From: Atribacter laminatus | GTDB lineage: Bacteria; Atribacterota; Atribacteria; Atribacterales; Atribacteraceae | DNA length: 64,000 nt | Direction of reading: 5' to 3' | Assembly: GCF_015775515.1 (NCBI RefSeq) | Contig: NZ_CP065383.1 | Coordinates: 1,240,001 to 1,304,000, forward strand | Part shown: positions 1 through 64,000 of the stretch, piece by piece | Layout: the number at the start of each line of letters is the position of its first letter | How positions within the stretch are numbered: the stretch's first letter is position 1 | Translations under genes and position numbers: made by a program | The notes under the pieces: generated by a model | The model's input: the letters and a program-made list of their open reading frames with translations, nothing else | Told to the model about the DNA's origin: nothing | Database searches by the model: none

Positions 1-1
1 G

Positions 2-1414
2 CGCTGGTTGATCCCTCGAGAGTACAAAAAGGGGATGCTGACTGATGGTTTGATTTTTGCCAATGAACGAATGATTGGTGAAATTAGAAAAGATCAGGCT
101 CCGGAGCAAGTAGCGAATGTGGCTTGCCTTCCCGGAATTGTGGGACATTCATTAGCCATGCCAGATATCCATTGGGGATATGGTTTTCCAATTGGTGGTG
201 TCGGGGCGACTCACGTCGATGAAGGAGTGATTTCTCCCGGTGGCGTAGGATTTGATATTAATTGTGGTGTGAGAGTGATCAAGACTACGCTAAGTTCTGA
301 TGAATGTATCCCTAAAAAAAGGGATTTATTAAGCACCCTGTTTCATTCTGTTCCTTCAGGGGTAGGATCGGAAGGAAAAATTAAATTTACTCAGCCTGAA
401 CTTAAAAAAATACTTGGTGACGGAGCCAAAGCAATTATTCAAAGAGGTTTTGGTTGGGATGAAGACAAATTGATGATTGAAGAACAGGGAGCCATGTCGG
501 GAGCTGATACGACAGCTGTCAGTGAAAAAGCCTTCGAACGTGGCAAGAGTCAATTAGGTACCCTGGGTTCCGGAAACCACTTCCTTGAAATAGAAACGGT
601 AAAACAAATTTTTGATCCTCAGATAGCCAAGGTTTTTGGGTTATATCCCGATCAAATTTTAATTATGATTCATACTGGATCGCGAGGATTTGGCCATCAG
701 GTTTGTACCGATCATTTACGGGTAATGCAAAATGCTATGAGAAAATATAACATTTATCTTCCTGACCGCCAATTAGCCTGTGCTCCTTTTCAATCAATCG
801 AAGGACAACAATATTTTTCCGCTATGGCATGCGCTGCTAATTTTGCCTGGGCAAATCGTCAACTGATTACTCATTGGGTTCGAGAATCCTTTGAGAAAGT
901 ATTTCATCGATCTGCCCAAGATTTGGGAATGGGAGTGCTGTATGACGTTGCGCATAATATTGCAAAAATTGAACAACATCGGGTTAACGGGAAGACTCTG
1001 AAACTTTGTGTTCACCGGAAAGGGGCAACTCGTTCATTTGGACCAGGGCAGAGAGATCTTCCGGAAAAATACTGCTCAGTGGGTCAACCAGTTCTCATCC
1101 CTGGAGACATGGGAACCGGGTCTTTTATTTTGTGTGGAACGGCGCGGGCAATGGAGGAATCTTTTGGTACAGCTTGCCACGGTGCTGGACGGATAATGAG
1201 CCGGTCAGAAGCTGATAAATCAGCAAGGGGAAGAAATATAGCTAATGAATTAGAAGAAAAAGGAGTACTGGTGATGGCTGAGAGCAACGCCACCCTTCGT
1301 GAAGAAATCCCAGCAGCTTATAAAGATGTTGGAGAAGTGGTTGATGTGGTGGAAAAAGCGGGTTTAGCACATCGTGTTGTTTACGCTCAGCCAATCGCTG
1401 TCATGAAGGGATAG
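2..1414 (+). CDS. rtcB: RNA-splicing ligase RtcB (5' end outside window)
   Basis: RtcB joins RNA 2',3'-cyclic phosphate or 3'-phosphate ends to 5'-OH ends using GTP and Mn2+, in RNA repair or tRNA splicing. Visible hallmarks in order: PDIHWGYGFPIGG, GGVGFDINCGVR (metal-binding Cys), LGTLGSGNHFLE, HTGSRGFGHQV, HRKGATRSFGPG, PGDMGTGSFILCG and CHGAGRIMSR, which contains the His that becomes guanylylated. The reading frame is open to the window edge. The residues before the first possible TTG (position 8), R-W-L-I-P-R-E-Y, match the usual RtcB N-terminus, so the true start lies a few codons upstream of the window. About 468 residues are seen, close to full length. No RtcA or archease gene is visible. 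serS follows after 27 bp and is probably cotranscribed. Confidence 0.96.
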   Translation, partial: RWLIPREYKKGMLTDGLIFANERMIGEIRKDQAPEQVANVACLPGIVGHSLAMPDIHWGYGFPIGGVGATHVDEGVISPGGVGFDINCGVRVIKTTLSSDECIPKKRDLLSTLFHSVPSGVGSEGKIKFTQPELKKILGDGAKAIIQRGFGWDEDKLMIEEQGAMSGADTTAVSEKAFERGKSQLGTLGSGNHFLEIETVKQIFDPQIAKVFGLYPDQILIMIHTGSRGFGHQVCTDHLRVMQNAMRKYNIYLPDRQLACAPFQSIEGQQYFSAMACAANFAWANRQLITHWVRESFEKVFHRSAQDLGMGVLYDVAHNIAKIEQHRVNGKTLKLCVHRKGATRSFGPGQRDLPEKYCSVGQPVLIPGDMGTGSFILCGTARAMEESFGTACHGAGRIMSRSEADKSARGRNIANELEEKGVLVMAESNATLREEIPAAYKDVGEVVDVVEKAGLAHRVVYAQPIAVMKG

Positions 1415-2725
<1,311 letters not shown>

Positions 2726-2726
2726 A

Positions 2727-3842
2727 ATGAGAAAAGTTGGAATTGGAATTGCTGGTTTTGGATTTATTGGAAATGTACACGCCTTAGCTTTTCAATCCCT
2801 TCCTTATTATTACACCGATCTTCCTTATATTCCTGAGATTCGTGGTATTTGTACTTCTCGACCAGATACTGCCATTAAAGCACAACAAGAAACCGGAGTT
2901 CCCTTTGTAACCAGTTCAATTGATGAACTCTGTGAGCGGAAGGAGATCGACATCATTGTCATAGCTCTTCCCAATGCCTACCATTTAAAAGCGGTTCAAA
3001 GTGCAGCTCAAGCCGGGAAGGCAATATATTGCGATAAGCCCCTGGCTGTGAAGCTTGATGAAGCGTTAGAAATGAAACAGGCAATTCTTAAGAACCAAGT
3101 GGTATTTGGAATATCATTTCAAAATCGTTTTGTTGCAGCGATTCTTAGAGCTAAGCAACTCATTGATAATGGTTTGATTGGTGAAATCTATCGAGTACGT
3201 GGTGCTTATCTCCACTCTGGATATGGCGATCCGACCCGACCTATGAGCTGGAGATTGAAAAAAGAAATCGCTGGCGGTGGAGCTCTCGCCGATTTGGGGT
3301 CACATCTTTCCGACCTTATCCACTACCTTATTGGGAACACAACAATTGTAAGCGCTAAAGGAAGGACTTTTATCACCGAGCGTCCAAGTTCAATGAAAGC
3401 TCAAGAATTAGAAAAGGTAGGTGTTGATGACTGGTCTCAAGTCGATTTTGTGCTTGAGAACCAATCCCCGGGAACCATAGAAGTGAGTCGATTCGCCACC
3501 GGAAGTTGTGATGAAATGCGTCTGGAAATTGAAGGTCATCTGGGAGCTGTTCGATTTAATTCAATGCAGCCTAATTTTTTAGAAGTTTTTGATGCCCAAA
3601 AAATGTCAGGCGCTTATGGGGGTGAACGGGGTTTCCAGAAAATTGAATCTGTTCAGCAATATCCTTATCCAAACCGTATTCCAGGAAAATTTGCCGTTGG
3701 ATGGGTTCGTTCCCATATTGCTTGTGCCCATGATTTTCTCCAAAAATTTGCTGGAAGACCATCGATGGGTGCTACCATTGATGATGGGATTCAAGTGCAG
3801 GAGTTTTTAGATACCTCTTATCAATTGATGGGCTATGAATAA
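2727..3842 (+). CDS. Gfo/Idh/MocA family oxidoreductase
   Basis: NAD(P)-dependent sugar or cyclitol dehydrogenase of the glucose-fructose oxidoreductase family. The N-terminal Rossmann fold begins GIAGFGFIGNVHA (GxGxxG). The family EKP motif appears as CDKPLAV with its catalytic Lys. The C-terminal half has GGGALADLGSHLSDLIHYL, the usual G-G-D-x-G-x-H active-site segment. The length of 371 residues is typical. The ATG lies one base after the serS stop, implying translational coupling with a housekeeping gene. The substrate cannot be read from sequence, although other carbohydrate genes in the window fit a role in sugar catabolism. Confidence 0.88.
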   Translation: MRKVGIGIAGFGFIGNVHALAFQSLPYYYTDLPYIPEIRGICTSRPDTAIKAQQETGVPFVTSSIDELCERKEIDIIVIALPNAYHLKAVQSAAQAGKAIYCDKPLAVKLDEALEMKQAILKNQVVFGISFQNRFVAAILRAKQLIDNGLIGEIYRVRGAYLHSGYGDPTRPMSWRLKKEIAGGGALADLGSHLSDLIHYLIGNTTIVSAKGRTFITERPSSMKAQELEKVGVDDWSQVDFVLENQSPGTIEVSRFATGSCDEMRLEIEGHLGAVRFNSMQPNFLEVFDAQKMSGAYGGERGFQKIESVQQYPYPNRIPGKFAVGWVRSHIACAHDFLQKFAGRPSMGATIDDGIQVQEFLDTSYQLMGYE

Positions 3843-3848
3843 TTCCTG

Positions 3849-3877
3849 TTGTAGGATAATTATAAAACCGGTATAAT
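3849..3877 (+). promoter_or_regulatory. Sigma70-type promoter of tRNA-Ser
   Basis: TTGTAG (3849-3854), a 17-bp spacer and TATAAT (3872-3877). The tRNA begins 19 bp after the -10 box, which would give a short 5' leader. The spacing and position make this convincing for a stable-RNA promoter. Confidence 0.7.
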
Positions 3878-3895
3878 ATCATCTGCGGTTTGAGC

Positions 3896-3982
3896 GGAGG
3901 GATGTCCGAATTGGCAAGGGGCCGGTCTTGAAAACCGGTATGCCGCAAGGCTGTGTGGGTTCGAGTCCCACTCCCTCCGCCA
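3896..3982 (+). tRNA. tRNA-Ser (anticodon UGA)
   Basis: Complete cloverleaf. The acceptor stem GGAGGGA pairs with TCCCTCC, the discriminator is G73 as expected for serine tRNAs, and CCA is encoded. The anticodon stem CCGGT/ACCGG encloses the loop CTTGAAA with anticodon TGA. A long variable arm marks a class II tRNA (Ser type). The T arm is GTGGG-TTCGAGT-CCCAC. The short open frames running antisense across it are not genes. Confidence 0.96.
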
Positions 3983-4296
3983 TTTTTGTTTACGCCTTCT
4001 ATAAACTTCAATGCTTCCACAAAAAAGAAAACCATCGAAAATACTATTTAAATAGAGATTTCTATCCTGAAAACCCACGGGCATGATAATTCAAGCCCCA
4101 ATAATTTATTTTTAATGTAGCGACATGCCATGGCATGTCGAATCCTGGGTTTTTATGCTCATTCAGTACAACAAAAATAGTAGGATGCTTGAACTTGTGA
4201 AAACCGGAACCCATGATCTAGCAGATAGAAAAATCGTTTTCCCCAAAATTTATATTACTTTTTAAAAATGAAAATGAGTAAAGCTGGAAAATCTAC
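3983..4296. other. Intergenic region with one palindromic repeat
   Basis: No gene is seen between tRNA-Ser and the convergent membrane-protein gene. The stretch carries one copy of the palindromic repeat at 4121-4140 with its usual flanks (AATGTAG before, AATCC after) and otherwise AT-rich sequence. Confidence 0.6.
4121..4140. repeat. 20-bp perfect palindrome, copy 1
   Basis: CGACATGCCATGGCATGTCG is a perfect 20-bp inverted repeat. Further copies, all with the same AATGTAG / AATC flanks in one orientation or the other, lie at 8551-8570, 22706-22725 (one base changed), 23144-23163 and 27777-27796. Only this copy stands alone; the others sit inside the composite repeat blocks. Confidence 0.9.
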
Positions 4297-5511
4297 TTAT
4301 ACCACAAAGAAATAGTTGTTAATAAAACCAATAGAATAAATGACCTGAAAGATTAAAAAGAACAGAATAATTAGATAATCGACCCATGAGTACCTGGCTC
4401 CCAGAATACCCATGCCTAAAAAAAGCGGGAAAACCACACTTTGGTAGCGAAGAAAGCTGGTAAAACTTGTATTCATGCTGCAAAGGGATATTAGGGTGAG
4501 CAGAAGACCATATAAAATGAGTTCCGGACGCTTTTTTAAGGAGAAAAAGCAATGAACAACCATGAATAGAAAAAAATTGGCAAAAAAGAAGCTAACCGGA
4601 GTAAGGTCCCAACCACCAAGGGCGATAAAATGTTTGGTTTTAAAGAAATTTAAATAAGCTTGCCAGGGGTAAGAAAGAGTTCGCTGCCAGTTCAAAGCGT
4701 TTTCGTGAAAAGGAGCAAGGAAGTCACCCGTCAAGCGATACATGAAAAAAAGAAAAGATAAAAAGGGAAGGAGAGATAATAAAGCACTTGCCCAATATCG
4801 AAAAGGGATTTTTATTGGTCGGAAGTTGGATTCTTTTAAAAGAACAAAAAATACGAGTCCTACGAGAACGATACCCGGGACTCGAGTGATGGCACTTAGG
4901 GTGGCACAAAGGAAGGACCAATGGTATTGTTTTCGAAGAAGAAATAAAAATACCAAAGAAAACAGAAAAAGAAAAAGGCTTTCGGTATAGACCAAAGAGA
5001 AAAAAATTGATGTTGGAAAGAGGAGAAGATATAGAATAGTTTTTTCTGCAACTTTTTTTTCTCCGGTTACTTCTCCGGTTATGAGAAAAATAACGTATAA
5101 AGCACCGAGAAAAAAGATATTAGAAAGCAGGAAACCAATAAGCGGAAGATTCAAATTAAACACCTTATGGATACCTCTCATTATAAGAGGATAAAGCGGG
5201 AAAAAAGGCCAGTCGGCTGGAGGATGTTCCTCATCCATGCGGTACTGGTCATAACCTCTTTCTGCAATACGAAGATAAAAAGGGCTATCGAATTTTATAT
5301 AGTCATTCAAAACTGGTTTATAAGAGTCTTTGATAAAAATCGGAAGAACCATTTTTGAATCCCCGTGTTCTGAGAAAAACTGGGGAGAGGTATCATAATG
5401 AGAAAAGAGATTATATCCAAAATAGGTAGTGATATATATCCCTCCTCGACTGATAAGAAACAAAAACAGGATAAAGAGGAAGGAGTTGAGAGAGGCTTTT
5501 TTTATTAACAT
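4297..5511 (-). CDS. PIG-V-like integral membrane glycosyltransferase
   Basis: A 404-residue polytopic membrane protein with about ten hydrophobic segments. After the first transmembrane helix, a long external loop contains FDSPFYLRIAERGYDQ and DWPFFPLYPLIM. That pattern is characteristic of bacterial relatives of the PIG-V/GT39-type mannosyltransferases, which use lipid-phosphate sugars at the outer membrane face. The Asp and Arg of this loop are the probable catalytic region. The ATG at 5511 is preceded by a GGAG about 15 bp upstream, which is weak. It stands alone on the minus strand, diverging from the HAD gene. The acceptor and the sugar are unknown. Confidence 0.7.
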   Translation of the reverse strand: MLIKKASLNSFLFILFLFLISRGGIYITTYFGYNLFSHYDTSPQFFSEHGDSKMVLPIFIKDSYKPVLNDYIKFDSPFYLRIAERGYDQYRMDEEHPPADWPFFPLYPLIMRGIHKVFNLNLPLIGFLLSNIFFLGALYVIFLITGEVTGEKKVAEKTILYLLLFPTSIFFSLVYTESLFLFLFSLVFLFLLRKQYHWSFLCATLSAITRVPGIVLVGLVFFVLLKESNFRPIKIPFRYWASALLSLLPFLSFLFFMYRLTGDFLAPFHENALNWQRTLSYPWQAYLNFFKTKHFIALGGWDLTPVSFFFANFFLFMVVHCFFSLKKRPELILYGLLLTLISLCSMNTSFTSFLRYQSVVFPLFLGMGILGARYSWVDYLIILFFLIFQVIYSIGFINNYFFVV

Positions 5512-5637
5512 AACATACCTGACTCCAAAACTTATTTAATTAACTGACATTGATAACGACCTATACTACCACATCTATGCAAATTTGGTGAACATTGGAA
5601 AATGAAAGAAATGATCATTTTAGAGACTTCTCCTAAG

Positions 5638-5665
5638 TTCAAATTATAATGGATAATGGTATAAT
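5638..5665 (+). promoter_or_regulatory. Candidate extended -10 promoter for the HAD gene
   Basis: TTCAAA (5638-5643), a 16-bp spacer and TATAAT (5660-5665), the latter preceded by TGG so that it reads as an extended -10 (TGnTATAAT). It lies about 90 bp before the ATG of the HAD phosphatase gene. Confidence 0.5.
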
Positions 5666-5752
5666 ATAGCGTTTCGTTTTGCTTTTATAGCACTAATATG
5701 AAAATAAAATCTAAAGTCAGCCAATACCTAAAACAGGAAGTGACTTTTAAAA

Positions 5753-6418
5753 ATGACCAATATTGAATGTATTATTTTTGATTTAGACGATACATTGATC
5801 GAATCGGAACCAATTTGGGCAGTTGCGTATGCTAAGCTTTATAAAGTTCTTGGCCAAGATTTTTATCGAAAAGATTTGTTGAAATATCTTGGCATGACGA
5901 TTTTAGATGTATCTCGAGATGCTCATTCTTTATTAGGAGTAACCCAGTTTACTGTTGAAGAGTGCGCTGCCATGTTACGTAAGTTTCTCCTTGAAGGATA
6001 TGATGGAAATATAAAAACCATGCCGGGTGTAACTAAGTTTCTCCAAAAAGTGAACGGTCGTTATAAAATGTCAATTGCCTCAGGATCTCCAAGAGAAGCG
6101 ATAGTAACAACCATAAAAGCCAAAGGATGGGAAAAGATTTTTACTCAATATGTTTCTTCAGAGGAAGTGGAAAATGGTAAGCCTGAACCGGATGTATTTT
6201 TAGAAGCCGCTCGCCGATTAGGATGTAAGCCTGAACATACTCTGGTTATCGAAGATGGTGTAAAAGGTATCATTGCGGCGAAAAAGGCAGGTATGGTTGC
6301 TTTCTATGTAAAAAATCCTCCAGATCCTGAAGCTGTATCTCGGGCTGACCGCTATTTCCTTTCAATGAAAGAAATTCAATTCTCCGACCTTCAAATAGTT
6401 GAAAATAATTATAAATAA
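5753..6418 (+). CDS. HAD-superfamily hydrolase (beta-phosphoglucomutase/phosphatase type)
   Basis: Soluble phosphatase or phosphomutase of the haloacid dehalogenase superfamily. Motif I is FDLDDTLIE with the nucleophile and acid/base Asp pair, motif II is SIASGSP, the motif III Lys is in NGKPEPDVF, and motif IV is VIEDGVKG. The cap domain lies between motifs I and II, as in the PGM-like subgroup. The length of 221 residues is typical. The pattern KPEPDVFLEAA is shared by beta-phosphoglucomutases and 2-deoxyglucose-6-phosphate phosphatases, so the exact substrate is open. It is a single gene with its own promoter. Confidence 0.85.
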   Translation: MTNIECIIFDLDDTLIESEPIWAVAYAKLYKVLGQDFYRKDLLKYLGMTILDVSRDAHSLLGVTQFTVEECAAMLRKFLLEGYDGNIKTMPGVTKFLQKVNGRYKMSIASGSPREAIVTTIKAKGWEKIFTQYVSSEEVENGKPEPDVFLEAARRLGCKPEHTLVIEDGVKGIIAAKKAGMVAFYVKNPPDPEAVSRADRYFLSMKEIQFSDLQIVENNYK

Positions 6419-6436
6419 TTATAAATAATTATAAAT
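6404..6436. repeat. Short tandem repeat, 10-bp period
   Basis: Three copies of AATAATTATA run from the last codons of the HAD gene through its stop codon into the spacer. The repeat therefore overlaps the C-terminus (ENNYK), and a change in copy number would alter the end of the protein. Confidence 0.75.
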
Positions 6437-6443
6437 GACCTAC

Positions 6444-6491
6444 TTGACTCTCTCCCTACCGAAAGGCTTATTTTATTTGTGTAAGCTTACA
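6444..6491 (+). promoter_or_regulatory. Possible promoter with a 12-bp palindromic operator
   Basis: TTGACT at 6444-6449 is followed after 18-19 bp by an AT-rich -10-like stretch (TTATTT/TATTTT). The perfect palindrome TGTAAGCTTACA at 6480-6491 comes directly after it. The position just after the -10 region is typical for a repressor site. It lies about 135 bp before the GNAT gene at 6627. The -10 box is weak, so this remains tentative. Confidence 0.35.
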
Positions 6492-6626
6492 TTGTTAGTT
6501 GTTGTCTTGGAAGATCTTCTTAGAAGAGAGCGATGTATCGGTACTACCCAAAAGCTCAAGTTATGGTATGGTTGAAATACTCAGGTTGTTTCCAAAGAAA
6601 GAACGCAATAGAAGAGGAGGTTTACT

Positions 6627-7127
6627 ATGATCACAAAAGCAATATCAGATCAATTTTCTATTCGGTTTGCTACTCCAAACGATATTCCAATTATCCTCCA
6701 GTTGATTAAAGAGCTTGCCGAATATGAAAATCTACTTCATATGGTGGTTGCCGATGAGAAATTACTCGATGAATGGTTGTTTCAAAAGAAGGTTGCCGAA
6801 GTGATTATTGGTGAAATGAATAACACCGTGGTTGGTTTTTCGCTATTCTTTTATAATTTTTCAACCTTTTTGGGAAAACCGGGTATCTACATTGAGGATG
6901 TTTATGTCAAAAAGGAATACCGACACCAAGGGTATGGAAAAAGTTTTTTTCGTTTTATCGCTCAATTGGCTCGGGAACGGGGTTGTGGAAGAATGGAGTG
7001 GAGCGTTCTTGATTGGAATGAGCCAGCAATTCAATTTTATCAATCCTTAGGTGCCAACCCTCTCAACGAGTGGACGGTTTATCGATTAACCGGCGAGGGG
7101 ATTCAAAGTTTGGCCGAAGTTAAGTGA
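6627..7127 (+). CDS. GNAT N-acetyltransferase (diamine/SSAT-like)
   Basis: A 166-residue acetyl-CoA-dependent N-acetyltransferase. The core shows IYIEDVYVKKEYRHQGYGKSF, combining the beta4 strand with the R/Q-x-x-G-x-G/A acetyl-CoA pyrophosphate loop. It then has RMEWSVLDWNEPAIQFYQSLGA, the C-terminal GNAT motif. The combination STFLGKPGIYIED and WSVLDWNEPAI recalls spermidine/spermine and thialysine acetyltransferases, so a polyamine or diamine amine is a reasonable substrate guess. The ATG has a clear GAGGAGG site. It converges with the next gene, the two stop codons being one base apart. Confidence 0.85.
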   Translation: MITKAISDQFSIRFATPNDIPIILQLIKELAEYENLLHMVVADEKLLDEWLFQKKVAEVIIGEMNNTVVGFSLFFYNFSTFLGKPGIYIEDVYVKKEYRHQGYGKSFFRFIAQLARERGCGRMEWSVLDWNEPAIQFYQSLGANPLNEWTVYRLTGEGIQSLAEVK

Positions 7128-7128
7128 A

Positions 7129-7779
7129 TTACCTCATTAGATACTTTTTCATCCGAATAAATTGAAATTGACTTTTCCCTAATTGAAGAGAGGGACTGGT
7201 ACGAACCATGACATATCCATATTTCTGGTAAAGTTTAATGGCTCCTTGATTTTCAGCTTCAACATCCAAAACTATATTTACGCACTTATTTTTTAAAGCT
7301 TCTGACTCGGCAAATTTAAGGAGGGAGGCTCCAATACCGCGGTTCTGGTATTCAGGAAATACAGCTAAATTGCTAATATAGAAATCATTTTTTTCTACTT
7401 TTGGGAAAAAATTCTGTGATTTCAAAAGAAAAATAATCTTTTGGAAAAACCCGTATTTTATAAAGTACTTGAAAAACAATAAGCCGGTTGGTAATCCTTG
7501 GTTCCTTTTTACATCTCCGGTATAACCGAGAAGCATCCCAGTGGTTTTACCCTGAATCTCTACAAACCAGGCATGTTCGTGGCTGAATATATTACTAGAT
7601 TTTTGATATGCGTTTTCCATAAAATTATCACGATGGGGCCCCAATAAAACCGGGAAAAAAAGCGGTGCTGAAATGACGATCAACTGGGCAAAAGCCCGGG
7701 CATTGCCACTGTTTCCCCTTCTAATGGTTAACTGTTGATCATTTGTTTTATCATTCATGTTTATATTTACATTATTCAT
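7129..7779 (-). CDS. GNAT N-acetyltransferase
   Basis: A second, unrelated-looking GNAT of 216 residues. The acetyl-CoA loop is ISNLAVFPEYQNRGIGASLL, followed by VNIVLDVEAENQGAIKLYQKYGY, the alpha4 segment found in ribosomal-protein and small-molecule acetyltransferases. Residues 1-60 carry the acceptor part and suggest no substrate. Either the ATG at 7779 or an internal ATG at 7758 could start the protein, since neither has a good ribosome site. Both acetyltransferases belong to the same fold but are read towards each other and show no sign of recent duplication. Confidence 0.8.
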   Translation of the reverse strand: MNNVNINMNDKTNDQQLTIRRGNSGNARAFAQLIVISAPLFFPVLLGPHRDNFMENAYQKSSNIFSHEHAWFVEIQGKTTGMLLGYTGDVKRNQGLPTGLLFFKYFIKYGFFQKIIFLLKSQNFFPKVEKNDFYISNLAVFPEYQNRGIGASLLKFAESEALKNKCVNIVLDVEAENQGAIKLYQKYGYVMVRTSPSLQLGKSQFQFIRMKKYLMR

Positions 7780-7794
7780 ATAGTTTTAGTTGGG

Positions 7795-8623
7795 TTCATT
7801 CTATCCTGAAAATACCATCTTATAAATTCCCCCATTGAGGGGGGATAAAGGGGGGTGTGCCTTTAATCGGTCATCCTGAGCCCTCGCTTTTTGAGGGCGT
7901 GAGGATCTCATCTTTTAAGTTTTTTCTTCATAAATACTTTAAATGATGAGATTCTTACGTCGTCCGGCAAAAACACCGGACTCCTCAGAATGACTAAGTG
8001 GATGGTAGAGATTGCCACGTCGCTGCGCTCCTCGCAATGACGGAGCAGGAAAAAAACTCAAATCCCCCTAACCCCCTTTGCTAAAAGGGGAAATTCATTT
8101 CTAAATAGGTATTTTCATTGTCATCTGGTGCTGCATAAGCAGCATGAGGGTCTATCCTGAAAATACCTTCAAATGAATTTCCCCCCAATGGGGGAAGATC
8201 AATTCCTCTCCTTGGAGGGGTGCCGTTTTTTGGCGGGGAGGGTGCTTTTCATTCGTCATTCTGGACTTCCACCCTCATCCTCACCTTCTCCCATCAAGGG
8301 AGAAGGAACTCTGACTCGTCATTGCGAGACCTCGTTTCTTGAGGTCGTGGCAATCTCTTGAGTCATCTTTTATTATTTGTGGAATTGTGGTATTGAAAAT
8401 GATGAGATCCTCCCGTCGTCCGGCAGCAAACTCCGGACTCCTCAGAATAACAAATTAGGTGGAAGAGATTGCCACGTCACTTCGTTCCTCGCAATGACAG
8501 AATAAGAATGGGCATGATAAATCATGCCTAATAATTTAATTTTAATGTAGCGACATGCCATGGCATGTCGAATCTTGAGTTTTCATCCTCATCTGATGCT
8601 GTTATACAGCATGAAGGTCTATC
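7795..8623. repeat. Composite hairpin-repeat block 1
   Basis: No gene in 829 bp. The block contains, in order: the TATCCTGAAAATACCATC module with a CCCCCATTGAGGGGG hairpin; the CCCTCGC...GAGGGCG hairpin; a GTCCGGC/GCCGGAC-type hairpin; the GATTGCCACGTC...GCAATGAC module; the CCCCCTTTGCT...AAAGGGG hairpin; the TGCTGC/GCAGCA hairpin; the CCTTCTCCC...GGGAGAAGG hairpin; a second round of several of these; and the 20-bp palindrome at 8551. The part 7800-8091 recurs as a near-identical inverted copy at about 34713-35005. Confidence 0.85.
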
Positions 8624-9970
8624 CTAATAATATTCATAAGCTCCAATATCTATTCCGGTTCCTTGCGGACGAGGGTTCTCATCAAAATCAACTCTTGGTG
8701 CTCCTTGGTTTGTTCCGCTATCAATAGCCAAACTATGACCATCAAGATGGAAGTCATTATTTATTGCATCTACAAAAAGTTGAGAGAGTGAATCGATGAC
8801 CAACGAGTGTTGGTCTTGACCACTATAAGATGTCCAAGCCCCGGATTGTGTTTGATCCATAGAAAATTCATCTTCATACCCAACAGCAATAACCCGATCA
8901 GGATTTGAATTGTGAAATATATTATAATCACCCTGATAATTGGTTGCATTTCTATCTTCAAATGCTAATCCAATGTTTTTACCATCAGCCAGAATGGTAT
9001 TATACATTTGCAGTGAATCGGAACCATTGTTTATCCAGATATTAAAGGTATCGGTTCCGACCAAGGTACAGTTTTGGAGAGTAACGGTTTTTGGTTTATC
9101 ATTCCAGTCTAATTCGACATTGGCGCTTTGATTTCGGTAACTCAAACAATTAACCAGCTTGACTTGGTCTTCCCATATTTTATATCCACTATTCCAGCAG
9201 TGGTGAGCTTCGCAACCGTGAAGGGTAGTATTATGAGCACTGATATCAAAACCGTCAAACACTTCATAAACTAAACAGTGATTCAATTCAAAATCATGCT
9301 GTGTTCCATGACCCAAGGCAAAACCATCGACATTCTGATCGGAATCTTGCCCGGAATGGGCGATACAGTTGTTAAATGTACCATGATGACAATCATTTCC
9401 TCCCGCCGGAGAAGCATCAAATCCATACAGGATAAATTCATAAGCTTCGACTCCATTTAGTACAAAATGATGGGTACCATCGACCAATCCAATTCCGCAG
9501 GTGACTTGAGAAATGATACATTCAGAAATCTCAATATAACTAGCACTTTCAATCCAAATACCATGATCATTCCAATTTTTGATTTCAAGTCCGCTAATAT
9601 TAATAAAAGATTGGTTAATAGTAAACCCGGTATTAGCATCGTTTACTCCATCTCCGTCAATCACTGGTTTTTCCCCAGGATAATGAGTAAAAGTAATTGG
9701 CCCCTGAGTTTCATTCCCACTGTGAATAGTTGTAACCGACTCGTGATATAGACCTTGACGAATATAAACAGTTTGACCGGGTTGAAGATTGTCGGCAGCA
9801 TGTTGTATGGTTTTCCATGGTTTTTCTTCGGTTCCTGGATTACCATTATTTCCCTGTGGTGAAACATAAAAAGATCCAGGAGAAGCTATAGAAATCATCA
9901 AGTAGGAAAAACTAAAATAAAATATCAACGAAAACAATACTATTCCAAAAAAAGTGAATGAAATTTTCAT
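8624..9970 (-). CDS. Secreted right-handed parallel beta-helix protein
   Basis: A 448-residue exported protein. Residues 1-30 are a hydrophobic signal or anchor. Residues 34-60 (FYVSPQGNNGNPGTEEKPWKT) are the standard entry to the Pbh1/pectate-lyase-like fold, followed by coils with repeated short strands and Asn ladders (such as YIEISECIIS and NNCIAHSG). The C-terminus has RVDFDENPRPQG and DIGAYEY, a tail common to large bacterial beta-helix surface proteins. Such proteins bind or cleave polysaccharides; no catalytic site could be singled out. AAGGAGGGG stands just before the ATG. It is monocistronic, with repeat block 1 immediately downstream. Confidence 0.8.
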   Translation of the reverse strand: MKISFTFFGIVLFSLIFYFSFSYLMISIASPGSFYVSPQGNNGNPGTEEKPWKTIQHAADNLQPGQTVYIRQGLYHESVTTIHSGNETQGPITFTHYPGEKPVIDGDGVNDANTGFTINQSFINISGLEIKNWNDHGIWIESASYIEISECIISQVTCGIGLVDGTHHFVLNGVEAYEFILYGFDASPAGGNDCHHGTFNNCIAHSGQDSDQNVDGFALGHGTQHDFELNHCLVYEVFDGFDISAHNTTLHGCEAHHCWNSGYKIWEDQVKLVNCLSYRNQSANVELDWNDKPKTVTLQNCTLVGTDTFNIWINNGSDSLQMYNTILADGKNIGLAFEDRNATNYQGDYNIFHNSNPDRVIAVGYEDEFSMDQTQSGAWTSYSGQDQHSLVIDSLSQLFVDAINNDFHLDGHSLAIDSGTNQGAPRVDFDENPRPQGTGIDIGAYEYY

Positions 9971-10025
9971 AATTCCCCTCCTTGTAATGATGCTATAATT
10001 TCATTCCTTAATTTAAAAATCCCCG

Positions 10026-11708
10026 CTATTCCCTTTTCTGAATCTTGGCCCAGGTATCTTTAAGAGAAACAATCCTATTGAAAAGCGGTTTTTCTGGAGT
10101 ATGATCAATGTCAGCGCAGAAATAACCTTGGCGCAAGAATTGAAAACGATCTAAAGGTTTCGCTTGAGTAATTGAAGGCTCAACCAAGCAATGATCAAGT
10201 GTGATGAGAGAATCAGGATTTAAATAATCGGAATAGGTTTTCCCTTCTTCCATATCCGAGAGGTTTTTGAGCGTAAAGAGGTGATCGTAAAGACGAACCG
10301 TTGCTCTTATTGCTACCTCTTCAGCTACCCAATGAAGGGTTCCTTTTACTTTGCGACCGGAAAGATCAGATCCACTGCGAGAATTTGGATCATAGGTGCA
10401 ATGAACTTCGACAATATTACCCGAAGAATCTTTAACTATTTCTTGACAGGTAATAATATAAGCATGTTTCAGTCGAACCTCTCGACCTGGTGCTAATCGG
10501 AAGAACTTTTTGGGAGGATTTTCCATAAAATCTTCTTGCTCGATAAATATATTACGGGAAAATTGAATAATTCGAGTCCCGTAGTCAGGGTCTTCAGGAT
10601 TATTATCGGCAACCAGTTCTTCAATTTTTCCTTCTGGATAGTTATCGATAACGACCTTAAGAGGCCGCAGAACTGCCATGACCCGAGTTGCGGTTTGGTT
10701 TAGCTCTTCACGAATCACATGATGAAGAAATTCAATATCAACAATACTTTCTACCCGAGAGACCCCAATTTCGTCGCAAAAGCGCCGAATCGATGAAGGA
10801 GTATACCCTCGCCGCCTCAGTCCGCTGATGGTGGGCATTCGTGGGTCATCCCATCCTGAAACGATACCTCGATTCACCAATCCAAGGAGGAAACGTTTAC
10901 TCATAACTGTATAGCTCAGATTGAGCCGAGCAAATTCATATTGATGAGGTCGAGAAGGTATTGAAACATTATCTAAGAACCAATCATAGAGCGGTCGATG
11001 GTTTTCAAACTCAAGAGTGCAAATTGAATGAGTGATTCCTTCGATGGCATCTTCATACCCGTGGGCAAAATCATAAAGAGGATAAATGCACCAATTATCG
11101 CCAGCATGATAGTGAGGTTTCTTGAGAATCCGATATATAACCGGATCCCTCATATTGAGGTTGGGATGAGCCATATCAATTTTGGCCCGTAAGACACATT
11201 CACCCTCATCAAAACCACCATTTTTCATTTTTTCAAAGAGATATAGGTTTTCTTCTACTGTACGATTTCGATAAGGGGATTCGATGCCTGGTTGGGTGAG
11301 AGTACCGCGATTTTCTCGGATTTCGTCAGCAGTTTGATGGTCAACATACGCTTTTCCTTGGGAGATAAGCTCTATAGCCCATTCATAGAACTGCTGAAAA
11401 TAATCTGATGCATAACAGAGACGTTGCCATTTGAAACCTAACCACTCTACATCACGAATGATCGCATTTTCATACTCCGGTTCTTCTTTTTCTGGATTGG
11501 TATCGTCAAATCGGAGATTACAGGTTCCATTAAATTTTTCAGCTAAACCGAAATTAAGACAGATTGACTTGGCGTGACCGATATGAAGGTATCCATTTGG
11601 TTCCGGTGGGAAACGGGTTGCAACGGTTTTTACTTTTCCACTTTTTAAATCATCGATTATGATTTGTTCTAAAAAATTGGCCCCTTTTTCAGGAAGTTCC
11701 ATATTCAT
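10026..11708 (-). CDS. glnS: Glutaminyl-tRNA synthetase
   Basis: Class I synthetase that charges tRNA-Gln directly. It shows [16 protein letters not shown] (HIGH motif), the GlnRS-type TRFPPEPNG lead, [26 protein letters not shown] and [10 protein letters not shown] (the KMSKS equivalent), followed by the C-terminal anticodon-binding beta-barrels. I place the start at the ATG at 11708 (560 residues): a GGAGG lies 9-10 bp before it. A TTG 18 bp further upstream would lie inside that ribosome site. The PNGYLHIGH and Gln-type C-terminus separate it from GluRS. A GlnRS means the cell need not rely only on GatCAB amidation for Gln-tRNA. Confidence 0.95.
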
Positions 11709-12205
11709 GCAGTCATTCGCCTCCAATAATCAGTAACTTTCAGGAAATTCCTTAAGTATAAAGTTCGAATATGACATAATTTTTATCTCTCAAGGGTCAT
11801 TATATCAAAAGGGATAGAGAATGTGGGACTTTTACCCTCATCCTACCTTCTCCCATCAAGGGAGAAGGAATTATAAAATCGCCCTTTCAGTCTTTTTTTC
11901 ATCCGCAACTAGTATCGTTTAATAACCTAAGGATCTATCCTTTTCATTACTATTATATTGGTGGTTATGAAAATAGTAGCTATAATAGAGATGATAACCT
12001 TACTTTTCCAATGCAACTGTATATTAAATTAACAAAAATAATTAGGAATACTAAAATTGTTTTTATTAAAAGAGTAAAAAAGTGTTCTTAATAAAATCAC
12101 ATATAAATGGATTGATCAAACTCAAATGAATTGAAATAAAAAGGGAAAAATGCTTTTTCGTATTTTAAGGGATTAAAAATATTTAAGATAGGAGGGGGTT
12201 GAATT
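11709..12205. other. Intergenic region, divergent between glnS and the GyrI-like gene
   Basis: About 500 bp with no gene. It contains one isolated CCTTCTCCC-ATCAA-GGGAGAAGG-type hairpin module at about 11845-11870 that belongs to the window-wide repeat family. The rest is very AT-rich sequence that must hold the promoters of both flanking genes; none could be fixed with confidence. Confidence 0.55.
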
Positions 12206-12664
12206 ATGCTTTTTAAAATTGATGTTATTGATCAAAAAGCTCAACCGGTTTTGTATGTCCGAACCAGAACCATTATGGGAGATTTGCCGAAAATTATTGG
12301 AGAATCGTATCATAAAATTTTTGAATATCTTAAAGAAATGAATGAGAATCCGGTTGATGCACCCTATACAGCCTATTATAGCCTTGACATGAATGATTTA
12401 GACGTAGAAATGGGTTTTCCAATAAGTCATCCCTTACCGGAAAAAAATGAAATAAAATCAGGTGAAATACCTCGAGGTAGGTATGTGACATGTTTGTATA
12501 AAGGTCCGTATAGCCAGATGGAACAACCATACAACGAAATATTCCGGTGGATTGAAGAAAATGGTTATGAAAAAACCGGAGTTTATTATGAATATTATTT
12601 TAATTCTCCAACCGAAGTCCCCGAAAGCGAACTCATAACTCGGATTGCCATTCCAGTTAAATAG
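12206..12664 (+). CDS. GyrI-like (AraC effector-binding/SOUL-type) small-molecule-binding protein
   Basis: A 152-residue stand-alone GyrI-like domain. It has the N-terminal strand with VLYVRTRTIMGDLP, the middle segment LDVEMGFPISHPL, and the C-terminal GRYVTCLYKGPYSQMEQPYNEIFRWIEENGY. This last pattern is the usual ligand-pocket half of AraC C-terminal effector domains and of SbmC/GyrI. No DNA-binding domain is attached. Free-standing members bind or hydrolyse hydrophobic small molecules, or inhibit gyrase; which applies here cannot be told. AGGAGGGGG precedes the ATG. It is monocistronic, 820 bp before the polyol transporter operon. Confidence 0.75.
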   Translation: MLFKIDVIDQKAQPVLYVRTRTIMGDLPKIIGESYHKIFEYLKEMNENPVDAPYTAYYSLDMNDLDVEMGFPISHPLPEKNEIKSGEIPRGRYVTCLYKGPYSQMEQPYNEIFRWIEENGYEKTGVYYEYYFNSPTEVPESELITRIAIPVK

Positions 12665-13488
12665 TTAAAAATTATTTCGGAAAATTAAAATAATTATTGC
12701 GGATATTATTCCATTTATGATAAAATGGACTTGTTTTATAGGATTGAGTGGAGGAAATCATAGAGAAAACAAAAAAGTGAGGTGAAATACGGGCTAGAAT
12801 CCAAGGAAAAATTTGAAAAAATAAATTACCATAAATGAAACATAGGATTACCACCATGTAAGTTTTTTAATAATCAATGAAAATATGATTAAATCAAAAG
12901 AATTAAAATTGCTCAATAAGTTTCTATTCTAGTTAATAACTTATCAAGATAGAGTACTACTTCATAATTCCTCGCAACAAACATGCAAAACTCACTCAAC
13001 ATTCCCATTAATTGATTGGTTTGTCCTTCTCATACAAAATGATTCTCTTTTTATATGATTTTTTAAGATAGATATGCGTTCTATTAGGCGGTCTCAGATT
13101 GTAATGGAAGTAATTTTCTTAATTTATTGTAGAAAAGAGTATAACTGTTTTTATGTTGAAAAACGTTGCTGCCTCAAGCTCTAAAACAAAAACATAAAAG
13201 ATGAGATACTCATGCTCTTGAAGAACTAGAAATTAGCATGAAGCATTTTAAACCATCATTGATTACCTATCATTGTTAAACACCACTTATCATCACTCAA
13301 TTATTGAAAGACTACTATATGCACCAACAGAAAATATCATTTTACAGTAGCGATCTCATAAAGCATGAAGTGATTTCAAAAGAATATAGAAGGGGGGGGT
13401 GAAAAACTTATCAACATATTTATTCTAATGAAGGCTATTTAAAAATAGCGATTTAAATTGAAATGGATTTAAAAAGGAGGGTAAAAAA
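12665..13488. other. Long AT-rich leader upstream of the polyol ABC operon
   Basis: 824 bp without a supportable gene. A perfect inverted repeat with 7-bp arms, GCTATTTAAAAATAGC, lies at 13434-13449, about 40 bp before the binding-protein ATG, and could be an operator or a small mRNA hairpin. Direct repeats of GATTTAAA follow at about 13450-13474. No tRNA, terminator or recognised riboswitch core was found. Confidence 0.45.
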
Positions 13489-14886
13489 ATGAAGAAATAT
13501 TTACTCCTAATTGTTATTGGATTAATTCTATTAGCAAGTTCACTCGCTTTGTCTCAAGAAGATCCTTTAGCTTACTATAAGCAAGCAAAAATCAATTGGA
13601 GAGCTTTTGAAGGGACACAACTTACCATTGGGCTCAATAAGCATCCTTTTACCGAATCATTGCGACCCTTACTTCCTCACTTTGAAGAGCTAACCGGCAT
13701 TAAAGTTGCTTACGTCATTTTACCAGAAGAAGAATTCTTTGAGAAATTATTAATTGACCTCAGCAGTGGAGGTGGAATATTCGATGTGTATATGACTTCA
13801 CCAATGTTTGAATGGAGGTATCAATATGCCGGATGGATCGAGGATCTTAACCAATTTTGGAACAATCCTGAGTTAACTGACCAAGAATGGTATGATCGTG
13901 ATGACTTCTATGAAAAACCACTCCGAGCGAATATGTGGGATGGAACCATTGGTGGTGGTCTTGGACAGGGAAGATGGAATGCAATACCGGTTATGGCTGA
14001 ATTTTTCTGCCAGGTTTATCGAGAAGACCTTAGAGAAAAATGGGGTTTAACGGTTCCGACTAATTATCCTGATCTTCTTACAACCTTGACCAAAGCAGCA
14101 GAAATGGGAAAAAAGGAAACACCCCAAGTTTATGGAGTGGCTAACCGTGGAATCAAAAGCTGGTCAACAGTACATTCAGGATATTTCACAGCCTTCAGCA
14201 CCTATGGTCAAAAAGATATTAATCCCGACCTAACCGCAGCAATTAATACCCCGGAAGCAAAAGGAATCACTCAAATCTGGGTAGATATTTTACAGAAAGC
14301 TGGACCTCCTGGCTGGCCGAATTATACCTGGTATGATGCTAAACAAAACTATGCAGCCGGTCGATTCTATGAGATTACCGACTGCGATTTCTTTGCTGCA
14401 ACTTATGAAAATCCTGCCCAATCAGTAGTAGCTGGGAAAAATGGATATGCCCTTCCAGCAGCAGCTCCAGATGGCAATATTACCTCCAATATGTGGACCT
14501 GGGCACTGGGTATGAGCTCTTTTTCCAAATATAAAGAAGCAGCATGGTTATTCCTACTCTGGGCTACTGCACCACAAACTATGCTCGATGGTACATTAAT
14601 TCATGATAATTTCAATCCAACACGTAAGTCAGTGTGGGAAAATCCCGCAGTTATAGAAAAAACCATGAAGTGGGGAACCGAACCCGGACAGTACCGAAAA
14701 ATTGTTGATGATATGTATGCTATGTATGGAGACATCCGTTGGACTCCTAATCCCGATGTTACCACTGTAGGTGATATCTGGGCTGAAGCACTCCATGAAG
14801 CTTATGAAGGGAAGAAACCTGTTGAACAAGCTTTAGAAGATGCGGCAGCAAAAATAAACGAATGGATGACTAAATGGAAAAAGTAA
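13489..14886 (+). CDS. Extracellular solute-binding protein, family 1 (polyol/sugar ABC)
   Basis: Captures substrate outside the membrane and delivers it to the permeases encoded next. Residues 1-22 (LLLIVIGLILLASSLALSQ) form a signal peptide without a lipobox Cys, so it is probably free in the periplasm. The mature part has family-1 signatures: LTIGLNKHPFTESLRPLLPHFEELTGIKV near the N-terminus, a middle segment IFDVYMTSPMFEW, and a C-terminal region with PAAAPDG and WALGMSSFSKYKEAAWLFL. It is 465 residues long. AAAAAGGAGGG gives a strong ribosome site. It opens a six-gene run whose last gene resembles polyol dehydrogenases, suggesting a linear or cyclic polyol ligand. Confidence 0.9.
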   Translation: MKKYLLLIVIGLILLASSLALSQEDPLAYYKQAKINWRAFEGTQLTIGLNKHPFTESLRPLLPHFEELTGIKVAYVILPEEEFFEKLLIDLSSGGGIFDVYMTSPMFEWRYQYAGWIEDLNQFWNNPELTDQEWYDRDDFYEKPLRANMWDGTIGGGLGQGRWNAIPVMAEFFCQVYREDLREKWGLTVPTNYPDLLTTLTKAAEMGKKETPQVYGVANRGIKSWSTVHSGYFTAFSTYGQKDINPDLTAAINTPEAKGITQIWVDILQKAGPPGWPNYTWYDAKQNYAAGRFYEITDCDFFAATYENPAQSVVAGKNGYALPAAAPDGNITSNMWTWALGMSSFSKYKEAAWLFLLWATAPQTMLDGTLIHDNFNPTRKSVWENPAVIEKTMKWGTEPGQYRKIVDDMYAMYGDIRWTPNPDVTTVGDIWAEALHEAYEGKKPVEQALEDAAAKINEWMTKWKK

Positions 14887-14895
14887 ATAGAGGTG

Positions 14896-14924
14896 AATCG
14901 GGTGGGATTGAATCCCACCCGATT
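14896..14924 (+). terminator. Intercistronic stem-loop between binding protein and permease
   Basis: AATCGGGTGGGA (14896-14907), loop TTGAA, TCCCACCCGATT (14913-14924): a perfect 12-bp stem. It is followed by only a short T run (TT then AAGG) and the permease start. That looks less like a full terminator than a partial terminator or 3' stabiliser, giving more binding-protein mRNA than permease mRNA, as known for malE-malF. Confidence 0.75.
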
Positions 14925-14944
14925 TTAAGGGAGGCTGAGGTAAT

Positions 14945-15847
14945 TTGATTAATCCTTTTGGAATAAAAGAAAGTTTTTGGAGCAGAAGAAAAGCCTTTCT
15001 CCTTTTTTTACCGGCTTTTATTATCACGGTCGGAATTTTGGTCCCTTTTGGATATTCGGTAGTAATGTCTTTTACCGATTTTAATTTAACTTCAGGTACC
15101 AGCAATTTTATTGGTTTTGGTAATTATCTAAAAATGACCAAAGATTCAGAATTTTGGAATTCACTGAAAGTCACACTTTTATTCACTTTAGGAGCAGTTA
15201 TATTCGAGGTGGGAATTGGTTTTGTTGCGGCATATTTGTTAAATTTGGGATTGTTGGGGCAAAAGTTATGGCGTACTTTGTTTTTATTACCGGTTATGCT
15301 ACCACCTACTGTTGCGGCTATTATGTGGAAATTAATGATGGCACCCATCCAAGGAGTTTTTAATTATCTCCTCCAATTAGTTGGGCTTCCGGTTTCGGAA
15401 TGGTTAGGATCATCTTCTACAGCATTGATTTCGGTAATTTTGATTGATGCTTATGTATTCATTCCCTTTGTTGGAATGATTTTTTTGGCAGGAATTCAAA
15501 ACCTCCCCAAAGAACCCTATGAAGCAGCTGCTGTTGATGGAGTATCAAGTTGGTTTACCTTTAGAAAATTAACAATACCACTTTTGAAGCCAGTTATACT
15601 AATTGTTTTGTTATTTCGCATTATGGATTGTCTAAAGCATTTTGACATCATTTACGCAGCGACTAAAGGGGGACCAGCCAGTGCCACCATGACCCTTTCA
15701 GTTCAATCGTACTATCAGAGTTTTAGATGGACTAACATGGGGTATTCCTTTGCACATCTTGTGGTGTTATGGGCAATTGTTTATGTTTTGAGTTATTTAT
15801 TAGTGGAAAAATGGAAAAAGGCAGTTCGCGAAGTACACGGAGGTTAA
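14945..15847 (+). CDS. ABC transporter permease, MalF/UgpA type
   Basis: One of the two membrane subunits of the polyol/sugar importer. It is 300 residues with six hydrophobic segments. The EAA loop that docks on the ATPase is EAAAVDGVSSWFTFRKLTIPLLKP. The start is a TTG with GGAGG about 10 bp and TGAGG about 4 bp upstream; no ATG near it fits better. The N-terminal SRRKAFLLFLPAF is typical of the MalF/UgpA branch. It lies just after the intercistronic hairpin. Confidence 0.9.
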   Translation: MINPFGIKESFWSRRKAFLLFLPAFIITVGILVPFGYSVVMSFTDFNLTSGTSNFIGFGNYLKMTKDSEFWNSLKVTLLFTLGAVIFEVGIGFVAAYLLNLGLLGQKLWRTLFLLPVMLPPTVAAIMWKLMMAPIQGVFNYLLQLVGLPVSEWLGSSSTALISVILIDAYVFIPFVGMIFLAGIQNLPKEPYEAAAVDGVSSWFTFRKLTIPLLKPVILIVLLFRIMDCLKHFDIIYAATKGGPASATMTLSVQSYYQSFRWTNMGYSFAHLVVLWAIVYVLSYLLVEKWKKAVREVHGG

Positions 15848-15875
15848 GTAAAAAAATGTTTTGGAGGTCTTACCA

Positions 15876-16739
15876 ATGGGAAACGAAAAATTAACTTTGG
15901 GAAAAGTTTTATCCGCCATTGGATTGGTTCTCATTATGTCCTGGACCATTTTTCCTCTTTATTGGGTTTTTAATATGTCAATCCAAACACCAATCGATGT
16001 TATTTCCTATCCACCAAAATTTTACTATGATGCTACTCTCGAAAACTATTCGGTGGTTTTAATAGGGAAAGCCTGGTTGGGAAAATATGAAACAGTTCAA
16101 ACTGATTTTCCTAGGTATTACTTGAACAGTTTGATCGTTTGTTCAGGCGCAGTGGCAATTAGTATGTTGTTAGGCGTCCCTGCTGCCTATTCTCTGGCCC
16201 GATTTGCTTTTAAAGGGAAGGAAAATTTTGCTTTTACTCTTCTAAGTTTCCGTTTTGCCCCTGGTTTGATTGTCATTATTCCTCTTTTTGTTATTTTTAG
16301 AAGACTAGGACTATACGGAACTTATTATGGGATGATGTTGGCCTATCAACTTATTACTCTTCCTTTTTCGGTTTGGCTGATGAGAGGTTTTTTTGAAGAT
16401 ATTCCTATCGAATTAGAGCATGCTGCTCGAATTGATGGATATAGCTGGTGGGGAGTATTTCGAAAAGTAAATCTTCCGTTAGTAGCCCCTGGAATAGCTG
16501 CTACCGCTATTCTTTCATTCATTTTTGCTTGGAACGAGTTTTTATTCGGATATGTTTTATCGTCAGATATTACCCGACCGGTTACTCCCTCATTAATGGG
16601 TTTTATTTCTTACGAACAGGTATTATGGGGACAAATGGCAGCTGCTGCGATTATTACTCTTTTGCCATCGGTTATTTTAGCTATTTTTATTCAAAAGTAT
16701 TTGGTGCGGGGATTAACTTTTGGTGCAGTAAAGGGATAA
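15876..16739 (+). CDS. ABC transporter permease, MalG/UgpE type
   Basis: Second membrane subunit, about 287 residues with six transmembrane segments. The EAA loop is EHAARIDGYSWWGVFRKVNLPLVAP. FAWNEFLFGYVLSS is the usual C-terminal helix signature of MalG-type permeases. I prefer the ATG at 15876: GGAGG at 15863-15867 stands 8 bp before it. The in-frame TTG at 15861 includes that ribosome site. It is followed after 21 bp by the first of two ATPase genes. Confidence 0.9.
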   Translation: MGNEKLTLGKVLSAIGLVLIMSWTIFPLYWVFNMSIQTPIDVISYPPKFYYDATLENYSVVLIGKAWLGKYETVQTDFPRYYLNSLIVCSGAVAISMLLGVPAAYSLARFAFKGKENFAFTLLSFRFAPGLIVIIPLFVIFRRLGLYGTYYGMMLAYQLITLPFSVWLMRGFFEDIPIELEHAARIDGYSWWGVFRKVNLPLVAPGIAATAILSFIFAWNEFLFGYVLSSDITRPVTPSLMGFISYEQVLWGQMAAAAIITLLPSVILAIFIQKYLVRGLTFGAVKG

Positions 16740-16760
16740 CGGATGAAGGGGGGGGTAAAT

Positions 16761-17888
16761 GTGGCTGAGATAGAATTGCGGAAGGTGGTCAAGAAATACG
16801 GAGAATTAACTGCTGTAAATGATTTAACCTTTAAGGAAAAAGATGGTGAATTATTGGTTTTATTAGGAAGCCCAGGCGCCGGAAAAAGTTCCACATTAAA
16901 AATGATTGCTGGAGTAGAAAGCGTTTCTTCGGGAGAGATAATTATGAATGGGCAAGTAATAAATCGATTTGATCCTTCTGAAAGAGACATGGCAATGGCT
17001 TTTGAAACCTATGCTCTTTATCCCCATTTATCGGTTTTTGAAAATATAGCTTTCCCTCTTCGTTCTCCAAAGAGAGCTCAAAAGTATTCAGAAGATGATG
17101 TTAAAAAGATGGTTCAGGAAGTCGCCGAGTTTTTGGAAATAGAAATGTTGTTAGAAAGAAAACCGAAAGAATTAAGTGGTGGTCAACGGCAAAGAGTTAG
17201 TCTTGCAAGGTGTTTAATTCGAACTCCTCAACTTTATTTATTTGATGAACCTATTGCTCATCTTGATGCCAAGCTCCGACATCGGTTACGAAGAGAACTT
17301 AAAAAATGGCAACAGACAAGAAAAATTACGACTCTTTATACGACAACTGATTATTTAGAGGCATTTTCCATGGGTGATCGAATTGTCATACTAAACCGTG
17401 GGATTTTATTACAAATCGGGAAATGGGAAGAGATTTATAATAGACCAGCTCATTTGATTATTGGAACAATTATTAGTGATCCTCATATGAACACTTTTTT
17501 AGGAGAAATTGTTTCTGCGGAAGACAAAATATCTATCCAGGTGAAAGATATTAGATTTGATATTCCTTCTGAAATACAAAATCAAATTATAGGATCCAAT
17601 GTAAAAGAAGTGATAATGGGGATTTTTCCCAGTAAGATTCAACCTGTGGATCGAGTGGAAAATAAAAGTTTAAAATCGAACAATTATGTGGAAGGGCTTG
17701 TTGAGTTTATTGAATCTCGGGGATCAAGGAGAATAATTTTTTTAAAAACACCACACAGCCTTACTTTTACTTTACAAATCCCCTTAGAACGACCAATCAG
17801 AATCGGGGAGAACATTATGTGTTTATTTGGTAAAGAGAATATTCAAATTTTTGATAAAGATACTAAAAAGAACATTATGCGCTTATAG
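16761..17888 (+). CDS. ABC transporter ATPase, MalK/UgpC type, with degenerate switch residues
   Basis: Nucleotide-binding subunit with C-terminal TOBE-like beta domain, about 376 residues. Walker A is GSPGAGKSS, the signature is LSGGQRQRVSLAR and Walker B is LYLFDEPIAHLD. Two positions differ from the family norm. The Q-loop reads AFETYALYPH, with Glu where Gln is usual. The H-loop reads YTTTDYLEA where VTHDQxEA is usual, so the switch His is Thr. The GTG at 16761 with GGGGGGG about 5 bp upstream gives the usual N-terminus VAEIELRKV; the ATG 18 bp earlier lies before that site. It is paired with a second ATPase, so the transporter is likely a heterodimeric NBD type in which this one is the weaker catalytic partner. 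Confidence 0.88.
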   Translation: MAEIELRKVVKKYGELTAVNDLTFKEKDGELLVLLGSPGAGKSSTLKMIAGVESVSSGEIIMNGQVINRFDPSERDMAMAFETYALYPHLSVFENIAFPLRSPKRAQKYSEDDVKKMVQEVAEFLEIEMLLERKPKELSGGQRQRVSLARCLIRTPQLYLFDEPIAHLDAKLRHRLRRELKKWQQTRKITTLYTTTDYLEAFSMGDRIVILNRGILLQIGKWEEIYNRPAHLIIGTIISDPHMNTFLGEIVSAEDKISIQVKDIRFDIPSEIQNQIIGSNVKEVIMGIFPSKIQPVDRVENKSLKSNNYVEGLVEFIESRGSRRIIFLKTPHSLTFTLQIPLERPIRIGENIMCLFGKENIQIFDKDTKKNIMRL

Positions 17889-17907
17889 GAGAAGAGGGGT
17901 GGGGTGA

Positions 17908-19032
17908 TTGGCAGAGGTTCGAGTTGAAAATGTATGGAAATATTATAGAGAAGAAGCTGGGCTTGAAAAAAGAGTAGAAGCGGTAAGAAATGCAAGTTTT
18001 ACATGTAATGACCAAGAATTTTTATGTCTATTAGGTCCTTCTGGCTGTGGAAAAACCAGTACTTTGAGAATGATTGCTGGTTTAGAAAAAATTTCTAAGG
18101 GTGATATTATCATAGGAAACCAGAGGGTGAACAATTTACCACCAAAAGATCGAAAGATTGCCATGTCTTTTGAATCTTATGCTCTTTATCCACCATTAAC
18201 AGTTTATGATAATATTGCTTTTCCCCTTCAAGCGAGAAAATATCCAGAAAGTAAAATAAAAGAGAAAATTAAAATAGTCACTGATTTATTGGACATTGGC
18301 GATATTCTCTCTTTTCGACCTGCTAAATTAAGCGGGGGCGAACAACAACGAGTTTCCTTAGCTCGGGCTTTAGTTAGAGAAGATGCATTAATAACTCTTA
18401 TGGATGAACCGATATCTCATCTTGATGCTCAGTTGAAGGCAAAAATGAGAATCGACCTAAAGCGATTTCAAAGAGAGATGGAGCTTACAGTCATTTATGT
18501 GACTCATGACCAATTGGAAGCTCTAAGTATGGCTGACAAGGTTGTGGTAATGAATCTTGGCGAAATTCAACAGATTGGGACACCTGATGAACTTTATCAA
18601 CAACCAGCCAATCTATTTGTAGCTGGATTTATCGGAGAACCACCAATGAACTTTCTTCCTTGTACTTATATTGAGGAAAGTGGTTCATTTTTTTTAAAAT
18701 TTCTTCAATCTAAATTTGAAGTTGATACTGATTTAGCTCATCTTCTCCAAGCTGAAAATGGAGTTAACCAAAAATGGTTGTTTGGTGTTCGTCCGGGAGA
18801 TATTGTTATTGGTAGGGAAATAGAAAAAAGCTACTGTCTCGAAGGTCGAATATATAGTATTGAACCATTGGGAGAGACTTCAATTGTCATAGTGGAGGTC
18901 GAAAATCAAAAGATTTTTGTTGAAGTTCCTGGATTACCATTAGAAAGAGAAGGAGAAGTAGTAAAAGTTTATTTTAGTAAAGCTAAATCTCATATTTTTA
19001 ATCAGACAAATGGGAAAGCATTAAGAATATGA
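17908..19032 (+). CDS. ABC transporter ATPase, MalK/UgpC type
   Basis: Second nucleotide-binding subunit, about 374 residues. Walker A is GPSGCGKTST, the signature is LSGGEQQRVSLAR, Walker B is LITLMDEPISHLD, and the H-loop is intact as VTHDQLEA. The Q-loop reads SFESYALYPP, again Glu rather than Gln. The C-terminal TOBE/OB region includes FGVRPGDIVIG. The TTG start lies in GGGGTGATTG directly after the first ATPase (19-bp gap); no better start is visible. It probably forms an asymmetric pair with the upstream ATPase. Separate, divergent ATPase genes in one operon are known for the rhizobial glycerol transporter GlpSTPQV, which also serves a polyol. Confidence 0.9.
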   Translation: MAEVRVENVWKYYREEAGLEKRVEAVRNASFTCNDQEFLCLLGPSGCGKTSTLRMIAGLEKISKGDIIIGNQRVNNLPPKDRKIAMSFESYALYPPLTVYDNIAFPLQARKYPESKIKEKIKIVTDLLDIGDILSFRPAKLSGGEQQRVSLARALVREDALITLMDEPISHLDAQLKAKMRIDLKRFQREMELTVIYVTHDQLEALSMADKVVVMNLGEIQQIGTPDELYQQPANLFVAGFIGEPPMNFLPCTYIEESGSFFLKFLQSKFEVDTDLAHLLQAENGVNQKWLFGVRPGDIVIGREIEKSYCLEGRIYSIEPLGETSIVIVEVENQKIFVEVPGLPLEREGEVVKVYFSKAKSHIFNQTNGKALRI

Positions 19033-19044
19033 TGGAGGTGAATT

Positions 19045-20148
19045 ATGCCATATGATGAAAGAATAGATAGCCTACCAACAAAAATGAAAGCGGTTGTTGC
19101 TTATAAACCCGGAGATTATCGGATAGAAGAGATTCCTCTTCCTGAGGTCGGCGATGAAGAAGTTCTTTTAAAAGTTGGTGGGTGTGGAATATGCGCCGGT
19201 GACGTTAAAGGCTATCATGGAGCTCCTTCTTTCTGGGGTGGTGAGGGTCAACCAGCTTGGATACAAGCTCCTTTTATCCCTGGCCACGAGTTTTATGGTC
19301 AGGTAGTAGCTTTAGGGAAAGGCGCTAAAGAAAAATATGGTTTATCCCTGGGTGATTGGGCAGTATCTGAACAAATTGTTCCTTGTGGGAAATGTCGGTT
19401 TTGTCTGGATGGTAAGTATTGGATGTGTGAAGTCCATAATATTTATGGATTCCAGGGAAAAGTTGCAGACGGAGCTTATACGGAATATATTAGACTTCCT
19501 CGAACTGCTCGAAATCATAAACTTCCGAATGATTTTCAATTTCGTTTAGCACCATATATTGAACCATTAGGTTGTGCTATCCATGCGGTGGAAAGAGGGG
19601 ATATCCAGTTTAATGATGTGGTAGTGATTGCTGGTTTAGGAGCGCTGGGTTTAGGAATGGTACAAGCGGCTCGCTTAAAAAATCCCAAATTACTTATTGC
19701 AATAGATATAAAAGAAAACCGAAATAAACTCGCCTTGGAATACGGAGCTGATTACGTGTTCAATCCGAAAGAAGAGGATGTGGCATCCAAGGTAAAAACT
19801 TTAACGAATGGGTATGGATGTGACGTATATATTCAGGCGAGTGGACATCCGGCAGGAGTTATCCAAGGTCTTCAAATGGTACGAAAATTAGGGAGATATG
19901 TCGAGTTTAGTGTTTATAATGATCCAACTACAGTTGATTGGAGTATTATTGGCGATCGGAAAGAGCTCGATTTACGGGGCGCCCATTTAAGTCCCAATAC
20001 CTACGAATCGGCAATTCGATTTATTCATAAAGGACAAATTAAGCCGGAAAAAGTAATCACTCACGAGATACCTTTAGAAGAATTTAAAAAGGGATTCGAG
20101 ATGGTAGAAAAGGGGGAAGAATCAATAAAAGTTGTTCTAATCCCGTAG
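19045..20148 (+). CDS. Zinc-dependent polyol dehydrogenase (erythritol/L-threitol dehydrogenase-like)
   Basis: Medium-chain dehydrogenase of 367 residues. Catalytic zinc ligands lie in GGCGICAGDVKGYHG (Cys) and PGHEFYGQV (His, Glu). The structural zinc site is PCGKCRFCLDGKYWMC (four Cys). The NAD fold begins VVIAGLGALGLGMVQAARL. From memory, the strings CGICAGDVKxYHGA, WGGxG and QIVPCGxCRFCxxGxYWMCEVHNI are typical of bacterial erythritol/L-threitol dehydrogenases; I could not verify this. It is the last gene of the ABC operon, 12 bp after the second ATPase and ahead of a strong terminator. The natural reading is oxidation of the imported polyol to a ketose. Sorbitol or threonine dehydrogenase would be the alternatives. 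Confidence 0.82.
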   Translation: MPYDERIDSLPTKMKAVVAYKPGDYRIEEIPLPEVGDEEVLLKVGGCGICAGDVKGYHGAPSFWGGEGQPAWIQAPFIPGHEFYGQVVALGKGAKEKYGLSLGDWAVSEQIVPCGKCRFCLDGKYWMCEVHNIYGFQGKVADGAYTEYIRLPRTARNHKLPNDFQFRLAPYIEPLGCAIHAVERGDIQFNDVVVIAGLGALGLGMVQAARLKNPKLLIAIDIKENRNKLALEYGADYVFNPKEEDVASKVKTLTNGYGCDVYIQASGHPAGVIQGLQMVRKLGRYVEFSVYNDPTTVDWSIIGDRKELDLRGAHLSPNTYESAIRFIHKGQIKPEKVITHEIPLEEFKKGFEMVEKGEESIKVVLIP

Positions 20149-20164
20149 CCTTTCATTTGTTTTT

Positions 20165-20215
20165 AAATTAAGAAGCACTGGGATGTTTCCTTCCAGTGCT
20201 TCTTAATTTTTATTA
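20165..20215. terminator. Rho-independent terminator of the polyol operon
   Basis: AAATTAAGAAGCACTGG (20165-20181) and CCAGTGCTTCTTAATTT (20193-20209) form a 17-bp perfect stem with an 11-nt loop. An ATTTTTATT tail follows. Confidence 0.92.
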
Positions 20216-20349
20216 TTAATTGCTATAAAATCATCTCTTTTTTTTAAAAAAAAGAGAAGGAAAATTATAAGTTATCGCAAATCAATCGAATATATCCAAC
20301 ACCATTACTCTATAACCCCATCATTAATCTTCGATTTATACCTTATAAT

Positions 20350-20646
20350 TTTTTAATAGACCTCTATGCTGTTATGCAGCATCAGATGACAATGTAAAAG
20401 TTGGCCTCTAACTACGCCTCTCCCACCATGGAAGAGGAAAGCAAGAGAAATGAGAGAAGTTTGGAATGAGGGTGAAATTTTTACTATTTACAATTGACAA
20501 CTCACTTATCAATGCATTTACAAGGTAGACTTTCATGCTGCTTTGCAGCACCAGATGAGGATGAAAATGATGCCCCCTCATCCTCACCTTCTCTGTACGA
20601 AGGGGCGAGGGAAAAAAGCTTCCCCCTTTAGCAAAGGGGGTTAGGG
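20350..20646. repeat. Composite hairpin-repeat block 2, ending at the group II intron
   Basis: No gene. It contains two TGCTGTTATGCAGCA/TGCTGCTTTGCAGCA-type modules (about 20369 and 20537) and CTCATCCTCACCTTCTC pieces. At its end is the perfect hairpin CCCCCTTT-AGC-AAAGGGGG (20622-20640) followed by TTAGGGG. In uninterrupted copies this runs straight into GATTTGAAAG; here the intron separates the two halves, and the repeat resumes at 22529. Confidence 0.8.
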
Positions 20647-21047
20647 GTCGTGCCCGGCATGGGCATATTTTATAGGGTGGAAATCCCGAACGGCGAAGGG
20701 AATCGTAGCCGTTAGCTTAAGGCAAGGGTGTCCACCGTGAGGTGGAATCTGAAGGAAGCCAGCGGCAAATCTCCGGCCTGAGGAACACGAACCTCAAGCG
20801 AGGCTCTTGACAAGTGGATGAGCTTGCCCCTCAAAGCGAAATCCTGATTCCCAAAGGTGTCAGGAGTACATGAGGCAGGTAGATGGAGAGACAGAATAGG
20901 CTCTTACCCGGGGAGGCCTGCTGGCCGGCCGGGTCATCCGGTAAGGGACACCATATTCAAAAGTGTCCGTGAACCAGCAGGAGTCAGCTGAGGCCATAGT
21001 ACTTAAAAAAAAAGGAAGGGCCGAACGAAAGGAATGGGAGTCACGTC

Positions 21048-22457
21048 ATGAGTTCAGACCAGGAACATCGACAGCCGAATATCTCGAACGAGAGCTTCCT
21101 CAAAGGGGAAGCGGTGAATCCGTCTTCCTTCCGAGAAGTGCCGAGTTCCCGTCGGGCACCTCGACGCCAGCCTCCCAACGAAGCCACCCGGTTCCTCATG
21201 GAACAGGTTATCCAGAAAACCAATGTCCAGAAGGCTCTCAAACGGGTCATCGCTAACCGAGGAGCCGCGGGAGTGGATAAGATGGAGGTCACTGACCTTC
21301 CTGCTTTTCTCACCCGCTCCTGGCCCCGTATTCAAACTGAGCTTCTGACCGGTACCTATCACCCTCAGCCGGTCAAACGAGTGGAAATTCCCAAAGCGGG
21401 TGGGGGAACTCGCCTACTGGGGATTCCGACTGCCGTTGACCGGTTCATTCAACAAGCCATCCTCCAGGTTCTTTCCCCGCTCATTGACCCCACCTTCTCC
21501 GAGGCAAGCTTCGGATTTCGTCCGGGACGGAATGCCCATCAGGCCATCGAGCGGGCCAGACAGTATATCAAGGAAGGCTATGAAGTCGTGGTGGATATTG
21601 ACCTGGAGAAGTTCTTTGACCGAGTCAACCATGACATCCTCATGCATCGCCTCTCCTGTCGGATTGCGGATAAGCGCCTCTTGAAACTCATTCGGGCCTA
21701 TCTCTCCGCCGGGGTGATGGTGGAAGGGGTGCGGATGGACGTTGAAGAGGGAACTCCCCAGGGAGGTCCCTTGAGCCCACTCTTAGCAAACATCCTGCTC
21801 GATGACCTCGACCAGGAACTCACTCGCCGCGGTCACCGATTCGTTCGGTACGCCGATGACTGTAACATCTATGTCAAAACCGAACGGGCTGGGCAACGGG
21901 TCATGGATAGTGTCAAGGAATTTCTCTCAAAGAAGCTCAAACTCACCGTGAATAAAGAGAAAAGTGCAGTAGACCATGTCAAGAAACGGAAGTTCCTCGG
22001 ATTCTCTTTTCTCATCCGAAAAGGAGAAGTGTTGCTCACCTTACCCCGTCAGTCCAAAGAGCGGTTCAAGACGTCCATTCGGCGATTGACCGCCGGTCAT
22101 ACCGGGTGTCCACTTGCGGAGCGTATCCGTCGGCTCAATTCGTATCTTACCGGCTGGGTGGCGTACTACCACCATGCTGATACCTCCACGTTCTTTCGGG
22201 ACATGGATTCCTGGATACGTCATCGGTTGCGGATGTGTCTTTTGAAGCAATGGAAGAAGCCGGCAACGGTGAAGCGACACCTTTTGGCACGGGGAATCGC
22301 ACCGATTGAAGCCGCTCAACTGAGCAGTTCACGTCTGGGATATTGGCGATTATCACTCTCACCGCAAATGCATCGGGCATTTGATAATATCTTCTGGAAA
22401 TTAAACGGGTTGGTTAGTCTGTTAGACAAATACCAGAAGCTTCGGGTATCCTTTTGA
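21048..22457 (+). CDS. Group II intron reverse transcriptase/maturase
   Basis: A 469-residue intron-encoded protein that helps its own intron splice and retrotranspose. Reverse transcriptase blocks are seen in order: RGAAGVDKMEV, GFRPGRNAHQAI, VDIDLEKFFDRVNHDIL, GTPQGGPLSPLLANILLDDLD, and the catalytic RYADDCNIYVK (YADD). The maturase/X domain includes LNSYLTGWVAYYHHADT and QWKKPATVKRHLLARGI; GYWRLS lies near the end. No HNH endonuclease domain follows, as expected for the IIC class. ATG 21048 has GGGAG about 9 bp upstream. All motifs are intact, so the element may still be active. A separate frame at 20963-21256 is a shadow inside the intron RNA. Confidence 0.95.
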   Translation: MSSDQEHRQPNISNESFLKGEAVNPSSFREVPSSRRAPRRQPPNEATRFLMEQVIQKTNVQKALKRVIANRGAAGVDKMEVTDLPAFLTRSWPRIQTELLTGTYHPQPVKRVEIPKAGGGTRLLGIPTAVDRFIQQAILQVLSPLIDPTFSEASFGFRPGRNAHQAIERARQYIKEGYEVVVDIDLEKFFDRVNHDILMHRLSCRIADKRLLKLIRAYLSAGVMVEGVRMDVEEGTPQGGPLSPLLANILLDDLDQELTRRGHRFVRYADDCNIYVKTERAGQRVMDSVKEFLSKKLKLTVNKEKSAVDHVKKRKFLGFSFLIRKGEVLLTLPRQSKERFKTSIRRLTAGHTGCPLAERIRRLNSYLTGWVAYYHHADTSTFFRDMDSWIRHRLRMCLLKQWKKPATVKRHLLARGIAPIEAAQLSSSRLGYWRLSLSPQMHRAFDNIFWKLNGLVSLLDKYQKLRVSF

Positions 22458-22489
22458 ACCGCCGTATACCGAACGGTACGTACGGTGGT
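22458..22489 (+). ncRNA. Group II intron domain V (catalytic core)
   Basis: ACCGCCGTA (22458-22466) pairs with TACGGTGGT (22481-22489). The upper helix TACC/GGTA has a four-base loop GAAC and the two-base bulge CG on the 3' side. The catalytic triad reads CGC at 22460-22462. Domain VI (GGGGGACGGGGGTTAGCC-type stem) follows up to about 22528. Confidence 0.9.
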
Positions 22490-22528
22490 GTGGGGGGGAC
22501 GGGGGTTAGCCACCCCCTCCTACCCGGT

Positions 22529-23319
22529 GATTTGAAAGAACTAGACAAAAAATCGAATCCTTTTCAAACTCCCTTTATTTAAAGAGAGAGGAATAAAAAA
22601 GATTAAAGTCAAGAGATTGCCACGTCACTTCGTTCCTCGCAATGACGAGTCAGAGTTCCTTCTCCCTTGATGGGAGAAGGTAAGGATGAGGGTGAGGCAT
22701 GGATTCGACATGCCATGTCATGTCGCTACATTAATCGGGCACGATAAAGGCTGAGGGGGCGAATGAAAAAAAATGAAAGGATAAAAGAAAAAATTACAAG
22801 ATGAGATCCTCACGCCCTCGAAAAGCGAGGGCTCAGGATGACAGATTAAAGAATTCATTTGATGGTATTTTCAGGATAGACCCTCATGCTGCTTTGCAGC
22901 ACCAGATGAAGATGAAATATAGCTATCCAGAAATCAACTTCCCCCTTTAGCAAAGGGGGTTAGGGGGATTTGAAAGAACTAGATAAAAAATCGAATCCTT
23001 TTCAAACTCCCTTTATTTAAAGAGAGAGGAATAAAAAAGATTGAACTCATGAGATTGCCACGTCACTTCGTTCCTCGCAATGACGAGTCAGAGTTTCTTC
23101 TCCCTTGATGGGAGAAGGTAAGGATGAGGGTGAGGCATGGATTCGACATGCCATGGCATGTCGCTACATTAATCGGGCACGATAAAGGCTGAGGGGGCGA
23201 ATGAAAAAAAATGAAAGGATAAAAGAAAAAATTACAAGATGAGATCCTCACGCCCTCGAAAAGCGAGGGCTCAGGATGACCGATTAAAGAATTCATTTGA
23301 TGGTATTTTCAGGATAGAC
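22529..23319. repeat. Tandem composite repeat (left arm of a large inverted repeat)
   Basis: A 438-bp unit (22529-22966) followed by a 353-bp second copy (22967-23319), nearly identical over the shared part. Order in each unit: GATTTGAAAGAACTAGA, TTTCAAACTCCCTTTATTTAAAG-type segment, GATTGCCACGTC...GCAATGACG, CCTTCTCCC...GGGAGAAGG, the 20-bp palindrome, CGCCCTCGAAAAGCGAGGG, TGGTATTTTCAGGATAGAC; the first unit also has TGCTGCTTTGCAGCA and CCCCCTTTAGCAAAGGGGG. An inverted copy of the shared unit lies at 27621-27972. Reading frames inside (for example 23063-23296 minus) are not genes. Confidence 0.9.
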
Positions 23320-23375
23320 TATTATAGTATTGATGTGAAAAGAATATTTTTTATCATTAATGAGGACGGGAAAAA

Positions 23376-24983
23376 ATGAGCGTGAAATTAAGTTTTTTCA
23401 CCGGAGGAGGAGTTGATGGGATCGGAGGAAATAAGATCCTTCTCGAGAGCCATGGAACAGCTTTGTTCCTTGATTTTGGAAAAAGTTTTAGTGAAGAGAA
23501 CAAATACTTCGATGAGTTTCTTAAACCCCGAGGGCTTAATGGTTTAGGAGATCTCTTGGCTTTCGACCTCATTCCACCGCTACCAGGTATCTACCGAGAA
23601 GACTTGGTCATTCCAACCCAAAACTGGTGGGAAAAAGTATCCAGTCATCCTGCTTTTAGAGACCTTACCATTCAGGGGGTTCTTTTAAGCCATGCCCACC
23701 TGGATCACTCCGGGTATATTTCTCTTTTGTCTCCTGACATACCGGTTTATACCAGCCTTCTCAGCGCATTGATTTCCAAAGCTATTCAGGACTGTGGAAT
23801 ATCCGACTTTCTTTCAGAAATCGTTTATTCTAAACCCAAAGAAATATTGGAAGACGGCTTGATCTGTTCCGATAAGAATTACTCCAATCCATCTCAGCAA
23901 AGACCATACTATGTTTTTACCCATCAACCACTTTCAGAATCAGTTAGAGGTTTTTGGAATCAAGCTCCTGGAAAACGCCCTCTTTCTCCAGTTTCACTCT
24001 TACCAATTTTGGAAGAAAAGGTGACTGTTGGGAATCTTCCCGTTCGATTTTGGTCGGTGGATCATTCTATCCCTGGTGCCGGAGCTTTTGGTATTCATAC
24101 GCCCGAAGGGTGGATTCTCTATTCCGGCGACCTCCGGATGAGTGGGAAACAAACCAAAAAGACCCAAAGATTTACCCAAGAAGCTGGTGCTCTTCAACCA
24201 CTCCTTTTGATCATCGAGGGGACTCGAGCCAACCTGAGTACAAGTCATGGATCAAAACACTTTACCGAGCAAGATGTTGCCGACCGGATCAGCCAGATCA
24301 TTAAAAAAGCCAAGGGTCTGGTCATTGCTGATTTTGGTCCACGAAATTTGGAGCGTTTAATTTCGGTTCTTAAAGCCACCGAAGATGTGAATCGACAATT
24401 GGTCATTACTACTCGGGATGCTTATCTTCTCGAAGCTTTAAATCAATGTGGTGAAGTCGACCTTCCCAATCCCTTGGGCCACCCCAATATCCGGATTTAT
24501 GCTGAAAAGAGGGTTCGCACCTCCGAATGGGAAAGCACTCTTTTAGAAGGTTGCCGAGCTCAATGTTTAACTGCCGAGGATGTCGCATCTCATCCCAATG
24601 AATTTGTCTTTTGTTTCTCCTATTATGATTTCAGTGAACTCATTGACATCAATCCCTCAGGAGGAGCCTATATCTATTCAGCAACTGAAGCTTTCAACGA
24701 GGAGATGCAGTTGGATGCAGTCAAATTAAAAAACTGGATTGATCACTTTCATTTCCAGCTCTTTGGGAATCCCTTTGTTCAAAAAAATACTGATAGTCAT
24801 GATCCACTGCATGTCGGAGGTCATGCACGACCGGATGAGCTTCTCAATATTATTGAAACCATTCATCCCAGTTATCTTCTTCCGGTTCATACCGAATGTT
24901 TTGAATTCTTCGAAAACCACTTTGGAACCAGAAAAGACATCAAGCTTATTCGTCCTCAAGCGGGGGAAGCAGTAGCTCTGTAA
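23376..24983 (+). CDS. Metallo-beta-lactamase/beta-CASP protein (RNase J-like)
   Basis: A 535-residue zinc hydrolase of the RNase J/CPSF type, probably acting on RNA in the cytoplasm. The MBL core shows LLSHAHLDHSGY (HxHxDH), FWSVDHSIPGAGAF (third His) and LYSGDLRMSG (bridging Asp). The beta-CASP part shows IIEGTRANL (motif A), VGGHARPDEL (motif B) and LLPVHTEC (motif C). The RNase J hallmark TGxQGE is not seen between them (ATEAFNEEMQ occupies the region), so it is a divergent branch rather than a canonical RNase J. Possible promoter: TTGATG (23330) with TATCAT (23352). It lies between repeat-flanked ends and an IS element. Confidence 0.85.
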   Translation: MSVKLSFFTGGGVDGIGGNKILLESHGTALFLDFGKSFSEENKYFDEFLKPRGLNGLGDLLAFDLIPPLPGIYREDLVIPTQNWWEKVSSHPAFRDLTIQGVLLSHAHLDHSGYISLLSPDIPVYTSLLSALISKAIQDCGISDFLSEIVYSKPKEILEDGLICSDKNYSNPSQQRPYYVFTHQPLSESVRGFWNQAPGKRPLSPVSLLPILEEKVTVGNLPVRFWSVDHSIPGAGAFGIHTPEGWILYSGDLRMSGKQTKKTQRFTQEAGALQPLLLIIEGTRANLSTSHGSKHFTEQDVADRISQIIKKAKGLVIADFGPRNLERLISVLKATEDVNRQLVITTRDAYLLEALNQCGEVDLPNPLGHPNIRIYAEKRVRTSEWESTLLEGCRAQCLTAEDVASHPNEFVFCFSYYDFSELIDINPSGGAYIYSATEAFNEEMQLDAVKLKNWIDHFHFQLFGNPFVQKNTDSHDPLHVGGHARPDELLNIIETIHPSYLLPVHTECFEFFENHFGTRKDIKLIRPQAGEAVAL

Positions 24984-25023
24984 CGCATTGGAATGAATCA
25001 AGAATCCAATTATCCAATTAAAT

Positions 25024-26537
25024 ACTCAACTTTCGCAGTTCAATAATAGCACTTTTTCTCTCAACCATGCTGGAAGACTATTTACAAAATAGATGAGTAG
25101 CTCTTTGACTTTTTCTTCTGAAAGGACAAGAATCTGTTTGATGGTCGTCTTCAGGAGCTCAAGAAGAAGAGTGAGTGCTTCCATAAGAGTGATATCCTGA
25201 ATTTCATCATAGCAGGCATAGAAAAGCTCGCCAAAGGTTCGGGGATCGGTGTTTCTCCGGGCAATAACCGCGAGCATGATATAGCGGATAAAGACGATAC
25301 TGGTATGGGATACCAGAGCATCATAGGATCGAACCTGAAATTCCCGAGTGAGTTTCAAGACCGATTTCACCATCTTGAAGAAAACCTCGATATCCCAGCG
25401 TTTCCCATAGAGGGTGACGATCTCGTCTTCAGAAAGAGACAGATCAGTTGAAAGCAGTGCCAACCATTGAGATTTTTGTTTTTCACTTCGGACAAAGACA
25501 ATCCGAGCTAAAAGTGGTTTCCCAGTGAGATTGAGATTCACGACACCCGATCCAATGATATTGCCGTGTGGTCTTTTCTGAATTCTGGTGAAAAGAGAGG
25601 AAAGAGAAAGAACTTTTCCACCAAAAGAATAGTAAATTTTTGGGGTGTTTTTGAGCATGCACACCACTGATAATCCGCGAAGAGCACATTTGCGGATGAG
25701 GGCTGGAAAACTGAACCAACTATCAAAAAGAATAGTTGAGACCAAAGGACAGTGTTTTAAGGCTCCATCCAGTAGGTTGAAGAAGACTTCTGGAGTTTTT
25801 TCTTGGGATTCTTTCCGAAGACGAGCTCTTTTGCTCCGTCCATCAACGGAGGCATCCATGGGACAGAGCTGGTTTTCTTTTTGGTGAGAACTTAACAATG
25901 AAAAAGCAAAGGGAATGAATGTAGCACCATCGGTGAGTCCTAAAGTGAGCATTCTGAAACCCCGACTGAACCGTCCTTGGGCGTGATCATAGAATCGAGA
26001 GAGCCCTTCAACTTTCAAGCTCCGAGGCCGTTCATAGGGGGAATCATCCACCACCCAGGTGTAGCGTTTCAAACTGGTAAAAGGAAGGAGCGCTTCAGAG
26101 ACTACTTTGGTACTCAAAAGAAAGAGCAATTTTCGCCAGCTCCCACTGGTCTTGTGGAGGAAACGGTAAAGAGTGTCTTTCTTTCCTTGGAAAAGGGGAT
26201 GTCGAGATTGGAGAAGACCAGCAACGTTTTTCTGAGTAAAGACTAGGAGAAAGATCATCTGAAAGACGTCTTTGACTGGGAACCCTTTCTTTTTGTTCAT
26301 ATGGCATTTTCGAAACAGTTGGTTCACTTTAAACTCCTTCATAAAGGAGGAAAACATGGGTAACAAGGTCCTTTCATTTTTCAAATTTTCTGGTAGGATA
26401 GTCATGAAGACACCTCTCTCTTTGTGGTGATTGGTTTTTTTCCTTAAGTCAATTCTACCAGAAAGGAGGGGTGTTTTCATTAAAAAACCCTTTAAAATCA
26501 AGGTTTTTCAGCATTTATTTTAGTGCGAAAGTTGAGT
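25024..26537 (-). mobile_element. Complete IS4-superfamily insertion sequence
   Basis: A 1514-bp element bounded by 14-bp perfect terminal inverted repeats: ACTCAACTTTCGCA (25024-25037) and TGCGAAAGTTGAGT (26524-26537). TAAAT directly flanks both ends (25019-25023 and 26538-26542), a likely 5-bp target duplication. A single long transposase gene fills the element. A diverged second copy starts at 63473. Confidence 0.92.
25026..26405 (-). CDS. IS4-superfamily DDE transposase
   Basis: Cuts and pastes the surrounding IS element. The DDE catalytic set is visible: WVVDDSPYERP (first Asp), ILFDSWFSFPAL (second Asp) and the YREK-like block YGKRWDIEVFFKMVKSVLKL with its Glu. I place the start at the ATG at 26405 (460 residues, MTILPENLKNERT): GAGAGG lies about 9 bp upstream. 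A longer frame reaching 26501 would start inside the IS leader. The stop codon overlaps the left terminal repeat. It appears intact, so the element could be active. Confidence 0.93.
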   Translation of the reverse strand: MTILPENLKNERTLLPMFSSFMKEFKVNQLFRKCHMNKKKGFPVKDVFQMIFLLVFTQKNVAGLLQSRHPLFQGKKDTLYRFLHKTSGSWRKLLFLLSTKVVSEALLPFTSLKRYTWVVDDSPYERPRSLKVEGLSRFYDHAQGRFSRGFRMLTLGLTDGATFIPFAFSLLSSHQKENQLCPMDASVDGRSKRARLRKESQEKTPEVFFNLLDGALKHCPLVSTILFDSWFSFPALIRKCALRGLSVVCMLKNTPKIYYSFGGKVLSLSSLFTRIQKRPHGNIIGSGVVNLNLTGKPLLARIVFVRSEKQKSQWLALLSTDLSLSEDEIVTLYGKRWDIEVFFKMVKSVLKLTREFQVRSYDALVSHTSIVFIRYIMLAVIARRNTDPRTFGELFYACYDEIQDITLMEALTLLLELLKTTIKQILVLSEEKVKELLIYFVNSLPAWLREKVLLLNCES

Positions 26538-26708
26538 TAAATATCAATAAATTTAAATTATTACTAAAAACATTATGATTGAATACCTGTCTTTGGATTT
26601 ATATATTGACTTAATAATACTTAAGAATACAATCGTTTTTTTAACACAATGATTTTAAATTTTAGCTTTAATGCTGTTAATAAAGAAGCTAATTAAAATG
26701 AAGGAGAA

Positions 26709-27341
26709 TTGGGTATGCCGAATATTGATCCCTTTGAGAAATTCAGCGATAGATATGATAAATGGTTTAAAAGAAACCTGAATTTATATCAAGATGAATT
26801 AGAAGCTATCCGGCAGGCTATTCCTTGTTCCAAAGCAAAAGGTTTAGAAATTGGTGTTGGAACTGGAAAATTCGCGCAACCCTTGGGTATAAAAGTTGGC
26901 GTTGAACCTTCAAGAAAGATGGCTGAAAAAGCAGAACAACTGGGAATTAAAGTTTATCCCAATCCAGCAGAAAACCTCCCTTTCTCTGATGGTGAATTTG
27001 ACTATGCTTTGATGGTAACGACTATATGCTTTGTTGATGATATTATAAAATCTTTTAGTGAGGCTTATAGAGTACTGAAATCAGGAGGATATCTTATTAT
27101 TGGATTTGTGGATAGAGAAAGTGAATTGGGGAAACGCTACTTTGAAAAACGCAATTCTAATGAATTTTATAAAGATGCCACCTTTTATAGTTCGGAAGAA
27201 GTATTGGATTTACTTAAAAGAGTTGGTTTCCAAATCACGATGATTAAACAGACCCTTATTCCTGACACACCATCAGGCACTATACTTGATGGTTTTGGGA
27301 AAGGTGCTTTTATTGTCATCCAAAGTAAAAAAGTTATATGA
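26709..27341 (+). CDS. Class I SAM-dependent methyltransferase
   Basis: A 210-residue methyltransferase (Methyltransf_11 type). Motif I is LEIGVGTGKFAQPLG, the acidic residue after strand 2 is in GVEPSRKM, and motifs II-III are FDYALMVTTICFVDD and LKSGGYLIIGFVDRES. N-terminal FEKFSDRYDKWFKRN is the usual capping helix that closes over SAM. The substrate is unknown; close relatives act on small molecules and quinones. AAGGAG precedes the ATG. It lies directly between the IS4 element and the right repeat arm, with no partner gene. Confidence 0.88.
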   Translation: MGMPNIDPFEKFSDRYDKWFKRNLNLYQDELEAIRQAIPCSKAKGLEIGVGTGKFAQPLGIKVGVEPSRKMAEKAEQLGIKVYPNPAENLPFSDGEFDYALMVTTICFVDDIIKSFSEAYRVLKSGGYLIIGFVDRESELGKRYFEKRNSNEFYKDATFYSSEEVLDLLKRVGFQITMIKQTLIPDTPSGTILDGFGKGAFIVIQSKKVI

Positions 27342-27375
27342 CTCAAAACCGATAATCTTTAATATAAAGGTATTC

Positions 27376-27972
27376 ACTCTTATCCTCACCTTCTCCTATT
27401 AAGGGAGAAAGAGCCCTGAATCGTCATTGCGAGGAACGCATTGACGTGGCAATCTCATGAGTTCAATCTTTTTTATTCCTCTCTTTATATAAATGAAGTT
27501 TGAGAAGGATTCGATTTTTTTCAGTTCTTTCAAATCCCCCATACCCCCTTTTCTAAAGGGGGAAGTTGATTTCTGGATGAGAAATCTTATCCTCATTTGG
27601 TACTACAAAGCAGCATGAATGTTTATCCTGAAAATATCATCAAATGAATTCTTTAATCGGTCATCCTGAGCCCTCGCTTTTCGAGGGCGTGAGGATCTCA
27701 TCTTGTAATTTTTTCTTTTATCCTTTCATTTTTTTTCATTCGCCCCCTCAGCCTTTATCGTGCCCGATTCATGTAGCGACATGCCATGGCATGTCGAATC
27801 CATGCCTCACCCTCATCCTTACCTTCTCCCATCAAGGGAGAAGAAACTCTGACTCGTCATTGCGAGGAACGAAGTGACGTGGCAATCTCTTGACTTTAAT
27901 CTTTTTTATTCCTCTCTCTTTAAATAAAGGGAGAAGGTTCGGGATTCGATTTTTTATCTAGTTCTTTCAAAT
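27376..27972. repeat. Composite repeat block (right arm, inverted relative to 22.5-23.3 kb)
   Basis: 27621-27972 is the reverse complement of 22967-23319 with few changes: the 77-residue frames they enclose (27644-27877 plus, 23063-23296 minus) differ by one residue. 27376-27620 is a second, more diverged unit in the same orientation. The pair therefore mirrors the tandem structure on the left side. Contains the 20-bp palindrome at 27777-27796. Confidence 0.9.
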
Positions 27973-28449
27973 CCCCCATACCCCCTTTTCTAAAGGGGGA
28001 AACTTTTTTCATGAGTTTTTCGCCACCAAAGTTCATCAATTCTTAATTTTTTTATTCGACTCACGACTCACTGTTTTTAGGAATGAGATTGCCATGTCGT
28101 TTAACCAAAAAACGGTTGACCTCCTTGCAATGACGGAACTGTAAAAATTCAAACCCACTTGAATCATCCCTTAATGGGGGAATAAATTCAACAATCCCCC
28201 TCCTCGAAGGCTCGGTGGTTGCGATTGCTTATTAAAAAATTATCCTTTATCATGGCGGCAATGAACATGATTTGGTATGAAATACATTATAATAATAAGA
28301 AATGAAGTTATTAATTCTAAATAATTATAGTATTTTCTCCTTTCATTAATTTGAATAATGTAAATTTAGCCTTATTAATGTCAGGCATGGTAGATTGAGT
28401 GTATTCAATTTTCGAGATTTTTATACTCTTGATTTTTTTATCTTAAATA
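27973..28449. other. Intergenic region upstream of the gluconate operon
   Basis: No gene. It starts with a CCCCCTTTTCTAAAGGGGG-type hairpin (about 27980-28000) and has a variant GATTGCCATGTCG...TTGCAATGACGG module at about 28088-28136. The remainder is AT-rich sequence that should contain the operon promoter, which I could not fix. Confidence 0.5.
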
Positions 28450-28494
28450 GTGGTTCCAGTTGATGGGGGTTTCATGCTTATTCAGGAGTCTAAG

Positions 28495-29976
28495 ATGATC
28501 AATTCTCAGGAATTAATACTCACCATTGATATAGGGACTTCTTCCTGCAAGGTTTGTCTTTTTGATTTATCTGGTGCTATTCGGGCTACCGCAAAAAGCG
28601 AGTATCCGACTTTATCTCCGCAGCCTTCCTTTGCTGAGCAAGACGTATCAGCTATTTATTCAGGCATTGTTCAGTCGGTGAAAGCAGTATTGTCCAAGCG
28701 TTCTCCTTCTCGAGTCATCGCCCTGGCTTGTGATACCATGCTTCATAGTACTTTGCTTCTCGATGAAGAAGGGGAACCTCTCTACCCTCTTTTAAACTGG
28801 ATGGATACTCGCTGTCAAGAAGAGTTGAAATTTCTCAATCAAGAATACCAAGAAAAGCGGTTCTACTTTCGCAACGGTGTTCCTCTTCATACCATTTACA
28901 CCCTTCCCCGTCTTATCTGGTTTCGAAAACACTATCCATCTTTACTACAGTCGGCTTGGAAAATAACTACTATTAAAGATTGGTTTTTAGGGAAAATCAC
29001 CGGGGAGTGGTTTTGTGATTATTCTACTGCTTCGGGAACCGGCCTTCTCAATCTTACCGGTAAATGTTGGGATAAGGAGATTCTCTCCAGCGCTCAGGTT
29101 TCTTTAAACCAATTCCTACCCCTTTGCGAACCGGATCATCGCCTTCCATTGCAGGTCAGTCCTTTTACCCATGATACCGGTCTTCTCCCGGGTATTCCAG
29201 TCATTTGGGGAGGAGGAGATGGTCCTTTTGCCAACTTAGGAGAGGGGATGTTTCATCAGCGAGAGATGGTGATTACGGTTGGTTCTTCAGGAGCAGTCCG
29301 AATGTGTGACCATCAACCGGTTTTTGATCCCAACCAACGAAGCTGGTGCTATTATCTTGCTGATGATATCTGGGTAGGGGGAGGAGCAATTAATAATGGC
29401 GGGATTGTCTATTCATGGATGAATGATCTTTTAAACGATGATGCTCAATGGGAGATTGATCCCCAGCGTCCTCGACCTTTATTTCTTCCCTTTTTAACTG
29501 GCGAACGAAGCCCGAACTGGAACGCCCAAGCCCGTGGGATCCTTTTTGGCCTTTCATATTTCCATACTAAAGAGGCTTTAATGCAATCAGCTTATGAGGG
29601 AATTGCTTTCCGTATTCGTTCGATTTACGAGCTTTTAAAAGATATCATTGGAGATCCCTGGCAAGTTGTTGTCAATGGTGGCTTTGGTATATCTCCGAAG
29701 GGAAGTCGTATTCTCTCCCATGTTTTAGGAATTCCTTTACAACTGAGCGAATTTCCTTCAGCACCTTGCCGGGGAGCATTTTTTTTGGCAATAAAAGCTT
29801 TAGGGCAGATTAAGCGTTTAGATGAAGTTTCTCAAAACCATTTGAACCAGCTAAATATTCTTCAACCGAACCCTGACTATAATGTTTTATATGATCAACT
29901 CTACCGATTTTATGAGAAAGTGTACCAAGCCAATCGGGGACTCTTTCAAGAATTTAGTGAATTTCATTTGGCATGA
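28495..29976 (+). CDS. Gluconate kinase, FGGY family
   Basis: Phosphorylates D-gluconate (or a related sugar acid or ketose) to the 6-phosphate. The N-terminal actin-like fold has LTIDIGTSSCKVCLFD (phosphate 1). Next come ALACDTMLHSTLLLDEEGEP and LNWMDTRCQ, a pattern I associate with FGGY gluconokinases rather than xylulokinases. DYSTASGTGLLNL and the C-terminal VVNGGFGISPKGSRILSHVLG (adenosine site) complete the fold. I prefer the ATG at 28495 (about 493 residues): GGAG lies 6-7 bp upstream, while a GTG 45 bp earlier has none. The next gene encodes 6-phosphogluconate dehydrogenase, which supports gluconate as the substrate. Confidence 0.85.
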   Translation: MINSQELILTIDIGTSSCKVCLFDLSGAIRATAKSEYPTLSPQPSFAEQDVSAIYSGIVQSVKAVLSKRSPSRVIALACDTMLHSTLLLDEEGEPLYPLLNWMDTRCQEELKFLNQEYQEKRFYFRNGVPLHTIYTLPRLIWFRKHYPSLLQSAWKITTIKDWFLGKITGEWFCDYSTASGTGLLNLTGKCWDKEILSSAQVSLNQFLPLCEPDHRLPLQVSPFTHDTGLLPGIPVIWGGGDGPFANLGEGMFHQREMVITVGSSGAVRMCDHQPVFDPNQRSWCYYLADDIWVGGGAINNGGIVYSWMNDLLNDDAQWEIDPQRPRPLFLPFLTGERSPNWNAQARGILFGLSYFHTKEALMQSAYEGIAFRIRSIYELLKDIIGDPWQVVVNGGFGISPKGSRILSHVLGIPLQLSEFPSAPCRGAFFLAIKALGQIKRLDEVSQNHLNQLNILQPNPDYNVLYDQLYRFYEKVYQANRGLFQEFSEFHLA

Positions 29977-30023
29977 TTAAAAAAAAGAGATAAGTACTTT
30001 CCTTGAAAGGAGAGGAAAAATGA

Positions 30024-31445
30024 ATGCCTGAAAAAAATGACCTGGCTTTGATCGGATTAGCAGTGATGGGTCAAAACCTAGCTCTTAATATTGCTAGACA
30101 CGGATATGCTTTAGCTGTTTATAACCGAACCTCGTCAAAAACTCATGATTTATTGGCCAGAAAATCTCCCAATGATAAGATCTTTCCTGCTTTTGATCTT
30201 ACCGAGCTGGTCGGTTCTTTAATAAAACCCCGTAAAATCCTGTTGATGGTGAAAGCCGGTCAACCGGTTGATGAGTTTCTCCTCCAACTTTATCCTCTTC
30301 TCGAAGCAGGAGATGTGATCATCGATGGAGGAAATTCGCACTTCCTGGATACCGAACGTCGGGAGCAGGAAGCCGAAAATCGTGGATTCTATTACTTAGG
30401 AACTGGAATTAGCGGAGGAGAAGAGGGTGCCTTGCAGGGCCCTTCGATTATGCCCGGGGGTCATCAGGCTGGATATGAACTGATTCAGGAAATCTTGCTG
30501 AAAGCAGCAGCTCAAACCGAAGATGGGCCTTGTTGTGTTTACTTGGGTCCGGGTGGAGCTGGCCACTTTGTAAAAATGGTTCACAATGGCATTGAATATG
30601 CCCTCATGGAGCTCATCGCTGAAGCTTACGATATCATGCGCACACTTTTCAAAATGGACCCTCCAGCTATAGCTGAAGTCTTCAAACAATGGAACCAACG
30701 AGAGAACTTGAATTCTTTTCTGCTTGAAATTTCAATAAAAGTCTTACATTATCGAGATCCGGAAACTGGTTTTTATCTCATCGATTTGATCGATGATCGA
30801 GCTGAACAAAAAGGAACCGGGAAATGGACTTCTCAAATCGCCCTGGATTTTGGTGTTCCTATTCCAACTATCAATCAAGCGGTGGTCGCTCGGGTTCTCT
30901 CAGCTCGAAAAGCGAACCGTCTCAAACTATCGGCAAAAATTCGCTCGAAAGCTTCTCTTTCCTTTTCTCATCAAGAAACCCAGCAGTCCCTTATTGCTTT
31001 AGCCGATGGATTATATCTGGCCAATCTCATGGCATTTAATGAGGGGATGCACATGCTTTTCGTTGCCTCTCAGGAAAAAGGTTGGAACCTTCCGCTGGCT
31101 GATATTGCCCGAATCTGGAAAGGAGGCTGTATTCTTCGGACCCGACTTTTAAACAGAATTCAGCTGGCTTTTCAAGACCCTAACTTAGAAATGCTTATTG
31201 AATCTCCAGAGTTTATTCCTGATCTCCAGAAAAAGCTTTCTTCGCTTTGTCAAGTTGCTAAAATTGGTGTGGAAAACCACCTTCCTCTTCCTTCTTTCCA
31301 AGGAGCATTGGCTTCACTCGAGGCCTGGTCTTCGTCATCGCTTCCAACCAACCTCATTCAAGCCCAACGAGATTTCTTTGGCGCTCATACCTATCGACGA
31401 ATTGACCGGGAAGGGATCTTTCATACCCAATGGGAGGATAAATAA
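30024..31445 (+). CDS. gnd: 6-phosphogluconate dehydrogenase (decarboxylating)
   Basis: Oxidises 6-phosphogluconate to ribulose 5-phosphate and CO2 with NAD(P)+. The Rossmann start is LALIGLAVMGQNLALNIARHGY, with VYNRT after strand 2 where NADP enzymes carry NRT. The active-site region has DGGNSHFLDTERR, GTGISGGEEGALQGPSIMPGG and FVKMVHNGIEYALMELIAEAYD, with the catalytic Lys and Asn. The length of 473 residues matches the long dimeric form. AAAGGAGAGG lies upstream. It sits 47 bp after the gluconate kinase and runs directly into the LarA-like gene, so a gluconate shunt is a coherent reading. Confidence 0.95.
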   Translation: MPEKNDLALIGLAVMGQNLALNIARHGYALAVYNRTSSKTHDLLARKSPNDKIFPAFDLTELVGSLIKPRKILLMVKAGQPVDEFLLQLYPLLEAGDVIIDGGNSHFLDTERREQEAENRGFYYLGTGISGGEEGALQGPSIMPGGHQAGYELIQEILLKAAAQTEDGPCCVYLGPGGAGHFVKMVHNGIEYALMELIAEAYDIMRTLFKMDPPAIAEVFKQWNQRENLNSFLLEISIKVLHYRDPETGFYLIDLIDDRAEQKGTGKWTSQIALDFGVPIPTINQAVVARVLSARKANRLKLSAKIRSKASLSFSHQETQQSLIALADGLYLANLMAFNEGMHMLFVASQEKGWNLPLADIARIWKGGCILRTRLLNRIQLAFQDPNLEMLIESPEFIPDLQKKLSSLCQVAKIGVENHLPLPSFQGALASLEAWSSSSLPTNLIQAQRDFFGAHTYRRIDREGIFHTQWEDK

Positions 31446-31447
31446 TT

Positions 31448-32746
31448 ATGATGAATGAGTTAGATGGCCCAGCCATCGGTCTTTCTGATTCAGAATTAAA
31501 GCAATTAATTTTTCGAGAGCTGGAAAAATATTCTTTTGAGGGAAAAAGGATTTTAGTTATTGTTCCCGATAACACTCGAACTATTCCTCTTCAGTTATTT
31601 TTCTCCTCTTTTCAAAATGCGCTTTTAAAACGGGTAAAAAAATTAGACTTTCTGATTGCTTTGGGAACTCACCCAGCCATGACGTCAGAACAAATACGTG
31701 GACATTTTGGAGTTACTCCATCCCAAGCAAAAGCATCTGGAATCAATATTTTTAATCATCAATGGGATGAACCCAGTCAGTTGAAACTTATTGGAACATT
31801 AGCTGAAGAGCAGGTGAAAAAAATAACCGGGGGTCTTCTATCGGAATCGATTCCTGTTGCGATCAACAAGAAAATTTTCGAGTATGATGAATTAATCATC
31901 CTGGGTCCAGTTTTTCCTCATGAAGTTGTTGGTTTTTCAGGGAGTTATAAGTATTTATTTCCAGGCATTTCAGGACCAGAAATTATCCATGCTTTTCATT
32001 GGTTGTCGGCTCTTATTACCAACCCAAAGACCATCGGTCATCGAGATACTCCACCTCGACAGGTTATCAACCAAGCAGCTCAATTGGTAGCCATACCAAT
32101 GACAGCTTTTTGTGTTGTTATGAAAGGGAAAGTTCCTTTTGGCCTCTTTACTGGAGATCCTGTTGAATCCTGGCAGCAGGCGGTTGGTTTATCAGCTCAG
32201 GTGAATGTAGTTTACAAGCCAAAGCCCTTCCCAAAGGTGATTTCGATTGCTCCGGCTATGTATTCCGAGCTTTGGGTGGGTGGAAAATGTATGTATAAAC
32301 TGGAACCGGTAGTTGATGATGGCGGCGAAATTATCATTTATGCTCCCCATCTTAAGGATGTTTCGATAACTCATGGGAAATACCTAATGGAAATTGGTTA
32401 TCATACTCGAGATTATTTTCTTGCCAATTGGGAGAAATGTCAGCATGTTCCCAAAGGTATTGTAGCTCATTCAACCCAGGTGAAGGGAATTGGTACTTAC
32501 AAGAATGGCAAAGAGTATCCACGAATTCAAGTAACCTTGGCTACTGGTCTTCCCCGCGAACTTTGTGAGTCAATCAATCTTGGCTATCTTGATTATCGTT
32601 CACTTAATCCCGATGACTACCTGGGGAAAGAAGAGGAAGGAATATTGGTGGTTCCCAATGCAGGAGAAACGCTTTATCGCCTTCAAGACGGAACTACTCC
32701 TGATATTGACCGCTTGCAAAGAGGTGAAAGGTCTTTTGGGAAATAA
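31448..32746 (+). CDS. LarA-family nickel-pincer racemase/epimerase homologue (possible D-gluconate 2-epimerase)
   Basis: A 432-residue protein of the lactate racemase LarA (DUF2088) family, which inverts an alpha-hydroxy acid carbon by hydride transfer through a tethered nickel-pincer nucleotide. Cofactor-binding positions appear conserved: His in LIALGTHPAM, the His/Lys pair in GPVFPHEVVGFSG and YKYLFPGISG (Lys for the covalent tether), and His in IHAFHWL. VPDNTRTIP opens the N-terminal domain. It begins 2 bp after the gnd stop, with GGGAGG upstream. Family members are known that epimerise D-gluconate at C2 (GntE); the operon with gluconate kinase and Gnd makes that the best guess, lactate or malate being alternatives. 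LarB, LarC and LarE are not in the window. Confidence 0.8.
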   Translation: MMNELDGPAIGLSDSELKQLIFRELEKYSFEGKRILVIVPDNTRTIPLQLFFSSFQNALLKRVKKLDFLIALGTHPAMTSEQIRGHFGVTPSQAKASGINIFNHQWDEPSQLKLIGTLAEEQVKKITGGLLSESIPVAINKKIFEYDELIILGPVFPHEVVGFSGSYKYLFPGISGPEIIHAFHWLSALITNPKTIGHRDTPPRQVINQAAQLVAIPMTAFCVVMKGKVPFGLFTGDPVESWQQAVGLSAQVNVVYKPKPFPKVISIAPAMYSELWVGGKCMYKLEPVVDDGGEIIIYAPHLKDVSITHGKYLMEIGYHTRDYFLANWEKCQHVPKGIVAHSTQVKGIGTYKNGKEYPRIQVTLATGLPRELCESINLGYLDYRSLNPDDYLGKEEEGILVVPNAGETLYRLQDGTTPDIDRLQRGERSFGK

Positions 32747-32799
32747 GCTAAAATTCAATAGCAGAGGCAAATAACACCTTTCTCTTTATAGGTGGAAAA

Positions 32800-33306
32800 T
32801 GTTTTAAGATAGAGATCCATAGCTCTTGGCAATTCCAAATGAGGATGAAGATGAGTTGCCCCCTCACCCTGACCCTCTCCCACGAAGGGGCGAGGGAAAA
32901 AAGAGCAAAAGAATTCATATATCCTTCTCCCTTGATGGGAGAAGGCGAGGATGAGGGCGAAAGCCCAGAATGAGATCCTGGTAAGTTGCTTTAAAAGAAT
33001 TACCTTAAAAAATGTTCTGTTATTTTCAGGATCGACCCTCATGCTGCTTTTGCAGCACCAGTTGATGGTGAAAATACTTACCCAGGAATCGTTTCCCCCT
33101 TTAGCAAAGGGGGTGAGGGGGATTTGAGTTTTTTCCTGCTCGGTCATTGCGAGGAGCGTTTTATGCGACGTGGCAATCTCATCTTTTAAAGTATTTGAGA
33201 TCCTCACGCCCTCACAAAGCGAGGGCTCAGGATGACCGATTAAAGGCACACCCCCCTTTATCCCCCCTCAATGGGGGAATTTATAAGATGGTATTTTCAG
33301 GATAGA
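32800..33306. repeat. Composite hairpin-repeat block (upstream flank of pfkB)
   Basis: No gene. The order is: CCCTCTCCCACGAAGGGGCGAGGG, CCTTCTCCCTTGATGGGAGAAGG (about 32923-32945), TTTTCAGGATCGACC, TGCTGCTTTTGCAGCA, CCCCCTTTAGCAAAGGGGG, GTCATTGCGAGG...GACGTGGCAATC, CGCCCTCACAAAGCGAGGG, and CCCCCCTCAATGGGGG...TTTTCAGGATAGA. The same series recurs in the same orientation at 34425-35006 beyond pfkB. The minus-strand frame 32755-33249 across it is not a gene. Confidence 0.85.
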
Positions 33307-33375
33307 TGCTAAAAAGAAAAAAACACCGATTTATAATATTTAATTTTTAATTGAAAATAGAAAAGATGATGAAAA

Positions 33376-33392
33376 ATGATAAAATTTATCAT
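33376..33392. promoter_or_regulatory. 17-bp palindrome upstream of pfkB
   Basis: ATGATAAAATTTATCAT has perfect 8-bp arms around a single central A, about 90 bp before the pfkB start and just outside the repeat block. It could be a regulator site; AT-rich chance palindromes are also possible. Confidence 0.3.
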
Positions 33393-33482
33393 ATAGATTG
33401 TTTAGTGAACGGAGTTGATTCCTATTAAGTAGGTATATATTGATAATTGATAATAATTACAAACAAAGAGAAGGATATATCC

Positions 33483-34421
33483 ATGGAAATCATTATTTCG
33501 GTAGCGATGAATCCGGCGGTAGACAAGAGTTCAAGCGTAGAACACGTCATTCCTGAACACAAACTCTATTGTAAGGCTCCCCATTTTGAACCAGGAGGAG
33601 GGGGAGTCAATGTATCCCGTGCAATAAAAAAATTGGGGGGAGAATCACTGCTCTTTTATCCCTCAGGAGGACTGACGGGAAAGATGTTGGAAAACCTTTT
33701 ACTGCAAGAGAACATAAACCACTATCCAATTCCCATCGAAGGTGTGATGAGAGAAAACCTCATCGTGTTGGAAGAAAGTACCGGGCAACAATTCCGATTT
33801 GGAATGCCAGGACCGTTTATGAGTAAGCAGGAATGGGAGAGATGTCTCAATGAGCTGTTTGATTTCAAACCAAAACCGAACTATCTCGTGATCAGTGGAA
33901 GCCTTCCACCAGGTGTTCCATCAGACTTTTATGCACGAGTTGCCAAGAAGGGGAAAGAGAGCGGAATAAAAGTGATCATTGATGCCTCTGGGGAAGCTCT
34001 GAAGCTTGCCCTCCAAGTAGGTGTTTATCTGGTTAAGCCTAACATCCGTGAATTTAAAGAGCTCTTGGGTTCGGATGTTCAGGAAGAGTCACAAATTGAG
34101 TTTGAAGCGACGAAGATGATCGAAAGCGGTTGGTGTGAAGTCTTGGTTATTTCCTTAGGTGCAGCAGGGGCTTTGATGGTATCAAGAAATACCGTTGAGT
34201 ATATTAGACCACCAACGGTTCAAGTCGTCAGTAAGGTTGGAGCTGGAGATAGTATGGTTGCCGGTATCGTTCTCAGTTTATTCCGTGGAAATACCTTGCG
34301 AAATTCAATTCTTTTTGGAATAGCAGCGGGGTCTGCAGCGGTAATGACTCCGGGTACGGAGCTTTGCCGAAGAGAAGATACTGAACGATTGTATGAAAAA
34401 CTACTTTCTTCTACCAAGTAA
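33483..34421 (+). CDS. pfkB: 6-phosphofructokinase II (PfkB type)
   Basis: ATP-dependent sugar-phosphate kinase of the ribokinase/PfkB fold, most like E. coli Pfk-2, phosphorylating fructose 6-phosphate (or tagatose 6-phosphate). Visible: FEPGGGGVNVSRAI (substrate glycines), YLVISGSLPPGVP, DASGEALKLAL, LVKPNIREFKELLG, and VGAGDSMVAGIVL with the catalytic Asp. The tail GTELCRREDTERLYEKL resembles the Pfk-2 C-terminus. I take the ATG at 33483 (about 313 residues) with GAGAAGG upstream; a TTG further upstream would add 12 unlikely residues. It is isolated between two long direct-repeat blocks. 1-phosphofructokinase is the main alternative. Confidence 0.88.
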   Translation: MEIIISVAMNPAVDKSSSVEHVIPEHKLYCKAPHFEPGGGGVNVSRAIKKLGGESLLFYPSGGLTGKMLENLLLQENINHYPIPIEGVMRENLIVLEESTGQQFRFGMPGPFMSKQEWERCLNELFDFKPKPNYLVISGSLPPGVPSDFYARVAKKGKESGIKVIIDASGEALKLALQVGVYLVKPNIREFKELLGSDVQEESQIEFEATKMIESGWCEVLVISLGAAGALMVSRNTVEYIRPPTVQVVSKVGAGDSMVAGIVLSLFRGNTLRNSILFGIAAGSAAVMTPGTELCRREDTERLYEKLLSSTK

Positions 34422-34424
34422 TGT

Positions 34425-35400
34425 TTAGATAGACCCTCATGCTGCTTTCGCAGCACCAGATGAGGATGAAAATAAGTTGCCCCCTCACCCTGACCCTCTC
34501 CCACGAAGGGGCGAGGGAAAAAAGAGCAAAAGAATTCATATATCCTTCTCCCTTGATGGGAGAAGGTGAGAATGAGGGTGAAAGCCCAGAATGAAATTTT
34601 GGTTAGTTGCTCTAAAAGAATTACCTTAAAAAACGTTTCGGTATTTTCAGGATAGACCCTCATGCTGCTTTCGCAGCACCAGATGAGGATGAAAATACTT
34701 ACCCAGGAATCGCTTCCCCCTTTAGCAAAGGGGGTTAGGGGGATTTGAGTTTTTTCCTGTTCCGTCATTGCGAGGAGCGCAGCGACGTGGCAATCTCTGC
34801 CATCCACTTAGTCATTATGAGGAGTCCGGTGTTTTTGCCGGACGACGTGAGAATCTCATCCTTTAAAGTATTTATGAAGAAAAAACTTAAAAGATGAGAT
34901 CCTCACGCCCTCAAAAAGCGAGGGCTCAGGATGACCGATTAAAGGCACACCCCCCTTTATCCCCCCTCAATGGGGGAATTTATAAGATGGTATTTTCAGG
35001 ATAGACCTTCATGCTGCTTTCGCAGCACCAGATGAATATGAAAATAAGTTGCCCCCTCACCCTGGCCCTCTCCCACCGAGGGGCGAGGGAAAAAAGAACA
35101 AAAGAATTCAGAGTTCCTTCTTCCTTGATGGGAGAAGGTGAGGATGAGGGTGAAAACCAAGAATGAGATTAAGGTTGGTTGCTTTGAAAGAATTACCTAA
35201 AAACGTTTCGATATTTTCAGGATAGAAAATAATAAAGATTGAGCATGAGAGATTGCCACGTCACTTCGTTCCTCGCAATGACGATTTAGAGTTCCTTCTC
35301 CCTTGATGGGAGAAGGTGAGGATGAGGGTGAAAGTTCAGAATGAAATTTTGGTTAGTTGCTCTAAAAGAATTACCTTAAAAAACGTTTCTGTATTTTCAG
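34425..35400. repeat. Composite hairpin-repeat block (downstream flank of pfkB, about 2.5 rounds)
   Basis: No gene in nearly 1 kb. The first round (34428-35006) repeats the block at 32.8-33.3 kb in direct orientation, with an extra GTCCGGTGTTTTTGCCGGAC hairpin. It is followed by two shorter rounds, each with CCTTCTCCC/TTCCTTGATGGGAGAAGG and an ATTTTCAGGATAGA end. 34713-35005 is the inverted partner of 7800-8091. The last round stops at TATTTTCAG, 36 bp before the ATPase start. The minus-strand frame 34220-34807 is not a gene. Confidence 0.88.
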
Positions 35401-35435
35401 ATTATAATAAAAAAAATTGGAATAAGGGGAGTTTT

Positions 35436-38192
35436 ATGAAACAGAAAATACATGCCCGTCATTTATCAGAAGAGAGTTGGCATGCACTCAGTGAACAAGA
35501 TATTTATGAAGAACTGCTCACCAGACCGGAGGGTCTTGAGAAAGAAGAAGTTACAAACCGATTAAACCTTTATGGACAAAATACCTTGCCAGCTAAAGAG
35601 CCTCCAACCATATGGGCTATTTTACTTAACCAAGTCCTTAGTCCAATTATTTACATATTGATTGTAGCAGCAGTTTTATCGTTGATAATTGGCGAAGGTA
35701 CTGATGCTATATTTATCTTCCTCATGATTGGTTTAAATAGTGGATTGGGAGCTTATCAAGAGTATGGTGCCGAAAAAAGTGCAGCCGGATTGCAAAATTT
35801 ATTGAAAATAAAAGCCAAAGTGAGACGGGGTAATCAAGAATTTGAGATCCCTTCGGAACAAGTTGTACCCGGTGATATTTTGCTATTTGAATCAGGAAAT
35901 AAAGTCCCAGCTGATCTTCGGCTTATTCAGGCGCAGAACCTTACCGTAGATGAAAGTTTTTTAACTGGAGAGTCAATTTCTGTCGAGAAAAACACTGAGC
36001 TGCAATCTGAGGATGTTCGAGTAAGTGATCGTAAAAACATGCTTTACGCCGGTTCTACTATTACCAAAGGAAGGGGAGCTGGGATTGTTGTTGCAACTGG
36101 AAACTCAACCCAGGTAGGAATTATTGCAAAGAGTGTTTCAGAGTCGGAAGGTGGCAAACCTCCTTTGGTATTAAGAATGGAGAAATTTGTTAAGCAAATT
36201 AGCATTTTAGTATTGTTAGTGAGTGTTGGTTTGGGTTTTTTATTGAGATATCAAGGATACGATTTATTAGCAATTTTTTTCTTTGTTGTGGCTCTTGCTG
36301 TTTCAGCTATTCCAGAAGGATTGCCGGTGGCACTGACCGTTGCTCTTTCCATTGCGACCAAACGCATGTCAAAACGTAATGTTATTGTGAGAAAACTCAC
36401 TGCCGTTGAAAGTCTAGGTAGTTGTACCATAATTGCTAGCGACAAAACTGGTACCCTTACTGTTAATCAACAAACAGCTCGTAAGATTATACTGCCTGGT
36501 GGCCGGGAGTTCTCGTTAACCGGAGAAGGATACAACGGTGAAGGTAAAGTATTAGTAGATGATCAAAAGGATTTTGATAAAAACACGAAAAAGCAACTGG
36601 AAGACTTAGCTAAATTAACAGTTTTTGCCAATGAAGCAAGGCTTTATAGCAAAGAAAATGGGTGGGATTATAACGGAGATGCCATGGATGTAGCTTTCCT
36701 TGCAATGGCCTATAAGATGGGATTAAATCCTGAAGATATAAGAAATGAAACCCAATTCATAATTGAAATACCCTACGAATCAGAGCAAAAATTTTCAGCA
36801 GCGTTTTATAAAGAAGAAAACATCGATTATGTTGCGGTTAAGGGAGCAGTGGAAACCGTTCTTGATTTTTGTAACATCATGAAGAGCGCAGATAATATTC
36901 AAACTTCTCTGAATCGGCAATTAATTGAAAAACAAGCAGTTGAAATGGCCGAACAAGGATTGCGGGTGTTAGCCGTAGCCGGGGGTGAGGTTTCCCAATT
37001 AAAAGAAGGAGACGACTATGGAGTCAAAGATTTAAAAGATTTATTTTTTTATGGTTTGGTTGGGTTTATTGACCCACTCCGCCCTGAAGCCGCTGAATCG
37101 GTGAGGAAATGTAAAAGAGCGGGAATAAAAGTCTTAATGATTACCGGAGATCATCCATCTACAGCAGGTGCGATTGCAAGAGAATTGGGTCTAATGGACT
37201 TGGATGAGGAGGTTGTGACTGGTCAACAGTTAAAAGAAGTTGGTACTCTAGATAGCCCGGCATTTGAAAAGCTGGTTCTGTCAACGCATGTTTTTGCTCG
37301 AGTAACTCCTACCCAAAAGCTTGAGATTGTTGAAGCTCTGATTCATCATGGTGAGTTTGTAGCGGTGACTGGTGATGGAGTAAATGATGCACCCGCACTG
37401 AGAAGAGCAAACATAGGTGTTGCAATGGGTTCAGGCACTGATGTAGCAAAAGAAGTTGGGATGATGATTGTTACCGATGATAATTTTGCTTCGATTGTTT
37501 CAGGTGTTGAAGAAGGTCGGTTTGCTTATGACAATGTGAGAAAAGTTATTTATCTACTGATATCAACTGGTGCAGCTGAAGTAATTATGCTAATTTTTGC
37601 AATTTTGACAGGATTGCCCATTCCTTTGTTAGCTGTTCAATTATTATGGCTCAACCTTGTAACCAATGGAATACAGGATGTTGCTTTGGCCTTTGAGGCT
37701 GGAGAGCCAGGTGCAATGAGAAGGAAACCGAGAAAGCCAAATGAGAAAATTTTTGATTCGCAAATGATGAGTCAGACGTTGGTTTCAGGCTTTGCTATTG
37801 GTGCTTTGGCTTTCGCATCATGGTATTGGCATATTAGAAATCAAATGATGGATGAAGCTTCAGCTCGAAATACTATAATGCTTTTAATGGTATTGTTACA
37901 GAATGTTCATGTGTTTAACTGTCGATCAGAATCGGTATCAGCTCTAAAGATTCCAATTAGTCGAAATTATACTTTAATATTGGGTGTTGTAATGGCACAA
38001 GGAATTCATATTTTAAGTATGCATTTACCTTTTATGCAACGCATATTGAGCATCGAACCAGTTAACTTCATAGAATGGTTTATTGCATTGTTATTGGCTT
38101 TAATTCTTCTTTTCGTTATGGAAGTATTTAAACTAGGAAGGAGGCGAAATGATAAGATTGCTGCCTACTCAAAAGGCGAGGACTTAGAATGA
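35436..38192 (+). CDS. P-type cation-transporting ATPase (type II, calcium/sodium pump-like)
   Basis: A 918-residue membrane pump. In order: N-terminal cation ATPase domain (ALSEQDIYEELLTRPEGL), actuator TGESISVEK, helix M4 PEGLPVALTVAL, phosphorylation site SDKTGTLTVNQ, nucleotide domain with KGAVETVLDFC, MITGDHPSTAGAIAREL, hinge TGDGVNDAPALRRANIGVAMG, and C-terminal helices with LLWLNLVTNGIQDVALAFE and VHVFNCRSE. PEGLP and the M6 pattern place it with type II pumps. M6 has NLVTNG rather than the NLVTDG usual in calcium pumps, so the ion is uncertain. ATG 35436 follows AAGGGGAG; a longer frame from 35316 would read 40 residues out of the repeat block. Confidence 0.9.
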   Translation: MKQKIHARHLSEESWHALSEQDIYEELLTRPEGLEKEEVTNRLNLYGQNTLPAKEPPTIWAILLNQVLSPIIYILIVAAVLSLIIGEGTDAIFIFLMIGLNSGLGAYQEYGAEKSAAGLQNLLKIKAKVRRGNQEFEIPSEQVVPGDILLFESGNKVPADLRLIQAQNLTVDESFLTGESISVEKNTELQSEDVRVSDRKNMLYAGSTITKGRGAGIVVATGNSTQVGIIAKSVSESEGGKPPLVLRMEKFVKQISILVLLVSVGLGFLLRYQGYDLLAIFFFVVALAVSAIPEGLPVALTVALSIATKRMSKRNVIVRKLTAVESLGSCTIIASDKTGTLTVNQQTARKIILPGGREFSLTGEGYNGEGKVLVDDQKDFDKNTKKQLEDLAKLTVFANEARLYSKENGWDYNGDAMDVAFLAMAYKMGLNPEDIRNETQFIIEIPYESEQKFSAAFYKEENIDYVAVKGAVETVLDFCNIMKSADNIQTSLNRQLIEKQAVEMAEQGLRVLAVAGGEVSQLKEGDDYGVKDLKDLFFYGLVGFIDPLRPEAAESVRKCKRAGIKVLMITGDHPSTAGAIARELGLMDLDEEVVTGQQLKEVGTLDSPAFEKLVLSTHVFARVTPTQKLEIVEALIHHGEFVAVTGDGVNDAPALRRANIGVAMGSGTDVAKEVGMMIVTDDNFASIVSGVEEGRFAYDNVRKVIYLLISTGAAEVIMLIFAILTGLPIPLLAVQLLWLNLVTNGIQDVALAFEAGEPGAMRRKPRKPNEKIFDSQMMSQTLVSGFAIGALAFASWYWHIRNQMMDEASARNTIMLLMVLLQNVHVFNCRSESVSALKIPISRNYTLILGVVMAQGIHILSMHLPFMQRILSIEPVNFIEWFIALLLALILLFVMEVFKLGRRRNDKIAAYSKGEDLE

Positions 38193-38202
38193 AGTCTTTT
38201 TC

Positions 38203-38234
38203 TACCCATCATTGTTTCCATGATGGGTAATTTT
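38203..38234. terminator. Terminator-like hairpin between convergent genes
   Basis: TACCCATCAT (38203-38212) and ATGATGGGTA (38220-38229) form a 10-bp stem with a 7-nt loop, 11 bp after the P-type ATPase stop. It is followed by ATTTTA; the T run is short. Confidence 0.65.
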
Positions 38235-38311
38235 AGGGAAAAAAATTGTAAGAATGATTGAAGTCTCGGCTCGAATTTCAAGATGATAACACCTGAAACA
38301 AGCAAGGAGGT

Positions 38312-39190
38312 TTAATGAAATAACTCTGAATCTGCAGTTTGAGTTTTTACTCTTTTGTTTTTTAGAGCAGGAAGCAAATAACGGAAAATCATAGCGAGGA
38401 TAATAATACTCCCACCGATTAGTGCCCATTGACTGGGTTTTTCTCCAAGAGCAAGAAAAACCCAAATTGGATTGAGAATTGGCTCGATAATTGGAATGAG
38501 ACTTCCTTCTAAGGCAGTGACATATTTAATAGCAATGGAATACAAAATATAAGCTAAACCAATTTGAAATAAACCCAGCAGAATAAGACCAAGCCAGCTT
38601 CCTTCCCCGGGAGCCGATGTCAACATAAAAGGAATAGCAATGAGGGCAGTAAGAATATTGCCCATCAAAACTGATTCAAGGGGCGACGCATCCTTTTGAC
38701 TGCGAAGGTAGATGGTGAGAAGTGCGAAGGTTACTCCACTCATAATGGCTACAATATTTCCCAGTACGTTGCCGATTTGAAATTGATCAAAAAAGAAGAG
38801 CATCATTCCTCCAATAACAGTAAAAATTATTATCCAATCAAGTCGGCTGGTTTTCTCTCCAAGAATTCTATGGCCAAGAAGGGCCACATAGATTGGCGCA
38901 CTATACTGAAGGAGTATCGCATTAGCAGCAGTTGTTTTCTTGGTAGCATAAACAAATAGGATAACCGTTGCAGAATAGAAAAGAGCTCCTAAAATCTGAT
39001 TTTTCGTCCAGTTTAGACGAGGACGGCGAAGGTAAATAAGAATAAAAATACTCGCTATGGCGCTGCGCATTCCTGCAATTGCAATTGGATTCCAGGTTAC
39101 TATTTTTATCAGTAACCCTCCAAAGCTCCAGAGGACAGCTGTAAGGATGAGGAAAAATATCGCTTGGGTTCTGCTTAACTTTGCGAACAT
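38312..39190 (-). CDS. EamA/DMT-family membrane transporter
   Basis: A 292-residue exporter-like protein with ten hydrophobic segments arranged as two EamA repeats. FLILTAVLWSFGGLLIKIV opens the first and VIGGMMLFFFDQ/GNIVAIMSGVTFALLTIYLR opens the second. Conserved features include the WSFGG start and the ALEGSLIPIIEPILNPIWVFLALGEKPS segment near the end of repeat two. Members export amino acids, nucleotides or other metabolites; no substrate can be named. GGAG precedes the ATG. It is a single gene convergent with the P-type ATPase. Confidence 0.87.
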   Translation of the reverse strand: MFAKLSRTQAIFFLILTAVLWSFGGLLIKIVTWNPIAIAGMRSAIASIFILIYLRRPRLNWTKNQILGALFYSATVILFVYATKKTTAANAILLQYSAPIYVALLGHRILGEKTSRLDWIIIFTVIGGMMLFFFDQFQIGNVLGNIVAIMSGVTFALLTIYLRSQKDASPLESVLMGNILTALIAIPFMLTSAPGEGSWLGLILLGLFQIGLAYILYSIAIKYVTALEGSLIPIIEPILNPIWVFLALGEKPSQWALIGGSIIILAMIFRYLLPALKNKRVKTQTADSELFH

Positions 39191-39355
39191 AATTCTCCAT
39201 TATACTCGAAAAGTGAGTTATTTGAACATGAAAAGAGTAATTCATGCTTCACATTTTAATTCAACTCAATTATTCCTTCATCATCTAAAAATCTCATGAT
39301 TTTACTTATGAATATGATATGATGAAAATAGCAGGAAAAAGGAAGGAGCGATGAG

Positions 39356-41059
39356 ATGATTATAGGGAAAGGATTTCGGTTAAGGTTTGTTGGATGCCTA
39401 TTCATGATATTGATTTTTTTCTTCAGCGCCTTTGGGTTCGCTCAAGATAATTATGAAATCGAGAACATTCTTAGTAAAATGTCACTCGAGGAAAAAGTTG
39501 GACAGGTTATCTTTGGATTTTTTCGAGGTCCGGTTTTGACTCCAGAATTGGAAGAAATGATTCGAGATTATCATTTAGGGGGGATTATTCTCTATTCCAG
39601 TGCAGGGAACACAGAAAGTCCAATTCAAGTCGCCTCTTTGATAAATGCCGTTCAATATTGTGCGGAAAAACATAGACAAATACCTCCCTTGGTTTCAATA
39701 GACCAAGAAGGAGGATTGGTTGCTCGACTAACTGAAGGAGTAACAGTATTTCCGGGGAATATGGCTTTAGGAGCGACTAGGAATACTGAACTTGCCAAGA
39801 AAGCAGCAGAGATTTGCGCTCGAGAACTACGTATCCTCGGAATTACTTTGAATTTTGCACCAGTCGTTGACGTAAACAGTAATCCGGCAAATCCAATAAT
39901 CGGTATTCGCTCCTTTGGTTCTGACCCGGAAATTGTTTCAACCCTTGGAGCAACAATGATAGAACCCTACAAAAAAGAGCGAGTCCTCTGCACGGCGAAA
40001 CATTTTCCCGGTCATGGGGATGCCGGAATCGATTCTCACACCGGTTTACCTTTTATCAATCGAAGCCGAGAAGATTTGGAAAAAGTTGAATTGGTTCCCT
40101 TTCTACAAATGGTACAGAATGGTGTACCAGCAGTTATGTCAGCTCACATCGTTGTGCCGGATTTGAGTGAGGGAGACGATTTCCCTGCGACTCTATCGAA
40201 AGAAATTTTATCAATTCTCCGTGATGATTGGGGCTTTAATGGTCTTATTATTACAGACTCGATGGGAATGGGAGCGATAGACCAGCGATGGGGCATGGAA
40301 GAAGCATCGATACTCGCTTTTCAGGCGGGAGCTGATGTGCTTTTATTTGGAGCGGATAAGAATCATGAACCAGCTGAACAGAAAGCAGTATACCAAGCTC
40401 TTTTGGGAGCAGTGCAAACTGGGCGTATTCGTGAAAGCCGATTGGACGAATCGGTAAAAAGAATCTTATACGCTAAAACCGATGCCGCAGTTTTTTCCAA
40501 TTCATATCCGGATTTTGCGAATATAGATGAATTGGCTTCACCGGAAAGCTATAAAATAGCACGAGAAATTGCCATGCAAAGTATTACATTAATAAAAAAC
40601 TCAGAACACCTTCTTCCAATTGATAAGCAGGTATCTATCCCAATAATATGGCCAAAAGATTATGAAAAGTCTTTACAGCTCTTATTAAAAAACTGCCCTA
40701 ATTTGAAACCATTCCTTCTCTCGATTGAACCTTCCGATGAAGAAAGGAAAGCTCTTCGAGAAAAAATTCAAAAGAATGATATGAAGATAATTGCTTGTTA
40801 TGATCTTCATCGAAATACTCAATGGAAAGAATTGGTTGATTCTTTATCCAACGAGAAAACTATTCTCATTGCTATGCGTTCTCCTTATGATTTTCTTAAA
40901 GTGACTGATTATGGGGCGGCTATTGCAACTTATGGAGATCGGCCGGTTAGTATTGAAGCTTTGGGCTGTATTCTTAAGGGCGAAATACAGCCGAATGGTC
41001 AACTTCCAGTTGAGCTCCCAGGTCAGTACCAGTTAGGATGGGGTTTGAAAGAATTTTAA
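39356..41059 (+). CDS. Glycoside hydrolase family 3, beta-N-acetylhexosaminidase (NagZ-like), secreted
   Basis: A 567-residue exported hydrolase. Residues 1-30 are a signal peptide ending in SAFGFAQ. The (beta/alpha)8 domain has SLEEKVGQVIFGFF, SIDQEGGLVARL, KHFPGHGDAGIDSHTGLP (the NagZ-type His-Asp acid/base loop) and ITDSMGMGAI with the nucleophile Asp. The KHFPGHG...DSH loop separates N-acetylglucosaminidases from GH3 beta-glucosidases. The extra C-terminal about 200 residues (after LIKNSEHLLPI) form the second GH3 domain, so it is longer than enteric NagZ and like the Bacillus type. Likely role: trimming peptidoglycan or chitin oligomers. GGAAGGAG lies upstream. The 2-hydroxyacid dehydrogenase gene follows after 30 bp. 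Confidence 0.88.
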   Translation: MIIGKGFRLRFVGCLFMILIFFFSAFGFAQDNYEIENILSKMSLEEKVGQVIFGFFRGPVLTPELEEMIRDYHLGGIILYSSAGNTESPIQVASLINAVQYCAEKHRQIPPLVSIDQEGGLVARLTEGVTVFPGNMALGATRNTELAKKAAEICARELRILGITLNFAPVVDVNSNPANPIIGIRSFGSDPEIVSTLGATMIEPYKKERVLCTAKHFPGHGDAGIDSHTGLPFINRSREDLEKVELVPFLQMVQNGVPAVMSAHIVVPDLSEGDDFPATLSKEILSILRDDWGFNGLIITDSMGMGAIDQRWGMEEASILAFQAGADVLLFGADKNHEPAEQKAVYQALLGAVQTGRIRESRLDESVKRILYAKTDAAVFSNSYPDFANIDELASPESYKIAREIAMQSITLIKNSEHLLPIDKQVSIPIIWPKDYEKSLQLLLKNCPNLKPFLLSIEPSDEERKALREKIQKNDMKIIACYDLHRNTQWKELVDSLSNEKTILIAMRSPYDFLKVTDYGAAIATYGDRPVSIEALGCILKGEIQPNGQLPVELPGQYQLGWGLKEF

Positions 41060-41089
41060 AAAAACAAAAATGAGAAAGCGATTAACGCT

Positions 41090-42070
41090 ATGAAAGTATT
41101 GGTTGCAGGTATCCATTTTGAATCGATTATCTATTTTTTAAGAAAAAACTTACCCGAATACGAGTCCTGTCAAATACCCGCTTCGAGAGTAGTTGAGGAA
41201 GCAATAGATGCGTCGGTTATAATACCAACCATGACTCGAATTAATCGTCACATAATCAATAGCGCCCCTCATCTCATACTCATTCAACAATGGGGTTCTG
41301 GTTTGGAAGGGGTTGAAGTCTCAGCTGCTACAGAAAACGGCGTGGCAGTTGCCAATGTTCCAACCCACGGTACTGGAAATGCTGAGTCGGTTGCGGAATG
41401 GTGTGTCATGTCAGCAATTGCTTTAAGCCGTTCATTCCCATCAATTCAAGAATCGGTTTGGAAGGGTTTTCCATGGGGAGTCCCTTGTGGGAATAGCCTT
41501 ATGGGAAAAACTGCCGGAATTGTAGGAGTTGGAGGAATAGGAGTGGAATTAGCTAAAAGACTGATCCCCTTTCGAATGAAATTGATTGGTGTGAAAAAAA
41601 ACCCTCATCACCTTCCTCCAGGTTTGAGTTTTGAATGGGTAAAGGGGATGAACTCCTTTCCCGAGCTATTAAGCCTAGCTGATTATATTTTTTTGTGCTT
41701 GCCACAAAACGAAAATACTCGTTGCCTTTTTAATCGCAAAGCATTTCAGGCAATTAAGAATGGTGCTTATCTCATTAACCCAGCTCGGGGCGGATTGATT
41801 GATCGAGAAGCCCTTTCCGATGCACTGAAGGATGAACGATTAGCGGGAGTAGCAATGGACGTATTTTGGCAGGAACCTACCAATCCTTACGATCCTCTCC
41901 TACAGCATCCCAAGTTGTTGGTGACTCCTCATATAGCAGGGGCAACCGATACTTCCTATCAGGGTATTGCCGAGGGGGTTGTAAAAAATATTCGATTAGC
42001 ACTTTCGGGTAAAATACCAAATAATTGTGTTAACCCAGAAGTCTTATCTCATTCAAAGTGGAAAAAATAA
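41090..42070 (+). CDS. D-isomer-specific 2-hydroxyacid dehydrogenase
   Basis: A 326-residue NAD(P)-dependent dehydrogenase interconverting a 2-hydroxy acid and a 2-keto acid. It has the nucleotide site TAGIVGVGGIGVELAKRL (GxGxxG), LPQNENTRCLFN, the catalytic Arg in NPARGGLIDREAL, Glu in VFWQEPTNP, and His in TPHIAGATD. It most resembles phosphoglycerate/glyoxylate reductase-like members, but lacks an ACT domain. The ribosome site is weak (GAGAAAG). Cotranscribed with the GH3 gene and followed by a bidirectional terminator. The substrate is unknown. Confidence 0.88.
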   Translation: MKVLVAGIHFESIIYFLRKNLPEYESCQIPASRVVEEAIDASVIIPTMTRINRHIINSAPHLILIQQWGSGLEGVEVSAATENGVAVANVPTHGTGNAESVAEWCVMSAIALSRSFPSIQESVWKGFPWGVPCGNSLMGKTAGIVGVGGIGVELAKRLIPFRMKLIGVKKNPHHLPPGLSFEWVKGMNSFPELLSLADYIFLCLPQNENTRCLFNRKAFQAIKNGAYLINPARGGLIDREALSDALKDERLAGVAMDVFWQEPTNPYDPLLQHPKLLVTPHIAGATDTSYQGIAEGVVKNIRLALSGKIPNNCVNPEVLSHSKWKK

Positions 42071-42119
42071 ATAATATCCCCGTTACCTTTTGCATAAAGA
42101 TCACAACGGGGATATTATT
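42070..42119. terminator. Bidirectional terminator between dehydrogenase and mscL
   Basis: AATAATATCCCCGTT (42070-42084) and AACGGGGATATTATT (42105-42119) form a 15-bp perfect stem. On the minus strand it is followed by TTATTTTTTCC, on the plus strand by AAAAATAAAAATTTTT. It serves both convergent genes. Confidence 0.85.
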
Positions 42120-42141
42120 AAAAATAAAAATTTTTGATAAA

Positions 42142-42606
42142 TTAGCTTTTCGATAATTCTGAGGTGCAATTAGGGCAACGAACGGCTTTAATAGGTATTG
42201 CGGTAAAGCAGAAAGGACAGTCTTTGGTGGTTGGGGCAGCGGGTGGTGCTTCTTTTTTCCGTTGCATATTGTTGATGACTTTTACAATCATGAATACTGC
42301 CAATGCAATAATAAGAAAAGTTATTATACTGTTAATAAACAAACCGTAGTTCAGGGTGACCGCTCCTGCTTCCTTGGCAGCTGCAACGGTATTATAGGGT
42401 GGAGGTGTATCTCCTTCCTTTAACACTGCAAAAAGGTTGGCAAAATCAACCTTACCCAAAGCTAAGCCGATTGGAGGCATGATGACGTCATCGACGAGCG
42501 ATTTAACAATTGCCCCAAAAGCGGTACCAATGATGAAACCAACAGCAAGATCAACCACATTTCCACGGCCTATAAACTCTTTAAACTCATCGGTTATTTT
42601 TGACAC
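42142..42606 (-). CDS. mscL: Large-conductance mechanosensitive channel with C-terminal zinc ribbon
   Basis: Emergency osmotic-release channel of the inner membrane. N-terminal [34 protein letters not shown] is the amphipathic helix plus TM1 pore helix; [22 protein letters not shown] is TM2. After about residue 120 a proline-rich linker leads to CPFC-x10-CPNC, a rubredoxin-like zinc ribbon replacing the usual helical bundle end. Such tails occur in some bacterial MscL; their role is not established as far as I know. Total length is 154 residues. Confidence 0.95.
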
Positions 42607-42709
42607 TTAAGAATCCCTCCCCTAAGAAAGCAATATGACTCTTTCGATTAAAGAGAGAAATACACCCTTTTAAATTTCCTTTAAAATCGGGTGGATTTGT
42701 TTGAAAAAA

Positions 42710-43090
42710 CTAGTCAAATGGAATTTGGATACTTCCCTCCCAAATGCTCTGGCCATTTTGGAAAATTTCTACATCGTAAATAGGTTCCAGCACAATGGGA
42801 TAGCCTACTTCAATGGTCCAGGTTCCTTCTGCATCAATGTAGGTAAATAGATAAGTGGTATATCCAACCAGTCCTTCTGGAGTAATGTTTACAACTGACC
42901 AAACAGCATCCATTGGGACTCTAACACCCTCCAAGTTAGCCTGGGTAATACCCCAATCCTTGGCTTCAAATACTTCACTGACTATTTCAGGTGTTGGGGA
43001 AGGAGTTGGAGAGGGAGGGTTCGTACAACCAACTATAAAGAAAAGACTTATTAAAGAGATAATAAATATAATATTTACTTTTTTTCTCAT
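42710..43090 (-). CDS. Small lipoprotein of unknown function
   Basis: A 126-residue predicted lipoprotein. The signal peptide ends in the lipobox FIVGC (Cys about 22), then a Pro/Ser/Thr-rich linker (TNPPSPTPSPTPE). An about 80-residue beta-rich domain follows, with no family I recognise. GGAGG precedes the ATG. Single gene; no functional hint from its neighbours. Confidence 0.75.
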   Translation of the reverse strand: MRKKVNIIFIISLISLFFIVGCTNPPSPTPSPTPEIVSEVFEAKDWGITQANLEGVRVPMDAVWSVVNITPEGLVGYTTYLFTYIDAEGTWTIEVGYPIVLEPIYDVEIFQNGQSIWEGSIQIPFD

Positions 43091-43262
43091 CTGATACCTC
43101 CAATCATATAAAATAATGCTTATTATATCATTAGTATTATAGATTAGCCTAAAGTTAATGTAAAATGGAGAAATTATTGTATATAATTTAGTGTTTAAAA
43201 AGAAGAAATAGAATTATTCATTAATTTATTCCTATCTTATTTTTTGTGTAAAGGAGAAAACC

Positions 43263-43814
43263 ATGGGCTATAAAAAATTATTATTAACATCCATCCTTTT
43301 TCTATCGATATTTTTATTTGTTGGGGTATTATGGGCTGAATCAGCTTCTAGCCAAATCGATGAAAATACGTTGAACCAGCTGAAAAGAGTATTTGCTGGA
43401 GCAGATACTTTTGAAAGATTTCCTGGAGTGTTACCAGAGTCTAGCGATGGTATTGTTATTCAAGAGATCTACCAAGCATTTGTTCAAGGGACAGAAAATG
43501 GTTTAATTTTTAAAATATCAAGTCCCGGATATCGTGACAATATCGTTGTTTTAATTGCTTTCTCTTCTTTGAATAATCAGGTAGTTGGCATTCAAATCTT
43601 AGAACAAAACGAAACCCCTTCATTAGGGGATCTTATTACCCAACCAAATTTCTTAGTTCAATTTTTAAAAAAATCAATTAATGCTCAATTTGAATTAGGA
43701 GACGACATCGAAGCCATTAGCGGTGCAACGGTTTCTTCGGCTGCGGTTGCAAAAGCATGCCAAGAAGCTGCAAGTTTTTTATTGAACAAAAAAGATGAAA
43801 CGGATAATAATTAG
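43263..43814 (+). CDS. Exported FMN-binding domain protein (RnfG/NqrC-like domain)
   Basis: A 183-residue protein with an N-terminal signal or anchor (FLSIFLFVGVLWAES) and one FMN_bind domain. NETPSLGDLI corresponds to the ETPGLG loop. ISGATVSSAAV is the flavin-attachment motif SGAT, whose Thr receives FMN through a phosphoester bond. No other Rnf or Nqr subunit is present. It is therefore either an orphan extracytoplasmic flavoprotein or a partner of something outside the window. AAAGGAG precedes the ATG. Confidence 0.85.
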   Translation: MGYKKLLLTSILFLSIFLFVGVLWAESASSQIDENTLNQLKRVFAGADTFERFPGVLPESSDGIVIQEIYQAFVQGTENGLIFKISSPGYRDNIVVLIAFSSLNNQVVGIQILEQNETPSLGDLITQPNFLVQFLKKSINAQFELGDDIEAISGATVSSAAVAKACQEAASFLLNKKDETDNN

Positions 43815-43913
43815 AGAATATCAATTAATTTATTCAGGAATTTTTATTGTTAGACAAACGAAATTTAGACACATTTATTAATCCATAGGGGAAAATAGGA
43901 AGGGGTTAATACA

Positions 43914-44555
43914 ATGAAAAATGAAGAAATTAAAGAGGTTCTTTGTTTTGGTGATTCTTTAACTTGGGGTTGGAATCCGGTTGATAGGGGAAGATATCCT
44001 TTTGAGAAAAGATGGACCGGAGTTTTACAAAAAGAACTGGGTAAAGATTATCGAATAATCGAAGAAGGACTAAATGGAAGAACCACCATATGGGATGATC
44101 CGATTGAAGGGGAAAAGAACGGTAAAAAATACCTCATTCCCTGCCTGGAATCACACATGCCTTTAGATCTTGTTATTATCATGTTGGGGACCAATGACCT
44201 CAAACTGAGATTTAACAAATCAGCTTTTGATATTGCCGCAGCCGCAGATTCATTAATACAATTAGTTCAAAAAAGCCAAGCCGGTCGTGATTCTCAATCT
44301 CCTAAATCTTTGCTGGTTTCTCCGCCACCATTAGGAAAATTGACCGATTGGGAAGAAATGATGGAGGGTGGATATGAAAAATCAAAAAAGTTAGCCGGTT
44401 ATTATGAGATGTTTGCAAGAGATCACCAATACTTTTTTTTCAATGCAGGAGAAGTTGTAAAAACCAGTGATTTGGACGGTCTCCATTGGGAAGAAGGAGA
44501 AAATTTAAAATTTGGGAAAGCCGTGGCCAAAAAAGTCAAAGAAATATTTGTTTGA
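43914..44555 (+). CDS. SGNH/GDSL-family hydrolase (arylesterase-like)
   Basis: A 213-residue esterase without signal peptide. Block I is LCFGDSLTWGW (nucleophile Ser), block II has Gly in EEGLNGRTT, block III is MLGTNDLK (Asn) and block V is DLDGLHWEEG (Asp, His). The pattern GDSLTWGxxP and LNGRTTxWDDP matches cytoplasmic SGNH arylesterases that also do acyl transfer or perhydrolysis in related bacteria. GGAAGGGG lies upstream. It converges on nudC. Confidence 0.86.
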   Translation: MKNEEIKEVLCFGDSLTWGWNPVDRGRYPFEKRWTGVLQKELGKDYRIIEEGLNGRTTIWDDPIEGEKNGKKYLIPCLESHMPLDLVIIMLGTNDLKLRFNKSAFDIAAAADSLIQLVQKSQAGRDSQSPKSLLVSPPPLGKLTDWEEMMEGGYEKSKKLAGYYEMFARDHQYFFFNAGEVVKTSDLDGLHWEEGENLKFGKAVAKKVKEIFV

Positions 44556-44586
44556 GTATATAAAAAAATGTTAGGTTGTGGCAAAG

Positions 44587-44604
44587 GGTTAAAGCTATTT
44601 AACC
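44587..44604. terminator. Small hairpin shared by convergent SGNH and nudC genes
   Basis: GGTTAAA-GCTA-TTTAACC, a 7-bp stem that overlaps the nudC stop codon. It is weak and has no T run; possibly the 3' end signal for one or both messages. Confidence 0.35.
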
Positions 44605-45461
44605 TTAGAATGTTTTTCAATAAACCAATCGATTAACCACCGGGAGATGCTCATTTTACTTGGTATCGGTGGAAGGTTTTCAATTGTAAACCAATCGGCG
44701 TCTTCGATTTCTCGATGATCAATGGTGATTTGACCACTTAGATACTCGGCTGTAAAAGCTATCATAAGAGACTGAGGGAATGGCCAATGCTGACTTCCAA
44801 AATAATGGATATTATGAACTTCGATCCCGACTTCTTCGCGTATCTCTCTTGATACTGCTTGCTCTAAAGTTTCTCCAGGTTCGACAAACCCAGCAATAAC
44901 GCTATACATGCCTGTTTTAAAACGGGGAGATCGAGCTAATAAAATCTCATCACCCTTTTCAATTAAAATAATAACGGCAGGAGCCAGTTGGGGGTAATTA
45001 ATTAAGCCGCATTGAGGACATTCTTTGGCCCGTTCATCAGTTTTAAGTATGGTAGCATGACCACAACGCCCACAAAACTGTGTAGTTGAATCCCAATAAA
45101 GTAAGTGAATTGCACGCCCAGCAAGGGCTAATAAGTCATCACTGATCAAACCAAAAAGTTGACGCAGTCCTAAAGATTGATACCCGGATGGAATAGATGT
45201 TTTAGGATTCAGCTCTGCTCCAAAGCAATGGATCGAATCATACTGACCCAAGTACAACTGATTTGTCAAAGGGAGTTTTTCTTGTTCTACAATATTGAGA
45301 AGTGGTATATGATAAGAACCTTGTTTTTCTTGAATTAAAAGCTGGTTCTTGTAAAAAATAAACCACATGCTGAAACTACCAGTATCTTGGGGAGGAGAAT
45401 AAAAGGGGGTAAAATTATCTAATAAAGAACTTTTCTGCTTTAGCTTCGCATCTGTAGTCAT
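44595..45461 (-). CDS. nudC: NADH pyrophosphatase NudC
   Basis: Nudix hydrolase splitting NAD(H) to NMN(H) and AMP and able to remove NAD caps from RNA. It is 288 residues. It contains a zinc ribbon (CGRCGHATI...CPQCGLINYP), the Nudix box GFVEPGETLEQAVSREIREEVGI with the metal-binding Glu residues, and the NudC-specific SQHWPFPQS (usually SQPWPFPxS) that binds the nicotinamide side. The N-terminal domain is poorly conserved, as usual. The ribosome site is weak. Confidence 0.93.
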   Translation of the reverse strand: MTTDAKLKQKSSLLDNFTPFYSPPQDTGSFSMWFIFYKNQLLIQEKQGSYHIPLLNIVEQEKLPLTNQLYLGQYDSIHCFGAELNPKTSIPSGYQSLGLRQLFGLISDDLLALAGRAIHLLYWDSTTQFCGRCGHATILKTDERAKECPQCGLINYPQLAPAVIILIEKGDEILLARSPRFKTGMYSVIAGFVEPGETLEQAVSREIREEVGIEVHNIHYFGSQHWPFPQSLMIAFTAEYLSGQITIDHREIEDADWFTIENLPPIPSKMSISRWLIDWFIEKHSKVK

Positions 45462-45554
45462 TTTTATCTCGCTTATTTTTTTTATAAAATAGTGAAATCA
45501 AATTTATAAAGGTTATAATATTTTACCGTATTATTATACTACCAGGAGGATTTA

Positions 45555-46850
45555 TTGCTCATGAAAGTATCAAGAAATAGCCATAATCAAAAAAAAGGCA
45601 AACACTATTTTTTAATTAATTTTTCCATAGTTTTTCTTTTACTATTTTTATCTGGCTGCTTTATCCTGGTTGATATTACTGATAGTCCTTATGGTTATGC
45701 TGGTCGATGGCAAGGCTTGCCGCTTTTCGAGCCAGGTGAGGATTATGGGAAAGACAAACCAAGTCAAATATTCTTTGTTCATATAAATCAAATAGGAGAG
45801 AAGATATTTGGAGTCCTTTCTCGAGTTGATTCGTATGGTTTTTCGGAAGGTCCAATTTCAGGTGAACAAAAGGATAAAAATATCACCTTTACCGCGAAAT
45901 TCCATAGTGAAAAACTGACTTTTGAAGGTTTATGGGTTGATGATCAAAGAGCTTGGGTGGGGAAATGGTCAAACGACCTCGGACAAAAGGGGCAAGTACT
46001 ATTTGAAGTTCATAAATCCAACGCTGACCAATCAAAAGGATTTTGGACCATGAAAAATCATTTAACTATGAAGGGAGGAGTTGGGAAACCAGTTGTTTTT
46101 ATCCATGGGATGAACAGCGATGGAAGCCGGTGGAATAAATTATTAAATGAATTGGAAAAAAGAGGTTTTTATGATAATCATCAAGTTTGGGTATTCCAAT
46201 ATAATTGGACAGAATTAATTGCAGTGAACGGCCTTGATCTTTATAAAAAAATGAATGAAAATGGAATTGAAAATCCGATTATTATTGCCCATTCCATGGG
46301 GGGGTTAGTAGCTCGGTCTTATATTGCTCAAGGTGGTACGGTTGATAAACTGATCACATTTGGCACGCCGCATCTCGGAACCCCCTTAGCAGACCTTGGT
46401 GCCAAATTGCTCGGATCAGATAATTTTAGCACTTGGATTCAAGAGTCTCTCATGCCAGGGGTTGCCGACATGAAAGAGACTTCGTCTTTTATTACCGATC
46501 TTTCTTCCAATCAAAATGATATCGAAAACCGAAAAAAATATATTGTATTTGCTAGTATTATAGATAGCCAACCAATTCATACCACAATTTGTCAAAATGA
46601 TAATTGTCAGTCAAAAGTGGTTTGGAAGTGGCAACGAAATGACTATTTCGACAATCTGACACTTATTTGTTATAGAATGATCCCTGGTGAGAATGACGGA
46701 TATGTTCCTAAGGATTCAGCGCTTTTTAAAGGAAATACAGTTTTATCAAAAAATCAATATTTCTTGAACGGTTTCCTTGATCATTCACAACTCGTAGATC
46801 CCGAAAAATCAACCGAGATTGTTTCGTTTCTTATGAACTTAGGGCAATAA
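45555..46850 (+). CDS. Lipoprotein with alpha/beta-hydrolase (lipase-like) domain
   Basis: A 431-residue predicted lipoprotein with lipobox LFLSGC at about residue 35. Residues about 50-150 form a beta-rich domain (GRWQGLP...GEQKDKNITFTAKF...GKWSNDLGQKGQ). From about 175 an alpha/beta-hydrolase follows: VVFIHGMNSDGSRW (oxyanion hole), IIIAHSMGGLVARSYIAQ (nucleophile Ser in GxSxG-like HSMGG) and TFGTPHLGTPLA. The late DHSQLV probably gives the catalytic His. The HSMGGLVAR and TFGTPHLGTP pair is typical of triacylglycerol lipase/PGAP1-like esterases. Either the TTG at 45555 or the ATG at 45561 could be the start, as AGGAGG lies 5 or 11 bp away. Confidence 0.82.
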   Translation: MLMKVSRNSHNQKKGKHYFLINFSIVFLLLFLSGCFILVDITDSPYGYAGRWQGLPLFEPGEDYGKDKPSQIFFVHINQIGEKIFGVLSRVDSYGFSEGPISGEQKDKNITFTAKFHSEKLTFEGLWVDDQRAWVGKWSNDLGQKGQVLFEVHKSNADQSKGFWTMKNHLTMKGGVGKPVVFIHGMNSDGSRWNKLLNELEKRGFYDNHQVWVFQYNWTELIAVNGLDLYKKMNENGIENPIIIAHSMGGLVARSYIAQGGTVDKLITFGTPHLGTPLADLGAKLLGSDNFSTWIQESLMPGVADMKETSSFITDLSSNQNDIENRKKYIVFASIIDSQPIHTTICQNDNCQSKVVWKWQRNDYFDNLTLICYRMIPGENDGYVPKDSALFKGNTVLSKNQYFLNGFLDHSQLVDPEKSTEIVSFLMNLGQ

Positions 46851-46899
46851 TTCATTTTCTGTTTAAAAGTTTAATTCAATTAATTGGAGGTTATTTTTT

Positions 46900-47652
46900 A
46901 TGCCTGGTGTAAGTGGTCATGTTGCTTTAATTACCGGGGGAAGTCGCGGTATTGGAAGGGGAATTTCTCTTCGTCTTGCTCATGGAGGAGCAAAAATTGC
47001 TATTAATTACTATCAAAATGAAAATACTGCTCAGGAAACGCTTGACCAAATACGTTCCTTAGGTGGTGAAGGAATAGCTTTTCGTGCTGATGTATCAAAA
47101 AAGGACCAAGTAAAGAGGATGTTTGAATATATTCAGGAGAATTTCGGTTTGGTTGATATCTTGGTCAATAATGCCGGAGAGGGTCAATTACGGAGTAAGT
47201 CAACAACGATTGTAGATGAGGAAATGTGGGATCGACTTTATCAGGTCAATATCAAAGGTGTTTTCTTATGCTGTGCTCATGCCCTACCAATGATGATAGA
47301 AAAACAGTGGGGAAGAATTATCAATATTTCTTCAACAGCGGCTATTACAGGTGGGTCTTCAGGATCACATTATGCCGCAACCAAGGGGGCAATCATTCCT
47401 TACAGTAAGGCTTTGGCTCGAGATTATGCTTCACAGGGAATTACTGTTAATGTTGTTGCACCTGGAAAGATTGAAACCGATCTTTTCCACTCCACCATAA
47501 CACCCGAGGCTATTCCTCAACTTATTAAAAAAATACCAGTTGGTAGGTTAGGACAACCTGCAGATATTGCAGAAAGTGTATTCTTTTTTGCGTCTGAAGA
47601 GGCCGGGTTTGTAACAGGACAAGTTATGGTTGTTGCTGGTGGATATGCTTAA
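46900..47652 (+). CDS. Short-chain dehydrogenase/reductase (FabG-like)
   Basis: A 250-residue NAD(P)-dependent oxidoreductase. Cofactor site ALITGGSRGIGRGIS (TGxxxGxG), ILVNNAGEG, and a catalytic Ser/Tyr/Lys set in INISSTAAITGGSSGSHYAATKGA. VAPGKIETDL and the C-terminal FVTGQVMVVAGGYA are family standard. It could be 3-oxoacyl-ACP reductase, but no fab genes are near. The ribose-type transporter follows 190 bp downstream, so it may equally be a sugar or polyol dehydrogenase. GGAGG precedes the ATG. Confidence 0.88.
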   Translation: MPGVSGHVALITGGSRGIGRGISLRLAHGGAKIAINYYQNENTAQETLDQIRSLGGEGIAFRADVSKKDQVKRMFEYIQENFGLVDILVNNAGEGQLRSKSTTIVDEEMWDRLYQVNIKGVFLCCAHALPMMIEKQWGRIINISSTAAITGGSSGSHYAATKGAIIPYSKALARDYASQGITVNVVAPGKIETDLFHSTITPEAIPQLIKKIPVGRLGQPADIAESVFFFASEEAGFVTGQVMVVAGGYA

Positions 47653-47733
47653 GAGCGGATAACGGGAAATAATTATTGAAAATTTTTGCAATTCATGACT
47701 GATAAAGGCTAAATTTTATGATTACCCAGTGAA

Positions 47734-47782
47734 TTGACTTTCATTGTTTGATATGGTATAAAAAAAATGAAATCGATTTCAT
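47734..47782 (+). promoter_or_regulatory. Promoter and LacI-type operator of the ribose-type ABC operon
   Basis: TTGACT (47734-47739), a 17-bp spacer and TATAAA (47757-47762) form a strong sigma70 promoter. Five bases later the perfect 16-bp palindrome ATGAAATCGATTTCAT (47767-47782) with a central CG covers the predicted transcription start. That geometry and the central CG are typical of LacI-family repression. It controls the ATPase gene starting at 47844. Confidence 0.75.
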
Positions 47783-47843
47783 AATAAAAAATTCTATTCC
47801 GAGATAATAAATCCATACTAAAATAATTAATGGTAAAACCAAA

Positions 47844-49334
47844 ATGCCTGAATTATTAGTAATGGAAGGAATTAACAAAGCATTTTTTGGTGTTAAAGTC
47901 TTAAAAGACATTCAATTTCGTCTTCACGAGGGCGAAGTGCATGTTATTTTGGGTGAAAATGGAGCGGGAAAATCTACACTTATAAAAATTTTAAGTGGTG
48001 CCTATACCCTTGATTCGGGGAAGGTATTTTTAGAGGGGAAAGAAGTTGACATGGCTTCTTACAGCCCTGAGGTTGCATCTCGCCTGGGAATTGCAACTAT
48101 ATATCAAAATTTTCATCTAGTTCCTCACTTATCCATAGCAGAAAATATCTCTTTATCTAATTTTCCAGTGAAAAAAGGAGGGATCGATTGGAAATCAGTT
48201 CAAAAAAGAGCAAGAGATGTTTTAGAAAATATTCATTTTTCTGTAGACCCCAATACTTTGGTAAAAAAATTAAGCGTATCCCAGCAACAAATGTTGGAAA
48301 TAGCTATTGCCTTGTCAAAAAATGCCAAAATCATCATTATGGATGAACCAACCGCAGCAATTAGCAAAAAAGAAGTTGAAACCCTTTTCCAACTTATTGC
48401 TGATATTAAAAAGAAAAAGGTCGGCATTATCTATATTTCTCATAAATTGGAAGAAATTAAAGTAATAGGTGATACGATTACTGTTTTACGAGATGGAAAA
48501 AACGTTGGAACAATGGGAGCCAAAGAAGCAGAATTAAATGAGATCGTTAGCTTAATGATTGGGAAGGAAATGAAAACCCTTGAAAAGAAAAAACAACATC
48601 TTTCGTCTGAAGTGATGATCGAATTAAAATCTCTCCGTCGTAAGGGGATCTTTGAAGATATAAGCTTTCAAATAGGGAAGGGTGAAATTGTTGGATTAAC
48701 CGGTCTTATTGGGGCTGGAAAGACAGAATTGGCTCGGGCAATATTTGGTGTTGATAGATTAGACGCAGGCAAATGTTTTTTCCAGGAGAAAGAAATCAAC
48801 ATAAAGAATCCAAAGGAAGCCGTCCAACACGGTATAGGATATTTACCTGAGGATAGAGACGTGTCTGGTTTATGTTTGAATATGCCAGTTAAAGATAACG
48901 TGACTTTAGTTTATTTAGCCAAATTGAAAGAAAGACTATTTGGTATTCCTGCTGAAAAAGCTTTAGCTCAAAAATATATCAATCAATTAAAAATTAAAAC
49001 GACCGGTGTTTATCAACAGGTTAAATATTTAAGTGGTGGCAACAAACAAAAAGTAATTTTTGCCAAGTGGTTAGCTGCCCATTGCCAATTTTTGATATTA
49101 GATGAACCTACTATCGGGATAGATGTGGGAGCACGGGAAGAGATATATAATCTTATATTTGATTTTGTGGAATCTGGAGAAAAGGCGGTACTTTTTCTTT
49201 CCAGTGATATTTCAGAAATCCTATCGGTTAGTGATCGAATTTTAGTTATGTCTCAAGGACGGCTTATAGCTGAACTCGACCCAAGCACGACTACCAAGCA
49301 GGAAATAATGGCTCGATGTTTAAATCTTAATTAA
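47844..49334 (+). CDS. Sugar ABC transporter ATPase, double-domain RbsA/XylG type
   Basis: A 496-residue fused nucleotide-binding protein of a carbohydrate uptake (CUT2) importer. First half: LGENGAGKSTLIKIL (Walker A), LSVSQQQMLEIAIAL (signature), IIIMDEPTAAI (Walker B). Second half: LTGLIGAGKTELARA (variant Walker A typical of the second CUT2 domain), YLSGGNKQKVIFAKW, LILDEPTIGIDVGA. The ribosome site before the ATG is poor. First gene of a three-gene operon with permease and binding protein; only the periplasmic protein decides the sugar. Confidence 0.93.
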   Translation: MPELLVMEGINKAFFGVKVLKDIQFRLHEGEVHVILGENGAGKSTLIKILSGAYTLDSGKVFLEGKEVDMASYSPEVASRLGIATIYQNFHLVPHLSIAENISLSNFPVKKGGIDWKSVQKRARDVLENIHFSVDPNTLVKKLSVSQQQMLEIAIALSKNAKIIIMDEPTAAISKKEVETLFQLIADIKKKKVGIIYISHKLEEIKVIGDTITVLRDGKNVGTMGAKEAELNEIVSLMIGKEMKTLEKKKQHLSSEVMIELKSLRRKGIFEDISFQIGKGEIVGLTGLIGAGKTELARAIFGVDRLDAGKCFFQEKEINIKNPKEAVQHGIGYLPEDRDVSGLCLNMPVKDNVTLVYLAKLKERLFGIPAEKALAQKYINQLKIKTTGVYQQVKYLSGGNKQKVIFAKWLAAHCQFLILDEPTIGIDVGAREEIYNLIFDFVESGEKAVLFLSSDISEILSVSDRILVMSQGRLIAELDPSTTTKQEIMARCLNLN

Positions 49335-49347
49335 AAGGATTGGAAAT

Positions 49348-50334
49348 ATGAACCAAAATCTTCCGGATGAGCATCGAAAAAATTGGGATGTTTTAAGTGT
49401 TTTCCAGTATTTGTATCAGCAGCAATCCATATCTATGTTGTTTATTTTAATTATAATGTGGGTCATTCTTTCTTTACTTTCTCCCTATTTTTTTACGGTT
49501 AATAATCTTTTTGAAATTACCCTCCAATCAGCAGTAATTGCTTTAATAGCAGCAGGTGAGTCTTTTGTTATCTTTTCCGGGGGAATCGATTTATCGGTGG
49601 GTTCGGTTTTTGCCTTTTCGGCGATTGTTGGCGGGTTGGCTTTGCAATTTAGTGGAAGCGTAATCGTATCTTTAATGGCATCAATCGGAGCTGGACTTTT
49701 TGCCGGGTTTTGTAATGGTCTAGCTATCATTAAATTAAAAATTCCGCCATTTGTTGCAACTCTTGGAATGATGGGGATTGCTCGAGGACTGGCTTTAATT
49801 TTGTGTAATGGAGTTCCAATTTATGGCTTACCGAGGGAATATTTATGGATTGGCCAAGGGAGAATAGCAGGGATTGTGCCAGTACCTACAATCATTGTTA
49901 TCATTTTGTTTACGATTATGTATTTTATTTTAAGAAACACTCGTTTTGGAAGGTTTACTTACTCCATTGGAAGTAACCCCGAAGCAACCCGTTTATCAGG
50001 CATTAAGGTTTCCTCGGTCACCTTGGGAATTTTTATGATTTGTGGCATGTTCGCAGCGATTGCAGCAGTCATTGAATCGGCTCGATTAGGGACCATGCAA
50101 CCTGCCTCGGGGAATGGATACGAGCTTTTAGCGATCGGTTCGGTTTTTATTGGAGGAGCTAGTATTTATGGGGGTGAAGGCAATATTTTTGCGTCTTTAA
50201 TAGGAGCTTTATTGGTAACCACTATCCGAAATGGTTTGAATATTTTAGGTGTATCAGCTTTTTATCAATATGTGGTAAATGGTTTAATTATTATTTTCGC
50301 AGTTGCAGCTGATCAAATTCGTCGAAAACATTAA
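49348..50334 (+). CDS. Sugar ABC transporter permease, RbsC type
   Basis: A 328-residue integral membrane protein with 8-10 hydrophobic segments of the BPD_transp_2 family. FSGGIDLSVGSVFAFSAIVGG and LGMMGIARGLALIL are its conserved central segments. YSIGSNPEATRLSGIKV is the cytoplasmic loop that contacts the ATPase. It begins 13 bp after the ATPase stop; AAAAGGATTGG is the likely ribosome site. Forms the pore of the ribose-type importer, probably as a homodimer. Confidence 0.93.
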   Translation: MNQNLPDEHRKNWDVLSVFQYLYQQQSISMLFILIIMWVILSLLSPYFFTVNNLFEITLQSAVIALIAAGESFVIFSGGIDLSVGSVFAFSAIVGGLALQFSGSVIVSLMASIGAGLFAGFCNGLAIIKLKIPPFVATLGMMGIARGLALILCNGVPIYGLPREYLWIGQGRIAGIVPVPTIIVIILFTIMYFILRNTRFGRFTYSIGSNPEATRLSGIKVSSVTLGIFMICGMFAAIAAVIESARLGTMQPASGNGYELLAIGSVFIGGASIYGGEGNIFASLIGALLVTTIRNGLNILGVSAFYQYVVNGLIIIFAVAADQIRRKH

Positions 50335-50340
50335 TTGAAA

Positions 50341-50366
50341 AAAAATGACTTTTAAGTCATTTTTTT
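50341..50366 (+). terminator. Internal terminator between permease and binding-protein genes
   Basis: AAAAATGACTT / AAGTCATTTTTTT with a 2-4-nt loop and a T7 run ending at 50366. It lies 7 bp after the permease stop and 18 bp before the binding-protein ATG. If used, it would cut off transcription from the upstream promoter, so it may be partial or the binding protein may have its own promoter. Confidence 0.75.
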
Positions 50367-50384
50367 ATAAAAAAAGGAGGTCGG

Positions 50385-51374
50385 ATGAAAATGAAAAAAT
50401 GGTATTCTGTTATATCGTTAATGTTAGCTGCTTTACTCATTCTTGGTTGCTTAACCGTTGCTTTTGCTCAAGATGAAGGAAAATCGAAAACAATCGTATT
50501 TATCCCCAAATCAACCGATGTAACCTACTGGCTATTTCTCCGTAAAGGCGCAACTGATAAAGCGAGTGAATTAGGATATACAGTAGATTACCAAGGTGTT
50601 GCTACCGAAGCCGATGTAGCTGGGCAGGTGAATTTAGTGAATAATATTGTTGCAACCAAACCAGCCGGAATTCTTATGGCAGCGACTGATGCAAAAGCAT
50701 TACAACCAGCAGTAGAAAATGGTATAAAAGCCGGTATTCCGATCATCATGGTCGATTCTGGCATTGAAGATAAGACAATTCCACTTGCTAATATTACCAC
50801 TGATAATTTTGACGGAGCTTACCAGGCTGGGCTTTTACTGGCTGAAATGATTGGTGGGAAGGGCAAAGTAGCGAATATTGGGATTACAGCCGGTTCACAA
50901 ACTGGAAGGGAACGAAGTGACGGTTTTATTGAAGCCATGAAAAAGTTCCCTGATATTCAAGTTCTTCCGGTTCAATGGACAGATGCCATAGCTGCAACTG
51001 CCATGAATATAGCCACTGACCTACTCAATGCCAACCCTGATTTAGTAGGATTTTACTCAGCCGCAGCTCCAATGGGAGTAGGAATTGCTCAAGCTCTTAA
51101 AGCCAAGGGTTTGGATCAAAAAGTGAAGCTGATTACTTTCGATCCTAGCCCGGAAACCTTGCCGTTATTTGAAGAAGGAACCATCAATGCAATTATCGCT
51201 CAAGATCCTTACCAAATGGGATATCGTGGCGTCGAAATGCTGGATAAAGTTATCAAAGGCGGTAAAATTGAAGAGGGTGAAAGGGATATTCAAATTCCAG
51301 TTGCGATCATAACACCTGAAAATTACGACACACCCGAGAGCCAGAAACTTTTACAAACACCAGATAAATTTTAA
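50385..51374 (+). CDS. Periplasmic sugar-binding protein, RbsB type
   Basis: A 329-residue substrate-binding protein of the periplasmic-binding-protein-4 fold. Signal peptide about 1-28 (LMLAALLILGCLTVAFAQ). The Cys within it resembles a lipobox (LILGC), so lipid anchoring is possible, but cleavage at AFAQ also fits. The mature domain has IVFIPKSTDVTYWLFLRKGA, GILMAATDAKALQPAV, GIPIIMVDSGI, AGSQTGRERSDGF and LITFDPSPETL, with sugar-contacting Asp, Arg and Asn positions as in RbsB. AAAGGAGG lies before the ATG. It is last in the operon behind an internal terminator and followed by a strong bidirectional terminator. The exact sugar is unknown. Confidence 0.9.
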   Translation: MKMKKWYSVISLMLAALLILGCLTVAFAQDEGKSKTIVFIPKSTDVTYWLFLRKGATDKASELGYTVDYQGVATEADVAGQVNLVNNIVATKPAGILMAATDAKALQPAVENGIKAGIPIIMVDSGIEDKTIPLANITTDNFDGAYQAGLLLAEMIGGKGKVANIGITAGSQTGRERSDGFIEAMKKFPDIQVLPVQWTDAIAATAMNIATDLLNANPDLVGFYSAAAPMGVGIAQALKAKGLDQKVKLITFDPSPETLPLFEEGTINAIIAQDPYQMGYRGVEMLDKVIKGGKIEEGERDIQIPVAIITPENYDTPESQKLLQTPDKF

Positions 51375-51391
51375 TTCATTTTTATTCTGGT

Positions 51392-51433
51392 AAAAAAACA
51401 AAAGAGTGCCGAAAAGCACTCTTTTGTTTTTTT
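51392..51433. terminator. Strong bidirectional terminator
   Basis: AAAAAAACAAAAGAGTGC (51392-51409), loop CGAAAA, GCACTCTTTTGTTTTTTT (51416-51433): an 18-bp perfect stem with A and T runs built in. It ends the ribose-type operon on the plus strand and the SNase-like gene on the minus strand. Confidence 0.95.
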
Positions 51434-51441
51434 AAGATTAT

Positions 51442-51999
51442 TCATCTCTCGCAGGATGGACAATCACTTTTTCCGCTGCTTGTTGAGGCTGTTATGTCTT
51501 CTTTGATAAGCCATAAACCCTTTTTTTCTGAACATGCTTTATCTTGTTCACCGAGTAGATAATTAATCATGTTTCTTCCGGCAGTATCTTCATCTACTTC
51601 CGCTAACCCTTCTGCTATAAGTTCTGCATTAATTATGGCAATTTCATCATCCTCGCTCTCACAGTGACAGAGGTAGGATAGATAGCCAACCCATACTTTT
51701 TCTTCACTATTATGACCCAAAGCAAAGTCGAAACTCACACCTGGCATGTGAATAAACTTTCGAAGTTTTTCTTTTAAAAGGTCGGCTATTCCAGCATAAG
51801 CTATAGGTGGCTTCACTCCAGCCAATTTAATTCGAACCTTAATTTTTTCCCTGCCACAGCAATATTCAGCGGTTACTATATTTGGTTGAGAAACTCGAAT
51901 AATAGTTACTGGAATAATATTCTCCTGAGCTCTTACAAATTCTGCTAAACCACAAACAAAAAATATTGTTAAAATAATAAAGATAGCTTTTTTAGCCAT
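51442..51999 (-). CDS. Secreted SNase-like protein, probably non-catalytic
   Basis: A 185-residue exported protein with a signal peptide (IFIILTIFFVCGLAEFVRAQ). The fold resembles staphylococcal nuclease/thermonuclease: VRIKLAGVKPP at the place of VRLxGIDTPE, then NAELIAEGLAEVD and ACSEKKGLW near the end. The active-site Asp/Glu of the DTPE segment and the second Arg are not seen (KPPIAYAG and EEKVWVGYL instead), so nuclease activity is doubtful. It has many Cys residues (YCCGR, LCHCES, CPSC), suggesting disulfides. It is downstream of the thioredoxin-CcdA gene on the same strand; both start regions share a GGGGGTGTT leader. Family assignment is moderate. Confidence 0.7.
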   Translation of the reverse strand: MAKKAIFIILTIFFVCGLAEFVRAQENIIPVTIIRVSQPNIVTAEYCCGREKIKVRIKLAGVKPPIAYAGIADLLKEKLRKFIHMPGVSFDFALGHNSEEKVWVGYLSYLCHCESEDDEIAIINAELIAEGLAEVDEDTAGRNMINYLLGEQDKACSEKKGLWLIKEDITASTSSGKSDCPSCER

Positions 52000-52045
52000 C
52001 CAATGAACACCCCCTTATCTTTTCCAATGATTCCCTCATGAGTAA

Positions 52046-53710
52046 TCAGGACAAAGCACTTTGCCAGAGCAAAATACTTAAAACAATAAATAATGATCCC
52101 AAAGCTAATTTTGAAAAAAGAATATTTTTCCTTCCAAAATTAGTCAAAGCTTTAGATTGACTTCCGTAGTAGACTCCAAAAAAGACCACTAAAAGCGGAA
52201 TGATAAAAAAGGCATTGTAAAGGATAAGATACAGAAAAGCCCGCATTGATGTGCTTTGTCGGGCAATATACATTATAGTGGGTAGATAAATTTGCCCAGT
52301 GCACCCGGCTTCGAGAAGGGAAATAACAAAACCACTCAGGATGGCGGCAAATATTAATTTTTTTTCGGAAAAGCTTTTTTTGAGGTATTGATTTATTTTT
52401 ACTCGAAATCCCTTGGGTAAACCTAAGGAGAACTCAGTTTCTTTCTTATCTTTTTTGTATTGAATAGCATCTTTTATACTAAGAATGGCGAAAACTAAAA
52501 GAACTGAAGCCATAATTCCATAGACAACTCGAGAAAAAACGTGGTAAGCGGCTAAAGTCTGCCAGACGTGAAACAGACCTAATCCCAAAAGAAGATAAGT
52601 AATAAAGACGGTTATACTATAAGTTACTCCAATTTCGAGAATTCTCCTCCGGTCATGGCCAAGCACCATGAGGAGGTTAACCATAAAAATGATAGTTGCA
52701 AAAGCGCAGGGGTTAAGACCGTCCAAAACCCCTGCGCCAGCTACTACCCAAGGTGTAAAACCCTTAAAGCGTTGAAATACGATATCTTCGATAGCACCAG
52801 TATCACTGGTTACTATTTTTTTATCGGTTTCAGAAAGTGAAATAGTTTTTTGTATGAGCTCTTCAATTTTTGAGTTCACATTTTCATTCTCTTCCGCGGT
52901 GACATATCCGGCTTCGGAGAACAACTCAACAGAAGTTGTGTTTTCTACTTGCCATTGCTCTTCCAAAAAAACCAGCTTTTCATAGTTTTCAGAAAAAATA
53001 TAATCGAGATAGACAACTTTGATTTGATCTTGATATTTTTCAAAAATCGGCGGTGTTGTTTCATTTTTGAGTTTTCGACAGGAAGGACATCTTGATGAAT
53101 AAAAGAAAAGAATAACTGGATTTTCTGGAATATTCGCAACTTGTGAATAATTTGCTGTTAATTTTTCTCTTTCTATAACCTCTACTGGAATCGATTCAAA
53201 AATTGCCAGCTTTTCTTGAATGATGGGTGAATTTTTTTCAGTTCCAATCACAAAGATTTTTTCTGGAGCTAACTTTTGAATAGCTTGAATAGACTCTTCG
53301 TCAAGGAAAATGCTTCCATCTCCAACAAAATTGAGAAAAACCACTGAATGATAGTTTTCAGTGAAAACTGAATAAGGCGGGAAAACTGGATATTGAGAGC
53401 CATCCAGAAGGTCGGAAACTGCCACCAATTTTCCATTTTCTTCCATTTTTCTGAGAATATCCTGATGGTTTTGAATATCCTCGTTGGATGGAAGGATAAT
53501 AACTGTTGATGACTCTGGTTGCCATTTTTCCCAATCTTCCGCACCAGCCTGAGTTTGGCCGAGATCTATGTAGGCTTTAATATTCGCTTCATCTTCAGGG
53601 GTTGGGAGTACTCCATTTCCAATAAACTGAATATCATAAGCCAGTAGCGAAGAAGAAAAAACCAAAGTTAAAGCAAGAACGTATAAAACGGATAGAAATA
53701 TTTTTTTCAA
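52046..53710 (-). CDS. Exported thioredoxin-like domain fused to a CcdA/DsbD-type electron carrier
   Basis: A 554-residue membrane protein that should move reducing power out of the cytoplasm. It has a signal peptide at 1-24, then an extracytoplasmic region to about 295. This contains a thioredoxin-like fold with YSSRCPSCRKL (CxxC active site, about residues 207-210) and the helix-strand pattern of thioredoxin. The C-terminal about 250 residues hold six to seven transmembrane helices with the CcdA cysteines in GLNPCAFATI and LLEAGCTGQIYLPT. DsbD has the reverse order of domains (thioredoxin at the C-terminus). The start is a TTG after GGGGGTG. Operon partner: the Cys-rich SNase-like protein 46 bp downstream, a candidate client. 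Confidence 0.85.
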   Translation of the reverse strand: MKKIFLSVLYVLALTLVFSSSLLAYDIQFIGNGVLPTPEDEANIKAYIDLGQTQAGAEDWEKWQPESSTVIILPSNEDIQNHQDILRKMEENGKLVAVSDLLDGSQYPVFPPYSVFTENYHSVVFLNFVGDGSIFLDEESIQAIQKLAPEKIFVIGTEKNSPIIQEKLAIFESIPVEVIEREKLTANYSQVANIPENPVILFFYSSRCPSCRKLKNETTPPIFEKYQDQIKVVYLDYIFSENYEKLVFLEEQWQVENTTSVELFSEAGYVTAEENENVNSKIEELIQKTISLSETDKKIVTSDTGAIEDIVFQRFKGFTPWVVAGAGVLDGLNPCAFATIIFMVNLLMVLGHDRRRILEIGVTYSITVFITYLLLGLGLFHVWQTLAAYHVFSRVVYGIMASVLLVFAILSIKDAIQYKKDKKETEFSLGLPKGFRVKINQYLKKSFSEKKLIFAAILSGFVISLLEAGCTGQIYLPTIMYIARQSTSMRAFLYLILYNAFFIIPLLVVFFGVYYGSQSKALTNFGRKNILFSKLALGSLFIVLSILLWQSALS

Positions 53711-53890
53711 CCAATAACACCCCCTTCAGTGTTTATTATACAATAAATATCCTTTTTGATTATGATATTCATTTTCATTTTACGAAAGAAATCCATATTA
53801 GGAGACAAGAGCAATCATTATTTCTATATTTTTATTTAATTTTAAGTTCAAAACCAGGTTTTTAATATTTTTATATTTTATCTTTTTCAG

Positions 53891-54301
53891 CTAAGATTTT
53901 AACATTTTAAAAACCCAAAACTTATTGCCGATAAAATTGATCAAAACCGAAAAAAAGGTTGCTCCAACCTTGCTCCAAAGTACTTCTATTTGATATTTTT
54001 CATGAAAGAGAGTTAAGAAGAAGAGTGATACTCCCAGGGAAATGAGGTTAATAGTTAGAAATTTTATCATTTCGATTAGATTAAAACGGTGGCCAGCCTG
54101 GAAAGTCCAGGACTTATTAAGATAATAACTGTTAAAAACTGCACAAGAATAGGAAATTATTTGTGATATTCGATAATATTGCTCTCCGAAAAGATAATTG
54201 AGAAGAGTAAAAATACCAAAATCAACTGCAGTATTAAGAACTCCAACCAGGCTGAACTTTATAAATTGGAAAAAGTTTTTGGTGAGAAAAAAATTATTCA
54301 T
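53891..54301 (-). CDS. GtrA-family membrane protein
   Basis: About 136 residues with four transmembrane helices. FFQFIKFSLVGVLNTAVDFGIFTLL opens the domain; NSYYLNKSWTF and NFIGNKFWVF are the paired GtrA signatures. GtrA proteins are thought to help flip or handle lipid-linked sugars made by GtrB-type glycosyltransferases. I take the ATG at 54301, which overlaps the stop of the preceding glycosyltransferase gene by 8 bp (translational coupling). A longer frame to 54406 lies wholly inside that gene. Confidence 0.85.
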   Translation of the reverse strand: MNNFFLTKNFFQFIKFSLVGVLNTAVDFGIFTLLNYLFGEQYYRISQIISYSCAVFNSYYLNKSWTFQAGHRFNLIEMIKFLTINLISLGVSLFFLTLFHEKYQIEVLWSKVGATFFSVLINFIGNKFWVFKMLKS

Positions 54302-55250
54302 TTTTAGAGGATTTTTCGTCAAAACCTTGAGCTTTATGAATGACATACAAAGGGCGGTTCTTGGTTTCATCATAGATTCTTCCAATGTATTCTCCCAATA
54401 GCCCAAGCATAATGAGTACTACTCCATTAAAAAAGAGACTAATAGCCATCAGAGAGGCCCAGCCAGGTACGGTTTTTTGGGTAAATACCTTTTCAAAAAT
54501 GACTATCAAGAGGTAAATGAAGCTAATTCCTGAGAGGGTAAATCCTAAATAGGTAGCAATTTTTAAAGGTTTGTAAGAAAAAGCAGTAATGGCATCCCAT
54601 GCTAAACGAAGGAGTTTTTTAACGTTATATTTGGTTTCCCCAGCCCAACGCTCTTCTCGAACAAATTCAATAGCAGTTTGTCGAAACCCCACCCAACTTA
54701 TAATACCTCTCATATAACGATTTTTTTCTCGGATATTTTTTAAAGCATCGGCAACCTTCCGATCGATGAGCCGAAAATCACCCACATCAGCAGGCATATT
54801 GATTTCGGTCATGCGTTGCAGAAAACGGTAAAAAAGAGCAGAGGTCGTTTTTTTGAAGGCCGATTCGCCCTTTCGTTGTTTCCTTTTTCCATAAACAACT
54901 TCAAAACCCTGCTTCCATTTTTCAATCATGGCTGGTATCAATTCCGGCGGATCTTGCAGATCGGCATCGATGATGACTATGCCCTGCCCAGAAGCATGGT
55001 CTAATCCGGCAGTTGTTGCGGCTTCATGACCAAAATTTCTGGAAAAGTGAATTACTTTAAGATTGGGATCGTTGCGGTGAATATCATCAAGAATTTCACC
55101 AGTTCGGTCAGAACTCCCATCGTTAATAAAAATAAGCTCATAAGGCTCTCCAATTTCATCCATTACTTTTTTTAAACGATTGTGGGTTTCCGAAATTACC
55201 GGTTCCTCATTAAAAGCTGGTACAACCACTGAATATTGAATAGTCTTCAT
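54294..55250 (-). CDS. GT2 glycosyltransferase, GtrB/DPM1-like (polyprenyl-phosphate sugar synthase)
   Basis: Transfers a hexose from a nucleotide sugar to polyprenyl phosphate. It is about 318 residues: SVVVPAFNEEPVI, FINDGSSDRT, IIDADLQDPPELI (catalytic DAD and QDPPE), DVGDFRLIDRK and RGIISWVGFRQ, followed by two C-terminal membrane helices (ATYLGFTLSGISFIYLLIV and SLFFNGVVLIMLGLLGEYIGRIY). The ATG at 55250 follows a GAGG and gives the usual MKTIQYSVVVPAFNEE start; TTG codons further upstream are less likely. It works with the GtrA protein encoded after it and the GT39 enzyme before it. Confidence 0.92.
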   Translation of the reverse strand: MKTIQYSVVVPAFNEEPVISETHNRLKKVMDEIGEPYELIFINDGSSDRTGEILDDIHRNDPNLKVIHFSRNFGHEAATTAGLDHASGQGIVIIDADLQDPPELIPAMIEKWKQGFEVVYGKRKQRKGESAFKKTTSALFYRFLQRMTEINMPADVGDFRLIDRKVADALKNIREKNRYMRGIISWVGFRQTAIEFVREERWAGETKYNVKKLLRLAWDAITAFSYKPLKIATYLGFTLSGISFIYLLIVIFEKVFTQKTVPGWASLMAISLFFNGVVLIMLGLLGEYIGRIYDETKNRPLYVIHKAQGFDEKSSKNE

Positions 55251-55277
55251 TTTGTTAATCCTCAATTTCAAAATATT

Positions 55278-57062
55278 TTATATATAAAAGATCCAACTTG
55301 GCACCCAGCGTAAAAATCTTGCGGCATAGGATCGATCTACTATCGTGCCGGAAATTACTGGATAAAACATCACAAAAAGGACCACAACTATGATTAGGTA
55401 GATGAGGACGAAATACTTAGAGCCATGATATTTTTCTAAAAATTCTCGAATAAGATAAACAATTGAAAAAATAACAAAAGGAACGCTAGCGAAATAATGA
55501 TAAATGAATGTTAGACGAGGAATAATTGCCCAGGGAAGATATTGGGAAAAGAAACCGGCAAGAATAAAAAAGAGAGTAGTGTCTCTTCTTTTTAGCCAAA
55601 CAATAAAGCAGGCAATCAGGGCAAGAGTTCCCGGCCACCAGATAGCCGGATTTCCCATTGACGAGATACTGGCAATTTTTCCTTCAGGAAGACCCTGGCC
55701 TTGATACATCCATATAGGGCGAATAAGCAAAGGCCATTGCCACCATGGTGAAGAATAACCATGGGTTGCTTTTAGATTTCGATGGTAATTATACATATTA
55801 ATTTGGTATTGAACCAGGTCATGAAAACTATGCCCACGATTGGGAACCAAAAGAAGGGGTATAAATGAGAGAGCATAAACGGTTAGAGGGATTGCAATAA
55901 AAAATAACAAACACCAAAGAATAATTCTTTTGGTATAAAGGGGGAAAACCATAATAGAATTCGAAGAGCTCGGAGTAGAATCTTGATTATTATAATTTTG
56001 TTGTTCTCTTTTAATTTTTAAATGAACCCGATAATTACGCAAAATAGTGGTAAAAAAAATAAAAGCCAAGCCGCCACCTGAATAGATACCATTGAGTTTG
56101 CTGGCTGAAGCACACCCGTAAAAAAGTCCTGATAAAAAAAGCGGGATGAGGAGTTTTTTTAAGGGATATTCATAAAAACTTCTTTGGTAAAAGAGAAGCA
56201 TGCAAAAATAAGAACAGAGAATGAAAAATACCATATAGACTTCGATGGTAGCGATTCGAGAATGAGAAAAATGCATAAAATCAAAAGTAAGAAGAAAAGC
56301 TCCAATGAAGGCATAAGAGGGTTTTTTGAAAAGTTGTAGTCCAAAATAATAAATGAGTGGAATCATGGCTATACCAAAAAGGGTTCCGACTATCCTCCAT
56401 CCAAAAGGATTCATCCCAAAAATTGCTATTCCAATAGATAGAAGAATTTTTGCGAAAAAAGGCTGAACCGAATCATAAGGTTCCATACGATGGAGGTGCT
56501 CATAGGCAGTGCGAGCAAAATAGATTTCATCGAAATACATACCATTTAAGAAGCTTGGTAATTCAGGTATGGTATGTGATTCATCAGCAATTCTATGTAC
56601 ACTGCTTTCTAAAATGGCCGGGGTAGTATTTTGAATAACATTCTGGACTGGAATGATTTCTTTCCCGTCAAGGCCAAGGAAACCAATTTCGTACATTCTT
56701 CCTCCTGGTTGCAATACGGATATCCGAACAAAGCGACCTTCACCATCAAGAAGGGCATCTTTCCATACATAGATGTCAAAAACACCGTGAAAATTCAGTT
56801 TGAGCTTTTCTTGCCAGGATTGGTTATCGGTGGATAGTTCAAAGAGATATTGACCATCACCAATGCCTCCAAAATAACGAATTGAATGAAATTTTTTTAT
56901 TTCTCCAAAATCGAATGTTACCGTTTCACCAGCAAGCAAAGGACGCCAAAAAGTTTCGGGAGCAACCCGAGAACCTAATTGATAAAGAGCAACTACTGAA
57001 TACCCAATAGTTATGATGATCATTAGAATAGTGAATAATTTATATGAATTCCGAGATTCCAT
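55278..57062 (-). CDS. GT39/PMT-family mannosyltransferase with inserted discoidin-like domain
   Basis: A 594-residue polytopic protein. TM1 (residues about 8-28) is followed not by the usual catalytic loop but by an about 120-residue beta-rich domain (VTFDFGEIKKFHSIRYFGG, FELSTDNQSWQE, FVRISVLQPGGRMYEIGFLGLDG) that looks like a discoidin/F5-8C galactose-binding-like domain. The PMT catalytic loop then appears: LNGMYFDEIYFARTAYEH with the DE pair, and RIATIEVYMVFFILCSY. About nine more helices follow. It should transfer a sugar from a polyprenyl-phosphate donor to proteins or lipids outside. It shares an operon with GT2 and GtrA genes, which would supply the donor. Confidence 0.82.
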   Translation of the reverse strand: MESRNSYKLFTILMIIITIGYSVVALYQLGSRVAPETFWRPLLAGETVTFDFGEIKKFHSIRYFGGIGDGQYLFELSTDNQSWQEKLKLNFHGVFDIYVWKDALLDGEGRFVRISVLQPGGRMYEIGFLGLDGKEIIPVQNVIQNTTPAILESSVHRIADESHTIPELPSFLNGMYFDEIYFARTAYEHLHRMEPYDSVQPFFAKILLSIGIAIFGMNPFGWRIVGTLFGIAMIPLIYYFGLQLFKKPSYAFIGAFLLTFDFMHFSHSRIATIEVYMVFFILCSYFCMLLFYQRSFYEYPLKKLLIPLFLSGLFYGCASASKLNGIYSGGGLAFIFFTTILRNYRVHLKIKREQQNYNNQDSTPSSSNSIMVFPLYTKRIILWCLLFFIAIPLTVYALSFIPLLLVPNRGHSFHDLVQYQINMYNYHRNLKATHGYSSPWWQWPLLIRPIWMYQGQGLPEGKIASISSMGNPAIWWPGTLALIACFIVWLKRRDTTLFFILAGFFSQYLPWAIIPRLTFIYHYFASVPFVIFSIVYLIREFLEKYHGSKYFVLIYLIIVVVLFVMFYPVISGTIVDRSYAARFLRWVPSWIFYI

Positions 57063-57222
57063 GGTTTTCCCTTCACCTCTTTGAAAATATCCTTCGATAT
57101 TATAGCTATTTCATACTAGCCATTCCATGAAGATGTTTCAGACAAGGATTATTAAAAATATCAGGCTATTTCTTATTTTTTGAATAATGCTGAAAATCAA
57201 ATCAATCTTATCAACAGAGCTT

Positions 57223-57259
57223 GGAACACCCCCTAAAAAATGGGAATAGGGGATGTTCC
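57223..57259. terminator. 3' hairpin downstream of the DUF3160 gene
   Basis: GGAACACCCCCTA and TAGGGGATGTTCC form a 13-bp stem with one mismatch, 20 bp beyond the minus-strand stop. There is no clear T run, so it may protect the 3' end rather than terminate. Confidence 0.6.
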
Positions 57260-57280
57260 CTTTCGTTTTGAGAAATGATG

Positions 57281-59731
57281 TTAATCAAAATAATAGATAT
57301 ATTCTAATCGGGGTATTTCCGGTGGGTACTGAGAAGAGAAAAATCCCTGGGTCCAATTTGGCGGCGGTGGGTTCGTTCCTGCTTTCAGCATGGCTTGCCA
57401 TTTTTCATCAGTTAATCGATCATCAGCAGGGTGTAGGAATTCAAAGTAAGAAAAAGTTGCTCCACGAGTGAGTTTAAGATAGCCATCAACTTCGGTAACC
57501 ACATAAATTTCATAAACTGGACCGACTCCAACTTCGAGAGCTAAGTTTTTCTCAATTTTCTGGCCATTTTCTTCAACCTCGATTTGAGCAGTATGGATAT
57601 CAGCAATGACTGCTACATTTTTATCGGTGTCGCTTTGAATCTCAAACCAGTTGCTGATACTTTCATCATCAGTCATAACCGATATAGTAAGATTTTCCAG
57701 TAAGGCACCAAAAGTATAGAGTTCTTCGTGTTCTTCTGAAGTAATAGGCTGGTTCGTGACCTCTTTTAAAGAGACCTGATAAAGAAATTCAACCAGATCA
57801 ATGAATTTTTCGAATTTTTCTTGCATTGGTTTGGTTAACAAACCTCTTTGCTGTAATCCATCGCGACTATGGGTAAGAAGTTCAAGCATTCGGCTAAAAA
57901 ATTCAGGATTGGCTTCAACCTGGCATTTTGGTGGATCGGGAATCCAGTCTTCCCAGCCTCCTTTTTCAGCGCCAGAGGGGCTTCCGTAAAGTATGACATC
58001 ATGCCTGAGCTGAGACCAACTGGCCAGTGAAGTGATTAAGCTTTTCTTTTCCCAAGCTTGATTTCGCATATAAAAGGGATAATCATATCCATTTTTTAGT
58101 TGAAGAAGCGATTTGAGGCAATACAACCAGTTGTAGTAGAGATTGGTTTTCCAATCGTTTGCAGTGAGATGTGTAAATTCCATAATTATTTTTTCCAAAT
58201 TTTCTGGATATTCTTTCCAAATGTTCCCTTCGATTTGATGTTCTTCTAAGGCAATTTTTGTAGCCAAACGAGATCCCAAAACTGCCATAACATCTAAACC
58301 CTTGGGGAAGGGACGAAGCGGGATACGAGGAACGGTATCGGTCCATTTGGTGAGACGCTGGAGGATTTCAGAATCAGGAATATACCGTTGTCCCATGAAA
58401 CGAAATTGGGCTGTACTTGGGATGAGATAAAGCTCGGTTTTGATACGTTTCTTTTTGGAATATATCTCTTCCGCCATTTTTTGGGCTTCAGCAAGCTTGA
58501 TTGGGTCGGCAAGGTCTTCATAAGGTGTATTCTCCCCATAAACGGTATCAAGTATTATTTTATACTCTTGTGGTCCAAGGTCATCGGAAAGTCCAACATA
58601 AAACACCGTTGGTTCGTAGATCGTTTCCCAAAGATCGATCAATTTTGAATTATTATAGGAATTATCAAAGAGCTGCTTTGTAATAATCAATGATTGAAGG
58701 AGATCAGTTTGCTGATCGGCTAGGAAATAATTCTGTCCATACCACATCAGCGCCATAAAATAACGCTTTAATTCTTCCGATCGAGTATAATGACCGCGAA
58801 TAATAAACTGACTATAGTCCATATCATGTTTAATATCTGGATTAAAGTCGGGGTTAAAAATCTCAGAGTTTTCTCGACCGACCGCGCCTAAGCTTTTATC
58901 GATTTCCGATTGAATGATATCTTGGATGCCATGGGGATAGGATGCTTCTGATTTGTTTAAAAAGAGTTGAGGAACGGCAAAATAGGCAATATTTCTTAAA
59001 GCTGCGCGCTGAATGTCTTTATTTTCAGCTTTTTCAAATAAGGATTTAGAAAGTTCTAACATTTGATTGGTAAGTTCTTTAACAACCGGGAAGAGTTTTT
59101 CGGATTCTAAATTTCGTAGGGTAAAGTCAAAAAAGATATGATAGAGCTGAAGAATCGCATCAGTTGTTATAAAATTAGCTACACCATAGTAGTTGTTGTT
59201 TTCGTAAAGCCAAAAAAACTGTTCATAGGGTGCAGGTTGCCATTCTACATCCTCACTTTCAGGATCTGGATAACGGCAAGGGAAAATAGTGAAGCCGAAT
59301 TGAGAAAGTCTTTCCAAATCTTCAGATGCTAATTCCCCAAATTGCCAAAGATTGATGATATTATCGGTGTTAATCTTTTTCATTCCGTTGATTTCAATAA
59401 AATTTTGTTGGAGAAGTTCCTTTTCTTTTTCAAGTAGGGCCTCGATATTTTTACGATCAATTTCGGTCAATCGATCATCGGAATAGGTTACTGTCCCATC
59501 TTCATTGACTCCAATTTGGTACCAATCTTTAGACCGGAAGTAGTTATTCAATTCGTAGGTTTTAAAAGGTCGACCTCTTTTTGCAAATATCTCATTCCGC
59601 ATCATATAAATCTGTGGTAGGGTTTTCCCTTCCAACTCTTGAGGAGTAATCACCTGTTCCTCGGTAAATCCAACTGTAGACACCAGCAAAACGAGGAAAA
59701 AGATAATGAAAATAGACTTATTGGATTTCAT
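57281..59731 (-). CDS. Secreted DUF3160 protein with N-terminal YARHG-like domain
   Basis: About 816 residues, exported (signal IFIIFFLVLLVSTVGFTEE). Residues about 25-100 resemble a YARHG domain (YMMRNEIFAKRGRPF, then FRSKDWYQIG). The rest is a large helical domain with WLYENNNYYGVANFITTDAILQLYHIFFD, RPFPKGLDVMAVLGSRLA and a C-terminal GATFSYFEFLHPADDRLTDEKWQ. I recognise this as the DUF3160 family, whose function is unknown. The ATG at 59731 has GGGAGGG upstream; a longer frame to 59764 would begin inside the previous gene. It overlaps the end of that lipoprotein gene by 14 bp, implying coupled expression. Confidence 0.8.
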   Translation of the reverse strand: MKSNKSIFIIFFLVLLVSTVGFTEEQVITPQELEGKTLPQIYMMRNEIFAKRGRPFKTYELNNYFRSKDWYQIGVNEDGTVTYSDDRLTEIDRKNIEALLEKEKELLQQNFIEINGMKKINTDNIINLWQFGELASEDLERLSQFGFTIFPCRYPDPESEDVEWQPAPYEQFFWLYENNNYYGVANFITTDAILQLYHIFFDFTLRNLESEKLFPVVKELTNQMLELSKSLFEKAENKDIQRAALRNIAYFAVPQLFLNKSEASYPHGIQDIIQSEIDKSLGAVGRENSEIFNPDFNPDIKHDMDYSQFIIRGHYTRSEELKRYFMALMWYGQNYFLADQQTDLLQSLIITKQLFDNSYNNSKLIDLWETIYEPTVFYVGLSDDLGPQEYKIILDTVYGENTPYEDLADPIKLAEAQKMAEEIYSKKKRIKTELYLIPSTAQFRFMGQRYIPDSEILQRLTKWTDTVPRIPLRPFPKGLDVMAVLGSRLATKIALEEHQIEGNIWKEYPENLEKIIMEFTHLTANDWKTNLYYNWLYCLKSLLQLKNGYDYPFYMRNQAWEKKSLITSLASWSQLRHDVILYGSPSGAEKGGWEDWIPDPPKCQVEANPEFFSRMLELLTHSRDGLQQRGLLTKPMQEKFEKFIDLVEFLYQVSLKEVTNQPITSEEHEELYTFGALLENLTISVMTDDESISNWFEIQSDTDKNVAVIADIHTAQIEVEENGQKIEKNLALEVGVGPVYEIYVVTEVDGYLKLTRGATFSYFEFLHPADDRLTDEKWQAMLKAGTNPPPPNWTQGFFSSQYPPEIPRLEYIYYFD

Positions 59732-60455
59732 TGAAATCCCTCCCTTCAAAACAAAATTCAGCAATACTGTTTATTAATAAATTTTTACCTAAAATTGCAA
59801 TTCCCCTAAAGCCAAATCCAGTCCATTCATAGGCCATAATTCGTTTTAAACCATCTTTTTGATACTCAAGAGCAATTAATTCGGTTAAGCCGTCATGGTT
59901 GGAATCCCAAAAATTAAAATCAAGAAATGGCGAAGAAAGTCTAGAACCAAGCCACTTAGGAAAAATCATTCCCTTTTCCCACGCATAAATAAATAATCGA
60001 TTGTCAAAGACGGGATGAAATTGTGCTTTTTTCCAAACCCCAACCGCTACCTCTGGCCTTCCATCACCTTCAACATCACACATAAGGATTTTCCAAGGAT
60101 TCAATTGGCGATTATTATCGATCCATTTTTCCTGAAATTTTCCTCCTTCATACTTATAACATGCGAGTCTTTCTCCCCGAATTTCACCTTCCCTTCCTAA
60201 AATGACGAAAACAACTTTTTCATCTGAATACAGGCAGCCATCGACAATAATCCAAGGCTCCATTAAGTATCGATCTATAAGGACATTATTATTATCGGCC
60301 ATTTCCAGGGAATCATGATAGATATTAATGAAGATTTGATCGTGATCAAATGTTTTTATTGGGATTTTTGCTTGGGAACATCCAAAAGCTATGAATAAAA
60401 AACCAAATACAGTAAAAATTATATAAATCAATTTTTTCAGCATCATATTAATCAT
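59718..60455 (-). CDS. Lipoprotein with FG-GAP-like repeats, partner of the DUF3160 gene
   Basis: A 245-residue predicted lipoprotein with lipobox IAFGC at about residue 26. The mature part has two segments of the integrin/FG-GAP calcium-loop type: MCDVEGDGRPEVAVGVW and FWDSNHDGLTELIALEY. Both follow the D-x-D/N-x-D-G pattern with a following hydrophobic strand, pointing to an incomplete beta-propeller-like domain. No other family is recognised. Three ATGs near 60455-60443 could start it; the ribosome site is poor. Its 3' end overlaps the DUF3160 gene start, so the two probably act together at the cell surface. Confidence 0.7.
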   Translation of the reverse strand: MINMMLKKLIYIIFTVFGFLFIAFGCSQAKIPIKTFDHDQIFINIYHDSLEMADNNNVLIDRYLMEPWIIVDGCLYSDEKVVFVILGREGEIRGERLACYKYEGGKFQEKWIDNNRQLNPWKILMCDVEGDGRPEVAVGVWKKAQFHPVFDNRLFIYAWEKGMIFPKWLGSRLSSPFLDFNFWDSNHDGLTELIALEYQKDGLKRIMAYEWTGFGFRGIAILGKNLLINSIAEFCFEGRDFNEIQ

Positions 60456-60700
60456 CTTGAGAGATTCTTTCTATCTGAAATATTATTCGTAATATAAGGT
60501 ACATTACACAAATTCATAGGAATTATACGCTCCTCCTTAATATACATTATTTAAGCCTCATTTTAGTTTACCAGATAAAATTTTTTTTTACTCATCTATT
60601 TTAAAATTCTATTAAGTGTTAACAATTACAGAATATTGCTTTATTAATTATATATTCCTATAATGCCGATATTATATAGAATATAATGTGTATAAAGGTA

Positions 60701-60756
60701 TTGACAAATGATTAAATATATAATATTGTGTAAACGCTAACATGTAAGCGGTTACA
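60701..60756 (+). promoter_or_regulatory. lacI-type regulator promoter with two adjacent operator boxes
   Basis: TTGACA at 60701-60706 with a -10 candidate TATTGT at 60724-60729 (17-bp spacing). TGTAAACGCTAACA (60729-60742) and TGTAAGCGGTTACA (60743-60756) follow as two abutting 14-bp LacI-type boxes with central CG. Their position over the predicted start site, about 90 bp before the LacI gene, suggests autorepression; the divergent lipoprotein gene could also be affected. Confidence 0.72.
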
Positions 60757-60841
60757 AATAGTATCTCTTTAACATTGTTTGAAGGTATAATCCATAACGA
60801 GATGGTTTACCAAGAATGATGTTAAAGGTAGGTTAAAAATT

Positions 60842-61906
60842 ATGGACAAAAATCATAACAAGAAATTAAAAAGACGTGCGACATTATTTGATGTCGCTAA
60901 GCTTTCCGGAGTATCAACCGGTACCATATCGAGAATACTCAATAATCATCATTCGGTAAGTGAAGAATCACGAAAAAAAGTTGAAGAGGCGATTAAGAAA
61001 CTAAACTATGTCCCTCTCTCTGCAGCTCGAAGCTTAGCGAAGGGAGTCTCCAATACTATTATGTTATCGATTATTGAAGAAAACCCCATTCTTCCTTCTA
61101 CTTGGCGCTATGAGCTTCCAGTTGTTCAGGGAATTTATGATTACTTAAAAAAGACATCCTACAACCTTCAAATTGGAATTAGTTTTGTTGAAGAAGCACA
61201 AAAATCAAAATTTTTCGAAAATCTAATTAAAGATAAATATATCGATGGGCTATTGATTCTTGGTTCTTGGCCTATAAATTACCGGTCTTTACTCTATTTA
61301 GAGGATAGGAGTATTCCTTATGTATTAATTGGATGCAAATCAACCGTTCCAACTCGAGTGGAAATTAATTTTGATAATCACGGAGCCATTGTTCAAGTTA
61401 TAGATTATCTTGTACAGCTTGGCCATACCAAATTTGCTTTGATAGGAGGATTTGCGGATCAGCTGCACATGGTCGATCGGGCGAATGGTTTTCGAGATGC
61501 TTTAACAAAAAGAAACCTAAGAATTTATGAAAATTTAATAAAGTTTGGCGATTATCAGATCGAGAGTGGGTACCAGTTAATGCTCGGCTTATTTAATGAA
61601 TACCCCAAACCTACTGCGATTATATGCGGTAATGACTTTATGGCAGCTGGTGTCATAAAAGCTATCCATGATAAAGGTTATAAAGTTCCAGAGGATATTT
61701 CAGTAGTTGGGTTTGACGACAATGAAGTTGCAAAAGTCATTAGCCCACCCTTAACCACCATTAGAGTTCCGGTTTTTGAAATGGGGAGCTTGGCAGTCGA
61801 AAAATTATGTACCATGGTTCAGAGCAATCGAAAACTTAAAGAAATCACCATTCTGCCCTGTGAAACCATTATTCGTTCATCAACTGGAAAAAGCAAGGAA
61901 AAATAA
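60842..61906 (+). CDS. LacI-family transcriptional regulator
   Basis: A 354-residue repressor. The N-terminal helix-turn-helix is TLFDVAKLSGVSTGTISRIL, followed by the hinge helix region YVPLSAARSLAKG that inserts in the minor groove at the central CG of operators. The periplasmic-binding-protein-like effector domain has DGLLILGSWP, LGHTKFALIGGFADQ, AIICGNDFMAAGVIKAI and VVGFDDNEVAKVISPPLTTIRVP. The ligand is unknown. It is followed after 28 bp by the M24-fold gene, with which it shares a transcript. No transporter is adjacent. Confidence 0.94.
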   Translation: MDKNHNKKLKRRATLFDVAKLSGVSTGTISRILNNHHSVSEESRKKVEEAIKKLNYVPLSAARSLAKGVSNTIMLSIIEENPILPSTWRYELPVVQGIYDYLKKTSYNLQIGISFVEEAQKSKFFENLIKDKYIDGLLILGSWPINYRSLLYLEDRSIPYVLIGCKSTVPTRVEINFDNHGAIVQVIDYLVQLGHTKFALIGGFADQLHMVDRANGFRDALTKRNLRIYENLIKFGDYQIESGYQLMLGLFNEYPKPTAIICGNDFMAAGVIKAIHDKGYKVPEDISVVGFDDNEVAKVISPPLTTIRVPVFEMGSLAVEKLCTMVQSNRKLKEITILPCETIIRSSTGKSKEK

Positions 61907-61934
61907 TAAAGGGAATAGATAAGGAGGTTTCTGA

Positions 61935-63341
61935 GTGAGCAAAATAACAGAAATTGAATTAAATCTTCAACATGATTCGGACGATATTGATTATAGTTCA
62001 TTGCCAATACTCGATGAGAAAGATTATCAGTTTAGAATAAAGTCATTACTTCAACTAGCTTCGTCTCAAGATTATACACATTTAATTATATATGGTGATC
62101 GTGAGCATTACTCCAATATCCATTTTTTAACTGGATATGATCCTCGCTTCGAAGAAGCCCTTCTCATTCTTTCCCTGGAACAAGAACCAACACTTATAGT
62201 GGGAAATGAGGGATTAGATTATTCAGCAATTATTCCCTTTAATCTTCAAAAAGTTCTATTCCAAAGTTTTAGTTTAGTAGGTCAACCCAGGGGTAAGAGT
62301 AAATCATTGAGAGAAATTTACCAGAGCGCAGGGATTCAAAAAAACAGTCGTATCGGCATTATAGGATGGAAATATTTTATTCCAATTGAATGTACCAATC
62401 CTTCTAAAATCTTTGAAATTCCTTATTATCTCGTACAAGAATTAATAAATTTGGTTAATTGTGAAAATCTTAAGAATGCTTCCGACCTCATGATTCATCC
62501 TGATTATGGGGTAAGAGTTTCTCTGGATGTTAAAGAGCTAATTTATCACGAGATTTCTGGTACCAAGGCTTCTCGAAAAGTTTTACAAACCCTTCAAAAC
62601 CTCCAAGTTGGTGAAAGTGAAATTGATGCCTCTCGCCATCTTGCCATAGATGGCGATCCTATGAGTACCCATCCTAACATTAATTTCGGTTTAGAAAATG
62701 TTTTACCTGGTTTGAAAAGCCCAACCTATCATAAGAGGTTAGAACTTGGTGAAATTATAAATATTTGCATGGGATATCGTCGTGCCTTGGTTGCGAGAAC
62801 CGGGCTCTATGTTAGGAAAAAAGAAGAAGTACCGCTGAAAATGAAAGGAATTCTTGAGAATTTTTACGCTCCCTATTTTCAAGCACTCTGTAACTGGTAT
62901 GAAGCGCTCCATATTGGAGCCTCTGGAGATCAAGTATTCCAGGCAGTCAAAAAGTCAATCGGTGATTTTAAAGAGTTTGGCATCGGTTTAAATCCAGGCC
63001 ACCTGACTCATACCGAGGAATGGACCAATAGTATTTTCTTTCAGGGATCAAACCACCAGGTGAAATCGGGAATGGCTCTTCAATGCGATATTATCGCTTT
63101 TCCCGGTGAACCCTATGGAGGTGTGCACATAGAAGATGGTTTGTTTGTTGCTGATGAAGCGACCCGGGAGATCATTCGAACCCAATATCCTGATTCATGG
63201 AAGCGAATTGAACATCGACGACAAATAATGAAAGAAATATTGGGTATTGATATTGCCGATGAGGTCATGCCAACCTCAGATATTCAAGCGATGCTATTTC
63301 CCTATATGGGAAATACGAAGATTGTATTATCAAAAATTTAA
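61935..63341 (+). CDS. M24-fold (creatinase/prolidase-like) protein with incomplete metal site
   Basis: A 468-residue protein of the Xaa-Pro aminopeptidase/creatinase type. The N-terminal domain has LIIYGDREHYSNIHFLTGYDPRFEEALLIL, which fits the creatinase-N fold. In the C-terminal pita-bread half, GIGLNPGHLTHTEEW gives the His and a Glu, and GGVHIEDGLFVAD the last Glu. The two Asp ligands normally in D-x-G...D-x-T are not found at the equivalent strand (EIINICMGYRRALVARTG). So it may not be a dimetal peptidase; creatinase-like metal-free hydrolysis or ligand binding are options. GTG start, with AAGGAGG 7 bp upstream. In an operon with the LacI regulator. Confidence 0.72.
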   Translation: MSKITEIELNLQHDSDDIDYSSLPILDEKDYQFRIKSLLQLASSQDYTHLIIYGDREHYSNIHFLTGYDPRFEEALLILSLEQEPTLIVGNEGLDYSAIIPFNLQKVLFQSFSLVGQPRGKSKSLREIYQSAGIQKNSRIGIIGWKYFIPIECTNPSKIFEIPYYLVQELINLVNCENLKNASDLMIHPDYGVRVSLDVKELIYHEISGTKASRKVLQTLQNLQVGESEIDASRHLAIDGDPMSTHPNINFGLENVLPGLKSPTYHKRLELGEIINICMGYRRALVARTGLYVRKKEEVPLKMKGILENFYAPYFQALCNWYEALHIGASGDQVFQAVKKSIGDFKEFGIGLNPGHLTHTEEWTNSIFFQGSNHQVKSGMALQCDIIAFPGEPYGGVHIEDGLFVADEATREIIRTQYPDSWKRIEHRRQIMKEILGIDIADEVMPTSDIQAMLFPYMGNTKIVLSKI

Positions 63342-63472
63342 TTTATTAGGGGGTGATAACTAGCTTTTTTATCCAATTGATTGATAAATATAAATTTAAA
63401 AAAGAAGGATAAATAGCCTACCTAGCGCTGTATGAAGCAAAACTAATGAAGAAGGAATGGATTTTATAATAA
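63342..63472. other. Short spacer before the second IS copy
   Basis: AT-rich, with no gene or repeat recognised. Confidence 0.5.
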
Positions 63473-63474
63473 AC

Positions 63475-64000
63475 TCAACTTTAGCAGTTCAATAATGGTA
63501 CTTTTTCTTTCAACAATCAGGCTGTGTCACAATTATTCTGTAAATTATTTACCCCCACTTGTGCTAATATTTTACAGTAATAATGGGAATAGATAACCAA
63601 AAACTGAAGATAAATGTACTATGTCCTCCACTTTCACGCTATTCTTGGTGTAATAAAGGAATTATGACGCAGCCTGAATGCTGGAGGACTATTTACAAAA
63701 TAGATGAGTAGCTCTTTAATTTTCTCTTCTGAAAGGATGAAAACCTCTCTCATGGTTGATTTGAAAAGCTCAAAAAGTAACGACAACACTTCCATGAGGG
63801 TCATATCCTGAATTTAATCAAAAATAGTATAGAAATGCTCGCCAAAGGTTCGGTGGTCGGCGTTCCTTCGGGCAACGACAGCCAGCATGATGGGGCGGAT
63901 AAAGACGATACTGATATGAGAGAGCAGAGCATCAAGGAAGCGAATCTGGAATTCCAGAGTAAGTTTCAAGACCGATTTTATCATCTTGAAGAAGGCATCT
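63475..64000 (-). pseudogene. IS4-superfamily transposase remnant
   Basis: Corresponds to the C-terminal part of the intact transposase. At about 63814-63816 the codon matching Glu in YDEIQD has become a TAA stop, and the C-terminus is interrupted by the MITE-like insertion. It cannot encode a full protein. Recognisable pieces remain, such as the strand over the K-rich YREK region near 63960-64000. Confidence 0.85.
63518..63676. mobile_element. 159-bp MITE-like insertion inside the IS4 remnant
   Basis: Ends are imperfect inverted repeats: CAGGCTGTGTCACAATT at 63518 and, reversed, CAGGCTGCGTCATAATT from 63676. AAT flanks both sides (63515-63517 and 63677-63679); removing the element and one AAT restores CAACAATGCTGG, matching CAACCATGCTGG in the intact IS. 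It contains an internal inverted repeat (ATTATTCTGTAA / TTACAGTAATAAT) and no coding potential. A 3-bp duplication and these ends are compatible with mobilisation by a DDE transposase, perhaps of the IS5 superfamily, elsewhere in the genome. Confidence 0.85.

Follow-up and report, generated by a model that had tools for sequence, protein, structure and literature searches.

The gntK-gnd-gntE gene set of Atribacter laminatus, found in the 64,000-nucleotide stretch of DNA analysed here (hereafter the window), very probably encodes a GntE-type shunt that would carry D-mannonate through D-gluconate into the pentose phosphate pathway; its substrate, direction and co-transcription are what we infer from sequence. 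The whole flow would run from tagaturonate through fructuronate, D-mannonate, D-gluconate and 6-phosphogluconate to ribulose 5-phosphate. Specifically, UxaE would turn tagaturonate into fructuronate, which an SDR D-mannonate oxidoreductase would reduce to D-mannonate. The gntE product, carrying the nickel-pincer nucleotide that LarB, LarC and LarE synthesise, would then invert C2 of D-mannonate to yield D-gluconate through transient hydride transfer to the cofactor, with H75 and H158 serving alternately as acid and base. Finally, GntK would phosphorylate D-gluconate to 6-phosphogluconate, and Gnd would decarboxylate the latter to ribulose 5-phosphate with reduction of NADP. In LarA chemistry, a proton-coupled hydride transfer takes place from C2 to the nickel-pincer cofactor, and two histidines alternate as acid and base, resulting in inversion. 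The three genes, in window coordinates, are as follows.

28495..29976, + strand: gntK, FGGY-family kinase (ORF; AGGAG; FGGY_N/FGGY_C; best NCBIfam match TIGR01314; best PDB match 3gbt)
30024..31445, + strand: gnd, predicted decarboxylating NADP-dependent 6-phosphogluconate dehydrogenase (NF006765, TIGR00873 and PDB 6PGDH matches)
31448..32746, + strand: gntE, homologue of LarA-superfamily nickel-pincer (NPN) D-gluconate/D-mannonate 2-epimerases (Lar_N, NF052594, 4nar, residues, tree and AlphaFold model)

By ORF reading, all three genes lie on the same strand, separated by 47 bp (gntK-gnd) and 2 bp (gnd-gntE), and each start is preceded by a Shine-Dalgarno-like sequence. For gntK, the ATG at 28495 is preferred over the GTG of the ORF at 28450 because an AGGAG at 28484-28488 precedes it by six bases. 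The Pfam domains FGGY_N/FGGY_C (gntK), 6PGD/NAD_binding_2 (gnd) and Lar_N (gntE) all score far over their cut-offs. The preliminary description of this DNA had proposed a tight operon of an FGGY gluconate kinase, gnd and a LarA homologue, and the ORFs agree with it, with a kinase that scores below the gluconokinase cut-off. Gnd is unequivocally predicted to be a 6-phosphogluconate dehydrogenase: it passes two NCBIfam equivalog models (NF006765, 609 bits, cut-off 413; TIGR00873, 576 bits, cut-off 427) and matches 6PGDH structures in the PDB (best E value 7e-139). Promoter and terminator scans returned no more signals than in shuffled DNA, and an Rfam search returned no match. A fourth operon gene, pfkB (33483-34421), was considered and set aside because ~740 bp of repeat-rich DNA separates it from gntE; a pyrophosphate-type PFK adjoins gntE in many relatives.

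The surroundings of the operon and pfkB are rich in dispersed intergenic repeats (window 27374-28010, 32826-33306 and 34417-35400), which are up to 300 nt long and 61-99% alike and include a 42-nt 'TCATTGCGAGGAACG...GACGTGGCAATCTC' element. Further upstream of the operon lie a transposase-like ORF (25026-26501) and a group II intron reverse transcriptase/maturase (21048-22457).

The gntE product belongs to the LarA superfamily, as it carries the Lar_N domain (PF09861; 80 bits, cut-off 23), the LarA fold and the full set of NPN-binding and catalytic residues. Its best PDB chain is 4nar (E value 8e-64, 219 bits), followed by lactate racemase at 40 bits. The former is GntE2 (LarAH20, PDB 4NAR) of Thermotoga maritima, which epimerises D-mannonate to D-gluconate (PMC7583248). 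An AlphaFold model of the protein (pLDDT 92.1, pTM 0.90) was also closest to 4nar in a Foldseek search (TM 0.86, 2.2 A), with other LarA structures reaching a TM of at most 0.75; all PDB fold matches at E <=1e-3 (19/19) were LarA-type structures. The NPN-binding residues R44, K168 and H184 align with R41, K164 and H180 of GntE2, and the catalytic residues D41, H75, H158 and K280 with D38, H73, H154 and K287. The best NCBIfam family is NF052594, 'nickel-dependent putative hexonate epimerase', at 188 bits, under its cut-off of 500; other members of the window's clade score 163-200 bits with this model and two plasmid proteins 619-621.

In a maximum-likelihood tree of 44 proteins, which included 12 LarA/Mar-type sequences and 4NAR as the one characterised GntE, a hexonate branch separated from the LarA/Mar-type sequences with a 100/100 split. 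This branch holds the clade of the window protein, the JS1-type Atribacterota, 4NAR and the group-18 proteins of Catenovulum and Saccharobesus; the order within it is less sure because long branches were flagged. The hexonate signature is found in the window protein as E159-V160 after the catalytic histidine and W185 after the cofactor-binding histidine. Among the non-plasmid sequences of the branch, the glutamate and tryptophan occur in 29/29 and a valine or serine in 26/29, the exceptions being isoleucine in L032 and alanine in L042 and L049. By sequence, fold and tree, the gntE product groups with the characterised GntE2, apart from the lactate and malate racemases. The preliminary description had pointed to the retained cofactor positions, had predicted C2 epimerisation of D-gluconate and had named a grouping with racemases as the outcome that would speak against it; the residues are all there, the grouping with GntE2 supports the predicted reaction, and no grouping with racemases was found. 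The clade of the window protein stands apart from both group 18 and the GntE2 clade in this tree, where 4NAR represents the characterised GntEs, and the protein is part of a phylum-spanning subclade of putative GntE proteins that no NCBIfam model captures, a point of modest novelty. A second hexonate-type LarA homologue, 49% identical to the window protein, occurs in a same-order genome (L032:4001-5269; G012:C1:466000-467268), ~12 kb from the gnd-linked copy.

The window's genome, a single Atribacterota contig of 3,101,225 bases (3.10 Mb), contains the cofactor genes larB, larC and larE, which the same description had singled out as genes to look for, all over their cut-offs: larE at C1:1032917 (LarE 300 bits, cut-off 150) and an adjacent larB-larC pair at C1:3069079 and C1:3069730 (LarB 299 bits, cut-off 175; LarC domains 191 and 142 bits, cut-offs 90 and 50). 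An orphan LarA devoid of its cofactor genes is ruled out by their presence. Since no LarA homologue other than the window gntE was found in the genome, larB, larC and larE have no other evident client.

A. laminatus has been reported to grow on pectin (PMC7736352). Its genome encodes UxaE (C1:1217427, 482 bits) and a D-mannonate oxidoreductase (C1:1784007, 321 bits, cut-off 281), and a search of it for the mannonate dehydratase UxuA was negative. Because UxuA is absent and both UxaE and the oxidoreductase are present, the direction from mannonate to gluconate is favoured. The reverse flow, from gluconate through mannonate to KDG, is disfavoured by the absence of UxuA and by the scores of the two enzymes of the enolase-superfamily dehydratase type in this genome, neither of which passes the ManD cut-off. 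Of the two directions left open in the preliminary description, entry of D-mannonate into the oxidative pentose phosphate route is therefore the one retained. Some sugar-acid dehydratase activity remains conceivable because one of these enolase-superfamily proteins is galactonate-dehydratase-like, at 308 bits against a cut-off of 311. Several features of the genome count against the shunt: UxaE and the mannonate oxidoreductase lie outside the operon and are unlinked to it, no uronate isomerase UxaC (PF02614) was found in the genome, its IolO-like proteins are all under the cut-off, and gnd would also have an ordinary feed because G6PDH is present in the genus. A Zn-dependent dehydrogenase gene located immediately before uxaE (C1:1216243-1217271) is the foremost candidate for a supplier of tagaturonate. 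An inositol route within this genome was considered and rejected, as no IolO scores over the cut-off and the regions read on either side of the IolO-like genes contained no relative of IolN and, for IolM, distant relatives alone.

Within the phylum, gnd lies immediately upstream of gntE in all of 20 loci, namely that of the window and those of 19 relatives down to ~50% identity, and it adjoins gntE in 8/8 of the JS1-type neighbourhoods read (a name we infer, the assignment being made by gene clusters). With this adjacency kept throughout, the arrangement is not a product of chance. JS1-type loci bring together UxaE, the SDR D-mannonate oxidoreductase (364 bits, cut-off 281), gnd, gntE and a pyrophosphate-type PFK; one of them (L042) also has IolM, IolN and IolO over their cut-offs, and another (L041) has UxaC. 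In a same-order genome assembled as a single 2.27 Mb contig (G012), the genes run in the order IolM/IolN pair, sugar ABC transporter, uxaE, mannonate oxidoreductase, gntK, and gntK is ~15 kb from gnd-gntE. Among 25 sampled JS1-type genomes of the phylum's other orders (G025-G049), mostly incomplete assemblies, 24 had no G6PDH match, none had a convincing UxuA and 14 encoded hexonate-type LarA homologues. The linkage of putative gntE to predicted inositol-pathway genes in JS1-type relatives, mostly lacking G6PDH, is new, if modest. An HAD-like protein of ~350 aa with a weak Pfam match also recurs beside gntE (for example, L148:4899-5966 and L042:12788-13831): a 347-aa ORF occurs in most JS1-type loci, and one cluster is present in 22/80 distant loci (the best 80 of 582 relatives). 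It is possibly a sugar-acid phosphatase or another member of the pathway.

Beyond the phylum, a GTDB genome scan confirmed 582 relatives, of which the best 80, from many phyla and at 47-89% identity, were analysed. Recurrent neighbours of gntE in many phyla among these 80 are the D-mannonate oxidoreductase, which is the commonest (36/80), gnd (29/80, 28 of them on the same strand), PFK (16/80), the tagaturonate epimerase gene uxaE (12/80) and the uronate isomerase gene uxaC (7/80). Of these 80 loci, 45 have one or more of gnd, mannonate oxidoreductase, uxaE and uxaC nearby; the 35 with none of them, many planctomycete and some ending at contig ends, count against the shunt. A Chthonomonas MAG has the gene order uxaC-SDR-gntE. 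On a plasmid of Saccharobesus litoralis, a single gene (L168:4482-6251; NZ_CP026605.1 151759-153528) fuses a GntK/IdnK gluconokinase part (185 bits) to a group-18 LarA homologue (619 bits on NF052594); larB, a tagaturonate epimerase gene and gnd come next. A Catenovulum plasmid carries uxaC, a TRAP transporter, gluconokinase, the LarA homologue, larC and larB close together. That a gluconokinase and a LarA homologue are naturally fused on a marine plasmid is among the modest new points of our survey, and it suggests gluconate as the substrate of the 'putative hexonate' group 18.

The identity of the kinase bears on the order of the steps. The best NCBIfam family of gntK is the gluconokinase model TIGR01314, at 276 bits against a curated cut-off of 649 and with xylulokinase at 256, and its nearest solved structure is the gluconate kinase 3gbt (215 bits, versus 148 for a xylulose kinase). 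The product is most likely a gluconokinase, and mannonate kinase is the alternative activity it may have. As gntK is no clear-cut gluconokinase, the kinase could act first, producing 6-phosphomannonate that the LarA homologue would epimerise to 6-phosphogluconate; the adjacency of the kinase and epimerase genes, and the existence of a fusion of both domain kinds in Saccharobesus, are in line with this order. However, the characterised GntE1, GntE2 and LarAH15 use free D-mannonate (PMC7583248, PMC11770544) and the kinase part of the fusion is a gluconokinase of the GntK/IdnK type, and we regard phosphorylation before epimerisation as unlikely. A mannonate kinase/6-phosphomannonate 2-epimerase pathway of this order exists in Lactobacillus suebicus (PMC6978723); similar to the shunt proposed here, it leads from mannonate to 6-phosphogluconate with no dehydratase, but phosphorylation precedes epimerisation.

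The substrate of the epimerase itself is the second point to weigh. The position of N348 in GntE2 is occupied by G337 in the window protein and by glycine, alanine or cysteine within its clade, so its substrate preference could differ from that of GntE2; this replacement, together with an identity to GntE2 of ~31% in the structural alignment and a hexonate-model score far under its cut-off, counts against the shunt, as does the kinase's score under the gluconokinase cut-off. The enzyme might act on another hexonate or an aldarate, in which case gnd would lie beside it as part of sugar-acid metabolism in general, and consistent with this, the authors of the work on GntE1 of Corynebacterium glutamicum suspected a different native substrate from its very high KM (PMC7583248), and many clade loci among the best 80 of 582 lack gnd and mannonate oxidoreductase nearby. 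Yet the next two enzymes of the operon would act on gluconate and 6-phosphogluconate, the gnd adjacency is conserved across the phylum relatives read, and mannonate oxidoreductase heads the neighbours across phyla in that set of 80; a different hexonate or aldarate is accordingly quite improbable. That gntE encodes a lactate or malate racemase in an incidental neighbourhood, as the Pfam family name 'Lactate racemase N-terminal domain' might suggest, has next to no probability and is ruled out by the 100/100 tree split, by HMM scores of 98 (malate) and 74 bits (lactate) against 188 for hexonate, and by the residues, with E-V where LarA/Mar2 have bulky or charged residues in the specificity loop.

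The GntE-type shunt does not represent a novel type of system, as both the enzyme and this type of operon have been described in T. maritima, where the UxaR-regulated operon reads aldH-pelB-gnd-uxaRED-gntEK (PMC3750489); the preliminary prediction was right but not new for the same reason (PMC7583248, PMC3750489). The window protein shares with GntE2 the superfamily branch and the catalytic and cofactor residues, and the two species have in common the partners gnd and gntK, a genome that encodes UxaE and a reductase forming mannonate, and the predicted flow from mannonate through gluconate and 6-phosphogluconate to ribulose 5-phosphate (PMC7583248, PMC3750489). By contrast, the window protein has a valine for the serine of the GntE2 loop besides the glycine for N348, the gene order is gntK-gnd-gntE, uxaE and the mannonate oxidoreductase gene are unlinked, and neither uxuA nor uxaC, both present in T. 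maritima, was found in the window's genome. NF052594 (NPN group 18), with the Catenovulum and Saccharobesus plasmid proteins, is the best-scoring curated family and shares the HEV loop with the window protein, as well as neighbourhoods that combine gluconokinase with uxaC, uxaE or gnd, but the window protein stays below its cut-off and forms a separate clade at 26-27% identity. GntE1 (LarAH19) and LarAH15 of Phytophthora nicotianae, both published D-mannonate/D-gluconate epimerases (PMC7583248, PMC11770544), belong to the same superfamily. None of the papers searched linked Atribacter with a gluconate epimerase.

These results broaden the reach of a nickel-dependent sugar-acid route whose biochemistry is known in T. 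maritima and a handful of other cases: it would now include a phylum that has received little study, together with a large, so far uncharacterised subclade found across many phyla, among them Planctomycetota, Verrucomicrobiota, Omnitrophota and Chloroflexota. For many proteins whose sole label is 'lactate racemase domain', they give a clear hypothesis as to the substrate, and the gluconokinase-LarA fusion would be a separate line of evidence that group 18, the 'putative hexonate' group, acts on gluconate. More tentatively, and with somewhat less than even confidence, we envision that in Atribacterota, above all in JS1-type lineages without G6PDH and mannonate dehydratase, the nickel-pincer epimerase may be the chief or sole way into the oxidative pentose phosphate branch, supplied by inositol (through IolM-IolN-IolO) and by hexuronates via UxaE and mannonate oxidoreductase, with the window enzyme falling in a separate phylum-spanning GntE subclade that would have its own substrate-pocket residues.
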